From Weissella oryzae SG25 (GTDB lineage Bacteria; Bacillota; Bacilli; Lactobacillales; Lactobacillaceae), in assembly GCF_000691805.2 (NCBI RefSeq), contig NZ_DF820490.1, positions 63,375 through 127,374 on the forward strand: a DNA stretch of 64,000 bases, read 5' to 3'. Made by a program: the position numbers and the translations under genes. Of this stretch, positions 1-64,000 are shown in pieces (within the stretch, counting starts at the first letter, position 1; the number at the start of each line of letters is the position of its first letter). The notes under the pieces are model-generated. The model saw only the letters and a program-made list of their open reading frames with translations. It ran no database searches and was not told the DNA's origin.

Positions 1-729
1 ATATCCACTAGGTGATTGAGGCAAACCGGCTAAGAGTGCAGTTTGTGGGACAGTCAACTCATTCATTGGCTTACCATAGTAATATTGGGCAGCTGTTTTC
101 ATTCCATAAACGCCATTACCCATATAAACCTTGTTAATATACATAGTTAGAATCTGGTTTTTAGAGTATTTCTTTTCCAAATTGATTGCTAACCAAGCTT
201 CTTGGGCCTTACGACGAATCGTTTGGTCACTTGCTGCAGTTGAGAAAACTGTTAATTTGATCAGTTGTTGGGTTAAGGTTGAACCACCACGCATACCCAG
301 ACTAGAACCAGTTAAATCACCAAGGGCCGCTCCCACAATTCCTTGTAAGTCGATACCACCATGATCATAGAAACGCCGATCTTCAACTGAAACAACTGAT
401 TTTTTAAGTAAATCAGGGATTTCAGCCTGTTGGGCAATTTTTCGATCTTGCGTTCCGGAAGTCCAAATAACATCGCCTTCGCGGTCCAAGATTTCAGATT
501 GTTGGGTGCCAACAAGGGCGGCATTTGTGACGGTGGGGGCTGAAGATGCGTAATAGGCAAAGAGGGCAGCGCCCGCAATGGCGATTACAGCACCAATTGA
601 AAGTAATGAAAGAATAGTTAGCTTGGCATAATGACCAAAGCCCTTCTTTTTATTCCCGCGGGGAACCTTGCGCTTATTTTGCTTGCGCTGGGGTGCGTTG
701 CGACTAGAACGCGACATTTCCTCACTCAT
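1..729 (-). CDS. pbp1A: Penicillin-binding protein 1A, bifunctional transglycosylase/transpeptidase (N-terminal part)
   Basis: The gene runs off the left edge; 243 N-terminal codons are visible. A basic, Lys/Arg-rich cytoplasmic tail (residues 1-35) is followed by one membrane segment (about 37-60) and the start of a family 51 glycosyltransferase domain. Both early GT51 motifs are present: EDRRFYDHGG, with the catalytic Glu at about 116, and GGSTLTQQLIK. The enzyme polymerises lipid II and cross-links peptidoglycan outside the membrane. The transpeptidase domain lies beyond the window. ATG 729 follows the recU stop codon by three bases, with the GGAGTCC ribosome site inside the end of recU, so the two genes are co-transcribed as in other Firmicutes. 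Confidence 0.95.
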   Translation of the reverse strand, partial: MSEEMSRSSRNAPQRKQNKRKVPRGNKKKGFGHYAKLTILSLLSIGAVIAIAGAALFAYYASSAPTVTNAALVGTQQSEILDREGDVIWTSGTQDRKIAQQAEIPDLLKKSVVSVEDRRFYDHGGIDLQGIVGAALGDLTGSSLGMRGGSTLTQQLIKLTVFSTAASDQTIRRKAQEAWLAINLEKKYSKNQILTMYINKVYMGNGVYGMKTAAQYYYGKPMNELTVPQTALLAGLPQSPSGY

Positions 730-732
730 AAG

Positions 733-1341
733 TTAGGACTCCTTTTTTGTTTGCATTAACAAGTCAACCGCCTCAAGGTAGGGGGTCGTAGGTTGTAGTT
801 TATCAGGAACTAAAGCCCCAAATTTGACAATTGTACTGTAAGGAATTGATTTACGCCCAGTAAGTTGATTTTGCCAAAATTCTAATAATAAGTCAGCCCA
901 GATTACATAGGTTTCATGTCGTCGAGTAAAGCGAATTATCATAAAAGCAAGGCCAGCTTGCTCGGTAATTGCTTTTAAATGCTTAACCTGGTGGTCATGC
1001 ACATTTTTCAATGGAAAGGATTCAAGATTATTAGTTTCCTTTGCATCAAAGTCGATGTAATGCCCTTGATAAACGCCATTGTAATCAGTAGTTGATGGTT
1101 GTCGGAAAAATGCTTTTGTAATCCGTGCGGCTGCGCGTACTGGATAATCAACATCGACAATTTGAACTGGGGTTGGCTTTTTGTAAATAACAGCAATTTT
1201 TTGTGTCCGGTAATATTCATTGGCAGCATTAATATCCGCTTCAAGTGACATACCACGCCTACTCTGTGAAGACACATGTAGCTTTCTTTGCGCCAACATT
1301 TGTGGTCGATACTCTTGACCATTTGGATAATTAAACGTCAT
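733..1341 (-). CDS. recU: Holliday junction resolvase RecU
   Basis: The 202-residue product matches the RecU family: the SRRGMSLEADINAANEYY block, KKPTPVQIVDVDYP, and the nuclease core TDYNGVYQGHYIDFDAKET with its acidic residues and Lys. RecU cleaves Holliday junctions in recombination and chromosome segregation. The reading frame is open back to 1401, but ATG 1341 is chosen because it gives the usual family start (MTFNYPNG), has GGAGG six bases upstream, and because a promoter (1372-1401) covers the longer version. The product is close to the B. subtilis length (about 206). First gene of a recU-pbp1A operon, divergent from ypsA. Confidence 0.93.
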   Translation of the reverse strand: MTFNYPNGQEYRPQMLAQRKLHVSSQSRRGMSLEADINAANEYYRTQKIAVIYKKPTPVQIVDVDYPVRAAARITKAFFRQPSTTDYNGVYQGHYIDFDAKETNNLESFPLKNVHDHQVKHLKAITEQAGLAFMIIRFTRRHETYVIWADLLLEFWQNQLTGRKSIPYSTIVKFGALVPDKLQPTTPYLEAVDLLMQTKKES

Positions 1342-1371
1342 GAATGACCTCCACTCCATACTATCTAAGGT

Positions 1372-1401
1372 ATTATCCCACTGCTTAGCGCTAATAAGCA
1401 A
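1372..1401 (-). promoter_or_regulatory. recU-pbp1A promoter
   Basis: On the minus strand TTGCTT (1396-1401) and GATAAT (1372-1377) are separated by 18 bp, giving a predicted start near 1365. This lies just upstream of ATG 1341 and argues against the longer recU start at 1401. Confidence 0.55.
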
Positions 1402-1515
1402 GTAATTGTGCCTAATTTGCGCTAAAAAAATTCATAAAATCGGCCGATTTTTCACGAATTTATCCAATCTTTAAGCCTTTCAGTTATAATGAAATTATAA
1501 CGAAAGGGGAAGGGT

Positions 1516-2064
1516 ATGAATCGAGTTTGGATTACCGGCTTTCGTAGCTTTGAGTTAGGGATTATGGGCAGTCATGATCCAAAAAAACAGGTGATTGATT
1601 TTGCCTTAAAGAAGGTTTTGGAGGATTCGCTGGGTGATTCTGATGATTGGCTAATTACTGGCGGCCAGTTAGGAATCGAACAGTGGGCCATTGAAGCCGC
1701 CTTACAGTTAGAGGATCAAGATGAAAAAATCAAGGTTGCCTTGATGACTCCCTTTACGACTTTTGGTGAACAGTGGAATGAAGCCAATCAGGCTAAGTTA
1801 GCAGAACTCAAGGGTTTAGTTGATTTCACAGCAGCAGTTAACCAAGGTGGCTATCGTGATGCAAGTCAATTAAAAAAATATCAACGCTTTATGCTAGAAC
1901 ATACAGATGAAGCAATTATCTTTTTTGATGAGAGTGCTACTGAATCAAAGGTACGTTTTGACTATCAGGCCGCGAAGCAATTTGCACAAGATCATGATTA
2001 TTCAGTTCGTTTAATCGATTTTGATCGCTTGCAGGACTGGGCGAATGAATTAGAATTTAAGTGA
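1516..2064 (+). CDS. ypsA: YpsA family protein (DUF1273, SLOG superfamily)
   Basis: The 182-residue protein begins MNRVWITGFRSFELGIM and carries WLITGGQLGIEQWAIEAAL, the typical nucleotide-binding signature of the YpsA/DUF1273 branch of the SLOG fold. YpsA has been linked to cell division in B. subtilis and its gene commonly neighbours gpsB, as here. The exact ligand and activity are not known. ATG 1516 has AAAGGGGAAGGG upstream, and a good -10 (TATAAT, 1485-1490) lies 25 bp before it in the recU-ypsA divergent region. The family call is secure; the function is not. Confidence 0.9.
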   Translation: MNRVWITGFRSFELGIMGSHDPKKQVIDFALKKVLEDSLGDSDDWLITGGQLGIEQWAIEAALQLEDQDEKIKVALMTPFTTFGEQWNEANQAKLAELKGLVDFTAAVNQGGYRDASQLKKYQRFMLEHTDEAIIFFDESATESKVRFDYQAAKQFAQDHDYSVRLIDFDRLQDWANELEFK

Positions 2065-2133
2065 TTTTTATTTGCTAGCTCAGTAAAGAATGTTACAATT
2101 ACATGTATAATCAGAGAACGAAGGAGTTCCGTC

Positions 2134-2502
2134 ATGGAAAATGTTTTACATACTCGCGAAGAGATTTTAAGTAAGGAATTCAAGAAAACCCGCATTGGGA
2201 CTGGCTATGACATGGCTGATGTCGATGCTTTTCTTGATGAAATCATTGCCGATTATCAAGCATATCAAAATAACCTTACTGAACTACAAACTAAAGCTGA
2301 CCAACTAGAAGCACAAGTTGCTGATTTGACGAAGCAAGTTTCTGCAGCAAACCTCACACAAGCTAAGCCAGCGGCGACATCAAGTATCAATACTAATATG
2401 GATATTTTGAAGCGCCTTTCAAATTTGGAGCGGCGAGTATTTGGTAGTCAGACTGACGCATTTTCGACTAATGGCCAAGAAAGTTCTACACAAAACGTAT
2501 AA
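2134..2502 (+). CDS. gpsB: Cell division protein GpsB
   Basis: The 122-residue protein has the DivIVA/GpsB N-terminal domain (about 1-65): REEILSKEFKKTRIGTGYDMADVDAFLDEI, followed by a coiled coil (about 40-75), a polar linker and a C-terminal segment MDILKRLSNLERRVFG that resembles the GpsB trimerisation region. GpsB shuttles between septum and side wall and binds class A penicillin-binding proteins; pbp1A is close by on the other strand. AAGGAG lies seven bases before ATG 2134, and TATAAT at 2106-2111 may serve as its -10. The 3' end overlaps the predicted rnpB promoter. Confidence 0.95.
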   Translation: MENVLHTREEILSKEFKKTRIGTGYDMADVDAFLDEIIADYQAYQNNLTELQTKADQLEAQVADLTKQVSAANLTQAKPAATSSINTNMDILKRLSNLERRVFGSQTDAFSTNGQESSTQNV

Positions 2503-2525
2503 TTAGTGTATAATAAATCTAGTTT

Positions 2526-2907
2526 GATGTATTAGTGGGTAATTGCGTATCGTTTTTTCGATATGAGGAAAGTCCATGCTCGCACTGGCTGCGATGCCAG
2601 TAGTGTTCGTGCTAGGTGAAAAAATAAGCCTAGGCAGCTACGATGTAGTTGACGGCCAACGAAAGGCCTAAGGGAAACTATGGCTGATTAGTTGTTAAGG
2701 TGCCACAGTGACGAACCACCAAAGAAATGCGGTGGGTGGAACGCGGTAAACCCCTCGAGCGGGCAACCCAAACTTTGGTAGGGGCGCTTGACCTAGTAAA
2801 CTGAAATGATGGTCGGGGAGGCAGTAATGCCTGAGATAGATGATTGCCACCAAAGTTGAATCGCCAATTCAGCTTTGGAACAAAACATGGCTTATAGCTA
2901 ATACATC
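2526..2907 (+). ncRNA. rnpB: RNase P RNA, class B (Bacillus type)
   Basis: Conserved blocks are read directly: GAGGAAAGTCCATGCTC (P4 5' side), TAGTGTTCGTGC, GTGCCACAGTGACGAA, GTGGAACGCGGTAAACCCC, GAGATAGATGATTGCC and the 3' P4 strand GGAACAAAACATGGCTTA. The ends are set by the P1 helix: GATGTATTAG (2526-2535) pairs perfectly with CTAATACATC (2898-2907). A -10 TATAAT at 2509-2514, inside the end of gpsB, puts the start of transcription close to the P1 5' end. This RNA is the catalytic subunit that matures tRNA 5' ends. Confidence 0.97.
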
Positions 2908-2913
2908 TGGCAG

Positions 2914-2946
2914 AGCCGGCGTCCTCGTGGCGTCGGCTTTCTTTTT
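2914..2946 (+). terminator. rnpB intrinsic terminator
   Basis: AGCCGGCG (2914-2921) pairs with CGTCGGCT (2931-2938, one G-U pair) and is followed by a T-rich tail. Confidence 0.85.
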
Positions 2947-2981
2947 GCAATTTTACGTATGAATCAAAAGGTGAGAATCTA

Positions 2982-4112
2982 ATGAAAACATTTAATTTAA
3001 TGGCAACAATGGGCTCTGGTATGGAGGCATTGGTAGCTAAAGAACTCAAAGAAATGGGTTATGCAACCCAGACGGAAAATGGTCGTGTACGATTTTCTGG
3101 CGATATGACGGACATTTATCGGACAAATCTATGGTTACGGGTTGCTGATCGAATCAAGATTGTGATTGCAGAGTTTGATGCGAAAACTTTTGATCAACTA
3201 TTTGAACAAACTAAGGCCTTACCTTGGGATGAGTACCTACCTTATGATGCAGAATTTCCGGTTAATGGTCGTTCAAAAAATTCAATTTTGCACTCAGTTC
3301 CAACTGTCCAAGCGATTACTAAGAAAGCGGTCGCAACTAAATTAGCTGATGTCTACCATGTACGTGGTGCCTTACCTGAGACTGGTAACTTATTTACCTT
3401 AGAAACAGCAATTGACAAGGACCACGTAATGATTACGCTGGATACAACCGGTGCGTCTTTGTTTAAGCGTGGGTACCGAACTGAAAAGGGTGGTGCACCC
3501 TTGAAAGAAACTATGGCCGCAGCCTTAGTAAAGCTTGCACACTGGTTTACTGATAATCCGTTTGTAGACCCAACAGCTGGTTCTGGAACTATTCCGATTG
3601 AAGCCGCAATGATTGGTCGCAATATGGCGCCAGGCTTAAATCGTGAGTTTGATATTTCTAATTGGGATTGGTTTGATCCAGAAATTGGTCGTCAGTTGAA
3701 GCGTGAAGCACGGGCAATGATTGATTTTGATGTTGAATTAGACATTGCTGGTTATGATATTGATCCAGAAATGGTTGAAATCGCTAAAGCCAACGCCGAA
3801 GCAGCCGGGGTGGCTGAGGATATTCATTTCGAATGCCTACCTGCTAAGGACTGGCGTACTGACAAAATTAATGGTGTCTTGGTCGCTAACCCACCTTATG
3901 GTGAACGATTAGACGATGAGGCAACCGTTCGTAAACTTTATGCTGAGATGGGCTATGTCTACCGGCAAATGCCAACCTGGTCAAAGTATATTTTGACTTC
4001 TGATGAGGGCTTTGAAGATGCTTATGGTCAGCGTGCAACTAAGAAACGTAAGTTATATAATGGAGCTTTAAAAGTTGATTTGTACCAATATTGGGGTAAA
4101 AAGATTCGTTAA
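2982..4112 (+). CDS. THUMP-domain class I rRNA methyltransferase (YpsC/RlmL type)
   Basis: A SAM-dependent RNA methyltransferase of 376 residues. An N-terminal ferredoxin-like/THUMP region (about 1-155) precedes a Rossmann methyltransferase with DPTAGSGTIPIEAA (about 196) and the N-methyltransferase catalytic motif NPPYGER (about 303). The family methylates guanine N2 in 23S rRNA (E. coli RlmL N-terminal part; YpsC in Bacillus). The exact target here is inferred. The gene lies directly after rnpB as in many lactobacilli and is followed after 15 bases by pcrA, so it probably heads a pcrA-ligA-camS transcript. Confidence 0.92.
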   Translation: MKTFNLMATMGSGMEALVAKELKEMGYATQTENGRVRFSGDMTDIYRTNLWLRVADRIKIVIAEFDAKTFDQLFEQTKALPWDEYLPYDAEFPVNGRSKNSILHSVPTVQAITKKAVATKLADVYHVRGALPETGNLFTLETAIDKDHVMITLDTTGASLFKRGYRTEKGGAPLKETMAAALVKLAHWFTDNPFVDPTAGSGTIPIEAAMIGRNMAPGLNREFDISNWDWFDPEIGRQLKREARAMIDFDVELDIAGYDIDPEMVEIAKANAEAAGVAEDIHFECLPAKDWRTDKINGVLVANPPYGERLDDEATVRKLYAEMGYVYRQMPTWSKYILTSDEGFEDAYGQRATKKRKLYNGALKVDLYQYWGKKIR

Positions 4113-4127
4113 AACGGAGGTGTGAAT

Positions 4128-8434
<4,307 letters not shown>

Positions 8435-8477
8435 GCGATTTCCCAGCGACCGCCATTTGGGAATAAAGGAGAAGCAC

Positions 8478-9650
8478 ATGCGGGCATTAAAGTGGATTGG
8501 CTCAATCCTTGCGATTATCGCATTGGGTACAGCATTGGTTTTTTTTGGAAACTTTTTTTCAAAACATTCATCAACTAGTACCCAGGTGACTGAAAGCAAT
8601 AAAAAGAGCAGCAAAGGTGTTGCAGTGACAGCAAACAGTGATAATTCGTCATATAAGACGGTTATCAAAGATGGTAGTTACTTGGTTTCAAAAGCACGTG
8701 GGATTACAGTTACCAATAATACTAATACTTTTAGTACCCAGAGTTTTGAAAGTGGTTTGCTAAACTTCTCGAAAGAACACTTTTCAACGAGTAAGTATGT
8801 TTTTCAAGAGGGCCAGTATTTAACAACTTCAGATGCAACTAGTTGGTTAGCACGTAAGTCAAATGACAATCCAAATGGTTTAAATCCAGAAGACAATGGT
8901 AAAACCGATAGTAGCCGGCGACCAATGTATCTACAATCGATTGAAGAACAAGACTTTATGACCCAGTCAGGTAATGATCTAAAATTGAGTGGGATTGTGC
9001 TTGGCTTGGCAATGAATACCCAAGATTCGTACCAAAAAGAGCAGTATGGTGCAACCTTTACCCAAGATATTTCTAACGCTGATCGAATTGCACAAGGCAA
9101 GCAGATTGCTGCCGAAGTGGTGGCACGTTATCGGAAGATGAATGGGATTAGTGCTGATACGCCAATTTATGTGGCGTTGTTTGCACAATCACCAGCAGAT
9201 AGCCTAGTTGGTGGAAACTTCTATCAATGGACCCGTTCAACTAATGGCAATAGTTTGGGTGCCTTTACCAATTTGAGCCAAGCTACGGTTGTACTACCAA
9301 TGCAAGAAGGTACGCCAAACAGTAATAGCGTTGCCAATTCGCTAAACACCAGTTTTAATAATTTCCAAACGAAGGTTGAAAATTTCTTCCCGAATGTGGC
9401 ATCAATGACTGGTCAGGCTCGGTTTAATAATTCAACTGCAACTGGCTTAAATGTGACGATTACAACGCAATTCTATTCAGAGAGCGAAATACAAAGCTTC
9501 GCTGACTACATTGCAACACAAGCACCGTCATATCTACCAAATGATGCGGCAATTCAAATTCGAATTCAAACGACTGATGGATTACAAGCGCTCTTGGTTA
9601 AACAAGCTAACAGTTCAAAATATGAAGTAAATATAATTACATCATACTAA
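8478..9650 (+). CDS. camS: CamS family sex pheromone precursor-like protein, lipobox absent
   Basis: Position after ligA and sequence blocks such as RPMYLQSIEEQDFMTQ, LGLAMNTQDSYQKEQYG and SNADRIAQGKQIAAEVVARYRKMNGI identify the CamS family, whose members elsewhere are lipoproteins whose signal peptides release enterococcal/staphylococcal pheromones. Here the N-terminus (MRALKWIGSILAIIALGTALVFFGNFF) has a hydrophobic segment but no cysteine at all, so no lipid anchor can be formed; a membrane-anchored or secreted form is inferred. ATG 8478 is chosen for its GGAG site (8468-8471) over an upstream TTG at 8457. Length is 390 residues. Last gene of the pcrA-ligA transcript. Confidence 0.85.
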   Translation: MRALKWIGSILAIIALGTALVFFGNFFSKHSSTSTQVTESNKKSSKGVAVTANSDNSSYKTVIKDGSYLVSKARGITVTNNTNTFSTQSFESGLLNFSKEHFSTSKYVFQEGQYLTTSDATSWLARKSNDNPNGLNPEDNGKTDSSRRPMYLQSIEEQDFMTQSGNDLKLSGIVLGLAMNTQDSYQKEQYGATFTQDISNADRIAQGKQIAAEVVARYRKMNGISADTPIYVALFAQSPADSLVGGNFYQWTRSTNGNSLGAFTNLSQATVVLPMQEGTPNSNSVANSLNTSFNNFQTKVENFFPNVASMTGQARFNNSTATGLNVTITTQFYSESEIQSFADYIATQAPSYLPNDAAIQIRIQTTDGLQALLVKQANSSKYEVNIITSY

Positions 9651-9652
9651 TT

Positions 9653-9689
9653 AAAAGTCGGAAAGTTACAGTAGCTTTCCGACTTTTTT
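9653..9689 (+). terminator. Terminator after camS
   Basis: AAAGTCGGAAAG and CTTTCCGACTTT form an 11-12 bp stem with a short loop, followed by six or more T. Confidence 0.9.
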
Positions 9690-9803
9690 GTCCACAAAAA
9701 ATCTGACGTTCTGCTGGTTAATTTCAAGGATAATAAACAAAATGCGCACAAAATTCCTCGATAATTAAAGCTGTCAAATACTCGAGAGAAAATAGGTGTA
9801 ATT

Positions 9804-10418
9804 ATGAAAATAAAAAGGAGTACTGTCAATGATGTAATGTTACTTTTGCTGGGCACAGCATTAATCACCTTATCAATTCAAGTCTTCGTAATTCCTAATA
9901 ATTTAGCTAGTAATGGGGTGTCGGGACTTTCTGTGGTTTTATATCATGCGTTTCAATTAGACCCAGCTCTAACCTTCTTATTATTTAATATCCCTTTGTT
10001 GTTCTTTGGTTTTCGCTTAGTTGGGAAAAAACTGTTTTTTATGACCATTTTAGGGTCACTATCGTTAAGCGGTTGGCTCTTTATTTGGGAGCAAATCCCG
10101 GCTTTACAATTGGCTATGCCTGGTTGGTTAGTTTTAGCGGGGATTTGTGATGGCCTTGTCTCCGGGGTTGGGATTGGTTTAGCGTTGCGTAGTGGTGGCT
10201 CTTCCGGTGGTAGTGCCATCTTATCTTTGATTTTCCATAGTATTTGGGCAACCCCAGTTAATCGAACGCTTTTTGTCTTTGACGCCTTTGTTATGGGAAT
10301 GGCTTTATTTGTTTACTTAGGCTGGTTCAATTTTATTGTGACACTGGGTTCTTGTTTAATCGCAAGTCAGGTCGTGAAATTAGTGGCCGGTAAAGATGCT
10401 AAGGCCAAAATAGCTTAA
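9804..10418 (+). CDS. YitT family membrane protein, short form lacking the DUF2179 domain
   Basis: A 204-residue protein with about five or six membrane segments. Features of the YitT/DUF161 family are visible: the N-terminal LGTALITLSIQVFVIPNNLASNGVSGLS and the glycine/serine-rich LRSGGSSGGSAILSLI. Most YitT proteins are about 280 residues with a cytosolic C-terminal DUF2179 domain; this one stops after the membrane region (KLVAGKDAKAKIA). The transported substrate is unknown for the family. It stands alone, with an AGGTG site before ATG 9804, between the camS terminator and cfa. Confidence 0.8.
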   Translation: MKIKRSTVNDVMLLLLGTALITLSIQVFVIPNNLASNGVSGLSVVLYHAFQLDPALTFLLFNIPLLFFGFRLVGKKLFFMTILGSLSLSGWLFIWEQIPALQLAMPGWLVLAGICDGLVSGVGIGLALRSGGSSGGSAILSLIFHSIWATPVNRTLFVFDAFVMGMALFVYLGWFNFIVTLGSCLIASQVVKLVAGKDAKAKIA

Positions 10419-10657
10419 ACAGGCAACTAATTTGGAATGAAGCCATCGGTTAAACAAACAATAAAAAATTTTTTTAAGAAAAAAATATAAAAAGCTGAGT
10501 TTGCCTTGGATAAAATCTGCATAAAAAATATTATCTCTATGAAATAGAATAAGGTATGCCTGTGGAATACCCAACTAACACTCGGCATTTAGTATAAAAA
10601 GGTGTAAACTGCTTCTATAACCTTTATTATTTTATTTTGGGAAGAAGTGTGAATTAA
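10419..10657. other. AT-rich intergenic region upstream of cfa
   Basis: No supportable gene. The region is strongly AT-rich with long A and T tracts (10462-10495) and should hold the cfa promoter, but no convincing -35/-10 pair stands out. Confidence 0.5.
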
Positions 10658-11851
10658 ATGTTAGAGAAGATTGTTTTTAGCAAGCTCTTAGCCAATGCTT
10701 TTGATATTACAACCGAAGTTACTTACTGGGATGGTAGTGTTGAAAAGTACGGGGATGGTGAAGTAGTTGTTCGCTTAAAACTCAATGAAAAAATTCGTTT
10801 GCGTGATTTGGCTGGTATGCCAACCTTGGTTTTGGGTGAAGCTTATATGAATGGAGACATTGAAATTGAAGGCAGTATCCAAGAGTTGATTGCATCAGCT
10901 TACCGCCAAGCAGGTTCATTTTTGATGGACCAAAGTGGTTTTGGCAGTTCTTTAACTAAGATGTTAAGTGGCCATGATAAAAAGCAGTCAGTTAAAGATG
11001 TCCAAAGTCATTACGATATCGGTAATGATTTTTATAAAGAGTGGCTTGATCCATCAATGACCTATTCAAGTGCCTATTGGTATCGTGATGATATTACTCT
11101 TGAAGAGGCGCAACTAGCTAAGGTCCACCATATCTTGGATAAACTCAATATCCAACCTGGTAAGAAGCTATTAGATATCGGTTCTGGTTGGGGAACGTTA
11201 ATCATTATCGCGGCCCAAGAATATGGGGTCGAATCTTATGGCGTAACCCTGTCAGAAGAGCAATATGAATTTGTGACCAAGCGGGTTCAAGCATTAGGTC
11301 TTGAAGATAAGGTGCACGTTGTCTTACGGGATTATCGTGATATTAAGCAAAAGTACGACTATATTACCTCAGTTGGCATGTTTGAACATGTCGGTAAGGA
11401 TAATCTAGCTAGTTATTTCAAAAAGATAGATGATTTGCTAGTACCAAATGGACGAGCTTTAATTCATGGAATTACAGGTCAACACTATGGTAAGGGCGTT
11501 GATCCTTTCATTCAAAAGTATGTCTTCCCTGGTGGATATATTCCTAATATTGCTGAGAATATCACGCATATTATGGACGCCGGCTTACAATTAGATGATG
11601 TTGAACCATTACGCCGGCACTACCAAAAGACTTTGGAAGCTTGGACTGAAAATTATCATCAAGTTTACGATAAAACAGCAACTGAGATGGGCCTACCATT
11701 TGCGCGCATGTGGGATCTCTACCTACAAGCAAGTGCCGCTTCATTTGAAGCTGGTAATATTGATGTAATTCAATTTTTGATGACTAAGGGGGCCTCTGGT
11801 CAAGCCTTGCCAATGACGCGGCAGTATATGACCCAACGTGAAGCTAAATAA
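10658..11851 (+). CDS. cfa: Cyclopropane-fatty-acyl-phospholipid synthase
   Basis: A 397-residue SAM-dependent methyltransferase that adds a methylene bridge to unsaturated acyl chains of membrane phospholipids. The N-terminal lipid-binding region (about 1-110) has LRDLAGMPTLVLGEAYMNGDIEIEG; the catalytic domain begins with SVKDVQSHYDIGNDFYKEWLDPSMTYSSAYW and contains the SAM motif LLDIGSGWGTL (about 170), the conserved SVGMFEHVG and KYVFPGGYIPN. It is monocistronic, ending at a strong terminator. Such enzymes commonly support acid and stress tolerance in lactic acid bacteria. Confidence 0.95.
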   Translation: MLEKIVFSKLLANAFDITTEVTYWDGSVEKYGDGEVVVRLKLNEKIRLRDLAGMPTLVLGEAYMNGDIEIEGSIQELIASAYRQAGSFLMDQSGFGSSLTKMLSGHDKKQSVKDVQSHYDIGNDFYKEWLDPSMTYSSAYWYRDDITLEEAQLAKVHHILDKLNIQPGKKLLDIGSGWGTLIIIAAQEYGVESYGVTLSEEQYEFVTKRVQALGLEDKVHVVLRDYRDIKQKYDYITSVGMFEHVGKDNLASYFKKIDDLLVPNGRALIHGITGQHYGKGVDPFIQKYVFPGGYIPNIAENITHIMDAGLQLDDVEPLRRHYQKTLEAWTENYHQVYDKTATEMGLPFARMWDLYLQASAASFEAGNIDVIQFLMTKGASGQALPMTRQYMTQREAK

Positions 11852-11853
11852 TA

Positions 11854-11912
11854 ATTAAAGCGGTTGACTATCGTTTGGCTTAATGCCAATGGTCAGCCGC
11901 TTTAATTTTTAG
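11854..11912 (+). terminator. cfa terminator
   Basis: ATTAAAGCGGTTGACTAT pairs with ATGGTCAGCCGCTTTAAT (one G-U) around a loop that itself contains TGGC/GCCA; a T run follows. Confidence 0.88.
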
Positions 11913-11922
11913 CCAGCAATAT

Positions 11923-11951
11923 TTGCATGGGTTCGGCAAGTTTGCTATATT
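11923..11951 (+). promoter_or_regulatory. Promoter of the HD nucleotidase-uvrB operon
   Basis: TTGCAT (11923-11928) and TATATT (11946-11951) are separated by exactly 17 bp. The start of transcription would be near 11958, just upstream of the chosen ATG 11983. Confidence 0.7.
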
Positions 11952-11982
11952 AGATAGAATATATTTAGCGGAGGCAGGAAAA

Positions 11983-12615
11983 ATGGGAATGCATCAATAC
12001 ATTTCTGGTTTAAATGAATTAGAAATGATTTCACGCGCACCGGGTTACTTTAAGTATCAACCACACTCAGTTGCGGCTCATTCATGGAAAGTAACCCAGG
12101 TTGCACAATTTCTAGGTGATATTGAAGAAGAAGCTGGTAATCCCGTGGACTGGCGGATGTTATACGAAAAAGCGCTAAACCATGATATTACTGAGCGCTT
12201 TATTGGTGATATCCGGACACCAGTTAAGTATGCCTCAGCTCCGTTACGTAAGCTTTTGGCTGAAGTTGATGATTCATTATCTGAAAACTTTATTAAGGCG
12301 GAAATTCCAGAAAACTTACAAGACGTTTATCGCCGTCGGCTCGGTGAAGGTAAAGATGAAACCTTGGAAGGTCGTATTTTATCAGTTGCTGATAAAGTCG
12401 ATCTTTTATATGAGGCTTTTGGCGAGTTACAAAAGGGTAATCCCGAGCCAGTCTTTATGGATATTTATCGAGAAAGTTTGGTTACTATTTATTCCTTCCG
12501 TGATATGCCTTCATCAGCCTACTTTATTCATAAAGTGCTTCCTGAGCTATTAGCAGAAGAGTTCCCTGGCTCAGAGCGCCTACAACGGATTTATATTGGC
12601 ATTTTTAATAAGTAA
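11983..12615 (+). CDS. HD-domain 5'-deoxynucleotidase, YfbR-like
   Basis: A 210-residue HD-fold hydrolase. Metal ligands are in HSVAAHSW (about 27-34), HDITE (about 66-70) and a later SVADKVD; the block HDITERFIGDIRTPVKY resembles the HD-ASEVLTGDLPTPVKY region of YfbR, which dephosphorylates deoxyribonucleoside monophosphates. Substrate is inferred from family. GGAGG (11970-11974) lies eight bases before ATG 11983; the open frame upstream overlaps the promoter and is not used. uvrB follows after 16 bases, so a nucleotide-pool enzyme is co-transcribed with an excision repair gene. Confidence 0.82.
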   Translation: MGMHQYISGLNELEMISRAPGYFKYQPHSVAAHSWKVTQVAQFLGDIEEEAGNPVDWRMLYEKALNHDITERFIGDIRTPVKYASAPLRKLLAEVDDSLSENFIKAEIPENLQDVYRRRLGEGKDETLEGRILSVADKVDLLYEAFGELQKGNPEPVFMDIYRESLVTIYSFRDMPSSAYFIHKVLPELLAEEFPGSERLQRIYIGIFNK

Positions 12616-12631
12616 AAGAGAGGTGACTTAA

Positions 12632-14644
12632 ATGATTGATCGCCATAATGATCAACACTATGAAGTCCATTCAAAATATGAGCCAACGGGGGATCAGCCC
12701 GAAGCAATCCGTCAATTAGTTCAAGGACTGAACGACGGTGAAAAAGAACAAATCTTATTAGGCGCAACTGGAACTGGTAAGACCTTTACAATTTCTAATG
12801 TAATTGCACAGGCCAATAAACCAGTGTTAGTTCTATCACATAATAAAACTTTGGCTGGCCAGCTCTATGGTGAATTTAAAGAGTTTTTCCCTGACAATGC
12901 TGTGGAATACTTTGTCTCCTACTATGACTATTATCAGCCAGAAGCCTATGTACCATCATCTGACACGTACATTGAAAAGGATTCATCAATCAATGATGAA
13001 ATTGATAAGTTACGTAATTCAGCAACTGCTTCACTTTTGGCACGTAATGATGTAATCGTTGTTGCGTCCGTATCGTCAATCTTTGGATTGGGTGACCCAA
13101 ACCAATATAATGACCATGTCATTAACATTCGGCTTGGTGACACCTTAGAGCGGAATGATTTGATGCGCCGGTTGGTTGATATTCAATTCCAAAGGAATGA
13201 TATTGATTTTCAACGTGGGCGTTTTCGCGTCCGTGGGGACATTTTAGAAGTGTTCCCAGCTTCATCTGATGCAAAAGCGATTCGGATTGAATTTTTTGGT
13301 GATGAGGTTGACCGAATTCGTGAGGTTGATTCGCTAACTGGTGAAATTACGGCGGAACTGGACCTAGCAACAATTTTCCCTGCAACCCATTTTATGACTA
13401 ATGATAAAATTCGTGAACGTGCTTTAAAGACCATTCAGGCTGAGTTAGATACGCAGTTAAAGGTCTTTGAAGATGAAGGGAAATTATTGGAAGCCCAGCG
13501 CCTAAAGCAGCGGACCGAATATGACATCGAGATGATTCGCGAGATGGGCTTTACTTCCGGAATTGAAAACTATTCTCGGCACATGGATGGCCGGCAACCC
13601 GGTGAACCACCATTTACCTTACTAGACTTCTTCCCTGATGATTTCTTGATTGTTGTCGATGAGTCCCACGTAACCATGCCACAAGTCCGGGGGATGTATA
13701 ATGGTGATAAGGCGCGTAAGGAAACACTAATTGACTATGGCTTCCGTTTGCCATCGGCTTTAGATAATCGACCATTAAGGCTAGAGGAGTTTGAAGAGCA
13801 TGTTAATCAAGTCATCTATATGTCTGCCACACCAGGGGATTATGAAACGGCCCGTGTGCCAGACAAAGATGTTGCCCAGCAAATCATACGGCCGACCGGA
13901 CTATTAGATCCCGAAGTGGAAGTACGACCAGTTATGGGGCAGATTGATGACTTGTTAGGTGAGATTAATGAACGGGTTGCTCGTGAAGAACGGGTCTTTG
14001 TCACAACGCTGACTAAGAAAATGGCTGAAGATTTAACAGATTATCTAGAAGATGTCGGTGTTAAGGTTAAATATCTACATTCTGACATTAAAACTCTTGA
14101 ACGAACTGAGATAATTCGTGACTTACGTTTAGGTAAATTCGATGTTTTGGTCGGAATTAATTTGTTACGTGAGGGAATTGATGTACCAGAAGTTTCCCTA
14201 GTAGCTATCTTGGATGCGGATAAGGAAGGTTTCTTGCGTAACACCCGTTCCTTAATTCAAACAATTGGGCGGGCTGCGCGTAATGAAAATGGGCATGTTA
14301 TCATGTATGCAGACCGGCAGACTGATTCAATGCAACGAGCAATGGATGAAACGGCTCGTCGGCGGGCAATCCAAATTGCTTACAATGAAGAACATGGCAT
14401 TACGCCACATACAATTAAAAAAGATATTCGTGAGTTGATTTCGGTTAGTCATGCCGTTGATAGCAGCGACAAGGACCTTAGCTTTACTGAAACGGCCTTT
14501 AAGGATATGGCTCGTGACGATCAAAATGCCATGATTGCTAACCTTGAAGATCAAATGCGGGCCGCTGCTAAGCGCCTTGACTTTGAGGAAGCCGCTAGCT
14601 TACGTGATACGGTTTTGGAGCTTAAATTACAACTTGGTGAATAA
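12632..14644 (+). CDS. uvrB: Excinuclease ABC subunit B (UvrB)
   Basis: Full-length UvrB (670 residues), the damage-verifying helicase-like subunit of nucleotide excision repair. Walker A GATGTGKT (about 43), the beta-hairpin region [34 protein letters not shown], the helicase motif [37 protein letters not shown], and a C-terminal UVR coiled-coil motif (about 630-665) that binds UvrC/UvrA are all present. A terminator follows directly, so uvrA, which often comes next in related bacteria, is not here. Confidence 0.97.
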
Positions 14645-14651
14645 GTAAATT

Positions 14652-14688
14652 AATGGTTCAGAATTGTTAAAATTCTGGACCATTTTTA
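14652..14688 (+). terminator. uvrB terminator
   Basis: AATGGTTCAGAATT pairs with AATTCTGGACCATT around a short loop, followed by T residues. Confidence 0.88.
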
Positions 14689-14755
14689 ATTACCTGAAAA
14701 AACGCCTTCTTATCAAACAAATTTTATGCTACACTTGAAAGCATTGTCACAATAA

Positions 14756-14793
14756 CGAGGTTCATCTACCATCCCTCGGAAAAAAACTAGGAG
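14756..14793 (+). promoter_or_regulatory. preQ1-I riboswitch controlling queT translation
   Basis: The class I preQ1 aptamer layout is seen: P1 CGAGG (14756-14760) with CCTCG (14774-14778), a TTCATCTACCATC loop containing the CTAC element, and an A-rich tail (14780-14786) running into ACTAGGAG. TAG at 14788-14790 can pair with loop CTA (14766-14768), tying up the start of the AGGAG ribosome site of queT seven bases before its ATG. This fits ligand-dependent translation control. An extended -10, TGCTACACT (14727-14735), lies about 20 bases upstream. Confidence 0.9.
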
Positions 14794-14800
14794 TACTACC

Positions 14801-15304
14801 ATGGAAAAACAAAATATCCAACACACCTCAAAAACCCGTCAGCTAGCTTTGATTGCAGTTGTTGCAGCCTTTTATGTTGTTGTTACAACGCTAATCAAGC
14901 CACTTTCTTACGGGGCAATTCAGTTTCGCGTTTCGGAAGCTTTAAATCATCTGGTAGTTTTCAATAAGCGCTATATCTGGGCCCTTACGATTGGGGTCTT
15001 TATTGCTAATATGTCATCGAGCTTAGGCCCAATTGATATGGTTGTGGGAACACTGGGCACATTAGTGATGACCACTATGACCTATTTTGCGACTAAGCAT
15101 GTTAAGTCAGTGAAGGTTAAACTACTAATTTCGGTTCTAATTGATACGGCGATGATGTGGGTTGTAGCTGCTGAATTATACTATGTCTTGAAGGCACCAT
15201 TTTGGATAACCTTTGGCACAGTCGCAATTGGCGAATTTGTAGCACTTGTATTGGGAGCAATTCTCCTTTATTACGTAAATAAGTATATTGACTTAACAGC
15301 ATAA
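14801..15304 (+). CDS. queT: QueT family queuosine precursor transporter
   Basis: A 167-residue membrane protein with about five to six hydrophobic segments and the QueT (DUF988) signatures RVSEALNHLVVFNKRYIWALTIGVFIANM and SSLGPIDMVVGTLGT. QueT acts as the substrate-binding S component of ECF-type vitamin transporters and imports preQ1 or queuine for tRNA modification; the shared energising module is not in this window. Control by a preQ1-I riboswitch directly upstream strongly supports the assignment. The next gene starts one base after its stop. Confidence 0.94.
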   Translation: MEKQNIQHTSKTRQLALIAVVAAFYVVVTTLIKPLSYGAIQFRVSEALNHLVVFNKRYIWALTIGVFIANMSSSLGPIDMVVGTLGTLVMTTMTYFATKHVKSVKVKLLISVLIDTAMMWVVAAELYYVLKAPFWITFGTVAIGEFVALVLGAILLYYVNKYIDLTA

Positions 15305-15305
15305 T

Positions 15306-16037
15306 ATGATTACACAAAATTATCAAAATCAAACAATTTTAATTACTGGTGCCGCCTCAGGCATCGGGGCGGCACAGCTAAATAGTTATCTAGCTTTAGG
15401 AGCTAAGGTAATTGCTTTAGATAAAGCGCCAATTGAAACGATAAATGAACGTTTATTTAGTTATGAAATTAATTTAGCGAATGAAGAACAGTTAAGTCAA
15501 TGGTTACTTGATCATCAGGCTTTGTTGTCTGACGTTGACATCTTCTTAAGCACAGCCGGTGTTCTGGATGCTTTTAAACCAGCCTTGGCAACCAACTATC
15601 AAGCAATTAAAGCGAATTTACAAATCAATTTATTAGCACCGATTCAAATTAGTGAATACCTGCTACCAATTTTGCAGCAGCGTCACGGGCAAATTGTCTT
15701 TATGGCTTCAATCGCCGGCCAAATTGCTGGCGGTGGTGGTGCTGCCTATACAACAGCTAAACACGGTTTGATTGGCTGGATGCGCCAATTAGCTTTAGAC
15801 TATGCAAAATCAGTGCGAATTAATGCCATTGCACCGGGTGCTATTGATACCCCGATGAATGCGGCTGATTTTGCCGGTGATGGTGCAATGGCCAAAGCGG
15901 TTGCAGCAGAGACCCCTGTTGGCCGTTGGGCTCAAGCGAGTGAAGTTGCGAATTTAACCCTTTATCTAACTAGTCCTGAAGCTAGTTATATGCAAGGGCA
16001 GGTCATCAACTTAGATGGTGGTTGGACCATTAAATAA
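15306..16037 (+). CDS. Short-chain dehydrogenase/reductase (FabG-like)
   Basis: A 243-residue classical SDR: the cofactor site TGAASGIGAAQ (about 13-23), the STAGVLD segment in place of NNAG, catalytic Ser in MASIAG, the YTTAK catalytic pair (about 148-152) and the C-terminal MQGQVINLDGGW. It should be a NAD(P)H-dependent oxidoreductase; annotation pipelines often call such proteins 3-oxoacyl-ACP reductase, but substrate is not evident. It starts one base after queT without a clear ribosome site, implying translational coupling and shared preQ1 control. A link to queuosine metabolism is possible but unsupported by sequence. Confidence 0.85.
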   Translation: MITQNYQNQTILITGAASGIGAAQLNSYLALGAKVIALDKAPIETINERLFSYEINLANEEQLSQWLLDHQALLSDVDIFLSTAGVLDAFKPALATNYQAIKANLQINLLAPIQISEYLLPILQQRHGQIVFMASIAGQIAGGGGAAYTTAKHGLIGWMRQLALDYAKSVRINAIAPGAIDTPMNAADFAGDGAMAKAVAAETPVGRWAQASEVANLTLYLTSPEASYMQGQVINLDGGWTIK

Positions 16038-16049
16038 GCTAAAACAGTT

Positions 16050-16083
16050 AGTCAGTCTATATTCAAGTAGGCTGGCTTTTTCT
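16050..16083 (+). terminator. Terminator after the queT-SDR operon
   Basis: AGTCAGTCTA pairs with TAGGCTGGCT (two G-U pairs) and is followed by TTTTTC. Confidence 0.8.
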
Positions 16084-16196
16084 TGCGATAAAAAGCCGGG
16101 TTCTTTCATAAAAAGTTCGTTTAATGCCTCTAAAATATTAACTACAGATTGAATAAATGATTCTTAGGCATAGTATATTGAGAGGCTGGTAAAATA

Positions 16197-16526
16197 ATGA
16201 AGCAATCCCAAAGTAGACTTAGAATTATCTTGATTAGATCATATAAAGCATTATGGCTAGGCATTGCTGCTAGCCTAATTGTCGCTTTTTTAACCTTAGT
16301 GACTAGTAAAATACATGCGGCCAATGTTGAGCAACTGGCCGAGCATCATGGTATGTTAACTATCCAGACTCAAGTTGGCGGGAACCCACTCTTGAATTTA
16401 TTGGTTTTAGCTACGATGCTAATTGCTGGTTGGTTGATTTATCGTAACCGACGCCTTAAAAAGGTGCGCGTAAAGGTAGATAAAAATCACCAGGCATCAA
16501 ATCGCGACCAAGTTAAGAAGTATTAA
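16197..16526 (+). CDS. Small two-span membrane protein, unknown function
   Basis: Not recognised. The 109-residue product has a basic N-terminus, a first hydrophobic segment (about 18-37), a short outside loop of about 30 residues (ANVEQLAEHHGMLTIQTQVGGNP), a second hydrophobic segment (about 65-82) and a very basic cytoplasmic tail (RNRRLKKVRVKVDKNHQ). GAGAGG lies upstream of ATG 16197. It is monocistronic and ends at a long hairpin. The topology, both ends inside, follows from the positive-inside rule. Confidence 0.65.
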   Translation: MKQSQSRLRIILIRSYKALWLGIAASLIVAFLTLVTSKIHAANVEQLAEHHGMLTIQTQVGGNPLLNLLVLATMLIAGWLIYRNRRLKKVRVKVDKNHQASNRDQVKKY

Positions 16527-16583
16527 TGGCTCCGTTAGCAGACTCTTACTAACTTATTTGTAGTTTTAATGTTTAAAAAAGTT

Positions 16584-16650
16584 ATCAGGTAAAAATTATG
16601 ACCGTACTAAGTATTAGCTGAACTGGCCATAATTTTTACCTGATTTTTTT
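16584..16650 (+). terminator. Long-armed terminator hairpin
   Basis: Two perfect 17-base arms, ATCAGGTAAAAATTATG (16584-16600) and its complement (16628-16644), flank a 27-base loop; seven T follow. It can end the 16197 gene transcript. Confidence 0.8.
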
Positions 16651-16733
16651 ATGTTTTTACAATACTTTGCAATCATTTTTGGGAAATAATAATATTTAAG
16701 TATTTAATAGATATTTTTATTTTCGAAATATCC

Positions 16734-16762
16734 TTGGTTTAATATCTAGAAAAATATATAAT
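16734..16762 (+). promoter_or_regulatory. Promoter of the beta-helix adhesin gene
   Basis: TTGGTT (16734-16739), a 17-bp spacer and TATAAT (16757-16762). Just upstream at 16701-16713 is TATTTAATAGATA, an element repeated before the other large surface protein gene (47562-47574). Confidence 0.6.
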
Positions 16763-16880
16763 TATCATAGTTAAAACCAATTTTGTTGGTATAACAGCTC
16801 AAGGTTAGGGCGGTTAGTCAATTCAAGCTAATGCTTGTGGCAGCGAAATGGATGTTTTAGGAATAGGGAGCAAATTGCTA

Positions 16881-19445
16881 ATGGGACAAATTAATCAAAA
16901 GAGCCGGAACTACCGGATGTACAAAGATGGCAAACATTGGACTTATGCTTATGGCTTGCTACCATTTTTAGTCGGTGGTGCGGTAGCATTGTTGACGCAA
17001 GTTGGCCCTGTGTCAGCCGATTCAACTGTGAATGTAAAAGCAAATAGTTCAGCCACTACCAGCACTGGCGCAATTAGCCTTGATTCAGCGAGCCAAGTTC
17101 TGCTGTCATCAGCAAGTGCTAGTCCGTCAGATAGTTCAAACCAGGCCACTAGTAGTAGTGATGTGGCAGCCAGTTCACTTGCAGCAGATAGCACGGCTGC
17201 ACTTTCAAGTAGCGATACGGCAACTAGTGTCAGCGCTACCGATAGTTCTATGGCTAGTTCAAACAGTAGCGCTAGCAGTGATAGTAGTGTTAGCAACAGT
17301 GTAGCTACAAGTTTGACCAGTGCTAGCTCCATTAAACATATGGCAATGTTAGCCGCAACGCCAGTCAATCAGACGGTTTCGGTTAACAGTTGGGATGAAA
17401 TGAAGGCGGCTATAGCCGCTGCGCCAACTGACGGTAGCTTGTACACAATTGAAGTTGATGGGGTCATTGACAGTTTTGATGGTTCCAATTGGGTGACTTT
17501 CTTTGATGTTCCAGCGGGCTCTAACATCTTATTGACCGCGGGAACCCCCGATGCGGAACTTGCCGATGGTTCGCGGATGGGCTTTGTATTGTATGATAAC
17601 GCAACCCTGACCATTAATGATTTGACGATTGATCAGACTGGTGGGCAGAGTGGCTTATATTACGGTACGTTTTCCGCTGTTGGTGATACAAACAACACAA
17701 CGGTTAATTTAACTGGCTCAACCAAAATTATTGGTAATGGTAATCTACCATTATTTGGTCAAGGACAAGCTTATGATATGACAACCGGATTGCCTATTAC
17801 CGTGTCAACAATTAATACGGTTAATATGTCCGGTGATGCCACTATCACTAATTTCGGCTACGCATATCTAGATAATGAAAGTGGCACAAGCACTGATACT
17901 TTGAATATGGCCGATAACGCTCAAATTATTAATAGCACTTATGCTGCGGTTTATGCTTATGGTGGCGGCGGCAAGACGATGGATATTAACATGACAGGCA
18001 ATGCCGCCATGAATAATAATGCCAGCGCGATTGCGGGTATCTCAAATATTAATCTTAATGGTGGGTATTTCTCTGGCAACAAACAAAGTGTTATTGAAGC
18101 CGACGGTTCAGCTAATTTAACAGTGACCGGAGCAACCTTTGAAAACAATCAAAATACAAGTAGTGCGCCAATTCTCTTACAAATAAGTGGTGGGTCAGCA
18201 AGTATTACAAACTCAACCTTTATCAACAATTCAGGTAACTCAGCTGGAGCAATTATTATGCAGGGAAGCCCTGCAACTCCCTTAAACATAAGTAACTCAA
18301 CTTTCACGGGTAATACATCGACTGCCGGTGTTGGTGCTGTGGCCATCAACGTCGGGACTAATGCGGTCTTTGACAATGATACTTTTACTGGCAATGTTGG
18401 TGGTAATAGCGGAAATAGCGCCGGTGCCATTTATGCTACTTTAGGCAGTTTACAGGTAAGCAATTCAACTTTCACCAATAATAGTGATAGCCAAAATGGT
18501 GGCGCAATCAATATTAATTATCAAGTTTATACTGATACCAGCCTTATCCCTGTTACATTTACAAATGACACTTTTGACGGTAATACCGCCAGTGGCAATG
18601 GTGGTGCCGTGGCGATTAGTACAGCAGTCACTGCGGCAACCCCAGGGGTTACACCCGTAGTATTTCAAGCTGATAGCTTTACTAACAACGTGGCGGGCCA
18701 AAATGGTGGTGCTATTGGCTTTACCAACATGGGTACAACGATTGCCAATACCGTTGATGATAATGCGAACGCCTACTTAACAAATGTTTTGTTCCCAGCA
18801 ACCTTAGTGAAGACAAGTGGCACAACCTTCACTAACAACACTGCCAGCACCCTAACCCAATTTGCCAGTGCTGACCAAGATCTCCTTAGTAACTTAGCGG
18901 GTGTAACTGCTAATACAGTTACGCCGGTTGCCTACAATAATTATGCTATTCAGTATTATGGTGATCAGTTGACGGCTATCCCAGTTACTTTTAATAGTAA
19001 TGGTGGTTCAACCATTGATGGGGTAACTTCTTACCTAGGTGGTCTAATTCAGCAAACAGTCGTACCGACCAAGGCGGGCTATACTTTCGTTGGTTGGTAT
19101 AGCGATTCAGCCCTAACGCAACCTTGGAGCTTAGCAACTAGCACGATTCCAAGTGACTTTGCTGGTGCAAGTTTTGCTCTATACGCAAAGTGGGCGCCAG
19201 TTTCAACTGGGGGTAGCGAAGAAAATCCTACGATAACAAGTCCTGCGCAAGGTGGCGGTTCAAACGCCAACAATGTAGCTGGCACTTCGATGACTAATCA
19301 TTTGCCTGCATTGAGTCAAACCAGTGGACTAGCAAATAATAAAATACAGGGTGCTTTGCCTGAAACCGCTGAACAAGCGGGAATCACTGAAATATTAGGT
19401 CTAATCAGCCTAATGTCAGCCATAACTTTGTATCGGCGTAAATAA
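16881..19445 (+). CDS. KxYKxGKxW-signal surface adhesin with beta-helix and InlB-like repeat
   Basis: 854 residues. The N-terminus carries RMYKDGKHW (12-20), matching the KxYKxGKxW signal found on proteins of the accessory SecA2 route, then a signal peptide core, a Ser/Ala-rich stretch (about 45-150) likely to be glycosylated, and a long Asn/Gly-rich beta-helix with repeated FxNN...GGA motifs (for example FTNNSDSQNGGAI and FDGNTASGNGGAV). Near the end is one InlB B-type repeat (VTFNSNGGST to FALYAKW), and then LPETAEQ, a hydrophobic span and YRRK, a sortase signal of LPxTxE form. ATG 16881 is chosen because AGGGAG precedes it and KxYKxGKxW proteins start close to the motif. Cell-wall-attached adhesin is inferred. 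Confidence 0.88.
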   Translation: MGQINQKSRNYRMYKDGKHWTYAYGLLPFLVGGAVALLTQVGPVSADSTVNVKANSSATTSTGAISLDSASQVLLSSASASPSDSSNQATSSSDVAASSLAADSTAALSSSDTATSVSATDSSMASSNSSASSDSSVSNSVATSLTSASSIKHMAMLAATPVNQTVSVNSWDEMKAAIAAAPTDGSLYTIEVDGVIDSFDGSNWVTFFDVPAGSNILLTAGTPDAELADGSRMGFVLYDNATLTINDLTIDQTGGQSGLYYGTFSAVGDTNNTTVNLTGSTKIIGNGNLPLFGQGQAYDMTTGLPITVSTINTVNMSGDATITNFGYAYLDNESGTSTDTLNMADNAQIINSTYAAVYAYGGGGKTMDINMTGNAAMNNNASAIAGISNINLNGGYFSGNKQSVIEADGSANLTVTGATFENNQNTSSAPILLQISGGSASITNSTFINNSGNSAGAIIMQGSPATPLNISNSTFTGNTSTAGVGAVAINVGTNAVFDNDTFTGNVGGNSGNSAGAIYATLGSLQVSNSTFTNNSDSQNGGAININYQVYTDTSLIPVTFTNDTFDGNTASGNGGAVAISTAVTAATPGVTPVVFQADSFTNNVAGQNGGAIGFTNMGTTIANTVDDNANAYLTNVLFPATLVKTSGTTFTNNTASTLTQFASADQDLLSNLAGVTANTVTPVAYNNYAIQYYGDQLTAIPVTFNSNGGSTIDGVTSYLGGLIQQTVVPTKAGYTFVGWYSDSALTQPWSLATSTIPSDFAGASFALYAKWAPVSTGGSEENPTITSPAQGGGSNANNVAGTSMTNHLPALSQTSGLANNKIQGALPETAEQAGITEILGLISLMSAITLYRRK

Positions 19446-19458
19446 GCTTAAACTAAGT

Positions 19459-19490
19459 AAGGTAGTAACAAAAAGTTACTACCTTTTTTT
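19459..19490 (+). terminator. Adhesin gene terminator
   Basis: AAGGTAGTAAC and GTTACTACCTT form a perfect 11-bp stem with a five-A loop, followed by seven T. Confidence 0.92.
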
Positions 19491-19848
19491 GTTACAGCCT
19501 AAATTAAGCGTAGAAAATTCACTCTCCTAGGCGCCCATAATCAAAGAGATAGTAAAAGCTAAATACTATAAAGTTAATTTTAATAGCACAAGTAATTATT
19601 AATTGGTATACCTTGAAGAATATTGGTTAATCTTTGCTTAGTGCTTATATATAAATAAATACCTGACCTAATTTTAATTTGGTCTAGTTAGACATTTAGA
19701 TCGAAAACCAATTCTGAAAAAAATTAATGTAAAATATTTTGTATAGTGGTATAACAAATATATCTAGGAGGGGCTATTGTTTTTTATATAGATATTTAGA
19801 GTTTAGTATTTATGCTCATTAGAAAACGTGGTTTAAACAGGTCTGCAA
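19491..19848. other. Intergenic region before the DUF915-dlt operon
   Basis: No gene supported. The region is AT-rich and should carry the dlt operon promoter; TATAGT (about 19742) and GTATAAC (19750) are candidate -10 elements without a clear -35. An AGGAGGGG (19767-19774) is followed only by a TTG with four codons. AAAACCAATTCTG (19703-19715) resembles AAAACCAATTTTG before the adhesin gene (16772-16784). Confidence 0.4.
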
Positions 19849-20685
19849 ATGAAAAAAGGAATTTTAATTTCAGTATTATTAGTTATTTTATTTCTACTGA
19901 GCGGGATAATTTTTTTCTATTTTAGTCGACCAAAGGTTAATAAAGAGGTGGTGATTTATCCGACGGTTTTTGTTACTGGTTCTGGCGGATCAATTACGGA
20001 TATGCAACCAATAATGAACGCATTCACAAACAGTAAGCAAGCAAATCTTAAAGAGAATCTAGATTTTACCTTAAAAGAAGATGGTACTTTGGCAGTTAAG
20101 GGTTCATTTAAATCAACTAATCACCATCCTGTCGTTGGTTTTGGTATGACAAAGGGTACCGAAAATAGTCAAACCTATCAAAAAGGGTTAGTCCAAGTTA
20201 TGGCGTATTTAAAACAACATTACCAGGTGGGGTATGTAAATTTTGTTGGCTTTTCATCAGGTGGGGCTGGTGTATTACGTTACTTAATTACCGATAGCAA
20301 AAATCATAATTACCCACCCGTTAATAAATTTGTTTCTTTATCGGGACAATATAACAAAGGTACTGCTCAGATAAATCAAGATTATTTAGCTGTTTTAAAC
20401 AACGGACCACAACTAAAAACGACAGAGTATCAATATTGGCAAAATAATTATCAAAAGATTGATTCAGGAGTCAAAGTTGCTTTTCTAACATCAAATTATG
20501 ATGCTAAAAAAGAAACAGATGGGGCGGTTCCCTGGACTGACACCTTTTCGCCATATAACCTATTAAAGAAAAACGGTAATTCTGTAGATTATTATATCTT
20601 TAAAGGCGCTAATTTATCTCATGGTAATGTGCCAAAAAATACGGCGGCGATTAAATATATAAAGGATTTTATTTATGAGAAATAA
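19849..20685 (+). CDS. Membrane-anchored alpha/beta hydrolase, DUF915 type
   Basis: 278 residues with an N-terminal signal anchor (about 4-25) and an extracellular alpha/beta-hydrolase domain. The nucleophile elbow is GFSSGG (Ser about 136), an oxyanion region TGSGGSITDMQP follows the first strand, and a late His sits in ANLSHGNVP. The layout matches DUF915 hydrolases of lactobacilli and listeria, whose substrates are unknown. Its last 11 bases overlap dltX, so it is translated from the same transcript as the dlt genes, which hints at a role in teichoic-acid or lipid processing at the outer membrane face (inference). The ribosome site before ATG 19849 is weak. Confidence 0.8.
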   Translation: MKKGILISVLLVILFLLSGIIFFYFSRPKVNKEVVIYPTVFVTGSGGSITDMQPIMNAFTNSKQANLKENLDFTLKEDGTLAVKGSFKSTNHHPVVGFGMTKGTENSQTYQKGLVQVMAYLKQHYQVGYVNFVGFSSGGAGVLRYLITDSKNHNYPPVNKFVSLSGQYNKGTAQINQDYLAVLNNGPQLKTTEYQYWQNNYQKIDSGVKVAFLTSNYDAKKETDGAVPWTDTFSPYNLLKKNGNSVDYYIFKGANLSHGNVPKNTAAIKYIKDFIYEK

Positions 20686-20803
20686 AGAAGCAATGCGCTT
20701 CATCGCATTAACAATTTTTTACACAGTTATTCTGTTATTACTAATATATTTTTATTCTTACGATATTGCTGGGCCTGCCCACTTTATCTATAATGAATTT
20801 TAA
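20675..20803 (+). CDS. dltX: DltX, small membrane protein of the D-alanylation pathway
   Basis: A 42-residue protein: short N-terminal helix, one membrane segment (about 9-29, FIALTIFYTVILLLLIYFY), then the C-terminal block ending FIYNEF, which is the conserved signature of DltX. In this pathway DltX participates in passing D-alanine outward to teichoic acids with DltB, DltC and DltD. It starts inside the end of the upstream hydrolase gene and sits 23 bases before the dltA start. Confidence 0.92.
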   Translation: MRNKEAMRFIALTIFYTVILLLLIYFYSYDIAGPAHFIYNEF

Positions 20804-20826
20804 AATCTGAGAGGGAATTGAAAAAG

Positions 20827-22317
20827 ATGTTGATTGAAGAGATTTTAAATAAAGCAGCGCAAAATGCAAATAAAGCTGCTTTTACTGAGGCGAATGTTAG
20901 TTATACCTACCAAGATTTGGCTGATGCTATTAAACAAATTGCAGATAAGTTTAATGAACACACTTTAGTAAATCGACCAATTTTAGTTTTTGGTAAGAAT
21001 AATTTTCTGAGCTTAGCTAGTATGTTGGCTGCAAATCTAGTTGGTCATGCCTACGTACCAGTTGATGAGCACACGCCATTAGATCGTTTGACTGCGATTG
21101 TTTCGGCAGCTAAGCCAGCGTTAGTTATTACAACTAGCGATTTAAACGGTGAACAAGCCGCAATTTTGGGGGATTACATTACTTTTACCCAATTTACGGC
21201 AAATTCAAACTTCACATTTGAGAGTCTAAACACTCAAAAGGCAGTTAAGGGGAGCCAAACAGCCTATATTATTTACACTTCTGGGACGACCGGGTTACCA
21301 AAGGGCGTTGAAGTTAGTCATGATAATTTGTATTCATTCACACAATGGATGATTAATGACTTTAAGCAAATTACAGATAATAAGTACCTTGAACAACCTT
21401 TGTTTAGTTTTGATCTTTCAATTTTCAGTCTTTATCCGAGCCTTATGACTGGTAGCGAGTTAATTGCTTTATCACGAGCTGAAATTGGTAATTTCAAAGC
21501 GCTCTTCCAACGACTTGATGCAGTTACGATTAAAACTTGGGTATCAACACCATCATTCGTAGATATGCTACTAGTTGATCCATCATTTACAGCTCAAAAT
21601 CATCCGGCAATTGAACAATTTATCTTTTGTGGGGAAGAATTAACGGTTAAAACCGCCCGTAAGCTATGTCAAAACTTCCCAGATGCTAGAATCTATAATA
21701 CTTATGGCCCAACTGAAGCAACTGGAGCGGTTTCTAGCGTGCTAATTACTGATGAAATTATTGCCAGTTATGATCGTCTGCCTGTTGGTAAGGCTAAGCC
21801 AGGTGTACACTTTGCCATTGAAAATGGAGAAATTATAATCATTGGTGATTCAGTCGGTAATGGCTACTACGAGAATCCTGAAAAGACGGCGCAATCCTTT
21901 GTCACAGTGGATGGGGAAGCAGCCTTTAAAACTGGGGATGCCGGTCATATGGATGCAGATGGAACTTTGTTCTTCCAAGGACGTTTAGATTTCCAAGTTA
22001 AATTTAATGGTTATCGCATTGAGCTTCAAGATATTGAAGCCAACCTTATTATGAATGACCAAGTTGAACAAGCAATTATGTTACCACGCTACAATGAAGA
22101 GCATAAGGTGACCGCTTTGATTGCTGTAATTAAGCCCAAGGAATATTCAACGGACCGAGCAGTTATGCGTACAGTAACTAAAGCAATTAAAAATGACTTG
22201 TTAACTAGGATTATGGATTACATGCTGCCAACAAAGTTTGTCTATGTAACTGAAATGCCTCTAAATCAAAATGGTAAGATTGATCGTAAGGCATTAACAG
22301 CAAAGGTGGTGGGTTAG
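20827..22317 (+). CDS. dltA: D-alanine--D-alanyl carrier protein ligase DltA
   Basis: 496-residue adenylating enzyme that activates D-alanine with ATP and loads it on DltC. ANL-family motifs: IIYTSGTTGLPKGVE (about 148-162), NTYGPTEATGA, FKTGDAG and the C-terminal catalytic Lys in NQNGKIDRKAL. ATG 20827 is preferred to TTG 20818, since AGGGA (20812-20816) is ten bases from the ATG but only one from the TTG. Second enzyme-coding gene of the dltXABCD operon. Confidence 0.96.
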   Translation: MLIEEILNKAAQNANKAAFTEANVSYTYQDLADAIKQIADKFNEHTLVNRPILVFGKNNFLSLASMLAANLVGHAYVPVDEHTPLDRLTAIVSAAKPALVITTSDLNGEQAAILGDYITFTQFTANSNFTFESLNTQKAVKGSQTAYIIYTSGTTGLPKGVEVSHDNLYSFTQWMINDFKQITDNKYLEQPLFSFDLSIFSLYPSLMTGSELIALSRAEIGNFKALFQRLDAVTIKTWVSTPSFVDMLLVDPSFTAQNHPAIEQFIFCGEELTVKTARKLCQNFPDARIYNTYGPTEATGAVSSVLITDEIIASYDRLPVGKAKPGVHFAIENGEIIIIGDSVGNGYYENPEKTAQSFVTVDGEAAFKTGDAGHMDADGTLFFQGRLDFQVKFNGYRIELQDIEANLIMNDQVEQAIMLPRYNEEHKVTALIAVIKPKEYSTDRAVMRTVTKAIKNDLLTRIMDYMLPTKFVYVTEMPLNQNGKIDRKALTAKVVG

Positions 22318-22321
22318 ACCG

Positions 22322-23539
22322 ATGCAACCGTACTCAACACCGTATTATTTTATTATTCTCGGACTAGCGTTAATACCATTAATAATAGCTTTGCTAAACG
22401 GCAAAAAGCTAATGTGGTACCAAGTCCTAATTTCAATTGGCTTTCTAGCCTGGTCATTTGCTGGGTCAATCACTGTTTGGGCTTTACTCGGTTATGGCGT
22501 TTATCAAACGATTCTGGTTAAGGGATATGAATATTATCGGGTTCAACAGCAGAAAAATAACACACTAATTTTCTACTTGGCTGTTTTATTGGCAATTCTG
22601 CCTTTAACGGTTGTCAAAGTTACACCGGTGATTAATCCCACTCAACCCAGTTCAATAATTGGCTTTCTAGGAATTTCATATCTAACTTTTAAGGTCGTTA
22701 ATGTCGTCATTGAACTACGTGATGACTTAATTCATAAAGTGCCCTTACGTCAGTTTGTCTACTTTCTCTATTTTTTCCCAACAATTTCTTCTGGCCCAAT
22801 TGATCGCTTCCGTCGCTTTGAAAAGGAGTATCAAAAGCCAACGGTTGATAATTATGAAGACTTGCTTAGCAAAGGGATTTTACGAATTTTCTTAGGCTTC
22901 TTGTATAAGTTTATTATTGGTCATCTGATTGTGACTTATTTCTTACACCAAGTAGCAATTGACGCAACGGTTAATCCCAGCTTTATAAATATGTTAGGGG
23001 CCATGTATGGCTATGGCTTGTATTTGTTCTTTGACTTTGCCGGATACTCATTCTTTGCCATTGGGTTATCTAACTTAATGGGTTACGATATGCCAATCAA
23101 CTTTAATAAGCCCTTTATATCGAAAAATATTAAGGACTTCTGGAATCGCTGGCATATGACTCTAAGTTTTTGGTTCCGTGATTTCGTCTATATGCGCTTA
23201 GTTAAGACAATTATGGTTCACCGTTGGTCAAAGAACCGGGTATTCATTTCTAACGTTTCTTATGTTGCGTTATTTGGTTTGATGGGACTCTGGCATGGCT
23301 TAACTTGGTATTATATTGCTTATGGTTTGTACCATGCAGGGTTAATGATTGGTTATGATGCCTGGATTCGCTTTAAAAAGCGGCACCATATTAAGATTCC
23401 AAGCAATATTTGGACCAATAGTTTGAGTATCTTTATTACTTTTAATGCCGTCTTTATTGGGTTCTTACTGTTCTCAGGTATCCCAAACGACGCCATAATG
23501 CATTACTTTGATGGACATAGTCCACTACCTAATTTTTAA
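22322..23539 (+). CDS. dltB: D-alanyl transfer protein DltB (MBOAT family)
   Basis: 405-residue polytopic membrane protein. MBOAT features include FFPTISSGPIDRFRRFEKEY, the NIKDFWNRWHMTLSFWFRDFVYMR block and the catalytic His in GLWHGLTWYYIAYGLYH. DltB takes D-alanine from DltC at the inner face and moves it across the membrane. It starts four bases after dltA. Confidence 0.96.
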   Translation: MQPYSTPYYFIILGLALIPLIIALLNGKKLMWYQVLISIGFLAWSFAGSITVWALLGYGVYQTILVKGYEYYRVQQQKNNTLIFYLAVLLAILPLTVVKVTPVINPTQPSSIIGFLGISYLTFKVVNVVIELRDDLIHKVPLRQFVYFLYFFPTISSGPIDRFRRFEKEYQKPTVDNYEDLLSKGILRIFLGFLYKFIIGHLIVTYFLHQVAIDATVNPSFINMLGAMYGYGLYLFFDFAGYSFFAIGLSNLMGYDMPINFNKPFISKNIKDFWNRWHMTLSFWFRDFVYMRLVKTIMVHRWSKNRVFISNVSYVALFGLMGLWHGLTWYYIAYGLYHAGLMIGYDAWIRFKKRHHIKIPSNIWTNSLSIFITFNAVFIGFLLFSGIPNDAIMHYFDGHSPLPNF

Positions 23540-23564
23540 AATCAAATTTTGAGGGAGAATAACA

Positions 23565-23807
23565 ATGAAAGATGAAGTTTTAGATATTTTAGAAGAAGTT
23601 GCCGAAACGGATGAATTTCGTGATGATTTAGACATGGATTTATTCGAGGAATCAATTCTTGATTCATTATCAGCGATTGCTTTAATTGTTGAATTGGAAG
23701 ATCGCTTTAAGGTATCATTACCACCTTCTGAGATGGAGCGACAAGATTGGAACACAGCAAATAAGATTGCTGAGCGAATTCAGGAAAAGGTAAATGAAAA
23801 AGCATAA
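23565..23807 (+). CDS. dltC: D-alanyl carrier protein DltC
   Basis: 80-residue acyl-carrier-like protein. The 4'-phosphopantetheine attachment site is in ILDSLSAIALI (Ser34), followed by the conserved EDRFKVSLPPSEM. It carries D-alanine as a thioester from DltA to DltB. GAGGGAG precedes ATG 23565. Its 3' end overlaps dltD by 14 bases. Confidence 0.95.
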   Translation: MKDEVLDILEEVAETDEFRDDLDMDLFEESILDSLSAIALIVELEDRFKVSLPPSEMERQDWNTANKIAERIQEKVNEKA

Positions 23808-25083
23808 GATTCTATTAGCAGTAGGGCCACTCTTTGTGGCGCTTCTCTTAGTCGGCGTTATTTTATTTGCCCCCTTTAATTTTGGTAAACTTTACTCAAC
23901 GCGGCAGCTGAAAGAATTTGCGATGAATCCATTAGATAAAACACAGTACAATGGATATGCTATTCGTTCGCAGGTGCTAGCTGATAAGCAGTTCTTACCA
24001 ATTATTGGATCGTCTGAATTAGAGAAGATTAGTCCATATCATCCGTCGGCGTTTTCAATGAAGTATAAAAGTGCGATGAAAGGGCAGACACCATACTTGA
24101 TTGGTGCGCCTGGAACTCAATCTTTGCCTCAATATTTATATATTTCTTCAGTTGCTGAGCAAATGAAAAATCGTAAGGTTATTTTTATTATTAGTCCCCA
24201 ATGGTTTGGTTCTCAAGGGCTACAGTTAGGGCAACTACAGTCATTTACATCTAACGGTACTTTGTATCGTTGGATTGGACAGGCCGACCCTAAAACAAAG
24301 CTAACCCAAAGTGTTGCTAAACGACTACAAGGCCTTAATATTGCCGGTGATAATAGCACCATTCGAACGGCCTTAGCATCTTTGGCTCAGGGAAAGCCGG
24401 TTTCTGATTGGAACTTGGCTAAGATTAAAGTGCTGTCAGCTTTGTGGGTACGTGAAGATTATCTATTTTCTTGGGTTGCGCAGATGAAGTCGGCACAGAC
24501 TGGTATGTATGATAAGATTGACAACTATAGTAAAAAGTTGCCGGGTCAACTCGACTATCAAGCGTTAGATAAATCAGCTTACAAGTATAGTGCCCAACGA
24601 TCAAATAATAATCGATTCCACATTGTCAATGATGTCTGGAATATGAGTTTTAAACACCGTTGGCGTAATATGCATGGCTATCAAAAGCATCACCGCTACG
24701 ATGCCAGCCCTGAATTCGCAGATTTCCAGTATGTTTTGAATCAATTTGCTAAGAATCATGACCAAGTTGAATTTGTAATACCATCAGTTAATAACCGCTG
24801 GTATAAGTATTCAGGCCTTCCAATGAGCTCAATGCAAGGCTTCTCTAAAAAGATTAAGTATCAACTTCAATCGCAAGGCTTTAATGATATTGTTGACTTC
24901 ACTGACAAGTATAATGAACCATACTTCATGCAAGATACAATTCATTTTGGCCCTCGTGGTTGGGTTGCCTTTGATAAACAAATGGTTAAGTTTGTCAATT
25001 CGCCAAAAGAAGAGCCTAATTATAAGATTAACAACGATAAATTCTTGTCAAAGCAATGGCAAGATCGTCGAGTTAATGATTAG
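23794..25083 (+). CDS. dltD: D-alanyl-lipoteichoic acid biosynthesis protein DltD
   Basis: 429 residues with an N-terminal membrane anchor (about 6-28) and an outside SGNH-like catalytic domain: the Ser motif IIGSSELEKISPYHPS (about 69-84) and the C-terminal DTIHFGPRGWVAFDK with the catalytic Asp and His. DltD completes transfer of D-alanine to lipoteichoic acid. It overlaps dltC and ends the operon at a strong terminator. Confidence 0.95.
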   Translation: MKKHKILLAVGPLFVALLLVGVILFAPFNFGKLYSTRQLKEFAMNPLDKTQYNGYAIRSQVLADKQFLPIIGSSELEKISPYHPSAFSMKYKSAMKGQTPYLIGAPGTQSLPQYLYISSVAEQMKNRKVIFIISPQWFGSQGLQLGQLQSFTSNGTLYRWIGQADPKTKLTQSVAKRLQGLNIAGDNSTIRTALASLAQGKPVSDWNLAKIKVLSALWVREDYLFSWVAQMKSAQTGMYDKIDNYSKKLPGQLDYQALDKSAYKYSAQRSNNNRFHIVNDVWNMSFKHRWRNMHGYQKHHRYDASPEFADFQYVLNQFAKNHDQVEFVIPSVNNRWYKYSGLPMSSMQGFSKKIKYQLQSQGFNDIVDFTDKYNEPYFMQDTIHFGPRGWVAFDKQMVKFVNSPKEEPNYKINNDKFLSKQWQDRRVND

Positions 25084-25086
25084 GTA

Positions 25087-25164
25087 ACAAAAAAGCTCTG
25101 CCAATCGTGTGGCCTACCGTAAAAGTTTTAACTTTAAGGTTCACACAGTTGGTGGAGCTTTTTT
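25087..25164. terminator. Bidirectional rod-shaped terminator between dltD and the HTH gene
   Basis: AAAAAGCTC, CCAA and GTGTG pair in turn with CACAC, TTGG and GAGCTTTTT across small internal loops; the inner loop folds again (ACCGTAAAAGTT with AACTTTAAGGT). T runs on both strands let it serve the two convergent genes. Confidence 0.85.
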
Positions 25165-25174
25165 AGTGGTGACT

Positions 25175-25735
25175 TTACATAACTGTATAGTTAATTAAGT
25201 CTTCAAAATAAATTAATTCTGCGGTCAAATCAATCATTAGGTTATCTTTCTTATATAAGAGTAACCGCCAATCACTGATATGATTATCATTCTTCTCATC
25301 GATAAAGGCGTTTAGACTGCCATCATGATTTAATAACAAATACCCAGCAAAACGTTTAAAAATCATATCTAGGTCGGTTAAACGCTCTTCAATAATTGGC
25401 TGATTTTGTTGATACAAAGTTAATGAGAATTCACCTAGTTCTGGTCGTGTATTATTGAAATACCATTGCATGGCCAATAAATCATTCATGGTTAAGCCAA
25501 TGTTCATTAGATAATCAACTGACAATCGAAAGTGCACTGGTTCATCATTATCAGGCAAACCAGGAACATGGAATTGATTTGCATAGAATTCAGCTAAGCT
25601 TTGCCAAGTAGCAATGGAAGGAGTAGCTTGGCCATTTTCAAAAGCTAGAAGCTCTTCATGCGTTAAGTTAGTTTCCTTAGTAACGTCATCAAGATTTAAC
25701 ATAAAGAAATTTCGCAGAGTATTTAAGTTATTCAT
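25175..25735 (-). CDS. Helix-turn-helix (XRE-like) regulator
   Basis: 186 residues. The first 55 look like a Cro/C1-type HTH (LRNFFMLNLDDVTKETNLTHEELLAFENGQATPSIATWQSLAEFY). The remainder has no fold I recognise, with several aromatic/acidic segments. It is divergent from the aldo/keto reductase gene and may control it (inference). AAGGCGG precedes the ATG, and GCTATAAT upstream on the minus strand (around 25767-25774) is a likely extended -10. Confidence 0.7.
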   Translation of the reverse strand: MNNLNTLRNFFMLNLDDVTKETNLTHEELLAFENGQATPSIATWQSLAEFYANQFHVPGLPDNDEPVHFRLSVDYLMNIGLTMNDLLAMQWYFNNTRPELGEFSLTLYQQNQPIIEERLTDLDMIFKRFAGYLLLNHDGSLNAFIDEKNDNHISDWRLLLYKKDNLMIDLTAELIYFEDLINYTVM

Positions 25736-25813
25736 TTTATCCGCCTTTTTATCATGATTTATAGCAACATTATAGCAAATTTCAGTCTAATTCCGCAGAA
25801 TATTCAAAGGAAA

Positions 25814-25843
25814 TTGAGTATTTCTTGTATTTAGTTATATAAT
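25814..25843 (+). promoter_or_regulatory. Promoter of the aldo/keto reductase gene
   Basis: TTGAGT (25814-25819), 18-bp spacer, TATAAT (25838-25843), with a leader of about 58 bases. Confidence 0.6.
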
Positions 25844-25908
25844 GTAAGTAGTTTTATGGTGAAAATTATATCTTTGAACCTAACAATTCAAAAACGGAGG
25901 CTTTTATT

Positions 25909-26844
25909 ATGGTAGCAAGCGTAAAAATTGGTCACTCAAATGTTGAAACAACTAAATTAGGTCTTGGCACAAATAAGGTCGGTGGACATAACCTATTTAG
26001 CAATTTAAAAGATGCGGATGGTTACGAATTAGTTAGAGCTGCACTAGATGCAGGAATTACTATGTTAGATACCGCCTTTGTCTATGGGTTGGGTCGTTCT
26101 GAGGAAATAATTGGTGATGTCATTCAAGATTACGATCGTAGCAAGTTGGTTATTGCTACAAAGGCTGCTCAGGATCCACATAACAATTTGGCTTTAAATA
26201 ATTCACCTGCCTTTCTAAAATCAGCAGTTGAAGATGCTTTAACGCGATTAAAGACCAACTACATTGATATTTTTTATATTCACTTCCCAGATTCCACAAC
26301 AGATAAGCGGGAAGCTGTAGCGGCCTTACACGAGTTAAAAGAGGCTGGTAAGATTCGGGCAATCGGGGTGTCTAACTTTTCGTTAGATCAAATTAAAGCC
26401 GCCAATGCCGATGGCTATATTGACGTGGTTGAGGATGAGTATAGCTTGGTTGCACGAGAAGCTGAAAAAGCTGCTTTCCCTTATTTTGCAGAGCATAACA
26501 TCGCTTTTGTACCTTATTTTCCACTAGCTTCGGGATTATTAACAGGTAAGTATCAGGCTAACCAAACCTTTGGGCCAGATGATTGGCAAAGTCAACGAGC
26601 CGACTTCCAGGGGGAGCGGTTCCAAAAGATTATTACAGCGGTTGAAACACTAAAGTCGATTGCACAAGTACATCATGCAGAACCAGCGCAAGTTGCTTTG
26701 GCATGGTACATTAAAAACCCAGCGATTGCAGTTGTAATCCCTGGTGCGCGCGTGGCAAGTCAAGTAACAAGCAATGCAGCTGCCTTAAAAATCGAGTTGA
26801 GCGCTGCAGAATATCAAGCAATTGATGATGCTTTTAATTTTTAG
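25909..26844 (+). CDS. Aldo/keto reductase
   Basis: 311-residue TIM-barrel oxidoreductase. Catalytic residues are placed by family motifs: MLDTAFVYGLGRSEEIIG (Asp, Tyr), VIATKAA (Lys), YIDIFYIHFPD (the His of the tetrad), GVSNFSLDQI and the NADP-binding AWYIKNPAIAVVIPGARVASQV near the end. It should reduce carbonyls with NAD(P)H; substrate is not evident. A strong GGAGG lies eight bases before ATG 25909. It is divergent from an XRE-like regulator. Confidence 0.92.
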   Translation: MVASVKIGHSNVETTKLGLGTNKVGGHNLFSNLKDADGYELVRAALDAGITMLDTAFVYGLGRSEEIIGDVIQDYDRSKLVIATKAAQDPHNNLALNNSPAFLKSAVEDALTRLKTNYIDIFYIHFPDSTTDKREAVAALHELKEAGKIRAIGVSNFSLDQIKAANADGYIDVVEDEYSLVAREAEKAAFPYFAEHNIAFVPYFPLASGLLTGKYQANQTFGPDDWQSQRADFQGERFQKIITAVETLKSIAQVHHAEPAQVALAWYIKNPAIAVVIPGARVASQVTSNAAALKIELSAAEYQAIDDAFNF

Positions 26845-27030
26845 GGAGTTATTTTAATGGTTGATACTTTTGCCTAGTGCTTTAAACAAAATACTTAATC
26901 TATTATTAGAAAGTTATTGATATTTATGAAAATTATCTAAGCCAAACTATAAGGAGCTTCTAACCCCATTCATAGCAAGGATAGCTTATAATCATAGGTG
27001 AAATAAAAACAAAGGATTTTGGTTAAGAAC

Positions 27031-27105
27031 ATGATTAAGAAAGTTATCTTTACATTGAATCACCTATTGCCAGCGGACGACACGATCCTAAACAAGTGGT
27101 ACTAA
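27031..27105 (+). CDS. Possible 24-residue peptide
   Basis: ATG 27031 opens a 24-codon frame reading MIKKVIFTLNHLLPADDTILNKWY, with AAAGGA about 15 bases upstream, a TATAAT-type -10 near 26982, and a strong terminator 28 bases after the stop. A basic N-terminus, hydrophobic core and aromatic C-terminus are peptide-signal-like, but no family was recognised and chance cannot be excluded. Confidence 0.3.
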   Translation: MIKKVIFTLNHLLPADDTILNKWY

Positions 27106-27133
27106 TATACTGCTAGTTAATTAATAAACTCAG

Positions 27134-27173
27134 CTAGCTGCTTCCATCTTTTGATGGGAACAGCTAGTTTTTT
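27134..27173 (+). terminator. Strong terminator in the gene-poor region
   Basis: CTAGCTG (27134-27140) pairs with CAGCTAG (27161-27167), extended by TTCCATC/GATGGGA around a TTTT loop, followed by six T. No annotated gene of normal size precedes it within 290 bases, so it should end a short transcript. Confidence 0.88.
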
Positions 27174-27647
27174 ATTATGCTACATGTGGAAAGTCCACCT
27201 AACTTTACCCGTCAAAAGTATTATTATTGTTTTAGTATCGTATTCTTCAATGTAAGCGTGCCTACAGTTAGTTTATCTTTTAAGCTTTGCTAACCTATTA
27301 ATCGAAATAGATTAGGACCTGATGATAGGTGTCAAATTTTAATCAGAGAGAGAAAATTATTATTATTTACCGTTTGTTGAAAATTTAGTAGAACTAAATG
27401 CTTTTGTAAACAAATAAAAGACTTAACCAAAAAACAAAAAAGTTACTGCTTGTACTTGCTCGAGCTGTAGAGGGCCTAAATTTTTAACACATTATTGCCT
27501 GCAATTCATATAGTTATTGAACTACTATGAACCATTTAGCACAATTTTATTTACTAATTTTAACGTTAAATTATTTTCCATGTTAAATAAGAAGGGAACT
27601 TCTTTACACTAAGCCATACGAATACCTAGCTAAGTCTGGAACTTCCC

Positions 27648-27676
27648 TTGAAAAATAAATGTAAGCGCTTTATACT
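27648..27676 (+). promoter_or_regulatory. galK promoter with embedded cre site
   Basis: TTGAAA (27648-27653), 17-bp spacer, TATACT (27671-27676). The spacer and -10 carry ATGTAAGCGCTTTAT (27659-27673), a good match to the CcpA-binding cre consensus centred on AAGCGCTT. Binding there would block RNA polymerase, giving catabolite repression of galK. Confidence 0.82.
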
Positions 27677-27782
27677 CTATAAGGACGGCTTTTATTTGTG
27701 AAACTTAATTAGGATAAACAAATGTCTTAATTTTTAAAGTACATATTAAGCTAATTGCAATGCATAGAAAGAGGATAAACAG

Positions 27783-28967
27783 ATGACAACCCTAAACAAT
27801 GAATTAAAGACTTCCTTACAAGAGTCTTTTAAGGAACGTTTTGCTATTTCCGCAGAATATTTATTCTTTTCACCCGGTCGAATTAATTTAATTGGTGAAC
27901 ATACAGATTATAATGGCGGGCATGTTTTCCCAGCAGCGATTAGCATTGGAACGTACGGTGCTCTAGCTTTGCGTGATGATGACGAAATTCATTTGTTCTC
28001 AGCTAACTTCCCAGATGTTGGTATATCAGTCTTTAAGCTCGATGACATTGCAGCTCGTAAATATGATAGTTGGGTGAAGTATGTTCGTGGTGTGCTATCA
28101 GAATTAAAAAGAGCTGGTTATAATATCAATCGTGGCTTTAATATTGGGATTGTTGGTGATATGCCAAATGCATCAGGGTTGTCATCATCAGCTTCCTTAG
28201 AGCTTTTGCTTGGTGAAATGTTTAACACTGCCTTTGATCTAAAGATATCACGGTTAGACCTTGTTAAATTAGGACAACAAGTGGAAAATAACTACCTTGG
28301 TCTTCGAACAGGGATTATGGACCAATTTGCAATTGGTTTTGGTGAGAAAGAACAAGCCATCTTCCTTGACGTTAATACCATGGAGTATGAACTAATTCCA
28401 GCCGAATTTGATCAGTATGAACTAATTATTATGACCACAAATAAGCGGCGTGAATTAGTTGATTCAAAGTATAATGAGCGGCGGGATGAAACTGAGTTAG
28501 CCTTAAAGGAACTTCAGACAGTTTTGCCAACAATCAAAAGTTTAGGTGAATTGGATATGGCAACCTTTGAAGCAAATAAGGCAGCCATTAAAGAAGAGGT
28601 TATCTACCGGCGTGCCCGTCACGCTGTCTCTGAAAATGAGCGCACGATTTTAGCAACTAAAGCCCTCCGTGCCCATGACTTAGTTGAATTTGGAAAGCTG
28701 CTACAACAATCACACATTTCATTACGCGATGACTATGAAGTTACTGGTGAAGAACTTGATACCTTGTTTGATGCTGCAATGGCACAACCAGGAGTCTTGG
28801 GCGCCAGAATGACAGGAGCTGGTTTTGGTGGTAGTGCGATTGCGCTAATTCCACGCGATTCAGCTGCAGCCTTCATCGAAAATGTGGGTAAGCTTTATGC
28901 TGAAAAGATTGGCTATGCTGCATCGTTCTACACAGCTGAAATTGTAAAGGGTACTGCACAACTTTAA
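27783..28967 (+). CDS. galK: Galactokinase
   Basis: 394-residue GHMP kinase that phosphorylates alpha-D-galactose with ATP, first step of the Leloir pathway. Signatures: GRINLIGEHTDYNGGHVFPAA (galactose-binding), GDMPNASGLSSSASLE (ATP loop, about 127-142) and MTGAGFGGSAIAL near the C-terminus. AGAGGA lies upstream of ATG 27783. galT, galE and galM are not in this window, so galK stands alone, expressed from a cre-controlled promoter with a leader of about 100 bases. Confidence 0.96.
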   Translation: MTTLNNELKTSLQESFKERFAISAEYLFFSPGRINLIGEHTDYNGGHVFPAAISIGTYGALALRDDDEIHLFSANFPDVGISVFKLDDIAARKYDSWVKYVRGVLSELKRAGYNINRGFNIGIVGDMPNASGLSSSASLELLLGEMFNTAFDLKISRLDLVKLGQQVENNYLGLRTGIMDQFAIGFGEKEQAIFLDVNTMEYELIPAEFDQYELIIMTTNKRRELVDSKYNERRDETELALKELQTVLPTIKSLGELDMATFEANKAAIKEEVIYRRARHAVSENERTILATKALRAHDLVEFGKLLQQSHISLRDDYEVTGEELDTLFDAAMAQPGVLGARMTGAGFGGSAIALIPRDSAAAFIENVGKLYAEKIGYAASFYTAEIVKGTAQL

Positions 28968-28984
28968 GCTTCATAATTAAAAAC

Positions 28985-29087
28985 AAAAGGTAGTTAAGTA
29001 ACGGGAAATAAAGTGAATCCTTAGGGTCAGAGTATCCTCTCCAACTGTAGGGTTCACGTTGAAATTCCAAGCTTAGCTACTTTTTTT
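28985..29087 (+). terminator. Rod-like multi-helix terminator after galK
   Basis: An outer helix (AAAAGGTAGTTAAG, 28985-28998, with CTTAGCTAC and T run, 29072-29085) encloses GTGAATCCT (29013-29021)/AGGGTTCAC (29049-29057) and a small AGAG-TATC-CTCT hairpin. Seven T follow. It is much larger than a normal terminator. Confidence 0.65.
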
Positions 29088-29166
29088 GCTAGGGGAAAAT
29101 TTACTTTATAGCTGTAAGCCGATATGATTAAGTAAAATAATAAATAATCATTGTGAGAAGTAAATC

Positions 29167-29871
29167 TTGTTAAAATATATAAAAAATGAAAAACAGCTAC
29201 ATATCAGCCTGTTGTTAATGTTCATTATTGGTTTAGGCTTATTTGGCTATTATTACCATGACATTGTTTTTGAAATTATTCGACATGGCTTTGATCAACA
29301 TACACTGGAAATATTTTTACGGCAGCACGCTGACATTGGTGCTGTAATCTTATTAGGTTTAATTAGTCTTTCTTTGATTGTCCCAGGTCTTCCAACTGCA
29401 ATTTTATTGCTAGTTAGTGGGGTAATTTATGGTACCCAGCTTGCCTTAGTAATCAATGTGGTTGGCTCTTTTTTAGGTAATTTATTAGCGGTTCTTGTAT
29501 TTACACGCTTAGAAGATAGGACCCACTACCATCAATCAAAGCATTTTGGGCGCTTTATTGCGCTATTTAAAAAAGTTAAAAATCCATACTTGGCCTTAAT
29601 GTTGGGTTACATTGTGCCAATTATTCCAACAAGCCTGGTCAATTTTTATGTGAGTGAATTACCATATTCCCTTAAGTATAAGATTCGTTTACTTGCTGTA
29701 GCTGTACTTCCAGCTGCTTTCTTTTATAGTTTTGGTGGTGCCGACCTTGTTAAGGGGCAGTGGATGACGCCATTATCCTTGGGTGGCTTGTTACTTTTAA
29801 TTATATTTATAACCTATCGTCTGATTATGAAGACTAAGGACCATGGTAACAAAACAGATCATATCAGTTAA
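29167..29871 (+). CDS. VTT-domain (TVP38/DedA-like) membrane protein
   Basis: 234 residues with about five to six hydrophobic segments. The VTT/SNARE-associated domain is shown by SLIVPGLPTAILLLVSGVIYGTQLALVINVVGSFLGNLLA and the re-entrant-loop region LGYIVPIIPTSLVNFYVSELPYSLKYK. Such proteins are thought to move lipids between membrane leaflets or act as transporters. The start is TTG 29167 with GAGAAG upstream; the next in-frame ATG (29218) would delete the first membrane segment's basic flank. Monocistronic as far as can be seen. Confidence 0.8.
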   Translation: MLKYIKNEKQLHISLLLMFIIGLGLFGYYYHDIVFEIIRHGFDQHTLEIFLRQHADIGAVILLGLISLSLIVPGLPTAILLLVSGVIYGTQLALVINVVGSFLGNLLAVLVFTRLEDRTHYHQSKHFGRFIALFKKVKNPYLALMLGYIVPIIPTSLVNFYVSELPYSLKYKIRLLAVAVLPAAFFYSFGGADLVKGQWMTPLSLGGLLLLIIFITYRLIMKTKDHGNKTDHIS

Positions 29872-29896
29872 AAACGGACATTTAAATCAAAAGGCT

Positions 29897-29937
29897 TTAC
29901 TTTGTTCGGCAAAAAGTTAAAATTAGGAACAAAGTAA
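29897..29937 (+). promoter_or_regulatory. Inverted repeat around the flavoprotein promoter
   Basis: TTACTTTGTTC (29897-29907) and GAACAAAGTAA (29927-29937) are perfect 11-base arms 19 bases apart, with a weak promoter between (TTTACT, 16 bp, TAAAAT). There is no T run after the second arm, so an operator or leader hairpin is more likely than a terminator. Confidence 0.5.
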
Positions 29938-29967
29938 GCATATTATTTCAAATAAGGAGTTAATAAC

Positions 29968-31368
29968 ATGGCCAAGTTTAATTTTCCAGTAACCCCAATT
30001 GATCAGCTAGCTGATAATTACGATTTAGTTGTCATCGGCTCAGGGGCGACTGGAATGACCGCAGCAATCCAGGCTCATGAACTGGGCCTACGAGTGGCAA
30101 TTTTTGAAAAGTTAGCCGCTCTTGGTGGCAATTCGCGCCGGGCATCATCCGGTTTGAATGCCGTTGAGACCTTTGTACAACTTGACCAAGGCGTAATTGA
30201 CGCCCAGAGTTCCTTTTATGCAGATACACTTAAAGGTGGCGGTGGTACAAATAATCCACTGCTATTAAATTACTTTGTCACCCATGCGGAATCGGCTTTT
30301 GATTGGTTATATCGCCATGACATTATTTTGACTGACCTAACTGCAATGGGTGGGATGTCACAAAAGCGTGCCCATCGCCCTGCAAATAAATCAGCTGTCG
30401 GTAATTATCTAGTCGAGGGCCTACAGAAGCAGTTATTAGCACAAGGAATTCCCTTATTTACAGAAACTAAAGTCCTAAAGCTAATTAAGGATGTACAGAC
30501 TGAACAAATTAGCGCTGTCAAAATTGAGCACCCACAATTAGGTCAAAAAGATATTACGGCCAAAGCCGTTTTAATTGCGACGGGTGGCTTCGCTCAAAAT
30601 CAAACCTTATTGGCCAAATATGCACCACAAGTCTTGGGTCGGAAAACGACTAACCATCCCGGGGCAACTGGTGATGGAATGGCACTTGCTACCGCAGTTG
30701 GGTCAAGCTTAGTCGATATGAATAAGGTACAGATTCACCCAACGGTGCAACAAGATGGCGACCACGTCTATTTAATTGGCGAGGGTGTTCGCGGTGAAGG
30801 AGCAATTTTGGTCAACCAAGCGGGGCAACGCTTTGTCAATGAAATGACGACCCGTGATAAAGTTACCGCTGCAATTGATGCTTTAGATGAAAATGGGGCA
30901 ACCTTAATTTTTGACCAAGCTGTACGCGAAGCATTTCCAGCAATTAACTTCTATCTTGCGATTGGTTTGGTCTGGGAGGGGGCAACTTTAGCTGATTTGG
31001 CACAAAAGGCTGGTCTAGATGTAGCGGGCTTAACTGAAACATTGCATACTTGGAATACTAGCCAAGCGCAAGGGACAGATGTGGCCTTTCAACGGGCAAC
31101 CGGTATCGAACGTGGCCTTAATCATGCGCCTTACTACGCCATTCATATCAAACCAGCTATTCATTACACCATGGGTGGCGTTAAGATTAATGCTTTAACC
31201 GAGGTCCTAACCGACCAAGAAAAGCCAATTCTAGGTCTTTATGCTGCTGGTGAAGTTACTGGTGGTTTACATGGTGATAATCGCATGGGTGGAAACTCAT
31301 TAGCAGAAACCGTCGTTTTTGGTCGGCAAGCAGGCAAAGAAATCACTAAATATGTTCGAACACATTGA
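29968..31368 (+). CDS. FAD-dependent fumarate/urocanate reductase-like flavoprotein
   Basis: 466 residues of the fumarate reductase/flavocytochrome c FAD-binding family. The dinucleotide fold is VVIGSGATGMTAAIQA (about 20-35), followed by GGNSRRASSGLNA; active-site blocks are MNKVQIHPTV and GEGVRGEGAILVNQAGQRFVNEMTTRDKV with the proton-shuttling Arg, and the C-terminus has GLYAAGEVTGGLHGDNRMGGNSLAE. There is no FMN-binding or secretion domain, so a soluble cytoplasmic reductase of an unsaturated acid is inferred; the acceptor is unknown. GGAG precedes ATG 29968. Confidence 0.88.
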   Translation: MAKFNFPVTPIDQLADNYDLVVIGSGATGMTAAIQAHELGLRVAIFEKLAALGGNSRRASSGLNAVETFVQLDQGVIDAQSSFYADTLKGGGGTNNPLLLNYFVTHAESAFDWLYRHDIILTDLTAMGGMSQKRAHRPANKSAVGNYLVEGLQKQLLAQGIPLFTETKVLKLIKDVQTEQISAVKIEHPQLGQKDITAKAVLIATGGFAQNQTLLAKYAPQVLGRKTTNHPGATGDGMALATAVGSSLVDMNKVQIHPTVQQDGDHVYLIGEGVRGEGAILVNQAGQRFVNEMTTRDKVTAAIDALDENGATLIFDQAVREAFPAINFYLAIGLVWEGATLADLAQKAGLDVAGLTETLHTWNTSQAQGTDVAFQRATGIERGLNHAPYYAIHIKPAIHYTMGGVKINALTEVLTDQEKPILGLYAAGEVTGGLHGDNRMGGNSLAETVVFGRQAGKEITKYVRTH

Positions 31369-31378
31369 TAATTAACTT

Positions 31379-31421
31379 AAAGCGTTCAAGCTGATTCTTC
31401 GGCAACTTGAACGCTTTTTTT
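31379..31421 (+). terminator. Flavoprotein gene terminator
   Basis: AAAGCGTTCAAG and CTTGAACGCTTT form a perfect 12-bp stem, followed by T residues. Confidence 0.92.
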
Positions 31422-31487
31422 GTGCAATTAACTTTTGACAAAATAATTTAAAATTCAATAAAACGTTTTATTCCGACTAATAGGACT

Positions 31488-31500
31488 AAAAGCGAACTAT
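31488..31500 (+). promoter_or_regulatory. PurBox upstream of the purine operon
   Basis: AAAAGCGAACTAT matches 12 of 13 positions of the lactococcal PurBox AWWWCCGAACWWT. It is centred about 78 bp before the predicted transcription start, the place where lactococcal PurR acts as an activator. Confidence 0.7.
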
Positions 31501-31536
31501 ATTAGAATTTATTTCGATAATGTTAGTAAAAGCTAC

Positions 31537-31565
31537 TTCACAATTGCGCTATTAGGTTGTATAGT
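31537..31565 (+). promoter_or_regulatory. pur operon promoter
   Basis: TTCACA (31537-31542), 17-bp spacer, TATAGT (31560-31565); predicted start near 31572, about 25 bases before the purC start codon. Confidence 0.7.
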
Positions 31566-31571
31566 ATGACT

Positions 31572-31584
31572 ATAAACGAACATT
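31572..31584 (+). promoter_or_regulatory. Second PurBox-like site, at the transcription start
   Basis: ATAAACGAACATT also matches 12 of 13 PurBox positions, in the same orientation as the first. It overlaps the predicted start of transcription and lies next to the GGAGG of purC. Confidence 0.5.
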
Positions 31585-31596
31585 TGGAGGCTGATT

Positions 31597-32304
31597 GTGG
31601 TAGAAGGTACGTTAATTTACGAAGGTAAAGCAAAGCAATTATATACAACTACAGATGACGATGTATTAAGGGTTGTGTATTTAAATCAAGCAACTGCCTT
31701 TAATGGTCAGAAAAAGGACCAAATTACTGGTAAAGGGGCGTTAAACAACGCTATTTCAACCCGAGTATTTGAATATCTGGCAGCAGCCGGTATCAAGACA
31801 CACTTTATCAAAAAAGTATCAGAAACCGAACAATTAAATCAACGCGTCTCAATTATTCCAATCGAAGTGGTTGTCCGCAATGTAATTGCAGGTTCATTTG
31901 CAAAAAAGTTTGGCCTTGAAGAAGGTGGTGTCCTAACTACACCAGTAGTCGAATTTTATTATAAGTCGGATGAATTGGCAGACCCATTTATCAACGATGA
32001 TCAGGTTTTTGCACTAGACATCGCTAGTCCAGCTGAAATTGCTTTTATTAAGGCCGAGAGTTTAAAAATTAATACCCTCCTACAAAAGTTCTGGGCGGCA
32101 ATTGATTTAAAGCTGGTTGATTTCAAAATTGAATTTGGCCGGACGAATCAAGGCACAATCATTTTAGCTGATGAAATTTCACCCGACTCAACCCGCTTGT
32201 GGGATGCACAAGGTAATCACATGGATAAAGATGTTTATCGCCGTAATTTAGGGGACCTAACCGAAACCTACACTAAGATATTAGACGCCTTGGAAGCCAA
32301 GTAA
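31597..32304 (+). CDS. purC: Phosphoribosylaminoimidazole-succinocarboxamide synthase PurC
   Basis: 235 residues; joins aspartate to CAIR to make SAICAR. Typical blocks: YEGKAKQLY, NQATAFNGQKKDQITGKG, PIEVVVRNVIAGSFAKKFG, KIEFGR and ADEISPDSTRLWD. Start codon GTG 31597 has GGAGG six bases upstream. First gene of an 11-gene purine operon (purCSQLFMNHDEK) that runs from PRPP amidation to IMP; the purEK genes lie at its end rather than at the head. Confidence 0.97.
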   Translation: MVEGTLIYEGKAKQLYTTTDDDVLRVVYLNQATAFNGQKKDQITGKGALNNAISTRVFEYLAAAGIKTHFIKKVSETEQLNQRVSIIPIEVVVRNVIAGSFAKKFGLEEGGVLTTPVVEFYYKSDELADPFINDDQVFALDIASPAEIAFIKAESLKINTLLQKFWAAIDLKLVDFKIEFGRTNQGTIILADEISPDSTRLWDAQGNHMDKDVYRRNLGDLTETYTKILDALEAK

Positions 32305-32315
32305 AGGAAAGAAAC

Positions 32316-32558
32316 ATGACAAAGGTTAAAGTTTACGTTACCTATAAAGAATCAATTTTGGACCCACAAGGGCAAGCCGTTACTGCTGCCGTTCATAAAA
32401 TGGGCTATAACTCCGTAGAAGACATTCGCATCGGTAAATATTTTGAAATTACTTTAACTGACAGTGATGCTAGTGCTGAACAAACAGTCGCCGAAATTGC
32501 TGAGAAATTATTGGCAAATCCTAATATGGAATCATATCGAGTTGAGGTGGTTGGCTAA
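32316..32558 (+). CDS. purS: Phosphoribosylformylglycinamidine synthase subunit PurS
   Basis: 80-residue small subunit bridging PurL and PurQ in FGAM synthase. Recognised by [18 protein letters not shown] and [12 protein letters not shown]. Its TAA overlaps the purQ start codon (TAATG), which implies translational coupling and matched subunit production. Confidence 0.96.
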
Positions 32559-33223
32559 TGAAATTTGCCATTATTCAATTTCCGGGATCAAATTGTGATA
32601 CCGATTTACTCTGGGCGATTAAAGATATCATGGGAGCTGAAGGTGAATTTGTCTGGCATACAGCTGACTCGCTAGCCGGCTTTGATGGGGTTTTAATTCC
32701 GGGTGGCTTCTCATATGGTGACTATTTACGCTGTGGTGCAATTGCCGCCTTCGCCAATATTATGCCTGAAATAAAACGGTTTGCTGCTGAAGGTAAGCCG
32801 GTCTTTGGGACTTGCAATGGCTTCCAGATTTTAATTGAGGCCGGCTTATTGCCTGGCTCATTAATTCAAAATAAAAGCCTAAAATTCGTTTCGAAGTGGC
32901 AAGGTCTAAAAGTTAACAATCAATCTAAATTTTCATCAAACTATGATTCAAATGAATACATCGAACTACCAATTGCCCACGGTGACGGACAATATATTGC
33001 TGATGATGCAACATTAGAGCAATTGGTCGCGAACAATCAGATTGTATTCACTTATGAAAATGGTAACCCCAATGGTTCAACCCAAGCAATTGCAGGTATT
33101 ACTAATGCAACCGGTAATGTTTTAGGTATGATGCCACACCCTGAACGGGCAATGGAAGGATTGCTTGGCAGCGATAAGGGTAAAAAAATGTTTCAAAGCA
33201 TCTTAGACAATTTTGGAGAGTAG
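32558..33223 (+). CDS. purQ: Phosphoribosylformylglycinamidine synthase glutaminase subunit PurQ
   Basis: 221-residue class I glutamine amidotransferase supplying ammonia to PurL. Motifs: FPGSNCD near the N-terminus, [13 protein letters not shown], nucleophile Cys in [10 protein letters not shown] (about 86), and the late MMPHPERA with His and Glu of the triad. It follows purS with a one-base overlap. Confidence 0.97.
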
Positions 33224-33231
33224 GTAATACC

Positions 33232-35436
33232 GTGGTTGAAATGACAGCAGAGCAAGTACGTGACTCTAAAATCTATTTGGATTGGGGCTTATCTGAGGCC
33301 GAATATTCTAAAATTAATGAAATTTTAGGCCGCCTACCTAACTATACCGAGACGGGCATGTTTGCCGGTATGTGGTCAGAACACTGTTGCTATAAAAATT
33401 CTAAACCAGTTCTACGTCGCTTCCCTTCAAAAGGGGAACAAGTTCTTATGGGACCAGGTGAGGGTGCTGGAATCGTTAATATTGGTGATGGCTTAGCAAT
33501 TGCTTTTAAAGCTGAGTCCCATAATCATCCCTCTTTTGTTGAACCTTATGAGGGGGCGGCAACTGGTTCTGGTGGTATTATTCGCGATATTTTCTCAATG
33601 GGCGCACGGCCAATTGCGATTCTGGATTCATTACGCTTTGGCCAAATTGATAATGACGAAACTAAGCATTTAATTGAGCAAATTGTGGCTGGTGTCGCTG
33701 GTTATGGTAACTGTATCGGGATTCCAACCGTCGGTGGTGAAACTAAATTTGATGAATCTTATGCACAAAATCCCTTAGTTAATGTGATGTGCCTTGGCCT
33801 GATTGAGCATTCACAAATCCAAAAGGGCGCTGCAGCTGGTGTTGGCAATTCAATTCTCTACGTTGGCGCTAAAACAGGCCGCGATGGGATTAACGGCGCT
33901 TCTTTTGCATCAAAGGAGTTTGGTGACGGTTCTGAAAAGCAACGTTCAGCCGTACAAGTTGGTGACCCATTCTTAGAGAAGCTCTTAATGGAAGCTTGTT
34001 TAGAGTTAATCCATGACCACACTGATATTGTCATTGGTATTCAGGATATGGGCGCTTGTGGTTTGTTGTCGTCTTCTGCTGAAATGGCTTCAAAAGCTGG
34101 CTTTGGCGTTACCTTAAACCTTGATTTACTCCCACAACGGGAAAGTGGCATGACACCTTATGAAATGATGCTATCTGAATCGCAAGAACGGATGCTCCTT
34201 TGCATTAAGAAAGGGGCCGAAGCTGAGGCCTTAGCCGTTTTTGCTAAGTATGATCTTGAAGCAGTTATCATGGGTGAAGTGACCGGTGACGGACAGTATA
34301 CCTTAACCCATGCTGGAGCAGTTGTTGCTAACATCCCAGCTGATGCTTTGGCCGAAGATGCACCGGTTTATTATCGCGAAATGCAAGCACCAGCCCGGCT
34401 AGCTGAATTCAAAGCAATGCAAAAATTCATTCCTGAAATTGATGATTTGACTGCAACCTTTAAAGCAATTTTGGCGCAACCAACAATCGCTTCAAAGCGT
34501 TCAATCTATGAAACTTATGACTCACGGGTAATGACTAATACCGTCGTAGCACCAGGTTCGGATGCCGCCGTCGTGCGGGTTCGTGGCACGAAAAAGGCGA
34601 TTGCCATGACGACTGATGTTAATTCACGCTTTACCTACCTTGATCCAAAGGTCGGGGGTCAAATTGCCGTTGCTGAGGCAGCGCGCAATATCGTAGCCGC
34701 TGGTGGACAACCGCTAGCCATTACGGATTGCTTAAACTTTGGTAACCCTGAAAAGCCCGAACAATTCTACGAATTTTCCGAAGCTTGTGATGGTATTTCA
34801 GAGGCCTGTGTTTTGTTTAATACGCCAGTAATTTCGGGAAATGTATCACTTTACAATGAAACTTCTGGTCAAGCCATCTTACCAACCCCAATGGTTGGTA
34901 TGGCTGGCCTAATTGAAGATGTTGCCCAGATTACCACGCTTGCTTTTAAGGACGCTGGTGACGCAATTTATTTGCTTGGTGCAACTGCTGATGATTTTGC
35001 TGGTTCCGAGATTCAAAAAATGCAAACCGGTACTATTAACGGCGCACTGAACTTTGATTTACAGGCTGAATTAGCGAATCAAAAAACTGTCTTGACGGCC
35101 ATTAAAACTGGTTTGATTGCTTCGGCTCATGACCTTTCCGAAGGTGGTCTAGCCGTTGCCTTGGCCAACAGTGCTTTAGCTGGTGACTTAGGAATCGACG
35201 TTGATTTTGCTGGTAGTCCCGCCCAACTCTTTGCGGAAAGCCAAGGACGCTTTCTTCTATCAGTTAAGCCTGAAAATGTTGCCGCTTTCGAAAGCCTTGC
35301 ACCAACTGCGCAGTATTTAGGGGCAGTTACTGCGGATAATCATTTCCAACTTACAGCTGAGGATGCAGCAATTGACTTACCATTGGCTGAAGTTGAGGCA
35401 ATCTTTGAAGGAGCTATCCCATGCCTTATGAAATAA
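33232..35436 (+). CDS. purL: Phosphoribosylformylglycinamidine synthase subunit PurL
   Basis: 734-residue ATP-dependent catalytic subunit of FGAM synthase, the small Gram-positive form that needs PurS and PurQ. Blocks: [52 protein letters not shown], and [14 protein letters not shown]. The GTG at 33232 is taken as the start; an ATG three codons later (33241) is the alternative. The 3' end overlaps purF by 16 bases. Confidence 0.97.
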
Positions 35437-36842
35437 AGTCGTTAAATGAAGAGTGTGGCTTGTTTGGCGTATGGAATTATCAAGATGCCAGTCAACTAAC
35501 CTTCTTTGGGCTACACGCCCTCCAACATCGCGGGCAAGAGGGTGCGGGGATTGTTGCTAATAACAACGGACAGTTAAAGCAACATCGTGGTCTTGGTCTA
35601 GTTACCGAAGTCTTTAAGCACCAAGCAACACTAGCTGACTTAGCCGGGCAGGCAGCGATTGGCCACGTTCGTTATGCAACGGCTGGTTCAGCCTCGGTTA
35701 ATAATGTGCAACCATTCTGTTTTAACTTTCAAAATGGTGGCGTTGCCTTAGCCCATAACGGAAATTTAACTAATGCTACGACCTTACGCCAAACATTAGA
35801 AAATAACGGAGCGATTTTTTCTTCTGATTCTGATTCAGAAATTTTAATGCACCTAATTCAACGGAGCACTGCTACAACCTTTATCGACCGGTTAAAAGAA
35901 GCCTTGAATACCGTTAAAGGGGGCTTTGCCTATCTTTTGATGACTAGTGATGCAATGATTTGTGCTTTGGATCCAAATGGTTTTCGCCCTCTGTCGGTCG
36001 GACAAATGGCCAATGGGGCCTATGTTGTCGCTTCTGAAACTTGTGCTTTTGAAGTTGTTGGCGCTAAATACCTCTTTGACGTTCAACCGGGTGAAATTAT
36101 CATTATTAACAATGATGGGATTCAACGGACCCAATATACTGACGAAACTAACTTAACCATTTGTTCAATGGAATATATTTATTTTGCCCGTCCGGACTCA
36201 ACCATCGCTGGAGTTAATGTGCACACTGCCCGGAAACGTTCTGGTCAGATTTTAGCCCGTGAGGCAAATATTGATGCGGACATTGTAATCGGTGTACCTA
36301 ATTCATCACTATCGGCAGCCTCCGGTTATGCCGAAGCATCAGGTTTACCTTATGAGATGGGGTTAATCAAAAATCAGTACGTGGCTCGTTCCTTTATTCA
36401 GCCAACCCAAGCTTTAAGAGAACAGGCGGTCCGCATGAAATTATCGGCTGTACGTGGGGTTGTTGCTGGTAAGCGCGTGGTTATGGTTGATGATTCAATT
36501 GTGCGTGGTACAACCAGTCGCCGCATTGTTAATATGCTCAAAGAAGCTGGGGCGACTGAGGTGCACGTTGCAATTGCTAGTCCGGCGCTTAAATATCCCT
36601 GCTTCTTTGGGATTGATATTCAAGACCGGACCGAATTAATTGCCGCTACTCATAGCGTCGAAGAAATTCGGGAAATGATTGGTGCCGATTCACTAACCTA
36701 TCTATCACAAGATGGTTTGGTTGAAGCAATTGGGCATAATAACCTTTGCTTATCTTACTTTGATGGGGTTTATAATACACCGCTGTATGACTATGAAGCA
36801 GATTACTTAGCCAGCTTAGAAAAGGAAGTAGCGCATGACTGA
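35421..36842 (+). CDS. purF: Amidophosphoribosyltransferase PurF
   Basis: 473 residues; first committed enzyme, making phosphoribosylamine from PRPP and glutamine. The N-terminal 11 residues are a propeptide ahead of the nucleophile Cys12 ([10 protein letters not shown]), followed by [13 protein letters not shown], and the PRPP loop [17 protein letters not shown]. The start lies inside the end of purL; the 3' end overlaps purM by eight bases. Confidence 0.97.
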
Positions 36843-37860
36843 AAATGCTTATGCCCGCCAGGCCAATGTTGACGTTGAAGCCGGCTATGAAGTCGTGGAA
36901 CGAATAAAAAAACATGTTGCGCGGACTGAACGTTTGGGCGTGCTCGGTGGCCTTGGCAGTTTTGGTGGCATGTTTGATCTTTCAAAATTTGCCGTGCAAG
37001 AGCCGGTCCTAATTTCCGGGGCTGATGGCGTTGGCACAAAGTTATTACTGGCAATCCAAGCCGACCGCCACAACACCATTGGGATTGATGCCGTTGCAAT
37101 GTGCGTTAATGATATTGTCGCTAACGGGGCTGAACCCCTTTATTTTCTTGATTACATTGCGACGGGGAAAAATAAGCCCGCCCAAATCGAACAAATTGTA
37201 GCCGGCGTTGCTCAAGGCTGTGTGCAAGCTGGTGTCGCACTAATTGGTGGTGAAACGGCTGAAATGCCCGATATGTATGCCGAAAATGAGTATGATTTAG
37301 CTGGTTTTGCAGTTGGTTTAGCTGAAAAAAAGCAGTTAATTGATGGAAAAAAGACGGTTTTAGCTGGCGATGTCCTACTAGGGCTGCCATCTAGTGGGTT
37401 ACATTCAAATGGTTATTCACTGGTTCGTAAGATTTTTACTGATTTAGACTTAAATGTTACCTTACCTGACCTAGGACGCCCACTAATTGATGAGCTCTTA
37501 GAACCAACTAAGCTCTATGTTAAAGAATTATTACCCTTGATTCATGCGCAAAAATTACACGGCTTGGCGCATATTACTGGTGGCGGTTTTCACGAAAATA
37601 TTGCGCGAATCTTAAATGATGACCTTACCGCTGAAATTAATGAGGGGACTTGGCCAATTTTGCCAATCTTTAAAGTCCTTGAACAATATGGGGCGATTGC
37701 ACATCAGGAAATGTATGAAATTTTTAATATGGGAATCGGCATGGTCTTAGTAGTCCCAGCAAGTGAGGCTGCTCAAATCAAAGCGCAACTTGGAGCATTC
37801 GAAATTGGAAAGGTAATTACTCGGCAAAACCAGCCGGTAATTGTGAACGAACATGACTAA
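36835..37860 (+). CDS. purM: Phosphoribosylformylglycinamidine cyclo-ligase PurM
   Basis: 341-residue AIR synthetase. Family blocks: [58 protein letters not shown] and [13 protein letters not shown]. It closes the imidazole ring using ATP. Overlaps purF at its start and purN at its end by eight bases each. Confidence 0.97.
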
Positions 37861-38413
37861 TATTGCAGTATTTGCATCTGGTAACGGTAGTAACTTTGAA
37901 GTATTAGCCCAGGCATTGGGGGCTAATATTCGTTTCCTATTTACTGATCATCATGATGCCTATGTCCTAAAGCGGGCAGAGCGGTTAGGGATTCAAGCCT
38001 TTGTACCGGAACGCCAAGACTTCCCCAGTAAGACGGCCTTTGAACTAGCCATTGTAGACTTACTAAAGCAGTATGAAATCGACTTAATTTGTCTGGCAGG
38101 TTATATGCGCTTTATCGGTAAGACCATTTTTGATCACTATCCTGGTTTAATGGTCAATTTACATCCTTCCTTACTACCGGATTTTGCTGGTTCACCACAT
38201 GCCATTGATGAATCATGGCAGGCTAAAGCAGGCTTAGGGATTACCGTCCATTTCGTTGATGAAGGCATTGATACTGGCGCAATTATTCAACAAAGACCAG
38301 TTGCCTATCATGAACAGTTAGCTGACTATGAAGCAGCAATCCACGCGGCTGAGCATCAGCTTTACCCAGCCGTTGTGCAAGAACTTATTAAACAGATTTC
38401 AGATAATGCTTGA
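37853..38413 (+). CDS. purN: Phosphoribosylglycinamide formyltransferase PurN
   Basis: 186 residues; transfers formyl from 10-formyl-THF to GAR. Recognised by [22 protein letters not shown], and the catalytic [17 protein letters not shown] and [14 protein letters not shown] regions (Asn, His and Asp of the active site). It overlaps purM. Confidence 0.96.
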
Positions 38414-38439
38414 TTTGAAAACAAGATAGGAGAATTAAA

Positions 38440-39984
38440 ATGTTAAAGCGGGCCTTGATTAGTGTTTCTGATAAAACCGGGATTGTTGATTTTGCAAAAG
38501 CATTAGTGGAACAAAATGTCGAAATCATTTCAACGGGCGGCACTAAAAAAGTTTTGGATGCGGCTGGCATTAACACAGTTGCCATTGACGAAGTAACTGG
38601 CTTCCCAGAAATGATGGATGGTCGGGTAAAGACTTTGCATCCCTTAATTCATGGCGCACTGTTGGCGCGGCGGGACCTACCTAGTCATGTACAAGCCATG
38701 GCTGACCATGGTATTTTACCGATTGATTTAATCGTTGTTAATCTTTATCCCTTTAAAGAAACTTTGATGGCGGGTAAGGACCATGAAACAATTATTGAGA
38801 ACATTGATATTGGTGGCCCATCAATGCTCCGTTCAGCTGCTAAAAATCACGCCAGTGTTGCTGTGGTCGTTGACCCGGCTGATTATGCACAAGTGCTTGC
38901 TGAAGTTACCACAACTGGTGACACCACTTTAGCCTTTCGGCAACAACTAGCGGCTAAGGCTTTCCGGCATACTGCAGCTTATGATGCCTTGATTGCTGAA
39001 TATTTGACGAATAAGTTTCCGGATACAGATGCACCGGAACAGTTGACCCTTAGCTACAATCTAAAGCAGGGGCTACGTTACGGTGAGAATCCACAACAAG
39101 CCGCTAATTTTTATGAACGTGCGATACCAACTAACTATTCGATTGCGGCTTCCAAGCAACTACATGGTAAAGAGCTTTCCTTTAACAATATTCGTGATGC
39201 TGACGCTGCTATTACGATTGCCCGTGATTTTACAGATCAACCAACCGTTGTTGCCTTGAAGCATATGAACCCTTGTGGCATTGGCCAAGCAACTGATATT
39301 GAAACCGCCTGGGATTATGCCTTTGAAGCCGACCCAGTATCTATCTTTGGTGGCATCATCGTCTTAAATCGGACGGTGGATGCCGCCACGGCGACAAAGA
39401 TGAAAGCCATTTTCCTTGAAATCATCATTGCGCCAGCCTTTTCAACGGAAGCCTTGGAAATTTTGACTAAGAAGAAGAATTTACGGTTGTTGACCGTCGA
39501 TTTCTCAGCCATTTCTGCTTCTAAACAGGAAATGGCCTATACCGGTGTTTTGGGCGGTATCTTAGCACAGGACCAAGACGTAGTCAGTGAGGATGCAAGT
39601 AGCTGGACCGTCACATCAAAGGCTCAACCAACGGCCGAACAAATGAACGCCCTGAACTTTGCTTGGCGTGCCGTTAAGTTTGTTAAATCAAACGGAATTA
39701 TCGTGACGAATGAACACCAAACCCTAGGTGTTGGGGCTGGTCAAACAAATCGGGTGGGTTCAGTTAAGATTGCCCTCAATCAAGCAGCTGGGAAACTAGC
39801 CGATGCAGTCTTAGCATCAGATGCATTCTTCCCCTTTGCCGATAATATTGAAGAGATTGCCAAAGCTGGCGTGAAAGCAATCATTCAGCCAGGAGGTTCA
39901 ATTCGTGATGATGAGGTGATTGAAGCCTGTGACCGTTTTGGAATCGCGATGGTGCTAACTGGGGTGCGCCACTTCCGTCACTAA
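38440..39984 (+). CDS. purH: Bifunctional AICAR transformylase/IMP cyclohydrolase PurH
   Basis: 514 residues, the last two steps to IMP. The N-terminal cyclohydrolase domain (about 1-200) has [29 protein letters not shown] and [20 protein letters not shown]; the transformylase part has [44 protein letters not shown] and [14 protein letters not shown] lies upstream of ATG 38440. Confidence 0.97.
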
Positions 39985-40008
39985 TATATAGGCTTAGGAG
40001 AATGCAAG

Positions 40009-41250
40009 ATGAAATTTTTAGTTATCGGGTCAGGCGGGCGTGAACACGCCATTGCTAAAAAATTATTAGCAAGCCCACAAGTTAGAACGGTTTACGCTGC
40101 CCCTGGTAACCCTGGTATGCAACTTGATGGTATCGAATTAGTGCCAATTTCTGAGTTAGCCAATACTGAATTGGTGGCCTTTGCAAAAGAAGCGGCAGTT
40201 GACTTCACTTTTGTCGGACCAGAAAACGCTTTAGCCAATGGGGTTACGGATGCCTTTTTAGCTGCCAATTTGGCAATTTTTGCACCAACTAAGGCTGCAG
40301 CCGAAATTGAAAGTTCTAAGGAATTTGCGAAACAATTTATGGCTAAGTACGCAATCCCAACAGCCCACTACGCCAGTTTTACCGACTATCAAGCGGCTAA
40401 GGATTATTTAGCAGTCGTAGGCGCACCCATTGTGATTAAAGCTGATGGTCTGGCTGCCGGTAAAGGGGTTACGGTTGCTTTAGACTTAGCGACCGCCCAG
40501 CAAGCGTTAGAAAATGTCTTTACTGACGCTGATGCCCGAGTTGTGATTGAGGAATACTTAGTTGGTGAAGAATTTTCACTGTTTTCCTTTGTCCATGGTA
40601 ATAAGTTCTATCCAATGCCAATCGCGCAAGACCACAAACGAGCGCTTGATGGTGACCAGGGCGCAAACACTGGCGGAATGGGAGCCTATTCACCAGTAAA
40701 TCACATTGCGCCAGCCATGGTGCAAACGACCCTTGATACAATTGTAAAACCAGCCGTTGCTGGCTTAGTTAAAGAAGGACGTTCTTTTACAGGCATTCTC
40801 TATACCGGGGTCATTCTAACTGCGAATGGGCCAAAGGTAATCGAGTTTAATGCCCGTTTTGGCGATCCAGAGACCCAAGTGGTCTTACCACGGTTAAAGA
40901 CCGACTTAGCTCAGGTAATTATTGATTTATTAGCTGACCGTCAACTTAAACTTGCTTGGCAAGAAACCGGGGTTTCCCTAGGAGTTGTCGTTGCTAGTAA
41001 GGGTTACCCTGGTAAATATGCAACCAATATTGCCTTGCCAGTGTTCCCAGCTGATTGGGACGTTTATTATGCCGGCGTTAAAGCTGGTGCCGACGGGAAG
41101 TTGCTTAGTGCTGGTGGTCGGGTTTATTTGCTAGCAGCTGACGGGGCTGACCTTAAAGCAGCCCAAGCAGATGTATATGCCAAACTAGCGCAATTAGAAC
41201 AACCTGACATGTTTTACCGCCATGATATTGGTGCGAAGGGAGTTAAATAA
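40009..41250 (+). CDS. purD: Phosphoribosylamine--glycine ligase PurD
   Basis: 413-residue ATP-grasp ligase that adds glycine to phosphoribosylamine. Motifs: [62 protein letters not shown] and [19 protein letters not shown]. Its last base A is the first base of the purE start codon (TAATG). Confidence 0.97.
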
Positions 41251-41735
41251 TGGCTGATATTGCAATTATTATGGGTTCTATCTCAGATTGGGCAACTATG
41301 GAAAAAGCTGCCACAATCCTGACTGAATTTGGCCTTGATTTTGATAAAAAAATTGTTTCCGCACACCGCACACCGGACTTGATGTTTGATTTTGCTAGCA
41401 CCGCCTATGCTAATGGTTATAAATTAATCATCGCTGGTGCAGGTGGTGCTGCGCATCTACCCGGGATGGTTGCTGCCATTGCGACAGTGCCAGTTATTGG
41501 TGTCCCCATTGAATCCCATGCTTTATCTGGTGTTGACTCACTGTATTCAATTGTACAAATGCCTGCCGGTGTACCGGTTGCAACCATGGCGATTGGTGAG
41601 GCCGGTGCCAAAAATGCGGCATTGTATGCCGTTGAAATGCTGGCCATGAATCAACCAGACCTACATGCTAAATTAATTGCTTACCGGGCAAACGCGGCTG
41701 ATAAGGTTGCTGCTTCAGAAGCGGGGTTATATTAA
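41250..41735 (+). CDS. purE: 5-(carboxyamino)imidazole ribonucleotide mutase PurE
   Basis: 161-residue class I Pur[27 protein letters not shown] (catalytic His) and [16 protein letters not shown] mark the active site; [33 protein letters not shown] follows. It converts N5-CAIR to CAIR. Coupled to purD by a one-base overlap and to purK two bases later. Confidence 0.97.
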
Positions 41736-41737
41736 TC

Positions 41738-42829
41738 ATGCCAAAAACAATTGGAATTATTGGTGGCGGTCAGTTAGGCCAGATGATGGCAATTTCAGCG
41801 CAATATATGGGCCATAAAGTCATCACTTTGGATCCTAACCCAACTTGTTCAGCCGCAAAGGTTTCTGATGCAATGATTGTTGCTGACTATGATGATGTGG
41901 CTGCGTTAGAACAATTAGCCCAGCAAGCTGATTTACTCACCTACGAATTTGAAAATGTATCGGCGCAAGCTTTAACGACGGTTCAACCAAGCGTCGCAAT
42001 TCCACAGGGCTTGAAGTTATTAACAATCACGCAAAATCGGCGCTTAGAAAAAGAGTTCCTACAAAGAATCGACATTCCAATCGCTCCATATCAGAACATC
42101 ACAAGTCCTAGTGATTTACCAACACATGTCGAGAAAGTTCAGTATCTTAAAACTGTGATGTTTGGCTATGATGGGCATGGTGAGGTCGTTTTGCGCTCAG
42201 ATACTGATTTAACAGCAGCTAAGGCCATGGCCCAAGAAATTAACTGTGTTTTGGAAGACCAAGTTACCTTCGACCGCGAAATTTCCGTGATTGTCGCTGG
42301 CAATGGCCAGCAATATGTCACTTTCCCAATCGCTGAAAATGAACATCGTCATTCGATTTTACATCGAACAATTGCTCCAGCTCGCATTGACTCAACGACT
42401 GCGCAAACAGCTAAAGCGCTTGCTTTAAAAATTGCCCATGTGCTACAACTGGCAGGAACGATGTGCATTGAGATGTTCTTGCGAGCCGATGGCACAATCT
42501 ATGTTAATGAATTGGCACCACGCCCCCATAACTCTGGACACTATACAATTGAAGCCTGTGACTTTTCACAGTTTGATTTACACATCAAGGGCATATTAGG
42601 GGAGCCATTAAGCGAGCCACTCTTGCTACGTCCAGCGATAATGATAAATGTCTTGGGCCAACATCAAGCGAGCATGGCTGAACTACGCCTAGCGCAACCA
42701 AGCTGGCACATTCATGACTATGGCAAGAGTGAAGCCAAAGAAAATCGTAAAATGGGCCACGTAACCATTTTGACTGAAGAAATTGCTACCACTTTAGCCA
42801 CAATCAAATTAAGCAAAATTTGGGACTAA
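41738..42829 (+). CDS. purK: N5-carboxyaminoimidazole ribonucleotide synthase PurK
   Basis: 363-residue ATP-grasp enzyme that makes N5-CAIR from AIR, bicarbonate and ATP. GIIGGGQLGQMMAISAQYMGH opens the protein, DLLTYEFENVSAQAL and KTVMFGYDGHGEVV follow, and ELAPRPHNSGHYTIEAC holds the metal/ATP-binding residues. Last gene of the operon, ending at a strong terminator. purB, needed twice in the pathway, is not in this window. Confidence 0.96.
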   Translation: MPKTIGIIGGGQLGQMMAISAQYMGHKVITLDPNPTCSAAKVSDAMIVADYDDVAALEQLAQQADLLTYEFENVSAQALTTVQPSVAIPQGLKLLTITQNRRLEKEFLQRIDIPIAPYQNITSPSDLPTHVEKVQYLKTVMFGYDGHGEVVLRSDTDLTAAKAMAQEINCVLEDQVTFDREISVIVAGNGQQYVTFPIAENEHRHSILHRTIAPARIDSTTAQTAKALALKIAHVLQLAGTMCIEMFLRADGTIYVNELAPRPHNSGHYTIEACDFSQFDLHIKGILGEPLSEPLLLRPAIMINVLGQHQASMAELRLAQPSWHIHDYGKSEAKENRKMGHVTILTEEIATTLATIKLSKIWD

Positions 42830-42834
42830 CCTTT

Positions 42835-42882
42835 AACAGCCTGGAACTATCGGTTAAACCGATGGTTCTGGGCTGTATTTTT
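42835..42882 (+). terminator. pur operon terminator
   Basis: ACAGCC/GGCTGT and GAACTATCGGTT/ACCGATGGTTC form a long stem with a small loop, followed by ATTTTTG. Confidence 0.92.
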
Positions 42883-42939
42883 GCCGGCCGCTACTATAAA
42901 ATAAAGGGAACATATTGTTAGAGAGGGTTGGTAGGGCAG

Positions 42940-43809
42940 ATGAATACTTTTATCTATGAAACAATTATTACAATTGTTGAAGAAAAGTCCTTTCAAAAAG
43001 CAGCTGAAAAACTGAATGTAACGGCTAGTGCGGTTAGTCATACGGTTAATCAATTAGAAAAAAAGTATGGTTTTCCATTGTTCATCAGAAATCGTAACGA
43101 GGTTGTCTTAACAACCAATGGGAAAAAGTTATACCCAAACTTACGGCGCATTTTGGCTGAGGAACGTGAGTTAAATAAAACAGTTGCCGCAATTCAAGGT
43201 CTAGAGGCCGGTTTAATCAAAATTGGGGCATTCAGTAGTGTTTGCATTAATTGGTTACCCGACATTCTAAGAACCTACTCAAAAAAATATCCGGAAATTA
43301 GTGTTGATTTAACGCAGGGGAATTTTTCAACCATTAGCCAACGGGTTGAATATGAAGAATTAGACTTAGGCTTTACCCTTTTACCGGTAGCTGAAAACGT
43401 TGATGCAACTGAGCTATTACAAGATGAAATCAAATGTATTACGCCGGCTGATTTTCAACCGCTAAACGGCCAGTCAATTACCCGTGCTGATCTAGCCGGT
43501 GGCCGTTTTATTTTGCAAAAGGATGACTACGACCGTGATACGAAAAAAACGCTCGATTATTATGCAGTTCAACCAAATGCGATTAACTTTTCAATTGATG
43601 ACCAATCAATTGTTTCTATGGTTGAGGCCGGCTTAGGTTTTGGTATTTTACCCGATTTAGCTTTACGTAAATTGAGTGGGGATGTTAGTATCTACCCCTT
43701 TGAAGAGCCATTCTACCGTAAGATTGCGCTTGTGCAGAGTAAAAATACGATTTCATCACCAGCGACTCAAGCGCTCATTAATGAAATTACAACCTATCTA
43801 GCGCAATAA
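42940..43809 (+). CDS. LysR family transcriptional regulator
   Basis: 289 residues. An N-terminal winged HTH (about 1-60: ETIITIVEEKSFQKAAEKLNVTASAVSHTVNQLEKKYGFPLF) precedes a periplasmic-binding-like effector domain (about 88-289: GLIKIGAFSSVCINWLPDILRTYSKKYPEISVDL). ATG 42940 is chosen over TTG 42928 because the GAGGG site abuts the TTG directly. Its target is unknown; it is convergent with an aminotransferase gene and separated from it by a shared terminator. Confidence 0.92.
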   Translation: MNTFIYETIITIVEEKSFQKAAEKLNVTASAVSHTVNQLEKKYGFPLFIRNRNEVVLTTNGKKLYPNLRRILAEERELNKTVAAIQGLEAGLIKIGAFSSVCINWLPDILRTYSKKYPEISVDLTQGNFSTISQRVEYEELDLGFTLLPVAENVDATELLQDEIKCITPADFQPLNGQSITRADLAGGRFILQKDDYDRDTKKTLDYYAVQPNAINFSIDDQSIVSMVEAGLGFGILPDLALRKLSGDVSIYPFEEPFYRKIALVQSKNTISSPATQALINEITTYLAQ

Positions 43810-43810
43810 A

Positions 43811-43846
43811 ATAAAGGCACCGGAGCTCCGGTGCCTTTATTTTTTA
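43811..43846. terminator. Bidirectional terminator, perfect palindrome
   Basis: Two perfect 15-base arms (43811-43825 and 43826-43840) with core GGCACCGGAG/CTCCGGTGCC, flanked by A-rich sequence on one side and T6 on the other; it serves the convergent LysR and aminotransferase genes. Confidence 0.93.
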
Positions 43847-45040
43847 GCATATTTTTTTGAGGAATTGTGCCAAACGCGTAATGCCGACTTCAATGTCGGT
43901 CGAACTAGGGTTCGTAAAGTTAAGTCTAAAGTGGTTCTTCACCTGACGGGATGCGTATTGCATTTCTGACGGTACATAGATGATTTTAGCTTCTTTAAGC
44001 ATTGGGCCAAGTAATAGTTTGGTTGCATCAATTGATTCCGGCAGGGTCACCCAAATGAAAAAGCCACCATCAGGTCGGGTAAAGCTAACACTTTCGGGTA
44101 AGTTCTTTTCAAGAATTGTGACCATTAAATCACGTTTTGTTCGGTAAATCGCACTTAGCTTAGCAATATGTTCAGCTAAGTCATTATTTGCCAAAAAGCT
44201 ATCAATTGCCATCAAATTGAGATGGGGTGGTTGTAAATCTAAAGCCGCTTTAATCTCTAGAAAATGAGCAATTAATTCCGGGCTAGCGGTCAACCAACCC
44301 GTTCTTAGTGCTGGCGCCAAGATTTTTGAAAAACTTGAAATTAAAACCACACGCCCGTTTTGATCTAAGGCTGCCAATGATGGGAGCATATCACCACTAT
44401 AACGTAAGTAACGGTAGGGGCTGTCTTCGATAATATAAAAATCATATTGTTCAGCTAAAGCTAACAGCCTTTGCCGCTTTTCCAAACTCATCGTAATGCC
44501 GGTTGGATTTTGAAAATCAGGAATTGTATAAACAAACTTGGTAGCTGGATATTTTTGTAAGGTCAACTCTAGTTGTTCCATATCCATACCGTCAGCCTGT
44601 AGGGGGACTTCATGATAATTAGGCTCATAGCCATCCAAAGCCTCTAGCGCACCAACGTAGGTCGGACCTTCAACAATAATATCATCATGCTGATTTAAAA
44701 AGGCTCGCCCAACCATATCAATCGCTTGTTGGCCGCCTTGTGTCAAAATAACATCATCTGCTGCAATATCAATACCATAATACCGGTCGGCAAGTTGGGT
44801 AATCTTTTCTCTTAATACCTGTGGCCCCTGGGTGCCATGGTATTGGAAAACGCCCATACCCTCATTAATTACGGCCTGATGAAAAGCTTCCTCTAAAGCC
44901 TCACTTGGAAAAGCTGCATTGTCAGGTAGACCCATCCCAAAGGAAATATTGTCTGTTTGTGCAGTTTCTGCAAAAATATCATTGATTTTAAGTCCAGCAC
45001 CGGTTTGGTTGCGACTAGCTAATTTGGAAATTGTCTTCAT
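43844..45040 (-). CDS. PLP-dependent aminotransferase class I/II (2-aminoadipate/MocR-like fold)
   Basis: 398 residues. PLP-binding Lys is in SSFSKILAPALRTGWL; other landmarks are FQYHGTQGPQVLREKI, LTQGGQQAIDMVGRAF, EGPTYVGALEALDGY, IPDFQNPTGITMSLEKRQ, EDSPYRYLRYSG and RPDGGFFIWVTLPE. This pattern is that of the aminotransferase domain of MocR-like proteins and 2-aminoadipate transaminases, without an attached GntR HTH. The amino donor is not evident. ATG 45040 follows AAGGGGG nine bases away; the longer open frame to 45067 overlaps a likely -10. Confidence 0.9.
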   Translation of the reverse strand: MKTISKLASRNQTGAGLKINDIFAETAQTDNISFGMGLPDNAAFPSEALEEAFHQAVINEGMGVFQYHGTQGPQVLREKITQLADRYYGIDIAADDVILTQGGQQAIDMVGRAFLNQHDDIIVEGPTYVGALEALDGYEPNYHEVPLQADGMDMEQLELTLQKYPATKFVYTIPDFQNPTGITMSLEKRQRLLALAEQYDFYIIEDSPYRYLRYSGDMLPSLAALDQNGRVVLISSFSKILAPALRTGWLTASPELIAHFLEIKAALDLQPPHLNLMAIDSFLANNDLAEHIAKLSAIYRTKRDLMVTILEKNLPESVSFTRPDGGFFIWVTLPESIDATKLLLGPMLKEAKIIYVPSEMQYASRQVKNHFRLNFTNPSSTDIEVGITRLAQFLKKIC

Positions 45041-45292
45041 TTTTCCAGCCCCCTTAATCTTATACATATAATAGTACCGGACAAATAATAACTTTGTGAC
45101 GAATCTATTTTTAGCATAGTTGAATTTCTTTCATCCTTAATCGTTTAAATTTGATAATGCTCACTTTTATGGACTAGCTTCTTGATACAAACACTAACTT
45201 AATAACCATTTCTAAATATTAATCAATATAGTTGAAGATATTTGACCGTATTTTTTTTAGAATATGTGATTTTTATAAGGTCAAAATAAATC

Positions 45293-45343
45293 AGTTTAGA
45301 TATTTAGTTTTTTATTTACAAAACTAAATATCTAAACTATAAT
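45293..45343 (+). promoter_or_regulatory. Palindrome-embedded promoter of the SGNH hydrolase gene
   Basis: Perfect 19-base arms, 45293-45311 and 45320-45338 (core TTTAGATATTTAG/CTAAATATCTAAA), with an eight-base loop. A promoter is built into it: TTTACA (45315-45320), 17 bp, TATAAT (45338-45343), so the right arm fills the spacer. This looks like an operator for a dimeric repressor. The rest of the 45068-45399 intergenic region shows no gene. Confidence 0.7.
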
Positions 45344-45405
45344 CAACTTAATTAGTTAATTATTATAAAAACTAAGTAATAAATAATTTTAGAAAAGGCA
45401 TGCTC

Positions 45406-46083
45406 ATGAGTAAAGATACGATTGCACTAACCGACTTAAATCCAAAGATTCTTGAATTCCAAGATCAATTACGAACTAAATATGCAAACGAAAACCTACA
45501 AGCCATAAAAGGGCAAACCGTTTTTGTTGGTTCATCATTAATGGAGATTTTCCCAATTGAGAAGATGCAAGCGGAACAGGACTTAGGTTTGCCGACCCAC
45601 ATTTATAATCGGGGCGTCCGTGCCACAACAACAGCTGATTTATTGGCCAACCTTGACACTTTGATTTTTGCCTTGGAGCCCAGTAAAATTTTCATCAATA
45701 TCGGCTCTAATGATATTGGCTTTGCCGTAGCAGAAGATGTTTTTTTGGCTAACTATACCGAAATTTTAGCCGCCATTAAAACCCGACTGCCAAAGAGTCA
45801 GGTCTATTTAATGGCATATTATCCAATTAATACCGAAGCTGATTTTGCTGGTATGACCCAAAAGGCGCATCTTTATGAACACCGTTCTAATCAATTACTA
45901 AATGAAGCTAGTTTAAAAGTTGAAAAATTAGCTAAAAAGTTCAATTACAATTTTATAAATGCTAATGACGGGCTAACCGATGCCAAAGGTAACTTAAAAG
46001 CCGAGTATACTTTTGACGGGGCACATATGCTGCCAGTTGCCTATCAAATTGTATTTAATAATCTAAAAAAGTATCTGCTTTGA
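45406..46083 (+). CDS. SGNH/GDSL family hydrolase
   Basis: 225-residue cytoplasmic hydrolase (no signal peptide). Block I is TVFVGSSLMEIFP (nucleophile Ser about 43), block II NRGVRATTTADLL, block III INIGSNDIGF with the Gly-x-Asn-Asp pattern, and block V DGAHMLP with the catalytic Asp and His (about 203-206). Substrates in this fold include acetylated sugars, lysophospholipids and esters; which applies is unknown. ATG 45406 is preferred to ATG 45400 because AAAGG ends one base before the latter. It stands alone behind a palindromic promoter. Confidence 0.85.
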   Translation: MSKDTIALTDLNPKILEFQDQLRTKYANENLQAIKGQTVFVGSSLMEIFPIEKMQAEQDLGLPTHIYNRGVRATTTADLLANLDTLIFALEPSKIFINIGSNDIGFAVAEDVFLANYTEILAAIKTRLPKSQVYLMAYYPINTEADFAGMTQKAHLYEHRSNQLLNEASLKVEKLAKKFNYNFINANDGLTDAKGNLKAEYTFDGAHMLPVAYQIVFNNLKKYLL

Positions 46084-46574
46084 TTAGATAAAAGACAGTG
46101 TAAAACCCCAAATTGAACATTTTTAGTCGTTTTGTTAATTTTTAATTAATAAACCAGTTAAAAGTACAAGAAAAGCCGAAATAAGTAACGATTTATAATA
46201 AAAATTAACTTTACCATTGTCACATAAGAATAATAGTCACTAAGAAAAGCGCTTACCAAAGATGCAATCCTTATGACTTTATTGAAAAAGATTTCAAAAT
46301 TGTGTAGCTTAAATTTAACTTAGAGTTGATAATGACGGGCTTAATCCTAATTAACATTACAGCCGAGTTACATAAAAAAGCATTTTGTAGATACTCTCTT
46401 TTTTTGTAATATATTTGTATTTTAAAGCTTCAGTCACTTGTTAAACTAATTGATGTCGATAAATGAGCTACGCGCCACCATTCGATATTTGTGAATGGCG
46501 ACATCGTTTTATAAAGTAGCAAGAGGGAACTAAGTAATTATTTAGTTCGAAATATAAAGGAGCTTATCTCTATA
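46084..46574. other. 490-base intergenic region with structured leader before the LysM gene
   Basis: No gene is supported. A hairpin with a T run (46365-46405) may terminate the SGNH transcript or a small RNA. GATGTC (46452-46457) pairs with GACATC (46500-46505), with GCCA-CC-ATTC/GAATGGC stacked inside. GAACTAAGTAA/TTATTTAGTTC (46527-46548) is a near-perfect 22-base palindrome just before the AAAGGAG of the LysM gene. Confidence 0.45.
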
Positions 46575-47375
46575 ATGAAGAATGCAAACAAAATGATTTT
46601 AACAATTGCTGGTATGGCCGCCGTAGGCTTAGCAACACAAGTGAACGCCCATGCTGATAGTTACCAAATTAAGAGTGGTGATACACTATCAAGTATTGCA
46701 CAAGCACATAATACAACTGTTGCTGCCTTGGCAAACTTAAATGCGATTGACGCTGCAAATGTTATCGTTGCTGGAACAAATATTCAAATCGATGGCCCTG
46801 CAAGCAGCACCAGTGCTAGCGTATATACAGTTCAAGCTGGTGATACGCTATCAAAAATTGCTTCAGCCAACAATACAGATGTAAGTAGTTTAGCAAGCCT
46901 AAACAACATTAGTGATAGTAACCTTATTTATGTTGGCGAAGAGCTTAAATTACACGCAACAACTACAGTTACACCAACGGTGGCTAGTTCTGTAGCAATC
47001 ACGCCAGCAAGCACAAATACAACAACAAACGTAAATACTACCAGTGTTGCACCGGTTGCAACCACACAAACTAATACAAACACTAACGTTGCGACGACAA
47101 CAACAGCGACAACTAGTGCTACTAGTGGTTCTACTTATGCCCAGTTTATGGCTGCTGGCGGAACTCAAGCCCTTTGGGACTCAATTGTTATGCCTGAATC
47201 TGGTGGTAATCCAAGTGCAACTAATGGCCAATACCATGGTCTAGGTCAAACTAATCAAAGTTGGGGCTCAGGCTCTGTTGCCAACCAAACTAGTGGATTA
47301 GTTAATTATGCAGTTTCACGTTATGGATCAATTGATAACGCAATTTCATTCCGCCAAGCCAATGGTTGGTGGTAA
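46575..47375 (+). CDS. Apf-like secreted protein with two LysM domains and transglycosylase-like C-terminus
   Basis: 266 residues. Signal peptide (about 1-27, cleavage near NAHA-DS), LysM 1 (SYQIKSGDTLSSIAQAHNTT, about 28-73), LysM 2 (VYTVQAGDTLSKIASANNTD, about 83-128), a Thr/Asn-rich linker (about 130-185) and a C-terminal domain WDSIVMPESGGNPSATNG followed by YHGLGQTNQSWG and ending FRQANGWW. This is the layout of aggregation-promoting factor/extracellular transglycosylase proteins of lactobacilli, bound non-covalently to peptidoglycan. The catalytic Glu is probably the one in PESGGNP. It is monocistronic. Confidence 0.9.
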   Translation: MKNANKMILTIAGMAAVGLATQVNAHADSYQIKSGDTLSSIAQAHNTTVAALANLNAIDAANVIVAGTNIQIDGPASSTSASVYTVQAGDTLSKIASANNTDVSSLASLNNISDSNLIYVGEELKLHATTTVTPTVASSVAITPASTNTTTNVNTTSVAPVATTQTNTNTNVATTTTATTSATSGSTYAQFMAAGGTQALWDSIVMPESGGNPSATNGQYHGLGQTNQSWGSGSVANQTSGLVNYAVSRYGSIDNAISFRQANGWW

Positions 47376-47423
47376 AATTTAATTAGAAATAACAGCTTAC
47401 AGATTTGTAATTTGTTAAAAAAG

Positions 47424-47457
47424 CCCTGAAAGTTAGTGTCACTTTCAGGGTTTTTTA
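47424..47457 (+). terminator. Terminator after the LysM gene
   Basis: CCCTGAAAGT and ACTTTCAGGG form a 10-bp stem with a seven-base loop, followed by T6. Confidence 0.92.
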
Positions 47458-47561
47458 TTATTTATTCAAAAGATTACTTAGATAGTGTCTTAATTTGAAA
47501 GATGCTAAGTTAAAATAACTGTTTTTAAAATTAAACATATATTTTTCACAAACGTTTCTAA

Positions 47562-47606
47562 TATTTAATAGATAGTCCATTTACATCTAGAAGATATATA
47601 TATAAT
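47562..47606 (+). promoter_or_regulatory. Candidate promoter and shared element before the repeat surface protein gene
   Basis: TATTTAATAGATA (47562-47574) is identical to 16701-16713; both are followed by ATCTAGAA and an ATATATAAT -10 (here TATAAT 47601-47606, with TTTACA 15 bp upstream). The leader to ATG 47820 would be about 200 bases with no gene in it. Confidence 0.45.
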
Positions 47607-47819
47607 CTATCCAATGTCGATTAGTAATCTGGTTGATCAACAAACAACTTGTTGAGTAACTTATTTCCAAGCGTTAATTCCCAACTTTATAAGGCCATTG
47701 ATATACAATATACTTACAAGATTTATAGATGATGCCGGTTACATTTATTTTAAATACCCAACTCTAAATATACAATCTTGACTATTTTGCCACAACAAGC
47801 TTTATACGGGGGGTAACGT

Positions 47820-50800
47820 ATGAAAACTAGTAAGCAAAAGCTAACTTATCGGGTTAGTCATATCAATAAAGAACAGGGAACTGTTCGGTCTGCGCAAAAG
47901 TCAAAGCTACTTAAGATGAAACACTTAGCTTTGATTGGAAGTTTGGTTTTAGTTGGTGCTAGTATCCCAAATGTGGGGGCAGCATTTATGAATCATAATA
48001 ATGTTTCAGCTGCTGTTTTGGATATAAATCTGTTAAGCAATATGGCTGTCAATAATGACAGTGGTACAACAACGACTAACCGGCTTCAAGCTGGTGAACA
48101 ACGCAATGTAAACTTTACGATTTCTGGTACGACACCGATTGGTGTTTCTGCCCTTAATGGAAAACGCTATGCTGCAGTAACTGTCCCAAGTGAATTACGT
48201 GGTGCAGTTACTGCAAATGGTAATACCGTAACAACTACTAACATGACGATTGATTTTAATAAAATTTCTAGTCTGAATGAATTAATCTCAGTCAGTGATA
48301 GTTTGGCAACGAAAATCACTGAAATTCTTGATGGTAGTCTGGGGGATATTTCAGGCGTAAACTTTGATACGACTGACTTGTATAAAAACTTAAACTTGCT
48401 AAAGAACGTTCAAAGTATCGGTGGTGCAAGTTTCAATTCTGCCACGACGGTTAATAGTGACGGTAGCATTGTTTCAGCTGAATTAGATGATGGTTTAGGT
48501 AGTATTTTGAGCCAAAACTTAATTACAATTCTAAATTCGCTAGAAACAGCAATTAACAACCTACATGCAACACCAAAGAATTCACTTAATCCAATCCAAG
48601 TTACTTTGGCTGAGGCTATTAATGCAGCATTAGTCGTTCCAAAGGGGCTAGTTAATACGGCAATTACTGGTGTTTTGACACCATTAGTCAATGGAACTGG
48701 TGACATCACTAATGAATTAGTTGATGCTGCTGTTCTTGGTGATACATCAATCGTCGTGCCTACACAAATTAAAACACCTAGTGATTTAAGTGGTAGTTTA
48801 GATGCACGATTCGTTGGTGCTGCCGTACAAACAGATCTACTAAGTATTGATATTCTAAATACATCTGATAGCGATACTTTTGTCTACTTTGGTAAGGAAG
48901 CCTTACCAAGTGCGCCAATCGTTGATAATGTAGCTGGTAACTCAACGGATGGTTATACTGTCACTGGTACAGCTGACCCTAATACAACGGTTAAAATCTA
49001 TGACAAGGATAATAACGAAGTTGGTACTGCCCAAACTGGCGCTGATGGTAAGTACACCATTACATTACCTGCTAGTGTGGGTGAGAAGGCTAACCTTACA
49101 GCCACAGCGACTGATGCCGCTGGCAATGTAAGTACGCCAACTGACTTCATGACTCCAGCCGATGATGATAAGGTAGCACCTAGTGCACCTATCGTTGATA
49201 ATGTAACTGGTAACTCGACAGATGGTTATACTGTCACTGGTACGGCTGAGCCAAACTCAACGGTTAAAATCTATGACAAGGATAATAACGAAGTTGGTAC
49301 TGCCCAAGCTGGCGCTGATGGTAAGTACACCATTACACTACCAGCTAGCGTCGGTGAGAAGGCTAACCTTACAGCCACAGCGACTGATGCCGCTGGCAAT
49401 GTAAGTACGCCAACTGACTTCATGACTCCAGCCGATGATGATAAGGTAGCACCTAGTGCACCGATTGTTGATAACGTAACTGGTAACTCGACAGATGGTT
49501 ATACTGTTACTGGTACAGCTGAGCCAAACTCAACGGTTAAAATCTATGACAAGGATAATAACGAAGTTGGTACTGCCCAAGCTGGCGCTGATGGTAAGTA
49601 CACCATTACATTACCTGCTAGTGTGGGTGAGAAGGCTAACCTTACAGCCACAGCGACTGATGCCGCTGGTAATGTAAGTACGCCAACTGACTTCATGACT
49701 CCAGCCGATGATGATAAGGTAGCGCCTAGTGCACCTATCGTTGATAACGTAACTGGTAACTCGACAGACGGTTATACTGTTACTGGTACAGCTGAGCCAA
49801 ACTCAACGGTTAAAATCTATGACAAGGATAATAACGAAGTTGGTACTGCCCAAGCTGGCGCTGATGGTAAGTACACCATTACACTACCAGCTAGTGTCGG
49901 CGAGAAGGCTAACCTTACAGCTACTGCGACTGACGCCGCTGGTAATGTAAGTACGCCAACTGACTTCATGACTCCGGCCGATGATGATAAGGTAGCGCCT
50001 AGTGCACCTATCGTTGATAACGTAACTGGTAACTCAACTGACGGTTATACTGTTACTGGTACGGCCGAGCCTGGTTCAACCGTTAACATCTACGATAAGG
50101 ACCACAAGGTTGTCGGAACCGCCCAAGCTGGCGCTGATGGTAAGTACACCATTACACTACCAGGTAGTGTCGGCGAGAAGGCTAACCTTACAGCTACTGC
50201 GACTGATGCCGCTGGTAATGTAAGTACGCCAACTGATTTCATGACTCCAGCCGATGATGATAAGGTAGCACCTAGTGCACCAATCGTTGATAGCGTAACT
50301 GGTAACTCAACTAACGGTTATACTGTTACTGGTACGGCAGAGCCTGGTTCAACCGTTAATATCTACGATAAGGACCACAAGGTTGTCGGAACCGCCCAAG
50401 CTGGCGCTGATGGTAAGTACACCATTACATTACCTGCTAGTGTGGGTGAGAAGGCTACCCTTACAGCCACAGCGACTGACGCTGCTGGTAACATGAGTGC
50501 CGCAACTAATCTCATGACTCCGGCCGACGAAGACAAGGTGGCACCTAGTGCACCAATCGTTGATAGCGTAACTGGTAACTCAACTGACGGTTATACCGTT
50601 ACTGGTACAGCTGAGCCTGGTTCAACGGTTAACGTTTACGATAAGGACAATAATGTAGTTGGTACTGCTCAAGCCGGGTCAGACGGTAAGTACACTATTA
50701 CACTACCTGGTAGTGTTGGTGAAAAGGCAACTTTGACCGTTACGGCAACTGACGCTGCTGGTAATGTAAGTGCAGCTACTAGCTTCACTACACCTGCTAA

Positions 50801-51182
50801 CCCAGACGGTAGTGGTAACGGCGGTAACAATGGTGGTAATGGTAATAACGGTGGTAATGGTGGCAATTCAAATGGTGGCGGAGCAAACACTGGCAATGGC
50901 AACAATGCTGGTAACAGTGGCCTATCACCAAATGGTGCTGGTAATACTGCTGGTAACCCAGCCGGAAATTGGGCTGCCAAGAACAATATGATGTCCCTCA
51001 ATGATAAGGCATCCCTTGGTATGACCGATGGAAATAGCAATAATGCTAACCATGCAATGACAAACTCTGGCGAACTACCATCAACTGGTTATGAGCAACA
51101 ATCAATTTGGGCACAACTAGGAGCAATCTTGCTTGGAATCTTGACGCTTGGTTTCGTTTCATTGAAGCGTAAGAAGAAGTAA
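47820..51182 (+). CDS. LPxTG-anchored surface protein with seven Ig-like repeats
   Basis: 1120 residues. A long signal peptide (about 1-60, with basic start and the core HLALIGSLVLVGASIPNVGA) precedes a unique domain of about 300 residues, then seven tandem 91-residue bacterial Ig-like repeats (SAPIVDNVTGNSTDGYTVTG ... TATATDAAGNVSTPTDF, Big_6-like), a Gly/Asn-rich linker, and the sortase signal LPSTG with a hydrophobic span and KRKKK tail. It is covalently wall-attached; binding partner unknown. Repeats 2-4 are almost identical, while 5-7 differ (PGSTVNIYDKDHKVV). GGGGGG lies seven bases before ATG 47820. Confidence 0.92.
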   Translation: MKTSKQKLTYRVSHINKEQGTVRSAQKSKLLKMKHLALIGSLVLVGASIPNVGAAFMNHNNVSAAVLDINLLSNMAVNNDSGTTTTNRLQAGEQRNVNFTISGTTPIGVSALNGKRYAAVTVPSELRGAVTANGNTVTTTNMTIDFNKISSLNELISVSDSLATKITEILDGSLGDISGVNFDTTDLYKNLNLLKNVQSIGGASFNSATTVNSDGSIVSAELDDGLGSILSQNLITILNSLETAINNLHATPKNSLNPIQVTLAEAINAALVVPKGLVNTAITGVLTPLVNGTGDITNELVDAAVLGDTSIVVPTQIKTPSDLSGSLDARFVGAAVQTDLLSIDILNTSDSDTFVYFGKEALPSAPIVDNVAGNSTDGYTVTGTADPNTTVKIYDKDNNEVGTAQTGADGKYTITLPASVGEKANLTATATDAAGNVSTPTDFMTPADDDKVAPSAPIVDNVTGNSTDGYTVTGTAEPNSTVKIYDKDNNEVGTAQAGADGKYTITLPASVGEKANLTATATDAAGNVSTPTDFMTPADDDKVAPSAPIVDNVTGNSTDGYTVTGTAEPNSTVKIYDKDNNEVGTAQAGADGKYTITLPASVGEKANLTATATDAAGNVSTPTDFMTPADDDKVAPSAPIVDNVTGNSTDGYTVTGTAEPNSTVKIYDKDNNEVGTAQAGADGKYTITLPASVGEKANLTATATDAAGNVSTPTDFMTPADDDKVAPSAPIVDNVTGNSTDGYTVTGTAEPGSTVNIYDKDHKVVGTAQAGADGKYTITLPGSVGEKANLTATATDAAGNVSTPTDFMTPADDDKVAPSAPIVDSVTGNSTNGYTVTGTAEPGSTVNIYDKDHKVVGTAQAGADGKYTITLPASVGEKATLTATATDAAGNMSAATNLMTPADEDKVAPSAPIVDSVTGNSTDGYTVTGTAEPGSTVNVYDKDNNVVGTAQAGSDGKYTITLPGSVGEKATLTVTATDAAGNVSAATSFTTPANPDGSGNGGNNGGNGNNGGNGGNSNGGGANTGNGNNAGNSGLSPNGAGNTAGNPAGNWAAKNNMMSLNDKASLGMTDGNSNNANHAMTNSGELPSTGYEQQSIWAQLGAILLGILTLGFVSLKRKKK
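48909..50819 (+). repeat. Seven tandem 273-bp repeats inside the surface protein gene
   Basis: Units begin at 48909, 49182, 49455, 49728, 50001, 50274 and 50547. The exact 273-bp period keeps the frame, so copy number can change by recombination without breaking the gene. Confidence 0.93.
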
Positions 51183-51253
51183 CCCCCAATTGTTGTGAGT
51201 AATTTCAATCTTTAACTAATAACACAAGTACACTAGAAATTACCTAATTTCTA

Positions 51254-51297
51254 AAAAAACTTGCAGGTCCTCTAACTAGATGATCTGCAAGTTTTTT
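51254..51297 (+). terminator. Terminator after the repeat surface protein gene
   Basis: AACTTGCAGGTC pairs with GATCTGCAAGTT (near-perfect), followed by T6. Confidence 0.9.
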
Positions 51298-51386
51298 GTT
51301 ATTTTCTAAATAATTGCTTTTAAAATATTTCCATGATAAACTAATAAAAAAATTCCGATAGCGATTTTAATCGTCATGTTACTATG

Positions 51387-51426
51387 AAGCACTTCTTCTA
51401 GGCTGGAAATAGAAGGAGTGCTTTTT
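51387..51426 (+). promoter_or_regulatory. Terminator-like hairpin that hides the ribosome site of the CynX-like gene
   Basis: AAGCACTTCTTCTA (51387-51400) pairs with TAGAAGGAGTGCTT (51410-51423) over 14 positions (one G-U), loop of nine. The 3' arm contains AGAAGGAG, the gene's only ribosome site, and is followed by T residues directly before ATG 51427. A promoter TTGCTT-17 bp-TAAACT lies at 51314-51342. Confidence 0.7.
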
Positions 51427-52563
51427 ATGCGCAAAAAAAATTTAACTTTTCTAATTCTCTTGGCAACTAATTTACGCTTGGCATTTACATCAATTACGCC
51501 AATTTTTAGTAACATTCAAAAAAGTTTACAAATTTCTAGTACAACTAGTTCCTTGTTAATAACATTGCCACTAATTATGTTTGCAATTTGCTCAGTCTTC
51601 ACTGACCAAATTTTCAGAAAATTTGAGTTTAATCAAACAATGACAGGGCTTTTACTGTTATTAATTAGTGCAATTATTTTACGTCCCTACAATCAAATAA
51701 CTCTTTTAATTGGTACGATTATCATTGGTTTTGTACTGGCGTTACTAAATGTTATTATGCCCAGCTTAGTTCTTAATCAATTTGCCAAGGAAAAACAAAA
51801 AATAACGGGGTACTACTCCTTAGCAACCAGCTTAACCGCAGCTGTTGGCTTGCTGTTGATTGTACCGCTAACCAAGTACTGGGGTTGGCAACTAGCGAGC
51901 CAGCTTTTTTCATTGCCAGCCATCTTAACATTAGTTGCTTGGTTCACTTTAAAATCAAGTCATCCAGCAGAACCAACTTTTAGGTTGACCTTTAATAAAA
52001 CTGTAACTAATAAATTTAAAATTGATGCTCATCTGCTGATTTTAATCATATTTATGGGGCTACAAGCCTTTGTTTTTTATGGCTTAAGCACTTGGTTACC
52101 AAGTATTTTCGAAAGTTGTGGCGCTACAAATTCGCTGATTGCTATTTTAATGTTTTTATTCCAATTTAGTGGTTTGTTAGCTAATTTTATTTTTATCCAG
52201 ATAAGACATATCAAGCATATTTTAGTCCTAGCTGCTGCTAGCTTTGTACTAGGTGCTGTCATATTGCTAGCTAATCAAGTGCCAATGCTGTTAATTCTAT
52301 CAGCGATTCTTTTAGGCCTATCAACTAGTTTAATTTTTACAACGACTTTATTTTTATTGGCCAAGGATAATAAACGGGGGGCTAATTCAGATCCTGCTAA
52401 ACAAGCAAGCCTGACTATGAGCTTTGGATATGCGTTAGCAGCCTTAGCCCCAATAACATTAAGCTGCCTACATGACATTTTAAATAGTTGGTCATTATTG
52501 ATTTTGTTATTACTCTTGCTAATGTTGCTAGCAAGTTACTTAGCATATCGTTTGGACAAATAA
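51427..52563 (+). CDS. MFS transporter of the CynX/NimT type
   Basis: 378 residues, about 12 membrane segments. LILLATNLRLAFTSITPIFSNIQKSLQIS at the N-terminus and the middle segment ALLNVIMPSLVLNQFAKEKQKITGYYSLATSLTAAVG resemble the CynX/NimT group (cyanate, 2-nitroimidazole and related exporters). Substrate cannot be deduced. ATG 51427 has GGAG eight bases upstream; the GTG at 51418 overlaps the ribosome site and is not used. Its expression may be set by the leader hairpin. Confidence 0.82.
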   Translation: MRKKNLTFLILLATNLRLAFTSITPIFSNIQKSLQISSTTSSLLITLPLIMFAICSVFTDQIFRKFEFNQTMTGLLLLLISAIILRPYNQITLLIGTIIIGFVLALLNVIMPSLVLNQFAKEKQKITGYYSLATSLTAAVGLLLIVPLTKYWGWQLASQLFSLPAILTLVAWFTLKSSHPAEPTFRLTFNKTVTNKFKIDAHLLILIIFMGLQAFVFYGLSTWLPSIFESCGATNSLIAILMFLFQFSGLLANFIFIQIRHIKHILVLAAASFVLGAVILLANQVPMLLILSAILLGLSTSLIFTTTLFLLAKDNKRGANSDPAKQASLTMSFGYALAALAPITLSCLHDILNSWSLLILLLLLLMLLASYLAYRLDK

Positions 52564-52606
52564 AAAACACCACTAACAAGCGATGTTTTCTTTGAGATTT
52601 TGAGAG

Positions 52607-53497
52607 CTACTTAGTAACATTTTTTATAAAGTTTTTGAGTGCCTCAAAAGTTTGCTTTGAAGCCTCTTGATTTTCAGGTTGGACAAAATACTGTAAGAAG
52701 CCATGTTTTACATTTTTAGCATCGACTAATTGATTATTTTTTTGATTACCAAGTGGGCCATCGATTTTTTTAAAGAGCATCAATCCTTCATCACGCAAAG
52801 GGTCTAATTCTTCAACAAGCACAAAGGTCGGTGGAAAATCTGTAAATTCTTCACGATTTAATGGTGATACTAGCGGATCAGCAATGTCACTTAACCCATT
52901 TAGATAAAAGTCACGATTTTCCTCTAGCACAGGACGTGAGGGGAAATAGTGGTCGCTTAGTTTTTCGATTGAAGCTGTTTTAAACTCAAAAGAGAGAGCT
53001 GCATATAATAGAACCTGTCCAACAATTATCTGCTTCAAGTCTGATTGACTAGTTATAATTTTCTCTAAACTTTCTGCTACAATTGTTCCACCGGCACTGT
53101 CTCCTAACAAGATGATTTTTTTGTAAGTGTCTAATTTCTTAATATGTTCAAGCAAGGCAATTAAATCATTAACTTGGCTTGGAAACTTGTATTCTGGTGC
53201 TAAAGAATAGCCAAAAGAAACTAAATCTATCTGATTCTCATTAGCTATTTTACGTGCCATAACATCATGCGTGGTAATACTACCGGCAATATAGCCACCA
53301 CCGTGAACCAATACAACTAATTCATCTGTTGCGGCCATTTTGGGGAAATACCATCTCAATTGGCTAACCCGGCCATCATTAATAAAACTACTTTCTTCAA
53401 TTTTGGCTATTAAACTTGGTTGCCCAGCTAAATAGTTGTTTTCTTCCATCGTCAAGCGAATTTTTTCAATGTGCTTAAATTGCTGATTGTCTACCAT
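52607..53497 (-). CDS. Alpha/beta hydrolase fold esterase/lipase (HSL-like)
   Basis: 296 residues without signal peptide. The oxyanion-hole motif is VHGGGYIAGS (about 82-91), the nucleophile elbow LGDSAGGTI (Ser about 147), and the acid/His pair is likely in VEELDPLRDEG and NVKHGFLQYF. This is the hormone-sensitive-lipase (family IV) type carboxylesterase of lactobacilli. A GGGGGA site precedes the ATG. Convergent with the CynX-like gene; a weak hairpin lies in the 43 bases between them. Confidence 0.88.
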   Translation of the reverse strand: MVDNQQFKHIEKIRLTMEENNYLAGQPSLIAKIEESSFINDGRVSQLRWYFPKMAATDELVVLVHGGGYIAGSITTHDVMARKIANENQIDLVSFGYSLAPEYKFPSQVNDLIALLEHIKKLDTYKKIILLGDSAGGTIVAESLEKIITSQSDLKQIIVGQVLLYAALSFEFKTASIEKLSDHYFPSRPVLEENRDFYLNGLSDIADPLVSPLNREEFTDFPPTFVLVEELDPLRDEGLMLFKKIDGPLGNQKNNQLVDAKNVKHGFLQYFVQPENQEASKQTFEALKNFIKNVTK

Positions 53498-53693
53498 AAT
53501 TATTTCCCCCTATAATTTAAAACCACTAACTGATTAGATAAATTCCCAAAAATTTATCTTACTTTATTATAAACAATTTTAATTAAGATTATCTTTAATA
53601 AACCCGGGTTTTTCATATATAAAAGCAGTACAAAATTCTGATTATTGCCTTGTATAAGTAGGCTGATTATTATACTTTGTTAAGACTGCTTGC

Positions 53694-53699
53694 TATAAT
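53694..53699 (+). promoter_or_regulatory. Extended -10 of the small-gene cluster
   Basis: TGCTATAAT (53691-53699) is an extended -10 about 48 bases before the first small gene; no good -35 is seen. The rest of 53498-53746 shows no gene. Confidence 0.5.
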
Positions 53700-53746
53700 A
53701 AAGATAGTAATAGTTGGACTGGATTGATTTTACTGGAGGAATAGCG

Positions 53747-53893
53747 ATGGCAAAAGAAAAACAGAATCACACGTTTATGCGGATTATCTTAGTTGCTGGT
53801 GGTTTACTGCTAAGCAGCTCGAAAGTACGACAAAAAATTATCGACGAATTTGATCATGTTCGTAAGCGAATGCCAGGATCAAAGTCAAATTAA
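53747..53893 (+). CDS. Small protein of 48 residues, unknown
   Basis: Not recognised. ATG 53747 has GGAGG nine bases upstream. The product MAKEKQNHTFMRIILVAGGL continues with LLSSSKVRQKIIDEFDHVRKR: a short hydrophobic stretch (about 12-24) then an amphipathic basic/acidic helix. It may attach to the membrane. It lies 33 bases before a DUF378 gene and shares its promoter; small membrane genes of this kind are often found beside DUF378 in lactic acid bacteria (recollection, not checked). Confidence 0.7.
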   Translation: MAKEKQNHTFMRIILVAGGLLLSSSKVRQKIIDEFDHVRKRMPGSKSN

Positions 53894-53926
53894 TGTAGGC
53901 GCAATAAAACTACGGGGGGAAAAATC

Positions 53927-54145
53927 ATGAAAGCTTTGGATATTACAGCGTTAATTCTGTTAGTTGTTGGTGGTTTAAACTGGCTTTTAGTTGGTCTATT
54001 TAGTTTAGATTTAGTAGCCTTAATTTTTGGTGGTCAATCAGCAATTTTGGCACGTGTTGTTTATATTTTGGTTGGGCTTAGTGCTATATATTGCCTAAAG
54101 TTTGTCGGAATGCTTAATACTCAACCTTCTGGAGGTAAGCGTTAA
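53927..54145 (+). CDS. DUF378 family small membrane protein
   Basis: 72 residues with two membrane segments. The family signature is clear: ALDITALILLVVGGLNWLLVGLFSLDLVALIFGG followed by ARVVYILVGLSAIYCL. Function unknown. GGGGGGA precedes ATG 53927. It is the middle gene of a small-gene cluster. Confidence 0.92.
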   Translation: MKALDITALILLVVGGLNWLLVGLFSLDLVALIFGGQSAILARVVYILVGLSAIYCLKFVGMLNTQPSGGKR

Positions 54146-54165
54146 GAATAGAGGGGTGGCCCACT

Positions 54166-54345
54166 ATGGAAGAAAAGTTGATTCAATTAAAAATTTCAGC
54201 AGAAACTAAATTAAAAGCTGATGAAATTCTAAAACAACACGGGCTTTCAACGCAAGCAGCGGTTAAAATGTTTTTAACGCAGATTGCTAATACTGGGCGT
54301 AGTCCTTTTGATGGTATCTTTTATAAGGACAGCAGTAAGCCTTAA
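54166..54345 (+). CDS. RelB/DinJ-type antitoxin without a partner toxin
   Basis: 59 residues. LIQLKISAETKLKADEILKQ (ribbon and first helix) and HGLSTQAAVKMFLTQIANTGRSPFD (second helix and conserved end) are typical of RelB/DinJ ribbon-helix-helix antitoxins. Normally a YafQ/RelE toxin gene overlaps or follows within a few bases; here the next genes are an SMR transporter downstream and DUF378 upstream, and the short downstream region has no toxin frame. GAGGGGTGG precedes ATG 54166. A solitary antitoxin or a DNA-binding protein that now regulates its neighbours is possible. Confidence 0.82.
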   Translation: MEEKLIQLKISAETKLKADEILKQHGLSTQAAVKMFLTQIANTGRSPFDGIFYKDSSKP

Positions 54346-54393
54346 GTTTAGATTTATAAAATAAAACTCTCATTCCGCCGGGAATATCAAGTT

Positions 54394-54450
54394 AAAACAG
54401 CAAAACATTTCGTTAGGCCTTTAGAAGAAATGTTTTGGCTGTTTTTATTT
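54394..54450 (+). terminator. Hairpin between the antitoxin gene and the SMR gene
   Basis: AACAGC-AAAACATTTC (54396-54411) pairs with GAAATGTTTT-GGCTGTT (54427-54443, one bulge), loop of 15, T run, then GGAGG of the SMR gene at 54452. It can end the small-gene transcript or act as an attenuator in the SMR leader. Confidence 0.75.
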
Positions 54451-54461
54451 TGGAGGTTTTT

Positions 54462-54782
54462 ATGACTTGGTTATATTTAATTCTTGCAGGCCTATTTGAA
54501 GTTTTTTGGTCAATCACGATGAAATTAAGTCAAGGTTTTACAGAGTTAAGGTTTGCTAGCCTAACGGTGTTGGGGCTAATCACAAGTTTTGGGTTCTTAG
54601 CCTTAGCGCTTAAAAGTATGCCACTTGGTATGGCTTATCCGATTTGGACAGGCATTGGTGCGGTTGGCTCGATTCTTGCTGGTTTACTGATTTTTCATGA
54701 ATCAATTAATGGTCTAACTTGGTTTTTTATTATTTTATTAGTCATTGCGTTAATTGGCATTAAAATATCAAGCCAACACTAA
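54462..54782 (+). CDS. SMR family transporter, Gdx/SugE-like (guanidinium exporter type)
   Basis: 106 residues, four membrane segments. TWLYLILAGLFEVFWSITMK has the essential membrane Glu (about 13) and Trp, and GFTELRFASL with LPLGMAYPIWTGIGAVGS-like sequence (here MPLGMAYPIWTGIGAVGS) follows the Gdx/SugE pattern rather than the EmrE type. Gdx proteins export guanidinium in exchange for protons as antiparallel dimers. A strong GGAGG is five bases before ATG 54462, which is used in place of an upstream start inside the leader hairpin. A single gene, so a homodimer is expected. Confidence 0.85.
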   Translation: MTWLYLILAGLFEVFWSITMKLSQGFTELRFASLTVLGLITSFGFLALALKSMPLGMAYPIWTGIGAVGSILAGLLIFHESINGLTWFFIILLVIALIGIKISSQH

Positions 54783-54814
54783 GCATAGATTTCTAAAGTG
54801 GGGGTGCTCGCTAC

Positions 54815-54843
54815 TTGCAAATTTAGCGAATTATGCGTAAACT
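54815..54843 (+). promoter_or_regulatory. Promoter of the adenine deaminase riboswitch transcript
   Basis: TTGCAA (54815-54820), 17 bp, TAAACT (54838-54843); transcription would start about 40 bases before the aptamer. Confidence 0.5.
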
Positions 54844-54889
54844 AATCACCAATCAATTCATTTAACTTAATTACTAATTAAATATTTTT

Positions 54890-54959
54890 TTGCAGATATA
54901 GCGTACGGAAAATGGCCGTACAGTTTCTACCACCAACCAAAAGAGGTGACTATCCGCAA
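54890..54959 (+). promoter_or_regulatory. Purine riboswitch aptamer, guanine/hypoxanthine type
   Basis: P1 pairs 54890-54898 with 54951-54959 (one A-C mismatch). P2 GTACGG/CCGTAC encloses loop AAAATGG; J2/3 is the canonical GTTTCTACC; P3 CACC/GGTG encloses a loop with CC that can kiss the GG of loop 2. J3/1 is ACT, so the specificity position (74) is C: guanine/hypoxanthine class, not adenine. J1/2 reads TAG in place of the usual TAA/TAT. Confidence 0.9.
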
Positions 54960-54979
54960 GTGCTTTTAGCTATTTAAAG

Positions 54980-55019
54980 GGCATTTGTCGATTAATCCAA
55001 CCGACAAATGTCTTTTTTT
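54980..55019 (+). terminator. Riboswitch expression platform terminator
   Basis: GGCATTTGTCG (54980-54990) pairs with CGACAAATGTC (55002-55012), followed by seven T, 60 bases before the ade start: the layout of a ligand-induced transcription OFF switch. Confidence 0.9.
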
Positions 55020-55080
55020 ATTTCTAATTTTTAATTAGCTCAATTAAACCAACCAATAATTAATAGAGAAGTGAGAGATT

Positions 55081-56753
55081 ATGATTGAAGTTGACTATCA
55101 TCTAAAAAATGCCTATTTCCTTGATGTTTTTACTAAAACATTCATAAAAACTGAGCTATGGATTAAAGGAACTCAAATTATTTTCCGTGGACGTTCGAAG
55201 CAATATTTAGCAAAAGAAACATTTGATTTGGGTGGACGGTATGTAGCTCCTGGTCTAATTGATGCTCATATGCATATTGAGTCTTCATTACTTACGCCGT
55301 CTGAATTAGGCAAGATTTTAGTTAAACATGGCGTAACCCGCGCTTTTGCTGATCCACATGAAATTGCCTCTGTAAGTGGTGAATCTGGCATCCATTATAT
55401 GATTGAGGAAGCACGCCAAGCGCCCATTCATTTCCATTATATGTTGCCTTCATCAGTACCAGCGGCTCCATTCGAACGGACTGGTGCAATCTTAGATGCA
55501 GAAAGTCTACGAACTTTTTATCAATATCCAGAGGTACATGGCTTAGCTGAGGTGATGGACTATCCAGCCGTGGCTAACGAAAATCCTGAGAAAATCCTGA
55601 TATGTTAGAAAAAATTGCCGATGCCCAAAAGGCTGGCCGCCATGTTGATGGGCATGGTGCCGGTTTGAATCCTGAGCAGTTGGCTGTTTATCGAGCTGTT
55701 GGTATTGATACTGATCATGAAGCTCATTCTACAGAAATGGCCCTTGAACGTTTGAATGCAGGTATGCGCGTCTTTATTCGTGAAGGAACCGTTGAACGTG
55801 ATGAGCTAGCAATTTTACCGGCGGTTACATCCTCCAATGCTGAGCGTTTTGCTTTTTGTACAGATGATAAAAACGTTACTGACCTGTTATTAGAGGGTTC
55901 GATTGATTACAACGTTAATTTAGCAGTATCAAAAGGGCTGGCTATGGAAACCGCCCTCAAAATGGCTTCCTATGGAGCTGCTCAAGCACATCATTTGCAA
56001 AATGTTGGAGCCTTAGCTGCTGGCTATGTCGCTGATTTAGTTGTTTTTGATAGTTTGCAACATTTCTCTGCCCAAGAGGTCATGGTTGCCGGTCAGTGGG
56101 TGACGGAAAAACAAACCACTAAGCCATTAGCATTTGCACCACAAGCCATTAATATCAAACCACAACTAAGTGATTTTGAATTACCGTTAATTAACGGTGT
56201 AGCCCATGTGATTGGGATTGAACCAAACCACATTACAACAACTCACTTAATTGAAGAAGTACCACAAAATACAACAGGTAAATTTGTTGCTAATCAAACA
56301 TATGCTAAAATAGCTGTTTTTGAGCGCTATCATCAATTGGGGTACGGGTTAGGTATTATTAAGGGCTTTAAATTACGTGGTGGCGCAATTGCAGCCACTG
56401 TCGCTCATGACTCACACAATCTAATCGTTGCTGGTCATAATGATTCTGCAATGTATACAGCCGCAAATCATTTGCGTGAGCTTGGCGGAGGAATGGTTGT
56501 GGTTGAAGATGACGGTACAATTACCAGCTTGCCACTGCCAATTGCCGGTCTAATGTCAGACCAGCCCTATTCCTTAGTTGCTGAGCAGGTTACGACTTTA
56601 ATGGCTGCCTTCAAAAGAATATCGACGGTCGAGTTTGACCCATTCCTAACTTTATCATTTATGGCACTACCAGTAATTCCATCGCTAAAGATTACTGACC
56701 AGGGTTTATTTGATTTTGAGAAATTTACTTTCATTAACATAAATGCCCAATAA
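55081..56753 (+). pseudogene. ade: Adenine deaminase, frameshifted by an 11-bp tandem duplication
   Basis: Two frames together make one adenine deaminase. The first (55081-55608, 175 residues) has the metal motif APGLIDAHMHIESSLL and FADPHEIASVSG; the second (from about 55601 to 56753) has VDGHGAGLNPEQLAVY, GIDTDHEAHSTEMALERLNAGM, FCTDDKNVTDLL and AHDSHNLIVAGHNDSAM. The break is an exact repeat of GAAAATCCTGA (55579-55589 and 55590-55600); without one copy the frame reads NENPDMLEKI and gives 553 residues, the family size. The enzyme converts adenine to hypoxanthine for salvage. As written, no full protein is made unless the repeat slips back or the second half starts at the ATG at 55602. Confidence 0.93.
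55579..55600 (+). repeat. 11-bp tandem duplication in ade
   Basis: Two exact, adjacent copies of GAAAATCCTGA. Length not a multiple of three, hence the frameshift. Confidence 0.97.
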
Positions 56754-56804
56754 TTAATTTGCTATTTTTAACTTTGCAAATCGTTGTATACTTGAAAAGG
56801 TGTC

Positions 56805-56932
56805 AGAGTAGAGGGTCCTGACGGATTCTTTCGTTAGGGTACATACAATTTTATTAGATGAATTTATCATTCGCTTCTTTGAATAAATGCTTGCTAGTTT
56901 GCAGGAATCATTTTAACTTGCCACTCTACACT
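56805..56932 (+). promoter_or_regulatory. Candidate structured leader RNA before a DHA2 MFS gene
   Basis: AGAGTAGAG (56805-56813) pairs with CTCTACACT (56924-56932) at 8 of 9 positions and would close a 128-base element. Inside, CCTGACG pairs with CGTTAGG (56817-56838) to form a firm hairpin. Downstream, GCTAAATA...TATTTAGC with nested AACC/GGTT (56954-56985) forms another hairpin just before the GGGAGG site. TATACT at 56787-56792 may be the -10. It matches no riboswitch class I know. Confidence 0.45.
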
Positions 56933-57003
56933 AAAAATTTCATGATTAGAATCAGCTAAATAAACCAAATGGTTAAACTATTTAGCATGATACGGGAGGC
57001 AAT

Positions 57004-58368
57004 ATGGCAGAAAAAATATCACGGAAAACATTTTGGGCAATCGTTGCACTATCATTAGTAAGCTTTGCTGGAATTGTTTCTGAAACCAGTATGAATGTCA
57101 CTTTTGTGGCTTTGATGAAGCAGTTCAATGTTACACTCGGCTTAATTCAGTGGATTACTACTTTTTATCTCTTCGTCGTTGCTTGTTTAATGACAACTAG
57201 TTCATTTTTAAAAGAACGCTTTACAATTCGACAGATTTTCTTTACGGCTGTAATCAATTTTGTCCTTGGTGGTATTATCTGTGCCTTAGCACCGAATTTT
57301 TGGATACTGCTACTAGGTCGCGTTTTTCAGGGGATTGCAACTGGTCTTGCAACACCGGCACTATTTAACTTGATTCTAGAGCGGATTCCACGTTCAGTTA
57401 TTGGCCTTTGGATGGGAATTGCATCCTTAATTCTAAGTATTGCGCCATCAATTGGGCCAACCTTTGGTGGCCTCTTGGTTGATACGGCCGGTTGGCGTTG
57501 GATTTTCATTATCCTATTAGTATTGCCGGTAATAGCACTATTTTTAGGTATAAAAACGATTGAAGACACACCACGCCAATTTCATCAACAACTAAGTTTT
57601 GATGCATTAGCTTTCGTACTCTTAGCAATCACACTATTTGCTTCACTGATGACACTAAATAGTCTGGAGGGAGGTAAATTCAACTTAACTTATGTGGTGA
57701 TTTTTGCCATTGGACTAGCCTTATTTATTTGGCGGGCACGTGTTTCAAAGCAAAAATTCCTTAACCTAGCAATTTTTAAAAATCCATTCTTTACTTTATC
57801 GTTATTGGCTTATGGCTTGTATCAATTTGCTAATATCGGCATTAACTTTGTTATTCCAAACTTTTTGCAAAGTGCTCAAGGGGCAACTAGTATTGAAGCT
57901 GGCTTTGCACTCTTACCGGGCTCACTGATTGGTGCGTTAAACAATCCAATGGTTGGTCGCCTTTATGATAAACGTGGGCCAAAACTAGGTGTCTATGGTG
58001 GAAATTTGCTCTGGGTTGCGACTTTAGTTATTATGACTATTTTCACGAAAAGTCTTGCCTTTATTCCGATGACCATTGCATATATCTTCTTTACGCTAGG
58101 TAGAAACATGCCTTTTGCAACGTTAAATACAAATACACTGGATAATTTAGGCTCACCTGAAGAAAAAGCTGATGCAAATGCAATTTTCCAAACGACTCAG
58201 CAATTCTTAGGCGCCGTTGCAACGACGATTGGTTCGTTAATGTTGTCAAATGCACCAACAAGCACAAGTGGAACACAATGGTTCTTGCTTATGTTATTAG
58301 TATTTGGACTACTTAATTTTGGTTACTTTGTACTAATTTTCAAAAAGCAACCTGCTAGACAATTATAA
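57004..58368 (+). CDS. MFS drug efflux transporter, DHA2 (EmrB/QacA) family
   Basis: 454 residues with 14 predicted spans. DHA2 marks: LVSFAGIVSETSMNVTFVALMKQFN (first span, D/E motif equivalent), IQWITTFYLFVVACLM, GRVFQGIATGLATPALFNLI (motif C region follows) and GIASLILSIAPSIGPTFGGLLVDTAGWRWIFI. Proton-driven export of lipophilic compounds is likely; the specific substrate is unknown. GGGAGG lies five bases before ATG 57004. The 250-base leader has candidate RNA structure. It ends at a strong terminator. Confidence 0.9.
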   Translation: MAEKISRKTFWAIVALSLVSFAGIVSETSMNVTFVALMKQFNVTLGLIQWITTFYLFVVACLMTTSSFLKERFTIRQIFFTAVINFVLGGIICALAPNFWILLLGRVFQGIATGLATPALFNLILERIPRSVIGLWMGIASLILSIAPSIGPTFGGLLVDTAGWRWIFIILLVLPVIALFLGIKTIEDTPRQFHQQLSFDALAFVLLAITLFASLMTLNSLEGGKFNLTYVVIFAIGLALFIWRARVSKQKFLNLAIFKNPFFTLSLLAYGLYQFANIGINFVIPNFLQSAQGATSIEAGFALLPGSLIGALNNPMVGRLYDKRGPKLGVYGGNLLWVATLVIMTIFTKSLAFIPMTIAYIFFTLGRNMPFATLNTNTLDNLGSPEEKADANAIFQTTQQFLGAVATTIGSLMLSNAPTSTSGTQWFLLMLLVFGLLNFGYFVLIFKKQPARQL

Positions 58369-58386
58369 TTAAAGAGACATTTAGAT

Positions 58387-58430
58387 AAAGCCCTATAAGG
58401 TGGAACATATTTCACCTTATAGGGCTTTTA
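58387..58430 (+). terminator. Terminator after the DHA2 gene
   Basis: AAAGCCCTATAAGGTG and CACCTTATAGGGCTTT form a perfect 16-bp stem, followed by T residues. Confidence 0.93.
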
Positions 58431-58487
58431 CATAAGTAAATATATAGAACTGGAAAAGTTATTTATCATCAATTTAGCTTAAACAGA

Positions 58488-58698
58488 TTGAATTGAGCCA
58501 GCTAAAGTATTATATTACTAAATATGAATGTTGCCCGGCTTTACTATATAAAAGCCTTATGTTTGATTAGTTATTGACTACAAACCAACAAATTTATCTG
58601 TGATTGTAGTTAGTTTTTACTTCGGGGGAGGTTAAAACTAACTACTATAAGTGTGTCTACACTTATATAAAATTCTAAACATTAGCGATGGGACTAAT
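58488..58698 (+). promoter_or_regulatory. Promoter and tandem-hairpin leader of the DD-carboxypeptidase gene
   Basis: Promoter TTGAAT (58488-58493), 17 bp, TATATT (58511-58516). The 175-base leader contains GTAGTTAGTTTT/AAAACTAACTAC (58606-58617, 58634-58645) whose loop displays CGGGGGAGG, immediately followed by TATAAGTGT/ACACTTATA (58646-58654, 58659-58667, loop of four). No gene is present in the leader. Confidence 0.55.
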
Positions 58699-59895
58699 AT
58701 GATTAAACTTTTTAAAAATAAATTCATGCTTATCTTAATCAGCCTAGTAGTAGTACTAGGGACTTCTAGTAATATTTCGGCAGCTCTGTTTAAAGCTGAT
58801 ATTCAATCTGCTGCGGGTCTAGTAATTGATGCTCAATCTGGCCAAGTTATCCTGAGTAAAAACGATCAACAACGGCTCCCAATTGCCTCACTTTCCAAAC
58901 TGATTGTAATTTATATGACTGAACAAAAGCTTACAAGCCAAAAGCTGAGTCACACACAAATGGTCACAGTATCTGCAGACATTGCAAAGTTCAGTCAGGA
59001 TAACTCAGTTGCCAATGTTGCAATGACTTCCCATCGGACGTACACCATTAATGATTTAGAACAGGCTGCACTTTTACCATCTTCAAACGCAGCTGCAATG
59101 GCCTTGGCGGACTTTGTCGCTGGTAGTCAAGAAAATTATTATCAAGCGGCTAGCAAGTTATTAAGTCGATGGGGTATCAACGATGTAAAACTATACACAG
59201 CCTCTGGCCTACCAAGTGGTAACTTAGAAAATCAACTTTCGGCACGTGAAGTGGCCCAAGTTGCCTTGCACTTAGTAAATGATTATCCAGATATCTTGAA
59301 AATCACAAAAAAGCAAACCGCGACCTTTCCTGGGACTACTGGTCAAGCAGTTACCTTAACCAATACTAATAAATTATTAAACCATGCTAACGGTTATAAT
59401 TTTAGCGGTTTAAAAACGGGGACTACCGCTAACAATGGTAGTAATTTTGCTGGTTATGCAACTGTTAATGGTCGTCCTGTAATAACGGTTACTCTAAATG
59501 CACCGGGTGAAGCCAATTTTTCCGATACGCTTAAAATGTTAGACACCGTTGCAAATAAAACCGCTGTCACTAATTTGACGAGCTCAACAACTTTAACGAT
59601 TCCTAATGCTAAGACCACCAAAGGTCAAGTTACCGCAGTTGCAAAAGAACCTTTTCCGGTTTTTTACGATAAAGATGGCGAAGAACCGCGACTTAGCACA
59701 AAAATCAAAGCCGTAAAGCCTACCTTTAAAGCGCCAATCAAACAGGGAACTACTTTAGCCCAGCAAAAGATTTTTTTCACTAACCCAATACAAAATGACT
59801 ATTTAACCACGCAAAATAACATTAAATATATTGCGCCAAAGAATATTGAAGCGACTAACTTTATCGTAAGTTGGTTCCGCAGACTATTTAATTAA
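58699..59895 (+). CDS. D-alanyl-D-alanine carboxypeptidase (S11, DacA-like)
   Basis: 398 residues. Signal peptide (about 1-29), then the penicillin-binding catalytic motifs in order: SLSK (SxxK, Ser about 63), SSN (about 127), KTG (about 238, GLKTGTT). It trims the terminal D-alanine from peptidoglycan stem peptides outside the cell. A C-terminal PBP5_C-like region ends in NFIVSWFRRLFN, an amphipathic helix that would hold it to the membrane. ATG 58699 has GGGA five bases upstream; the longer open frame (GTG 58651) overlaps a leader hairpin. Monocistronic. Confidence 0.92.
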   Translation: MIKLFKNKFMLILISLVVVLGTSSNISAALFKADIQSAAGLVIDAQSGQVILSKNDQQRLPIASLSKLIVIYMTEQKLTSQKLSHTQMVTVSADIAKFSQDNSVANVAMTSHRTYTINDLEQAALLPSSNAAAMALADFVAGSQENYYQAASKLLSRWGINDVKLYTASGLPSGNLENQLSAREVAQVALHLVNDYPDILKITKKQTATFPGTTGQAVTLTNTNKLLNHANGYNFSGLKTGTTANNGSNFAGYATVNGRPVITVTLNAPGEANFSDTLKMLDTVANKTAVTNLTSSTTLTIPNAKTTKGQVTAVAKEPFPVFYDKDGEEPRLSTKIKAVKPTFKAPIKQGTTLAQQKIFFTNPIQNDYLTTQNNIKYIAPKNIEATNFIVSWFRRLFN

Positions 59896-60010
59896 TACTT
59901 TAAATTCTAGCGTTTCTTTATGTTTTTTTAAGGTCGATGGTCTTTATCACAATTATGCGTATAATTCCATTTAGAGGATTTAGTTAAGTAGGTTTATACG
60001 AGGTGATATG

Positions 60011-60271
60011 ATGGACTTAAACATAGAGCAAGCGGCGCTACTTGAAGAATTAAAAGTAGCTCAAACATTAGACAAAGCCTTCCCACATGGTGTTGGTCTT
60101 AACCCTGAAATGACAGTAACTTATGATGACTTAATGAGTTTAAAAAAGTTAAAATTAATTTTATTTGAAGAAAAGCATGAGCATTTTGAAAATAAAGCCT
60201 TTGAATCTTATGTAGTATCCAGAGGCAGTGGTTTTAAAGCTTATTTAAAAGACTTAACACAAGGTGTATAA
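60011..60271 (+). CDS. Small acidic protein, unknown function
   Basis: Not recognised. 86 residues, MDLNIEQAALLEELKVAQTL then a predicted helix, PHGVGLNPEMTVTYDDLMSLKKLKLILFEEKHEHFENKAFESYV and an end with SRGSGFKAYLKDL. No signal or membrane segment. AGGTGA precedes two adjacent ATGs (60008 and 60011); the second has better spacing. TATAAT at 59959-59964 is a likely -10. A terminator follows. Confidence 0.6.
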   Translation: MDLNIEQAALLEELKVAQTLDKAFPHGVGLNPEMTVTYDDLMSLKKLKLILFEEKHEHFENKAFESYVVSRGSGFKAYLKDLTQGV

Positions 60272-60286
60272 ATTTTACAGTATTAA

Positions 60287-60314
60287 AAAGTCATGCCTAT
60301 GCGCATGGCTTTTT
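60287..60314 (+). terminator. Terminator after the small acidic protein gene
   Basis: AAGTCATGC pairs with GCATGGCTT (G-U allowed) and is followed by T residues. Confidence 0.75.
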
Positions 60315-60430
60315 GAGTTGTTACAACTTAGGTGAAACTAATACTGTATATGCACGCAACGTACTTAATTGGTCTTTATAACTTTTTAAAAATCAGTTAT
60401 GCTAAAACAAAAATGTGAAAGGTAAGAACT

Positions 60431-60997
60431 ATGATTAGCGGCGAAAATTTAAAACGCTTAATTAATTTTTCTGATGCAATCGTCGCGGTTGCAATCACTT
60501 TACTAGTAATTCCTTTAACGGATACTTTCCAAAATATTCCCCATGATCATTTGCTTGCTGTCTTAAAGTCTTCAGCTTTTGTCGGGCGACTTGCTAATTT
60601 TCTGATTTCTTTCTTTGTTATTTATTCAATCTGGGAAGGGCATCATCAGCTTTTTGAGTCAATCGAAACGATTAGCCGCAGAGTTGCCAAACTCAATCAA
60701 CTCTGGCTATTATCTGTGATTCTCATTCCGGCAACCACAATGATTAATATGGTTGGCCAGGGAAACCTCGGTATTTATATCTATGGTGGCTCTCTTATGA
60801 TTAGCCTACTTATTCTACAAATTATTAAAGCTCAACTAAAGCCTGGCTATAATATTTTTAAAAGTAGCATTTTAACGAGCCTAATGATTGCCTTACTATT
60901 AATTACAATCTTCCCGCAATTAGGCTACTTTGTTTATTACATACTACTCTTAAGTATTCCGTTAAAACGAAGCTTCCCCAAACTTTTTGCTGATTAG
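60431..60997 (+). CDS. TMEM175 family (DUF1211) membrane protein, potassium channel-like
   Basis: 188 residues, about six membrane segments. The family motif RLINFSDAIVAVAITLLVIPL (FSD in the pore-lining first helix, about 9-29) is clear, then FVIYSIWEGHHQLFESI. Bacterial TMEM175 proteins are tetrameric K+-permeable channels; that role here is by family. AAAGG precedes ATG 60431. It converges with a TetR gene on a shared terminator. Confidence 0.88.
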   Translation: MISGENLKRLINFSDAIVAVAITLLVIPLTDTFQNIPHDHLLAVLKSSAFVGRLANFLISFFVIYSIWEGHHQLFESIETISRRVAKLNQLWLLSVILIPATTMINMVGQGNLGIYIYGGSLMISLLILQIIKAQLKPGYNIFKSSILTSLMIALLLITIFPQLGYFVYYILLLSIPLKRSFPKLFAD

Positions 60998-61006
60998 GCG
61001 CAAAAT

Positions 61007-61056
61007 AAAATACCCGATAATCTACCGTTTAGCTGTTAGATTATCGGGTATTTTTT
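61007..61056. terminator. Bidirectional terminator between the TMEM175 and tetR genes
   Basis: Perfect 18-base arms (61007-61024, 61037-61054; core TACCCGATAATCTA/TAGATTATCGGGTA), with A-rich and T-rich flanks usable from both sides. It overlaps the last codons of tetR. Confidence 0.93.
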
Positions 61057-61579
61057 ATACAAACAAGTCCATTAGGCCTCGCTGAGCCGCTAAAATGTCA
61101 GCCAGCTTAACCCCTTGATAAAAACTCAGGCGTAATATCGTAACCATTTGCTGGGCCAAAAGCCGATTTTCAAGCGGACTTGCCGCATTCAAATATTTCG
61201 CAATTGTCAGCTCATAATTTTCCCACATTTGGAGTAGTCGACCTTGTAAGGCGGGGGTTTGTTCAATGAAGGCGACAATCTTAAAATTATCTTGCGCTTT
61301 AACCTGCACACTTTCCGCCTGTCGGATAAAAGTCAAGAAATCTTGCCAGGGGTTTGCTCCTTTAACAACCCCAATAATCTGCATAAGTAATTCATCTTCA
61401 TCATCAAAAACAATATCTTCTTTACTAGGAAAATACTGAAAGAGGGTCTTTTTAGCAATATCAACGGCATCAGCGATTTCTTGGGTCGTAACATTTTCAA
61501 AGCCACGGGCTAAAAACATGGTCATCGCTGTATCATAAATTTCTTGACGTTTTAATGCCTTTTTTTCTTCTCTATTCAT
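61055..61579 (-). CDS. TetR family repressor
   Basis: 174 residues. The N-terminal HTH is EIYDTAMTMFLARGFENVTTQEIADAVDIAKKTLFQYFPSKEDIV (about 13-57); the C-terminal ligand domain is not recognisable. ATG 61579 is used because the family begins about 12 residues before the first helix, and because the -10 TATAAT ends only seven bases upstream, leaving no room for a ribosome site. It is divergent from an MFS exporter gene with repeated operators between, so it almost surely represses that gene. Confidence 0.9.
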   Translation of the reverse strand: MNREEKKALKRQEIYDTAMTMFLARGFENVTTQEIADAVDIAKKTLFQYFPSKEDIVFDDEDELLMQIIGVVKGANPWQDFLTFIRQAESVQVKAQDNFKIVAFIEQTPALQGRLLQMWENYELTIAKYLNAASPLENRLLAQQMVTILRLSFYQGVKLADILAAQRGLMDLFV

Positions 61580-61585
61580 ATTTAC

Positions 61586-61613
61586 ATTATAGGGCAAAAA
61601 ATAAAAAATGTAA
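61586..61613 (-). promoter_or_regulatory. tetR promoter, probably giving a leaderless mRNA
   Basis: On the minus strand TTACAT (61608-61613), 16 bp, TATAAT (61586-61591). Transcription would start at or within a base or two of the tetR ATG (61579), and no ribosome site is present. Confidence 0.6.
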
Positions 61614-61629
61614 CTAAGTGAATTTTTTG

Positions 61630-61686
61630 TTGACAAATTAGTTACCGAGTTACATAATAAGCAAGGTAATAAAGTTACCGAGTTAC
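61630..61686 (+). promoter_or_regulatory. MFS promoter with two TetR operator copies
   Basis: TTGACA (61630-61635), 17 bp, CATAAT (61653-61658). GTTACCGAGTTAC occurs at 61641-61653, filling the spacer, and again at 61674-61686, downstream of the start: 33 bp apart, about three helical turns. Each copy holds two GTTAC half-sites. A related GTAAC is in the tetR -35 region. Confidence 0.8.
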
Positions 61687-61711
61687 TTATTTAGAAAAGA
61701 AGGATTTTAAG

Positions 61712-63130
61712 ATGCACACGACGGAAACAAAGGCTATGCCAAAAGGACGTTCAAATCTTTTTTGGGTTATCATGCCACTAAGCCTTGTATTATTTATTTC
61801 AACTTTGGACCAAACTGTAACAACGACAGCTCTTACTGGAATTGTTAAGGATTTAGGCCATCTGAGTCAAGCGAGCTGGGTCATTACCATTTTTATGCTA
61901 ACTAGTGCCGTCATGACCTTAATCTTCGGCAAGTTGGGGGACATTTTTGGTCGTAAAATTATTTTACAAATTGCCTTAGCAATATTCCTACTTGGTTCTT
62001 TATTATCAGGTATGGCAACTAGCATGACTTTTTTAATCTTGGCACGTGGTTTACAAGGAATTGGTGCCGGGGGGTTAAACGCTTTAGTTCAAGCTGCATC
62101 AGCTGATGTGATTCCGGCTCGTAGCCGAGGTAAGTACCAAGCAATTTTTGGCTTGCTAAGTATGATTGCTCTACTAGTTGGGCCAATCATCGGTGGCTAC
62201 TTTGTCGCTCATATTTCTTGGCAATGGTTATTTTTCATTAATCTGCCAATTGGCATCGTGGCCTCAATTTTAATTGCTTGGCGTTTGAAGTTGCCAGTTC
62301 GAAAGCAACAAGTTCGCATCGATTATCTTGGTGCAATTTTTGTTACGGTTGCTACTACCGCCGCACTACTGTTAGTAACCCTAAGAGGAAATAACTTTGC
62401 TTGGACTTCATGGCAAAGTATGACCCTAATTGTGACATCCCTTGTAAGTTTAGCGCTATATCTGGTTGTTGAGCATTTTATGCGTCATGATGCACTAACA
62501 CCTTTAGCTTTGTTCAAAAACACAACTTTCAATCTAGCTTGGTTGATGTTTGCTTTAGCTACCGCTGCTTTATTTGTTGCCATGGTTTATGTTCCAATGT
62601 ATGTGCAATTAGTCCACCAAGTCAACGCACTACACGCCGGTTATTACATGATTCCTTTGTTAATTGCGCTGGTCCTTGCATCAATTATTTCGGGAATTTT
62701 AGTTGAGCGTTCCGGCAAATATAAGTTGCAAATTATTATCGCTGCCGTCTTAATTGCAGTTGGATTTTACGGATTATCAACGTTAGGTATGCACTCTGCT
62801 GATTGGTTAATTGCCAGCTGGCAATTACCAGCCGGTTTTGGAATTGGAATATTTGTCAATATTGCCCTAATGATTGGTCAAAACACGGTTTCAATCAAGG
62901 ACCTAGGGAGTGCAACTGGTGTATTGAACTTCTTTAAAACATTGGGTGGGGCTTTTGGATCAGCCTTGTTTGGCGCATTACTAACAAAGCTAATTGTAAA
63001 TAATTCAATGTTATTTGCCTTTTAACATGTCTTCTTGTACACAGTGCCTGTCGGCATAATCCTATTGGTTTTAGCCATCCTTGTCCGTGAAGAGCATCTC
63101 TCAGAAGAGGTTTTGGAATACGAAGAATAA
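61712..63130 (+). pseudogene. MFS drug efflux transporter (EmrB/QacA type) with premature stop
   Basis: The frame from ATG 61712 codes 437 residues: STLDQTVTTTALTGIVKDLG (motif D1-like), GKLGDIFGRKIILQ (motif A), ARGLQGIGAGGLNALVQ, GLLSMIALLVGPIIGGYF (motif C) and 13 spans, then TAA at 63023-63025. The same frame continues for 34 codons (HVFLYTVPVGIILLVLAILVREEHLSEE...) to TAA at 63128, which is the expected last span and tail. So a nonsense change has cut the 14th span. Whether the shorter protein works is unknown. GAAGGA precedes the ATG, behind a TetR-controlled promoter. Confidence 0.85.
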
Positions 63131-63159
63131 TCCTTATGGATAATTAATACCGAAACAAT

Positions 63160-63187
63160 GCGGGTGAATTATTTCGCTCGCTTTTTT
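63160..63187 (+). terminator. Terminator after the MFS gene
   Basis: GCGGGTGAA pairs with TTCGCTCGC (two G-U) around TTAT, followed by T6. Confidence 0.82.
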
Positions 63188-63282
63188 AGTGTTTATAAAC
63201 AAATAAACAATCTTTTTGTATTATTTTTATTCAAATAGGTTTAAAGTAGAAAATAGTTTATAAAATTAGGAGATATATTTTA

Positions 63283-64000
63283 ATGGGTAGGGTAGGAAAA
63301 GCAACGACAATTATCGCAATGACCACGGCTTTAGGAGTTACCGCAACTAAAGCAAATTCTGTTTATGCAGATACGGTGCAAACAAGTAGTGCGGCCAATG
63401 CTTATGATTCGTTAATTGCTGCTGACCGTGCAGCAGTCAGTTCGGCTCAAGTCGGCGTGTCCGTTGCCAGCGCTGCCTATGACAGTGCTTCTGCCACCAT
63501 GCCTGGCGCCATTGACCAAGCAAATAGCAATGCGATAGCGGTAAACGCAACGCTCGATGTCGTCCAAAGTTTTGCAAGTCAGATACCTTCTGACTTGTCA
63601 GACCAAATTTCAAGTGCAAATCAAGTATCCCAAGCTGCTTATATTAGTTACCAGTCTGCCATCTCTGTTGCAGAAAGTGAACAGCTGTTCGCAAGTAGCC
63701 TGGCTGATGTAGTTTTTGATTCTATTGAGGCTCAGCTCACCTCAATAGCCGCCAAACATTCCAATCAAGCAGTCATTTCTTTTGACCAATCTCTTATTAG
63801 CTCCTTAGTTGATGCAGATGGTAGCATTGCTGCCTCCTCAGATGCATTGCTAGACGTATATCAATCTGTGTTAGCAAGTAATATATCTAAATCAGTTGCT
63901 AGCACAAATTCTTTTGCTGCTATTCAAGCGACAATGCCCGATGCAAGCGCAACTGTTTCATCCATAATCGAAAGAGCTATAGATAGTTCAATCGCAGCAA
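63283..64000 (+). CDS. Secreted Ala/Ser-rich protein (N-terminal part)
   Basis: Open to the right edge (239 codons visible). A signal peptide (MGRVGKATTIIAMTTALGVT ... SVYA, cleavage about 29) is followed by low-complexity, Ala/Ser/Val-rich sequence that is almost free of Lys, with recurring patterns such as SSAQVGVSVASAAYDSASATMPGAID and ASSDALLDVYQSVLASNISKSVASTNSF. It suggests a long helical or stalk-like extracellular region. No domain recognised. AGGAGA lies ten bases before ATG 63283. A surface or peptidoglycan-binding domain may lie beyond the window. Confidence 0.75.
   Translation, partial: MGRVGKATTIIAMTTALGVTATKANSVYADTVQTSSAANAYDSLIAADRAAVSSAQVGVSVASAAYDSASATMPGAIDQANSNAIAVNATLDVVQSFASQIPSDLSDQISSANQVSQAAYISYQSAISVAESEQLFASSLADVVFDSIEAQLTSIAAKHSNQAVISFDQSLISSLVDADGSIAASSDALLDVYQSVLASNISKSVASTNSFAAIQATMPDASATVSSIIERAIDSSIAA

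Follow-up and report, generated by a model that had tools for sequence, protein, structure and literature searches.

The closest described systems are genes that are switched off by a duplication within their own coding sequence. Reversible intragenic duplications, with phase variation reported, are described for the pneumococcal capsule genes cap3A, cap8E and tts (cited in PMC4243769), and in fission yeast short tandem duplications mediated by microhomology lead to a premature stop and can revert (reviewed in PMC13207564). For adenine deaminase itself a solved relative exists, PDB 3nqb (Adenine deaminase 2). At the level of titles and abstracts, a literature search found nothing on a Weissella adenine deaminase, on a lactobacillar ade pseudogene, or on phase variation of ade. 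Weissella oryzae SG25T, a type strain, is a food-associated lactic acid bacterium, and its genome assembly comprises 2,129,476 bases in 70 contigs. The window analysed here is the whole stretch of 64,000 nucleotides taken from one of these contigs.

Organization of the ade locus

The adenine deaminase gene (ade) of W. oryzae SG25 is laid out in two overlapping frames downstream of a purine riboswitch, with the following features:

54874-54972, plus strand: purine riboswitch aptamer (RF00167; 53.9 bits, gathering score 37, E 2.1e-06)
54976-55019, plus strand: 15-bp hairpin with a terminal U run; candidate intrinsic terminator for the riboswitch (from fold and sequence)
55081-55608, plus strand: 5' frame of ade, 175 aa, N-terminal half-barrel with foreign final residues (TIGR01178 positions 1-163; PF01979)
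55579-55600, plus strand: exact 11-bp tandem duplication, GAAAATCCTGA x 2 (tandem-repeat scan; 0 matching bases flanking its ends)
55602-56753, plus strand: 3' frame of ade, 383 aa, starting at the native Met of PDMLEKI (TIGR01178 positions 164-551; PF13382, PF01979)

The original prediction that an exact 11-bp tandem splits ade is borne out by the repeat scan, in which the unit lies in two gapless copies (period 11, 2.0 copies, 100% match), and by the profile search, in which the two ORFs together run along the 552 positions of TIGR01178 and meet at 163/164. Scored separately, they reach 186.5 and 347.6 bits, both below the curated cut-off of 472.5 bits, and the gene as split gives no full-length match above it. 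The amidohydrolase domain is shared out between the two ORFs, the adenine deaminase C-terminal domain is found in the 3' ORF, and the 3' frame overlaps the stop codon of the 5' frame. With the intact relative L003 as reference, residue 172 of the N-terminal half corresponds without gaps to residue 179, and residue 1 of the C-terminal half to residue 178, which amounts to exactly 11 surplus bases in the W. oryzae gene. By arithmetic, (1673-11)/3-1, the joined gene minus one copy has 553 residues, in agreement with the length predicted for the restored protein. A profile search of the whole genome found no second copy of ade; apart from the two halves, a single weak match is listed (E 5.4e-4). 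Further upstream, a RelB-type antitoxin ORF (PF04221) is located at 54166-54342 of the window, with no adjoining toxin-like ORF of at least 80 aa in the ORF list.

The break was placed on an AlphaFold2 model of the intact relative L031 (mean pLDDT 93.6). It maps to residues 170-172, where helix 170-181 begins, beyond strand 153-159, and by our own count would lie between barrel strands 4 and 5. A single active site would require conserved residues from each of the two halves. Some protein could be made from both halves, as the 3' frame begins with a native Met next to where the 5' frame stops.

Rarity of the tandem duplication

To estimate how often such repeats are expected, 100 sequences of 64 kb were simulated with a first-order Markov model that had the base-step frequencies of the window; exact tandems with a period of 11 to 200 occurred at a mean of 0.07 per sequence. 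By itself, the 11-bp repeat is uncommon, not impossible. A chance repeat was rejected because the tandem sits at the sole point where the two ade frames meet, and by the exact 11-base excess over the relatives. Surface-repeat arrays with periods of 36, 42 and 273 bp, all multiples of three, aside, the 143,210-base contig contains no further exact out-of-frame tandem with a period of 10 to 200; the 273-bp array, with 6.8 copies, occupies positions 48905-50771 of the window.

Approximately 0.96 Mb of comparison DNA, a set of partly overlapping loci that excludes the window and genome G021 (described below), contains five exact out-of-frame tandems with a period of 10 to 300. None of the five breaks a gene according to a filter demanding 60 codons on each side, which does not flag the duplication of G021 either; with this count, a general excess of such tandems was rejected.

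Damaged ade genes were also followed across the family. Sixteen genomes, picked by eye among the matches listed, were re-searched; five had open full-length ade matches and were left out of the tandem scan, while the other eleven had either an interrupted or partial ade (seven genomes) or one stop within a match above the cut-off (four). The 16 loci from these eleven genomes, scanned together with locus L142 of genome G022, contain no exact tandem with a period of at least 10. A more distant ade, in genome G331 (L197 and L188, on G331:C2), is split at model positions 176/178, near the W. oryzae break, and no exact tandem with a period of at least 10 was found in these two loci.

Age of the disruption

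Both halves of the W. oryzae gene were aligned with 34 relatives, of which 27 were kept after dropping seven rows (L040, L042, L055, L056, L058, L060, L061) that are at least 93% identical to a retained one. At the columns invariant in these 27 relatives, W. oryzae ade shows no change in 42 for the N-terminal half and none in 92 for the C-terminal half (0/134 in total). Under the same treatment the relatives themselves gave 0 to 4 changes in the N-terminal and 0 to 8 in the C-terminal half, with 15 of the 27 giving none in either. The retained residues include those of the metal site, whose roles as metal ligands we assume. The gene thus appears free of decay beyond the duplication, and the 134 unchanged columns argue for a young break and against an old, decayed gene, which was ruled out. 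We estimate that neutral decay would probably be visible once it exceeded about 1% at sites that change an amino acid. The view that the event is recent, with both halves and the riboswitch otherwise intact, has therefore held, the latter through the TIGR01178 and RF00167 matches. Among the redundant rows left out of this test, L042, the ade of Leuconostoc pseudomesenteroides, has an open frame of 419 aa and perhaps carries another break.

The riboswitch and the history of the ade unit

The covariance-model match upstream of ade exceeds the gathering score of RF00167 and places the element in this family; we take it to be of the guanine class, by the C in GACUAU. The fold of positions 54880-55030 has a z-score of -3.27. 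An Rfam scan of the loci of 15 named relatives found a purine riboswitch in two (L031 and L054, both W. confusa); the scan also found one in L143 of genome G019, and none in L141 of G021. In L031, L054 and L143 the riboswitch stands 5' of an IMPDH-type gene (the IMPDH domain was checked for L031), with ade further downstream. W. oryzae possesses two related purine riboswitches, one directly before ade and one before its IMPDH-type gene pair, which is located on another contig (riboswitch at L204:1317-1415, G000:C2), and the leader of ade resembles in sequence that of the pair. Given the position of the riboswitch in the three other loci, ade seems to have relocated in W. oryzae together with a copy of the leader, and to have formed a separate unit under riboswitch control before the break arose.

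Distribution of ade in the genus Weissella

Among 28 genomes of the genus, the profile search found an intact ade, that is, an uninterrupted gene above the cut-off, in 12, including W. ceti WS08 (G026); three (G011, G020 and G023) have a distant full-length type alone, which scores below the cut-off, ten have no ade, and three have a broken gene (W. oryzae SG25, G021 and G022). Nine of the ten genomes without ade gave short weak matches only, presumably to other amidohydrolases, and G009 gave no match. To judge from these genome sequences, ade is lost often in the genus, and its absence or breakage in many Weissella fits dispensability.

G022 retains a short remnant of the gene, situated at the edge of a contig and apparently with an internal deletion. 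In G021, assembled as a single contig with ade on the minus strand, an exact 59-bp out-of-frame tandem (L141:666-786; a run of 62, hence 3 bp of microhomology) shifts the frame ahead of the conserved C-terminus. Up to the repeat, the open frame differs at one of 123 invariant columns, so this break looks young as well. Since the 11-bp and 59-bp duplications lie at different positions in ade, they are independent. A tandem duplication is thus found in two of the three broken ade genes of the genus, which is suggestive in a very small sample.

Purine metabolism

The window also carries a set of de novo purine genes:

31597-42829, plus strand: purC, purQ, purL, purF, purM, purN, purH, purD, purE and purK (best NCBIfam match of each above cut-off)

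All ten of the encoded proteins are intact, and apt (adenine phosphoribosyltransferase) is present elsewhere in the genome. From this gene content, W. oryzae would be expected to synthesize purines de novo and to use adenine via AMP without Ade, and the loss of Ade should mainly close the step from adenine to hypoxanthine. With the ten pur genes and apt in place, the growth test suggested originally, with adenine as the only source of purines, would discriminate poorly and be a poor readout of ade in SG25. A genome search of G021 found no purH match, and the loss of Ade may therefore matter more there.

Origin and meaning of the two-copy allele

We consider it quite likely that the ade gene of SG25 is a recent loss-of-function allele, its two-copy form being known from one draft assembly. 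Replication or repair would have copied an 11-bp stretch of a working, riboswitch-controlled gene twice in tandem; the frame shift would stop translation after 175 residues, and the enzyme, cut between barrel strands 4 and 5 by our count, would lose its activity. The strain presumably tolerates this loss through its de novo purine genes and adenine phosphoribosyltransferase. Like any exact tandem, the repeat could collapse back via slippage, so that the null allele would be reversible in principle.

The main rival is an assembly error, in which two contig or read-merge ends sharing an 11-base overlap were joined without collapsing it and left an exact tandem. For the SG25T draft, published with 2,129,476 bp and 70 scaffolds, 454 contigs and FLASH-merged Illumina reads were assembled with Velvet/Columbus, followed by Opera scaffolding and GapFiller (PMC4110764). 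A small error is possible in such a gap-filled, multi-step assembly of 454 and deep Illumina data, the lack of terminal microhomology (a run of 11 for a period of 11) is what such joining would give, and the gene is otherwise undecayed. Yet the depth is very high, with 557,004,694 paired-end reads, and according to the paper the gaps that were closed had been checked manually (PMC4110764); the 143-kb contig has just this one exact out-of-frame tandem in the period range 10 to 200; and ade of the single-contig genome G021, as assembled, shows the same class of lesion. A scaffold gap at the site was also considered; the sequence of the ade region contains none, the two N runs of the contig lying elsewhere. 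On balance we regard an assembly error as unlikely.

The original prediction went further and proposed that ade could act as an on/off contingency locus in adenine salvage, as tandem copies can revert by slippage. Such a locus would duplicate and collapse often enough for populations to contain on and off cells, and this would be selected. The tandem is exact and out of frame (11 mod 3 = 2), and, as in an off allele of the cap3A type, ade holds an exact non-triplet tandem inside an ORF. The reversible duplications known from capsule genes of the pneumococcus (cited in PMC4243769) and from fission yeast (reviewed in PMC13207564) make such a mechanism plausible for ade. Simple-sequence contingency loci, however, carry tracts of numerous short units, within the gene or upstream of it, whereas ade has just two short units of 11 bp, and the tandem-repeat scan found no longer array there. 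Moreover, a single allelic state has been seen, from one genome of the species; ten of the 28 genus genomes lack ade, as for a dispensable gene; and the loci scanned from eleven other family genomes with an interrupted, partial or stop-bearing ade match have no exact tandem of period at least 10. With two units, one species genome, and a gene missing or broken in many Weissella, this part of the prediction is unsupported, and we judge a selected contingency locus very unlikely. The independent 59-bp tandem of G021 keeps a weak form of the idea alive. A reading in which Weissella ade would be repeatedly toggled by the duplication and collapse of exact out-of-frame repeats (11 bp, 59 bp), and not lost for good, is likewise very unlikely.

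Also very unlikely is a split enzyme, in which coupled translation would yield half-barrel chains able to pair up as an active deaminase. The break at a loop/helix boundary after barrel strand 4, by our count in the L031 model, the start of the 3' ORF at a native Met overlapping the first stop, and the retention of all 134 invariant residues tested are compatible with it. The internal ATG, however, is preceded by weak Shine-Dalgarno pairing (-2.7, against -5.0 at the ade start and -6.3 to -10.3 at five other genes), and the first chain ends in foreign residues. The more distant G331 gene is split near the same model position, but we know of no case in which a split is functional. Programmed -1 frameshifting within the second copy, giving a full-length protein with four extra residues, is scarcely credible: the C-terminal frame is open upstream to 55590, and a shift of -1 anywhere from there to 55605 would bring the two frames together, but inspection by eye of the codons before the stop (GAG AAA ATC CTG ATA TGT TAG) reveals no canonical slippery heptamer, no long A/T run and hence no canonical frameshift signal.

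If the allele is real, a published type strain would hold a gene under riboswitch control that has only just been disabled, and the genus would offer a clear example of repeated loss of one enzyme. Two independent tandem duplications in the ade genes of two genomes would make the natural reversibility of these losses testable; otherwise, the locus is an ordinary young pseudogene.

Comparison with known systems

W. oryzae ade agrees with TIGR01178 and PDB 3nqb in sequence and in domain order across both halves; it differs from them in being divided over two frames, with each ORF alone below the family cut-off. The pneumococcus presumably belongs to the same order as W. oryzae. Like the fission yeast duplications (reviewed in PMC13207564), the W. 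oryzae repeat is a short coding-region tandem that leads to a premature stop, and the 59-bp case of G021 has 3 bp of microhomology, whereas the 11-bp repeat is without microhomology and fission yeast belongs to another domain of life. The pneumococcal capsule genes (cited in PMC4243769) differ in that phase variation is reported for them, while ade is a metabolic gene; in both, a duplication within a coding gene turns the gene off, and in the pneumococcus this is reversible.
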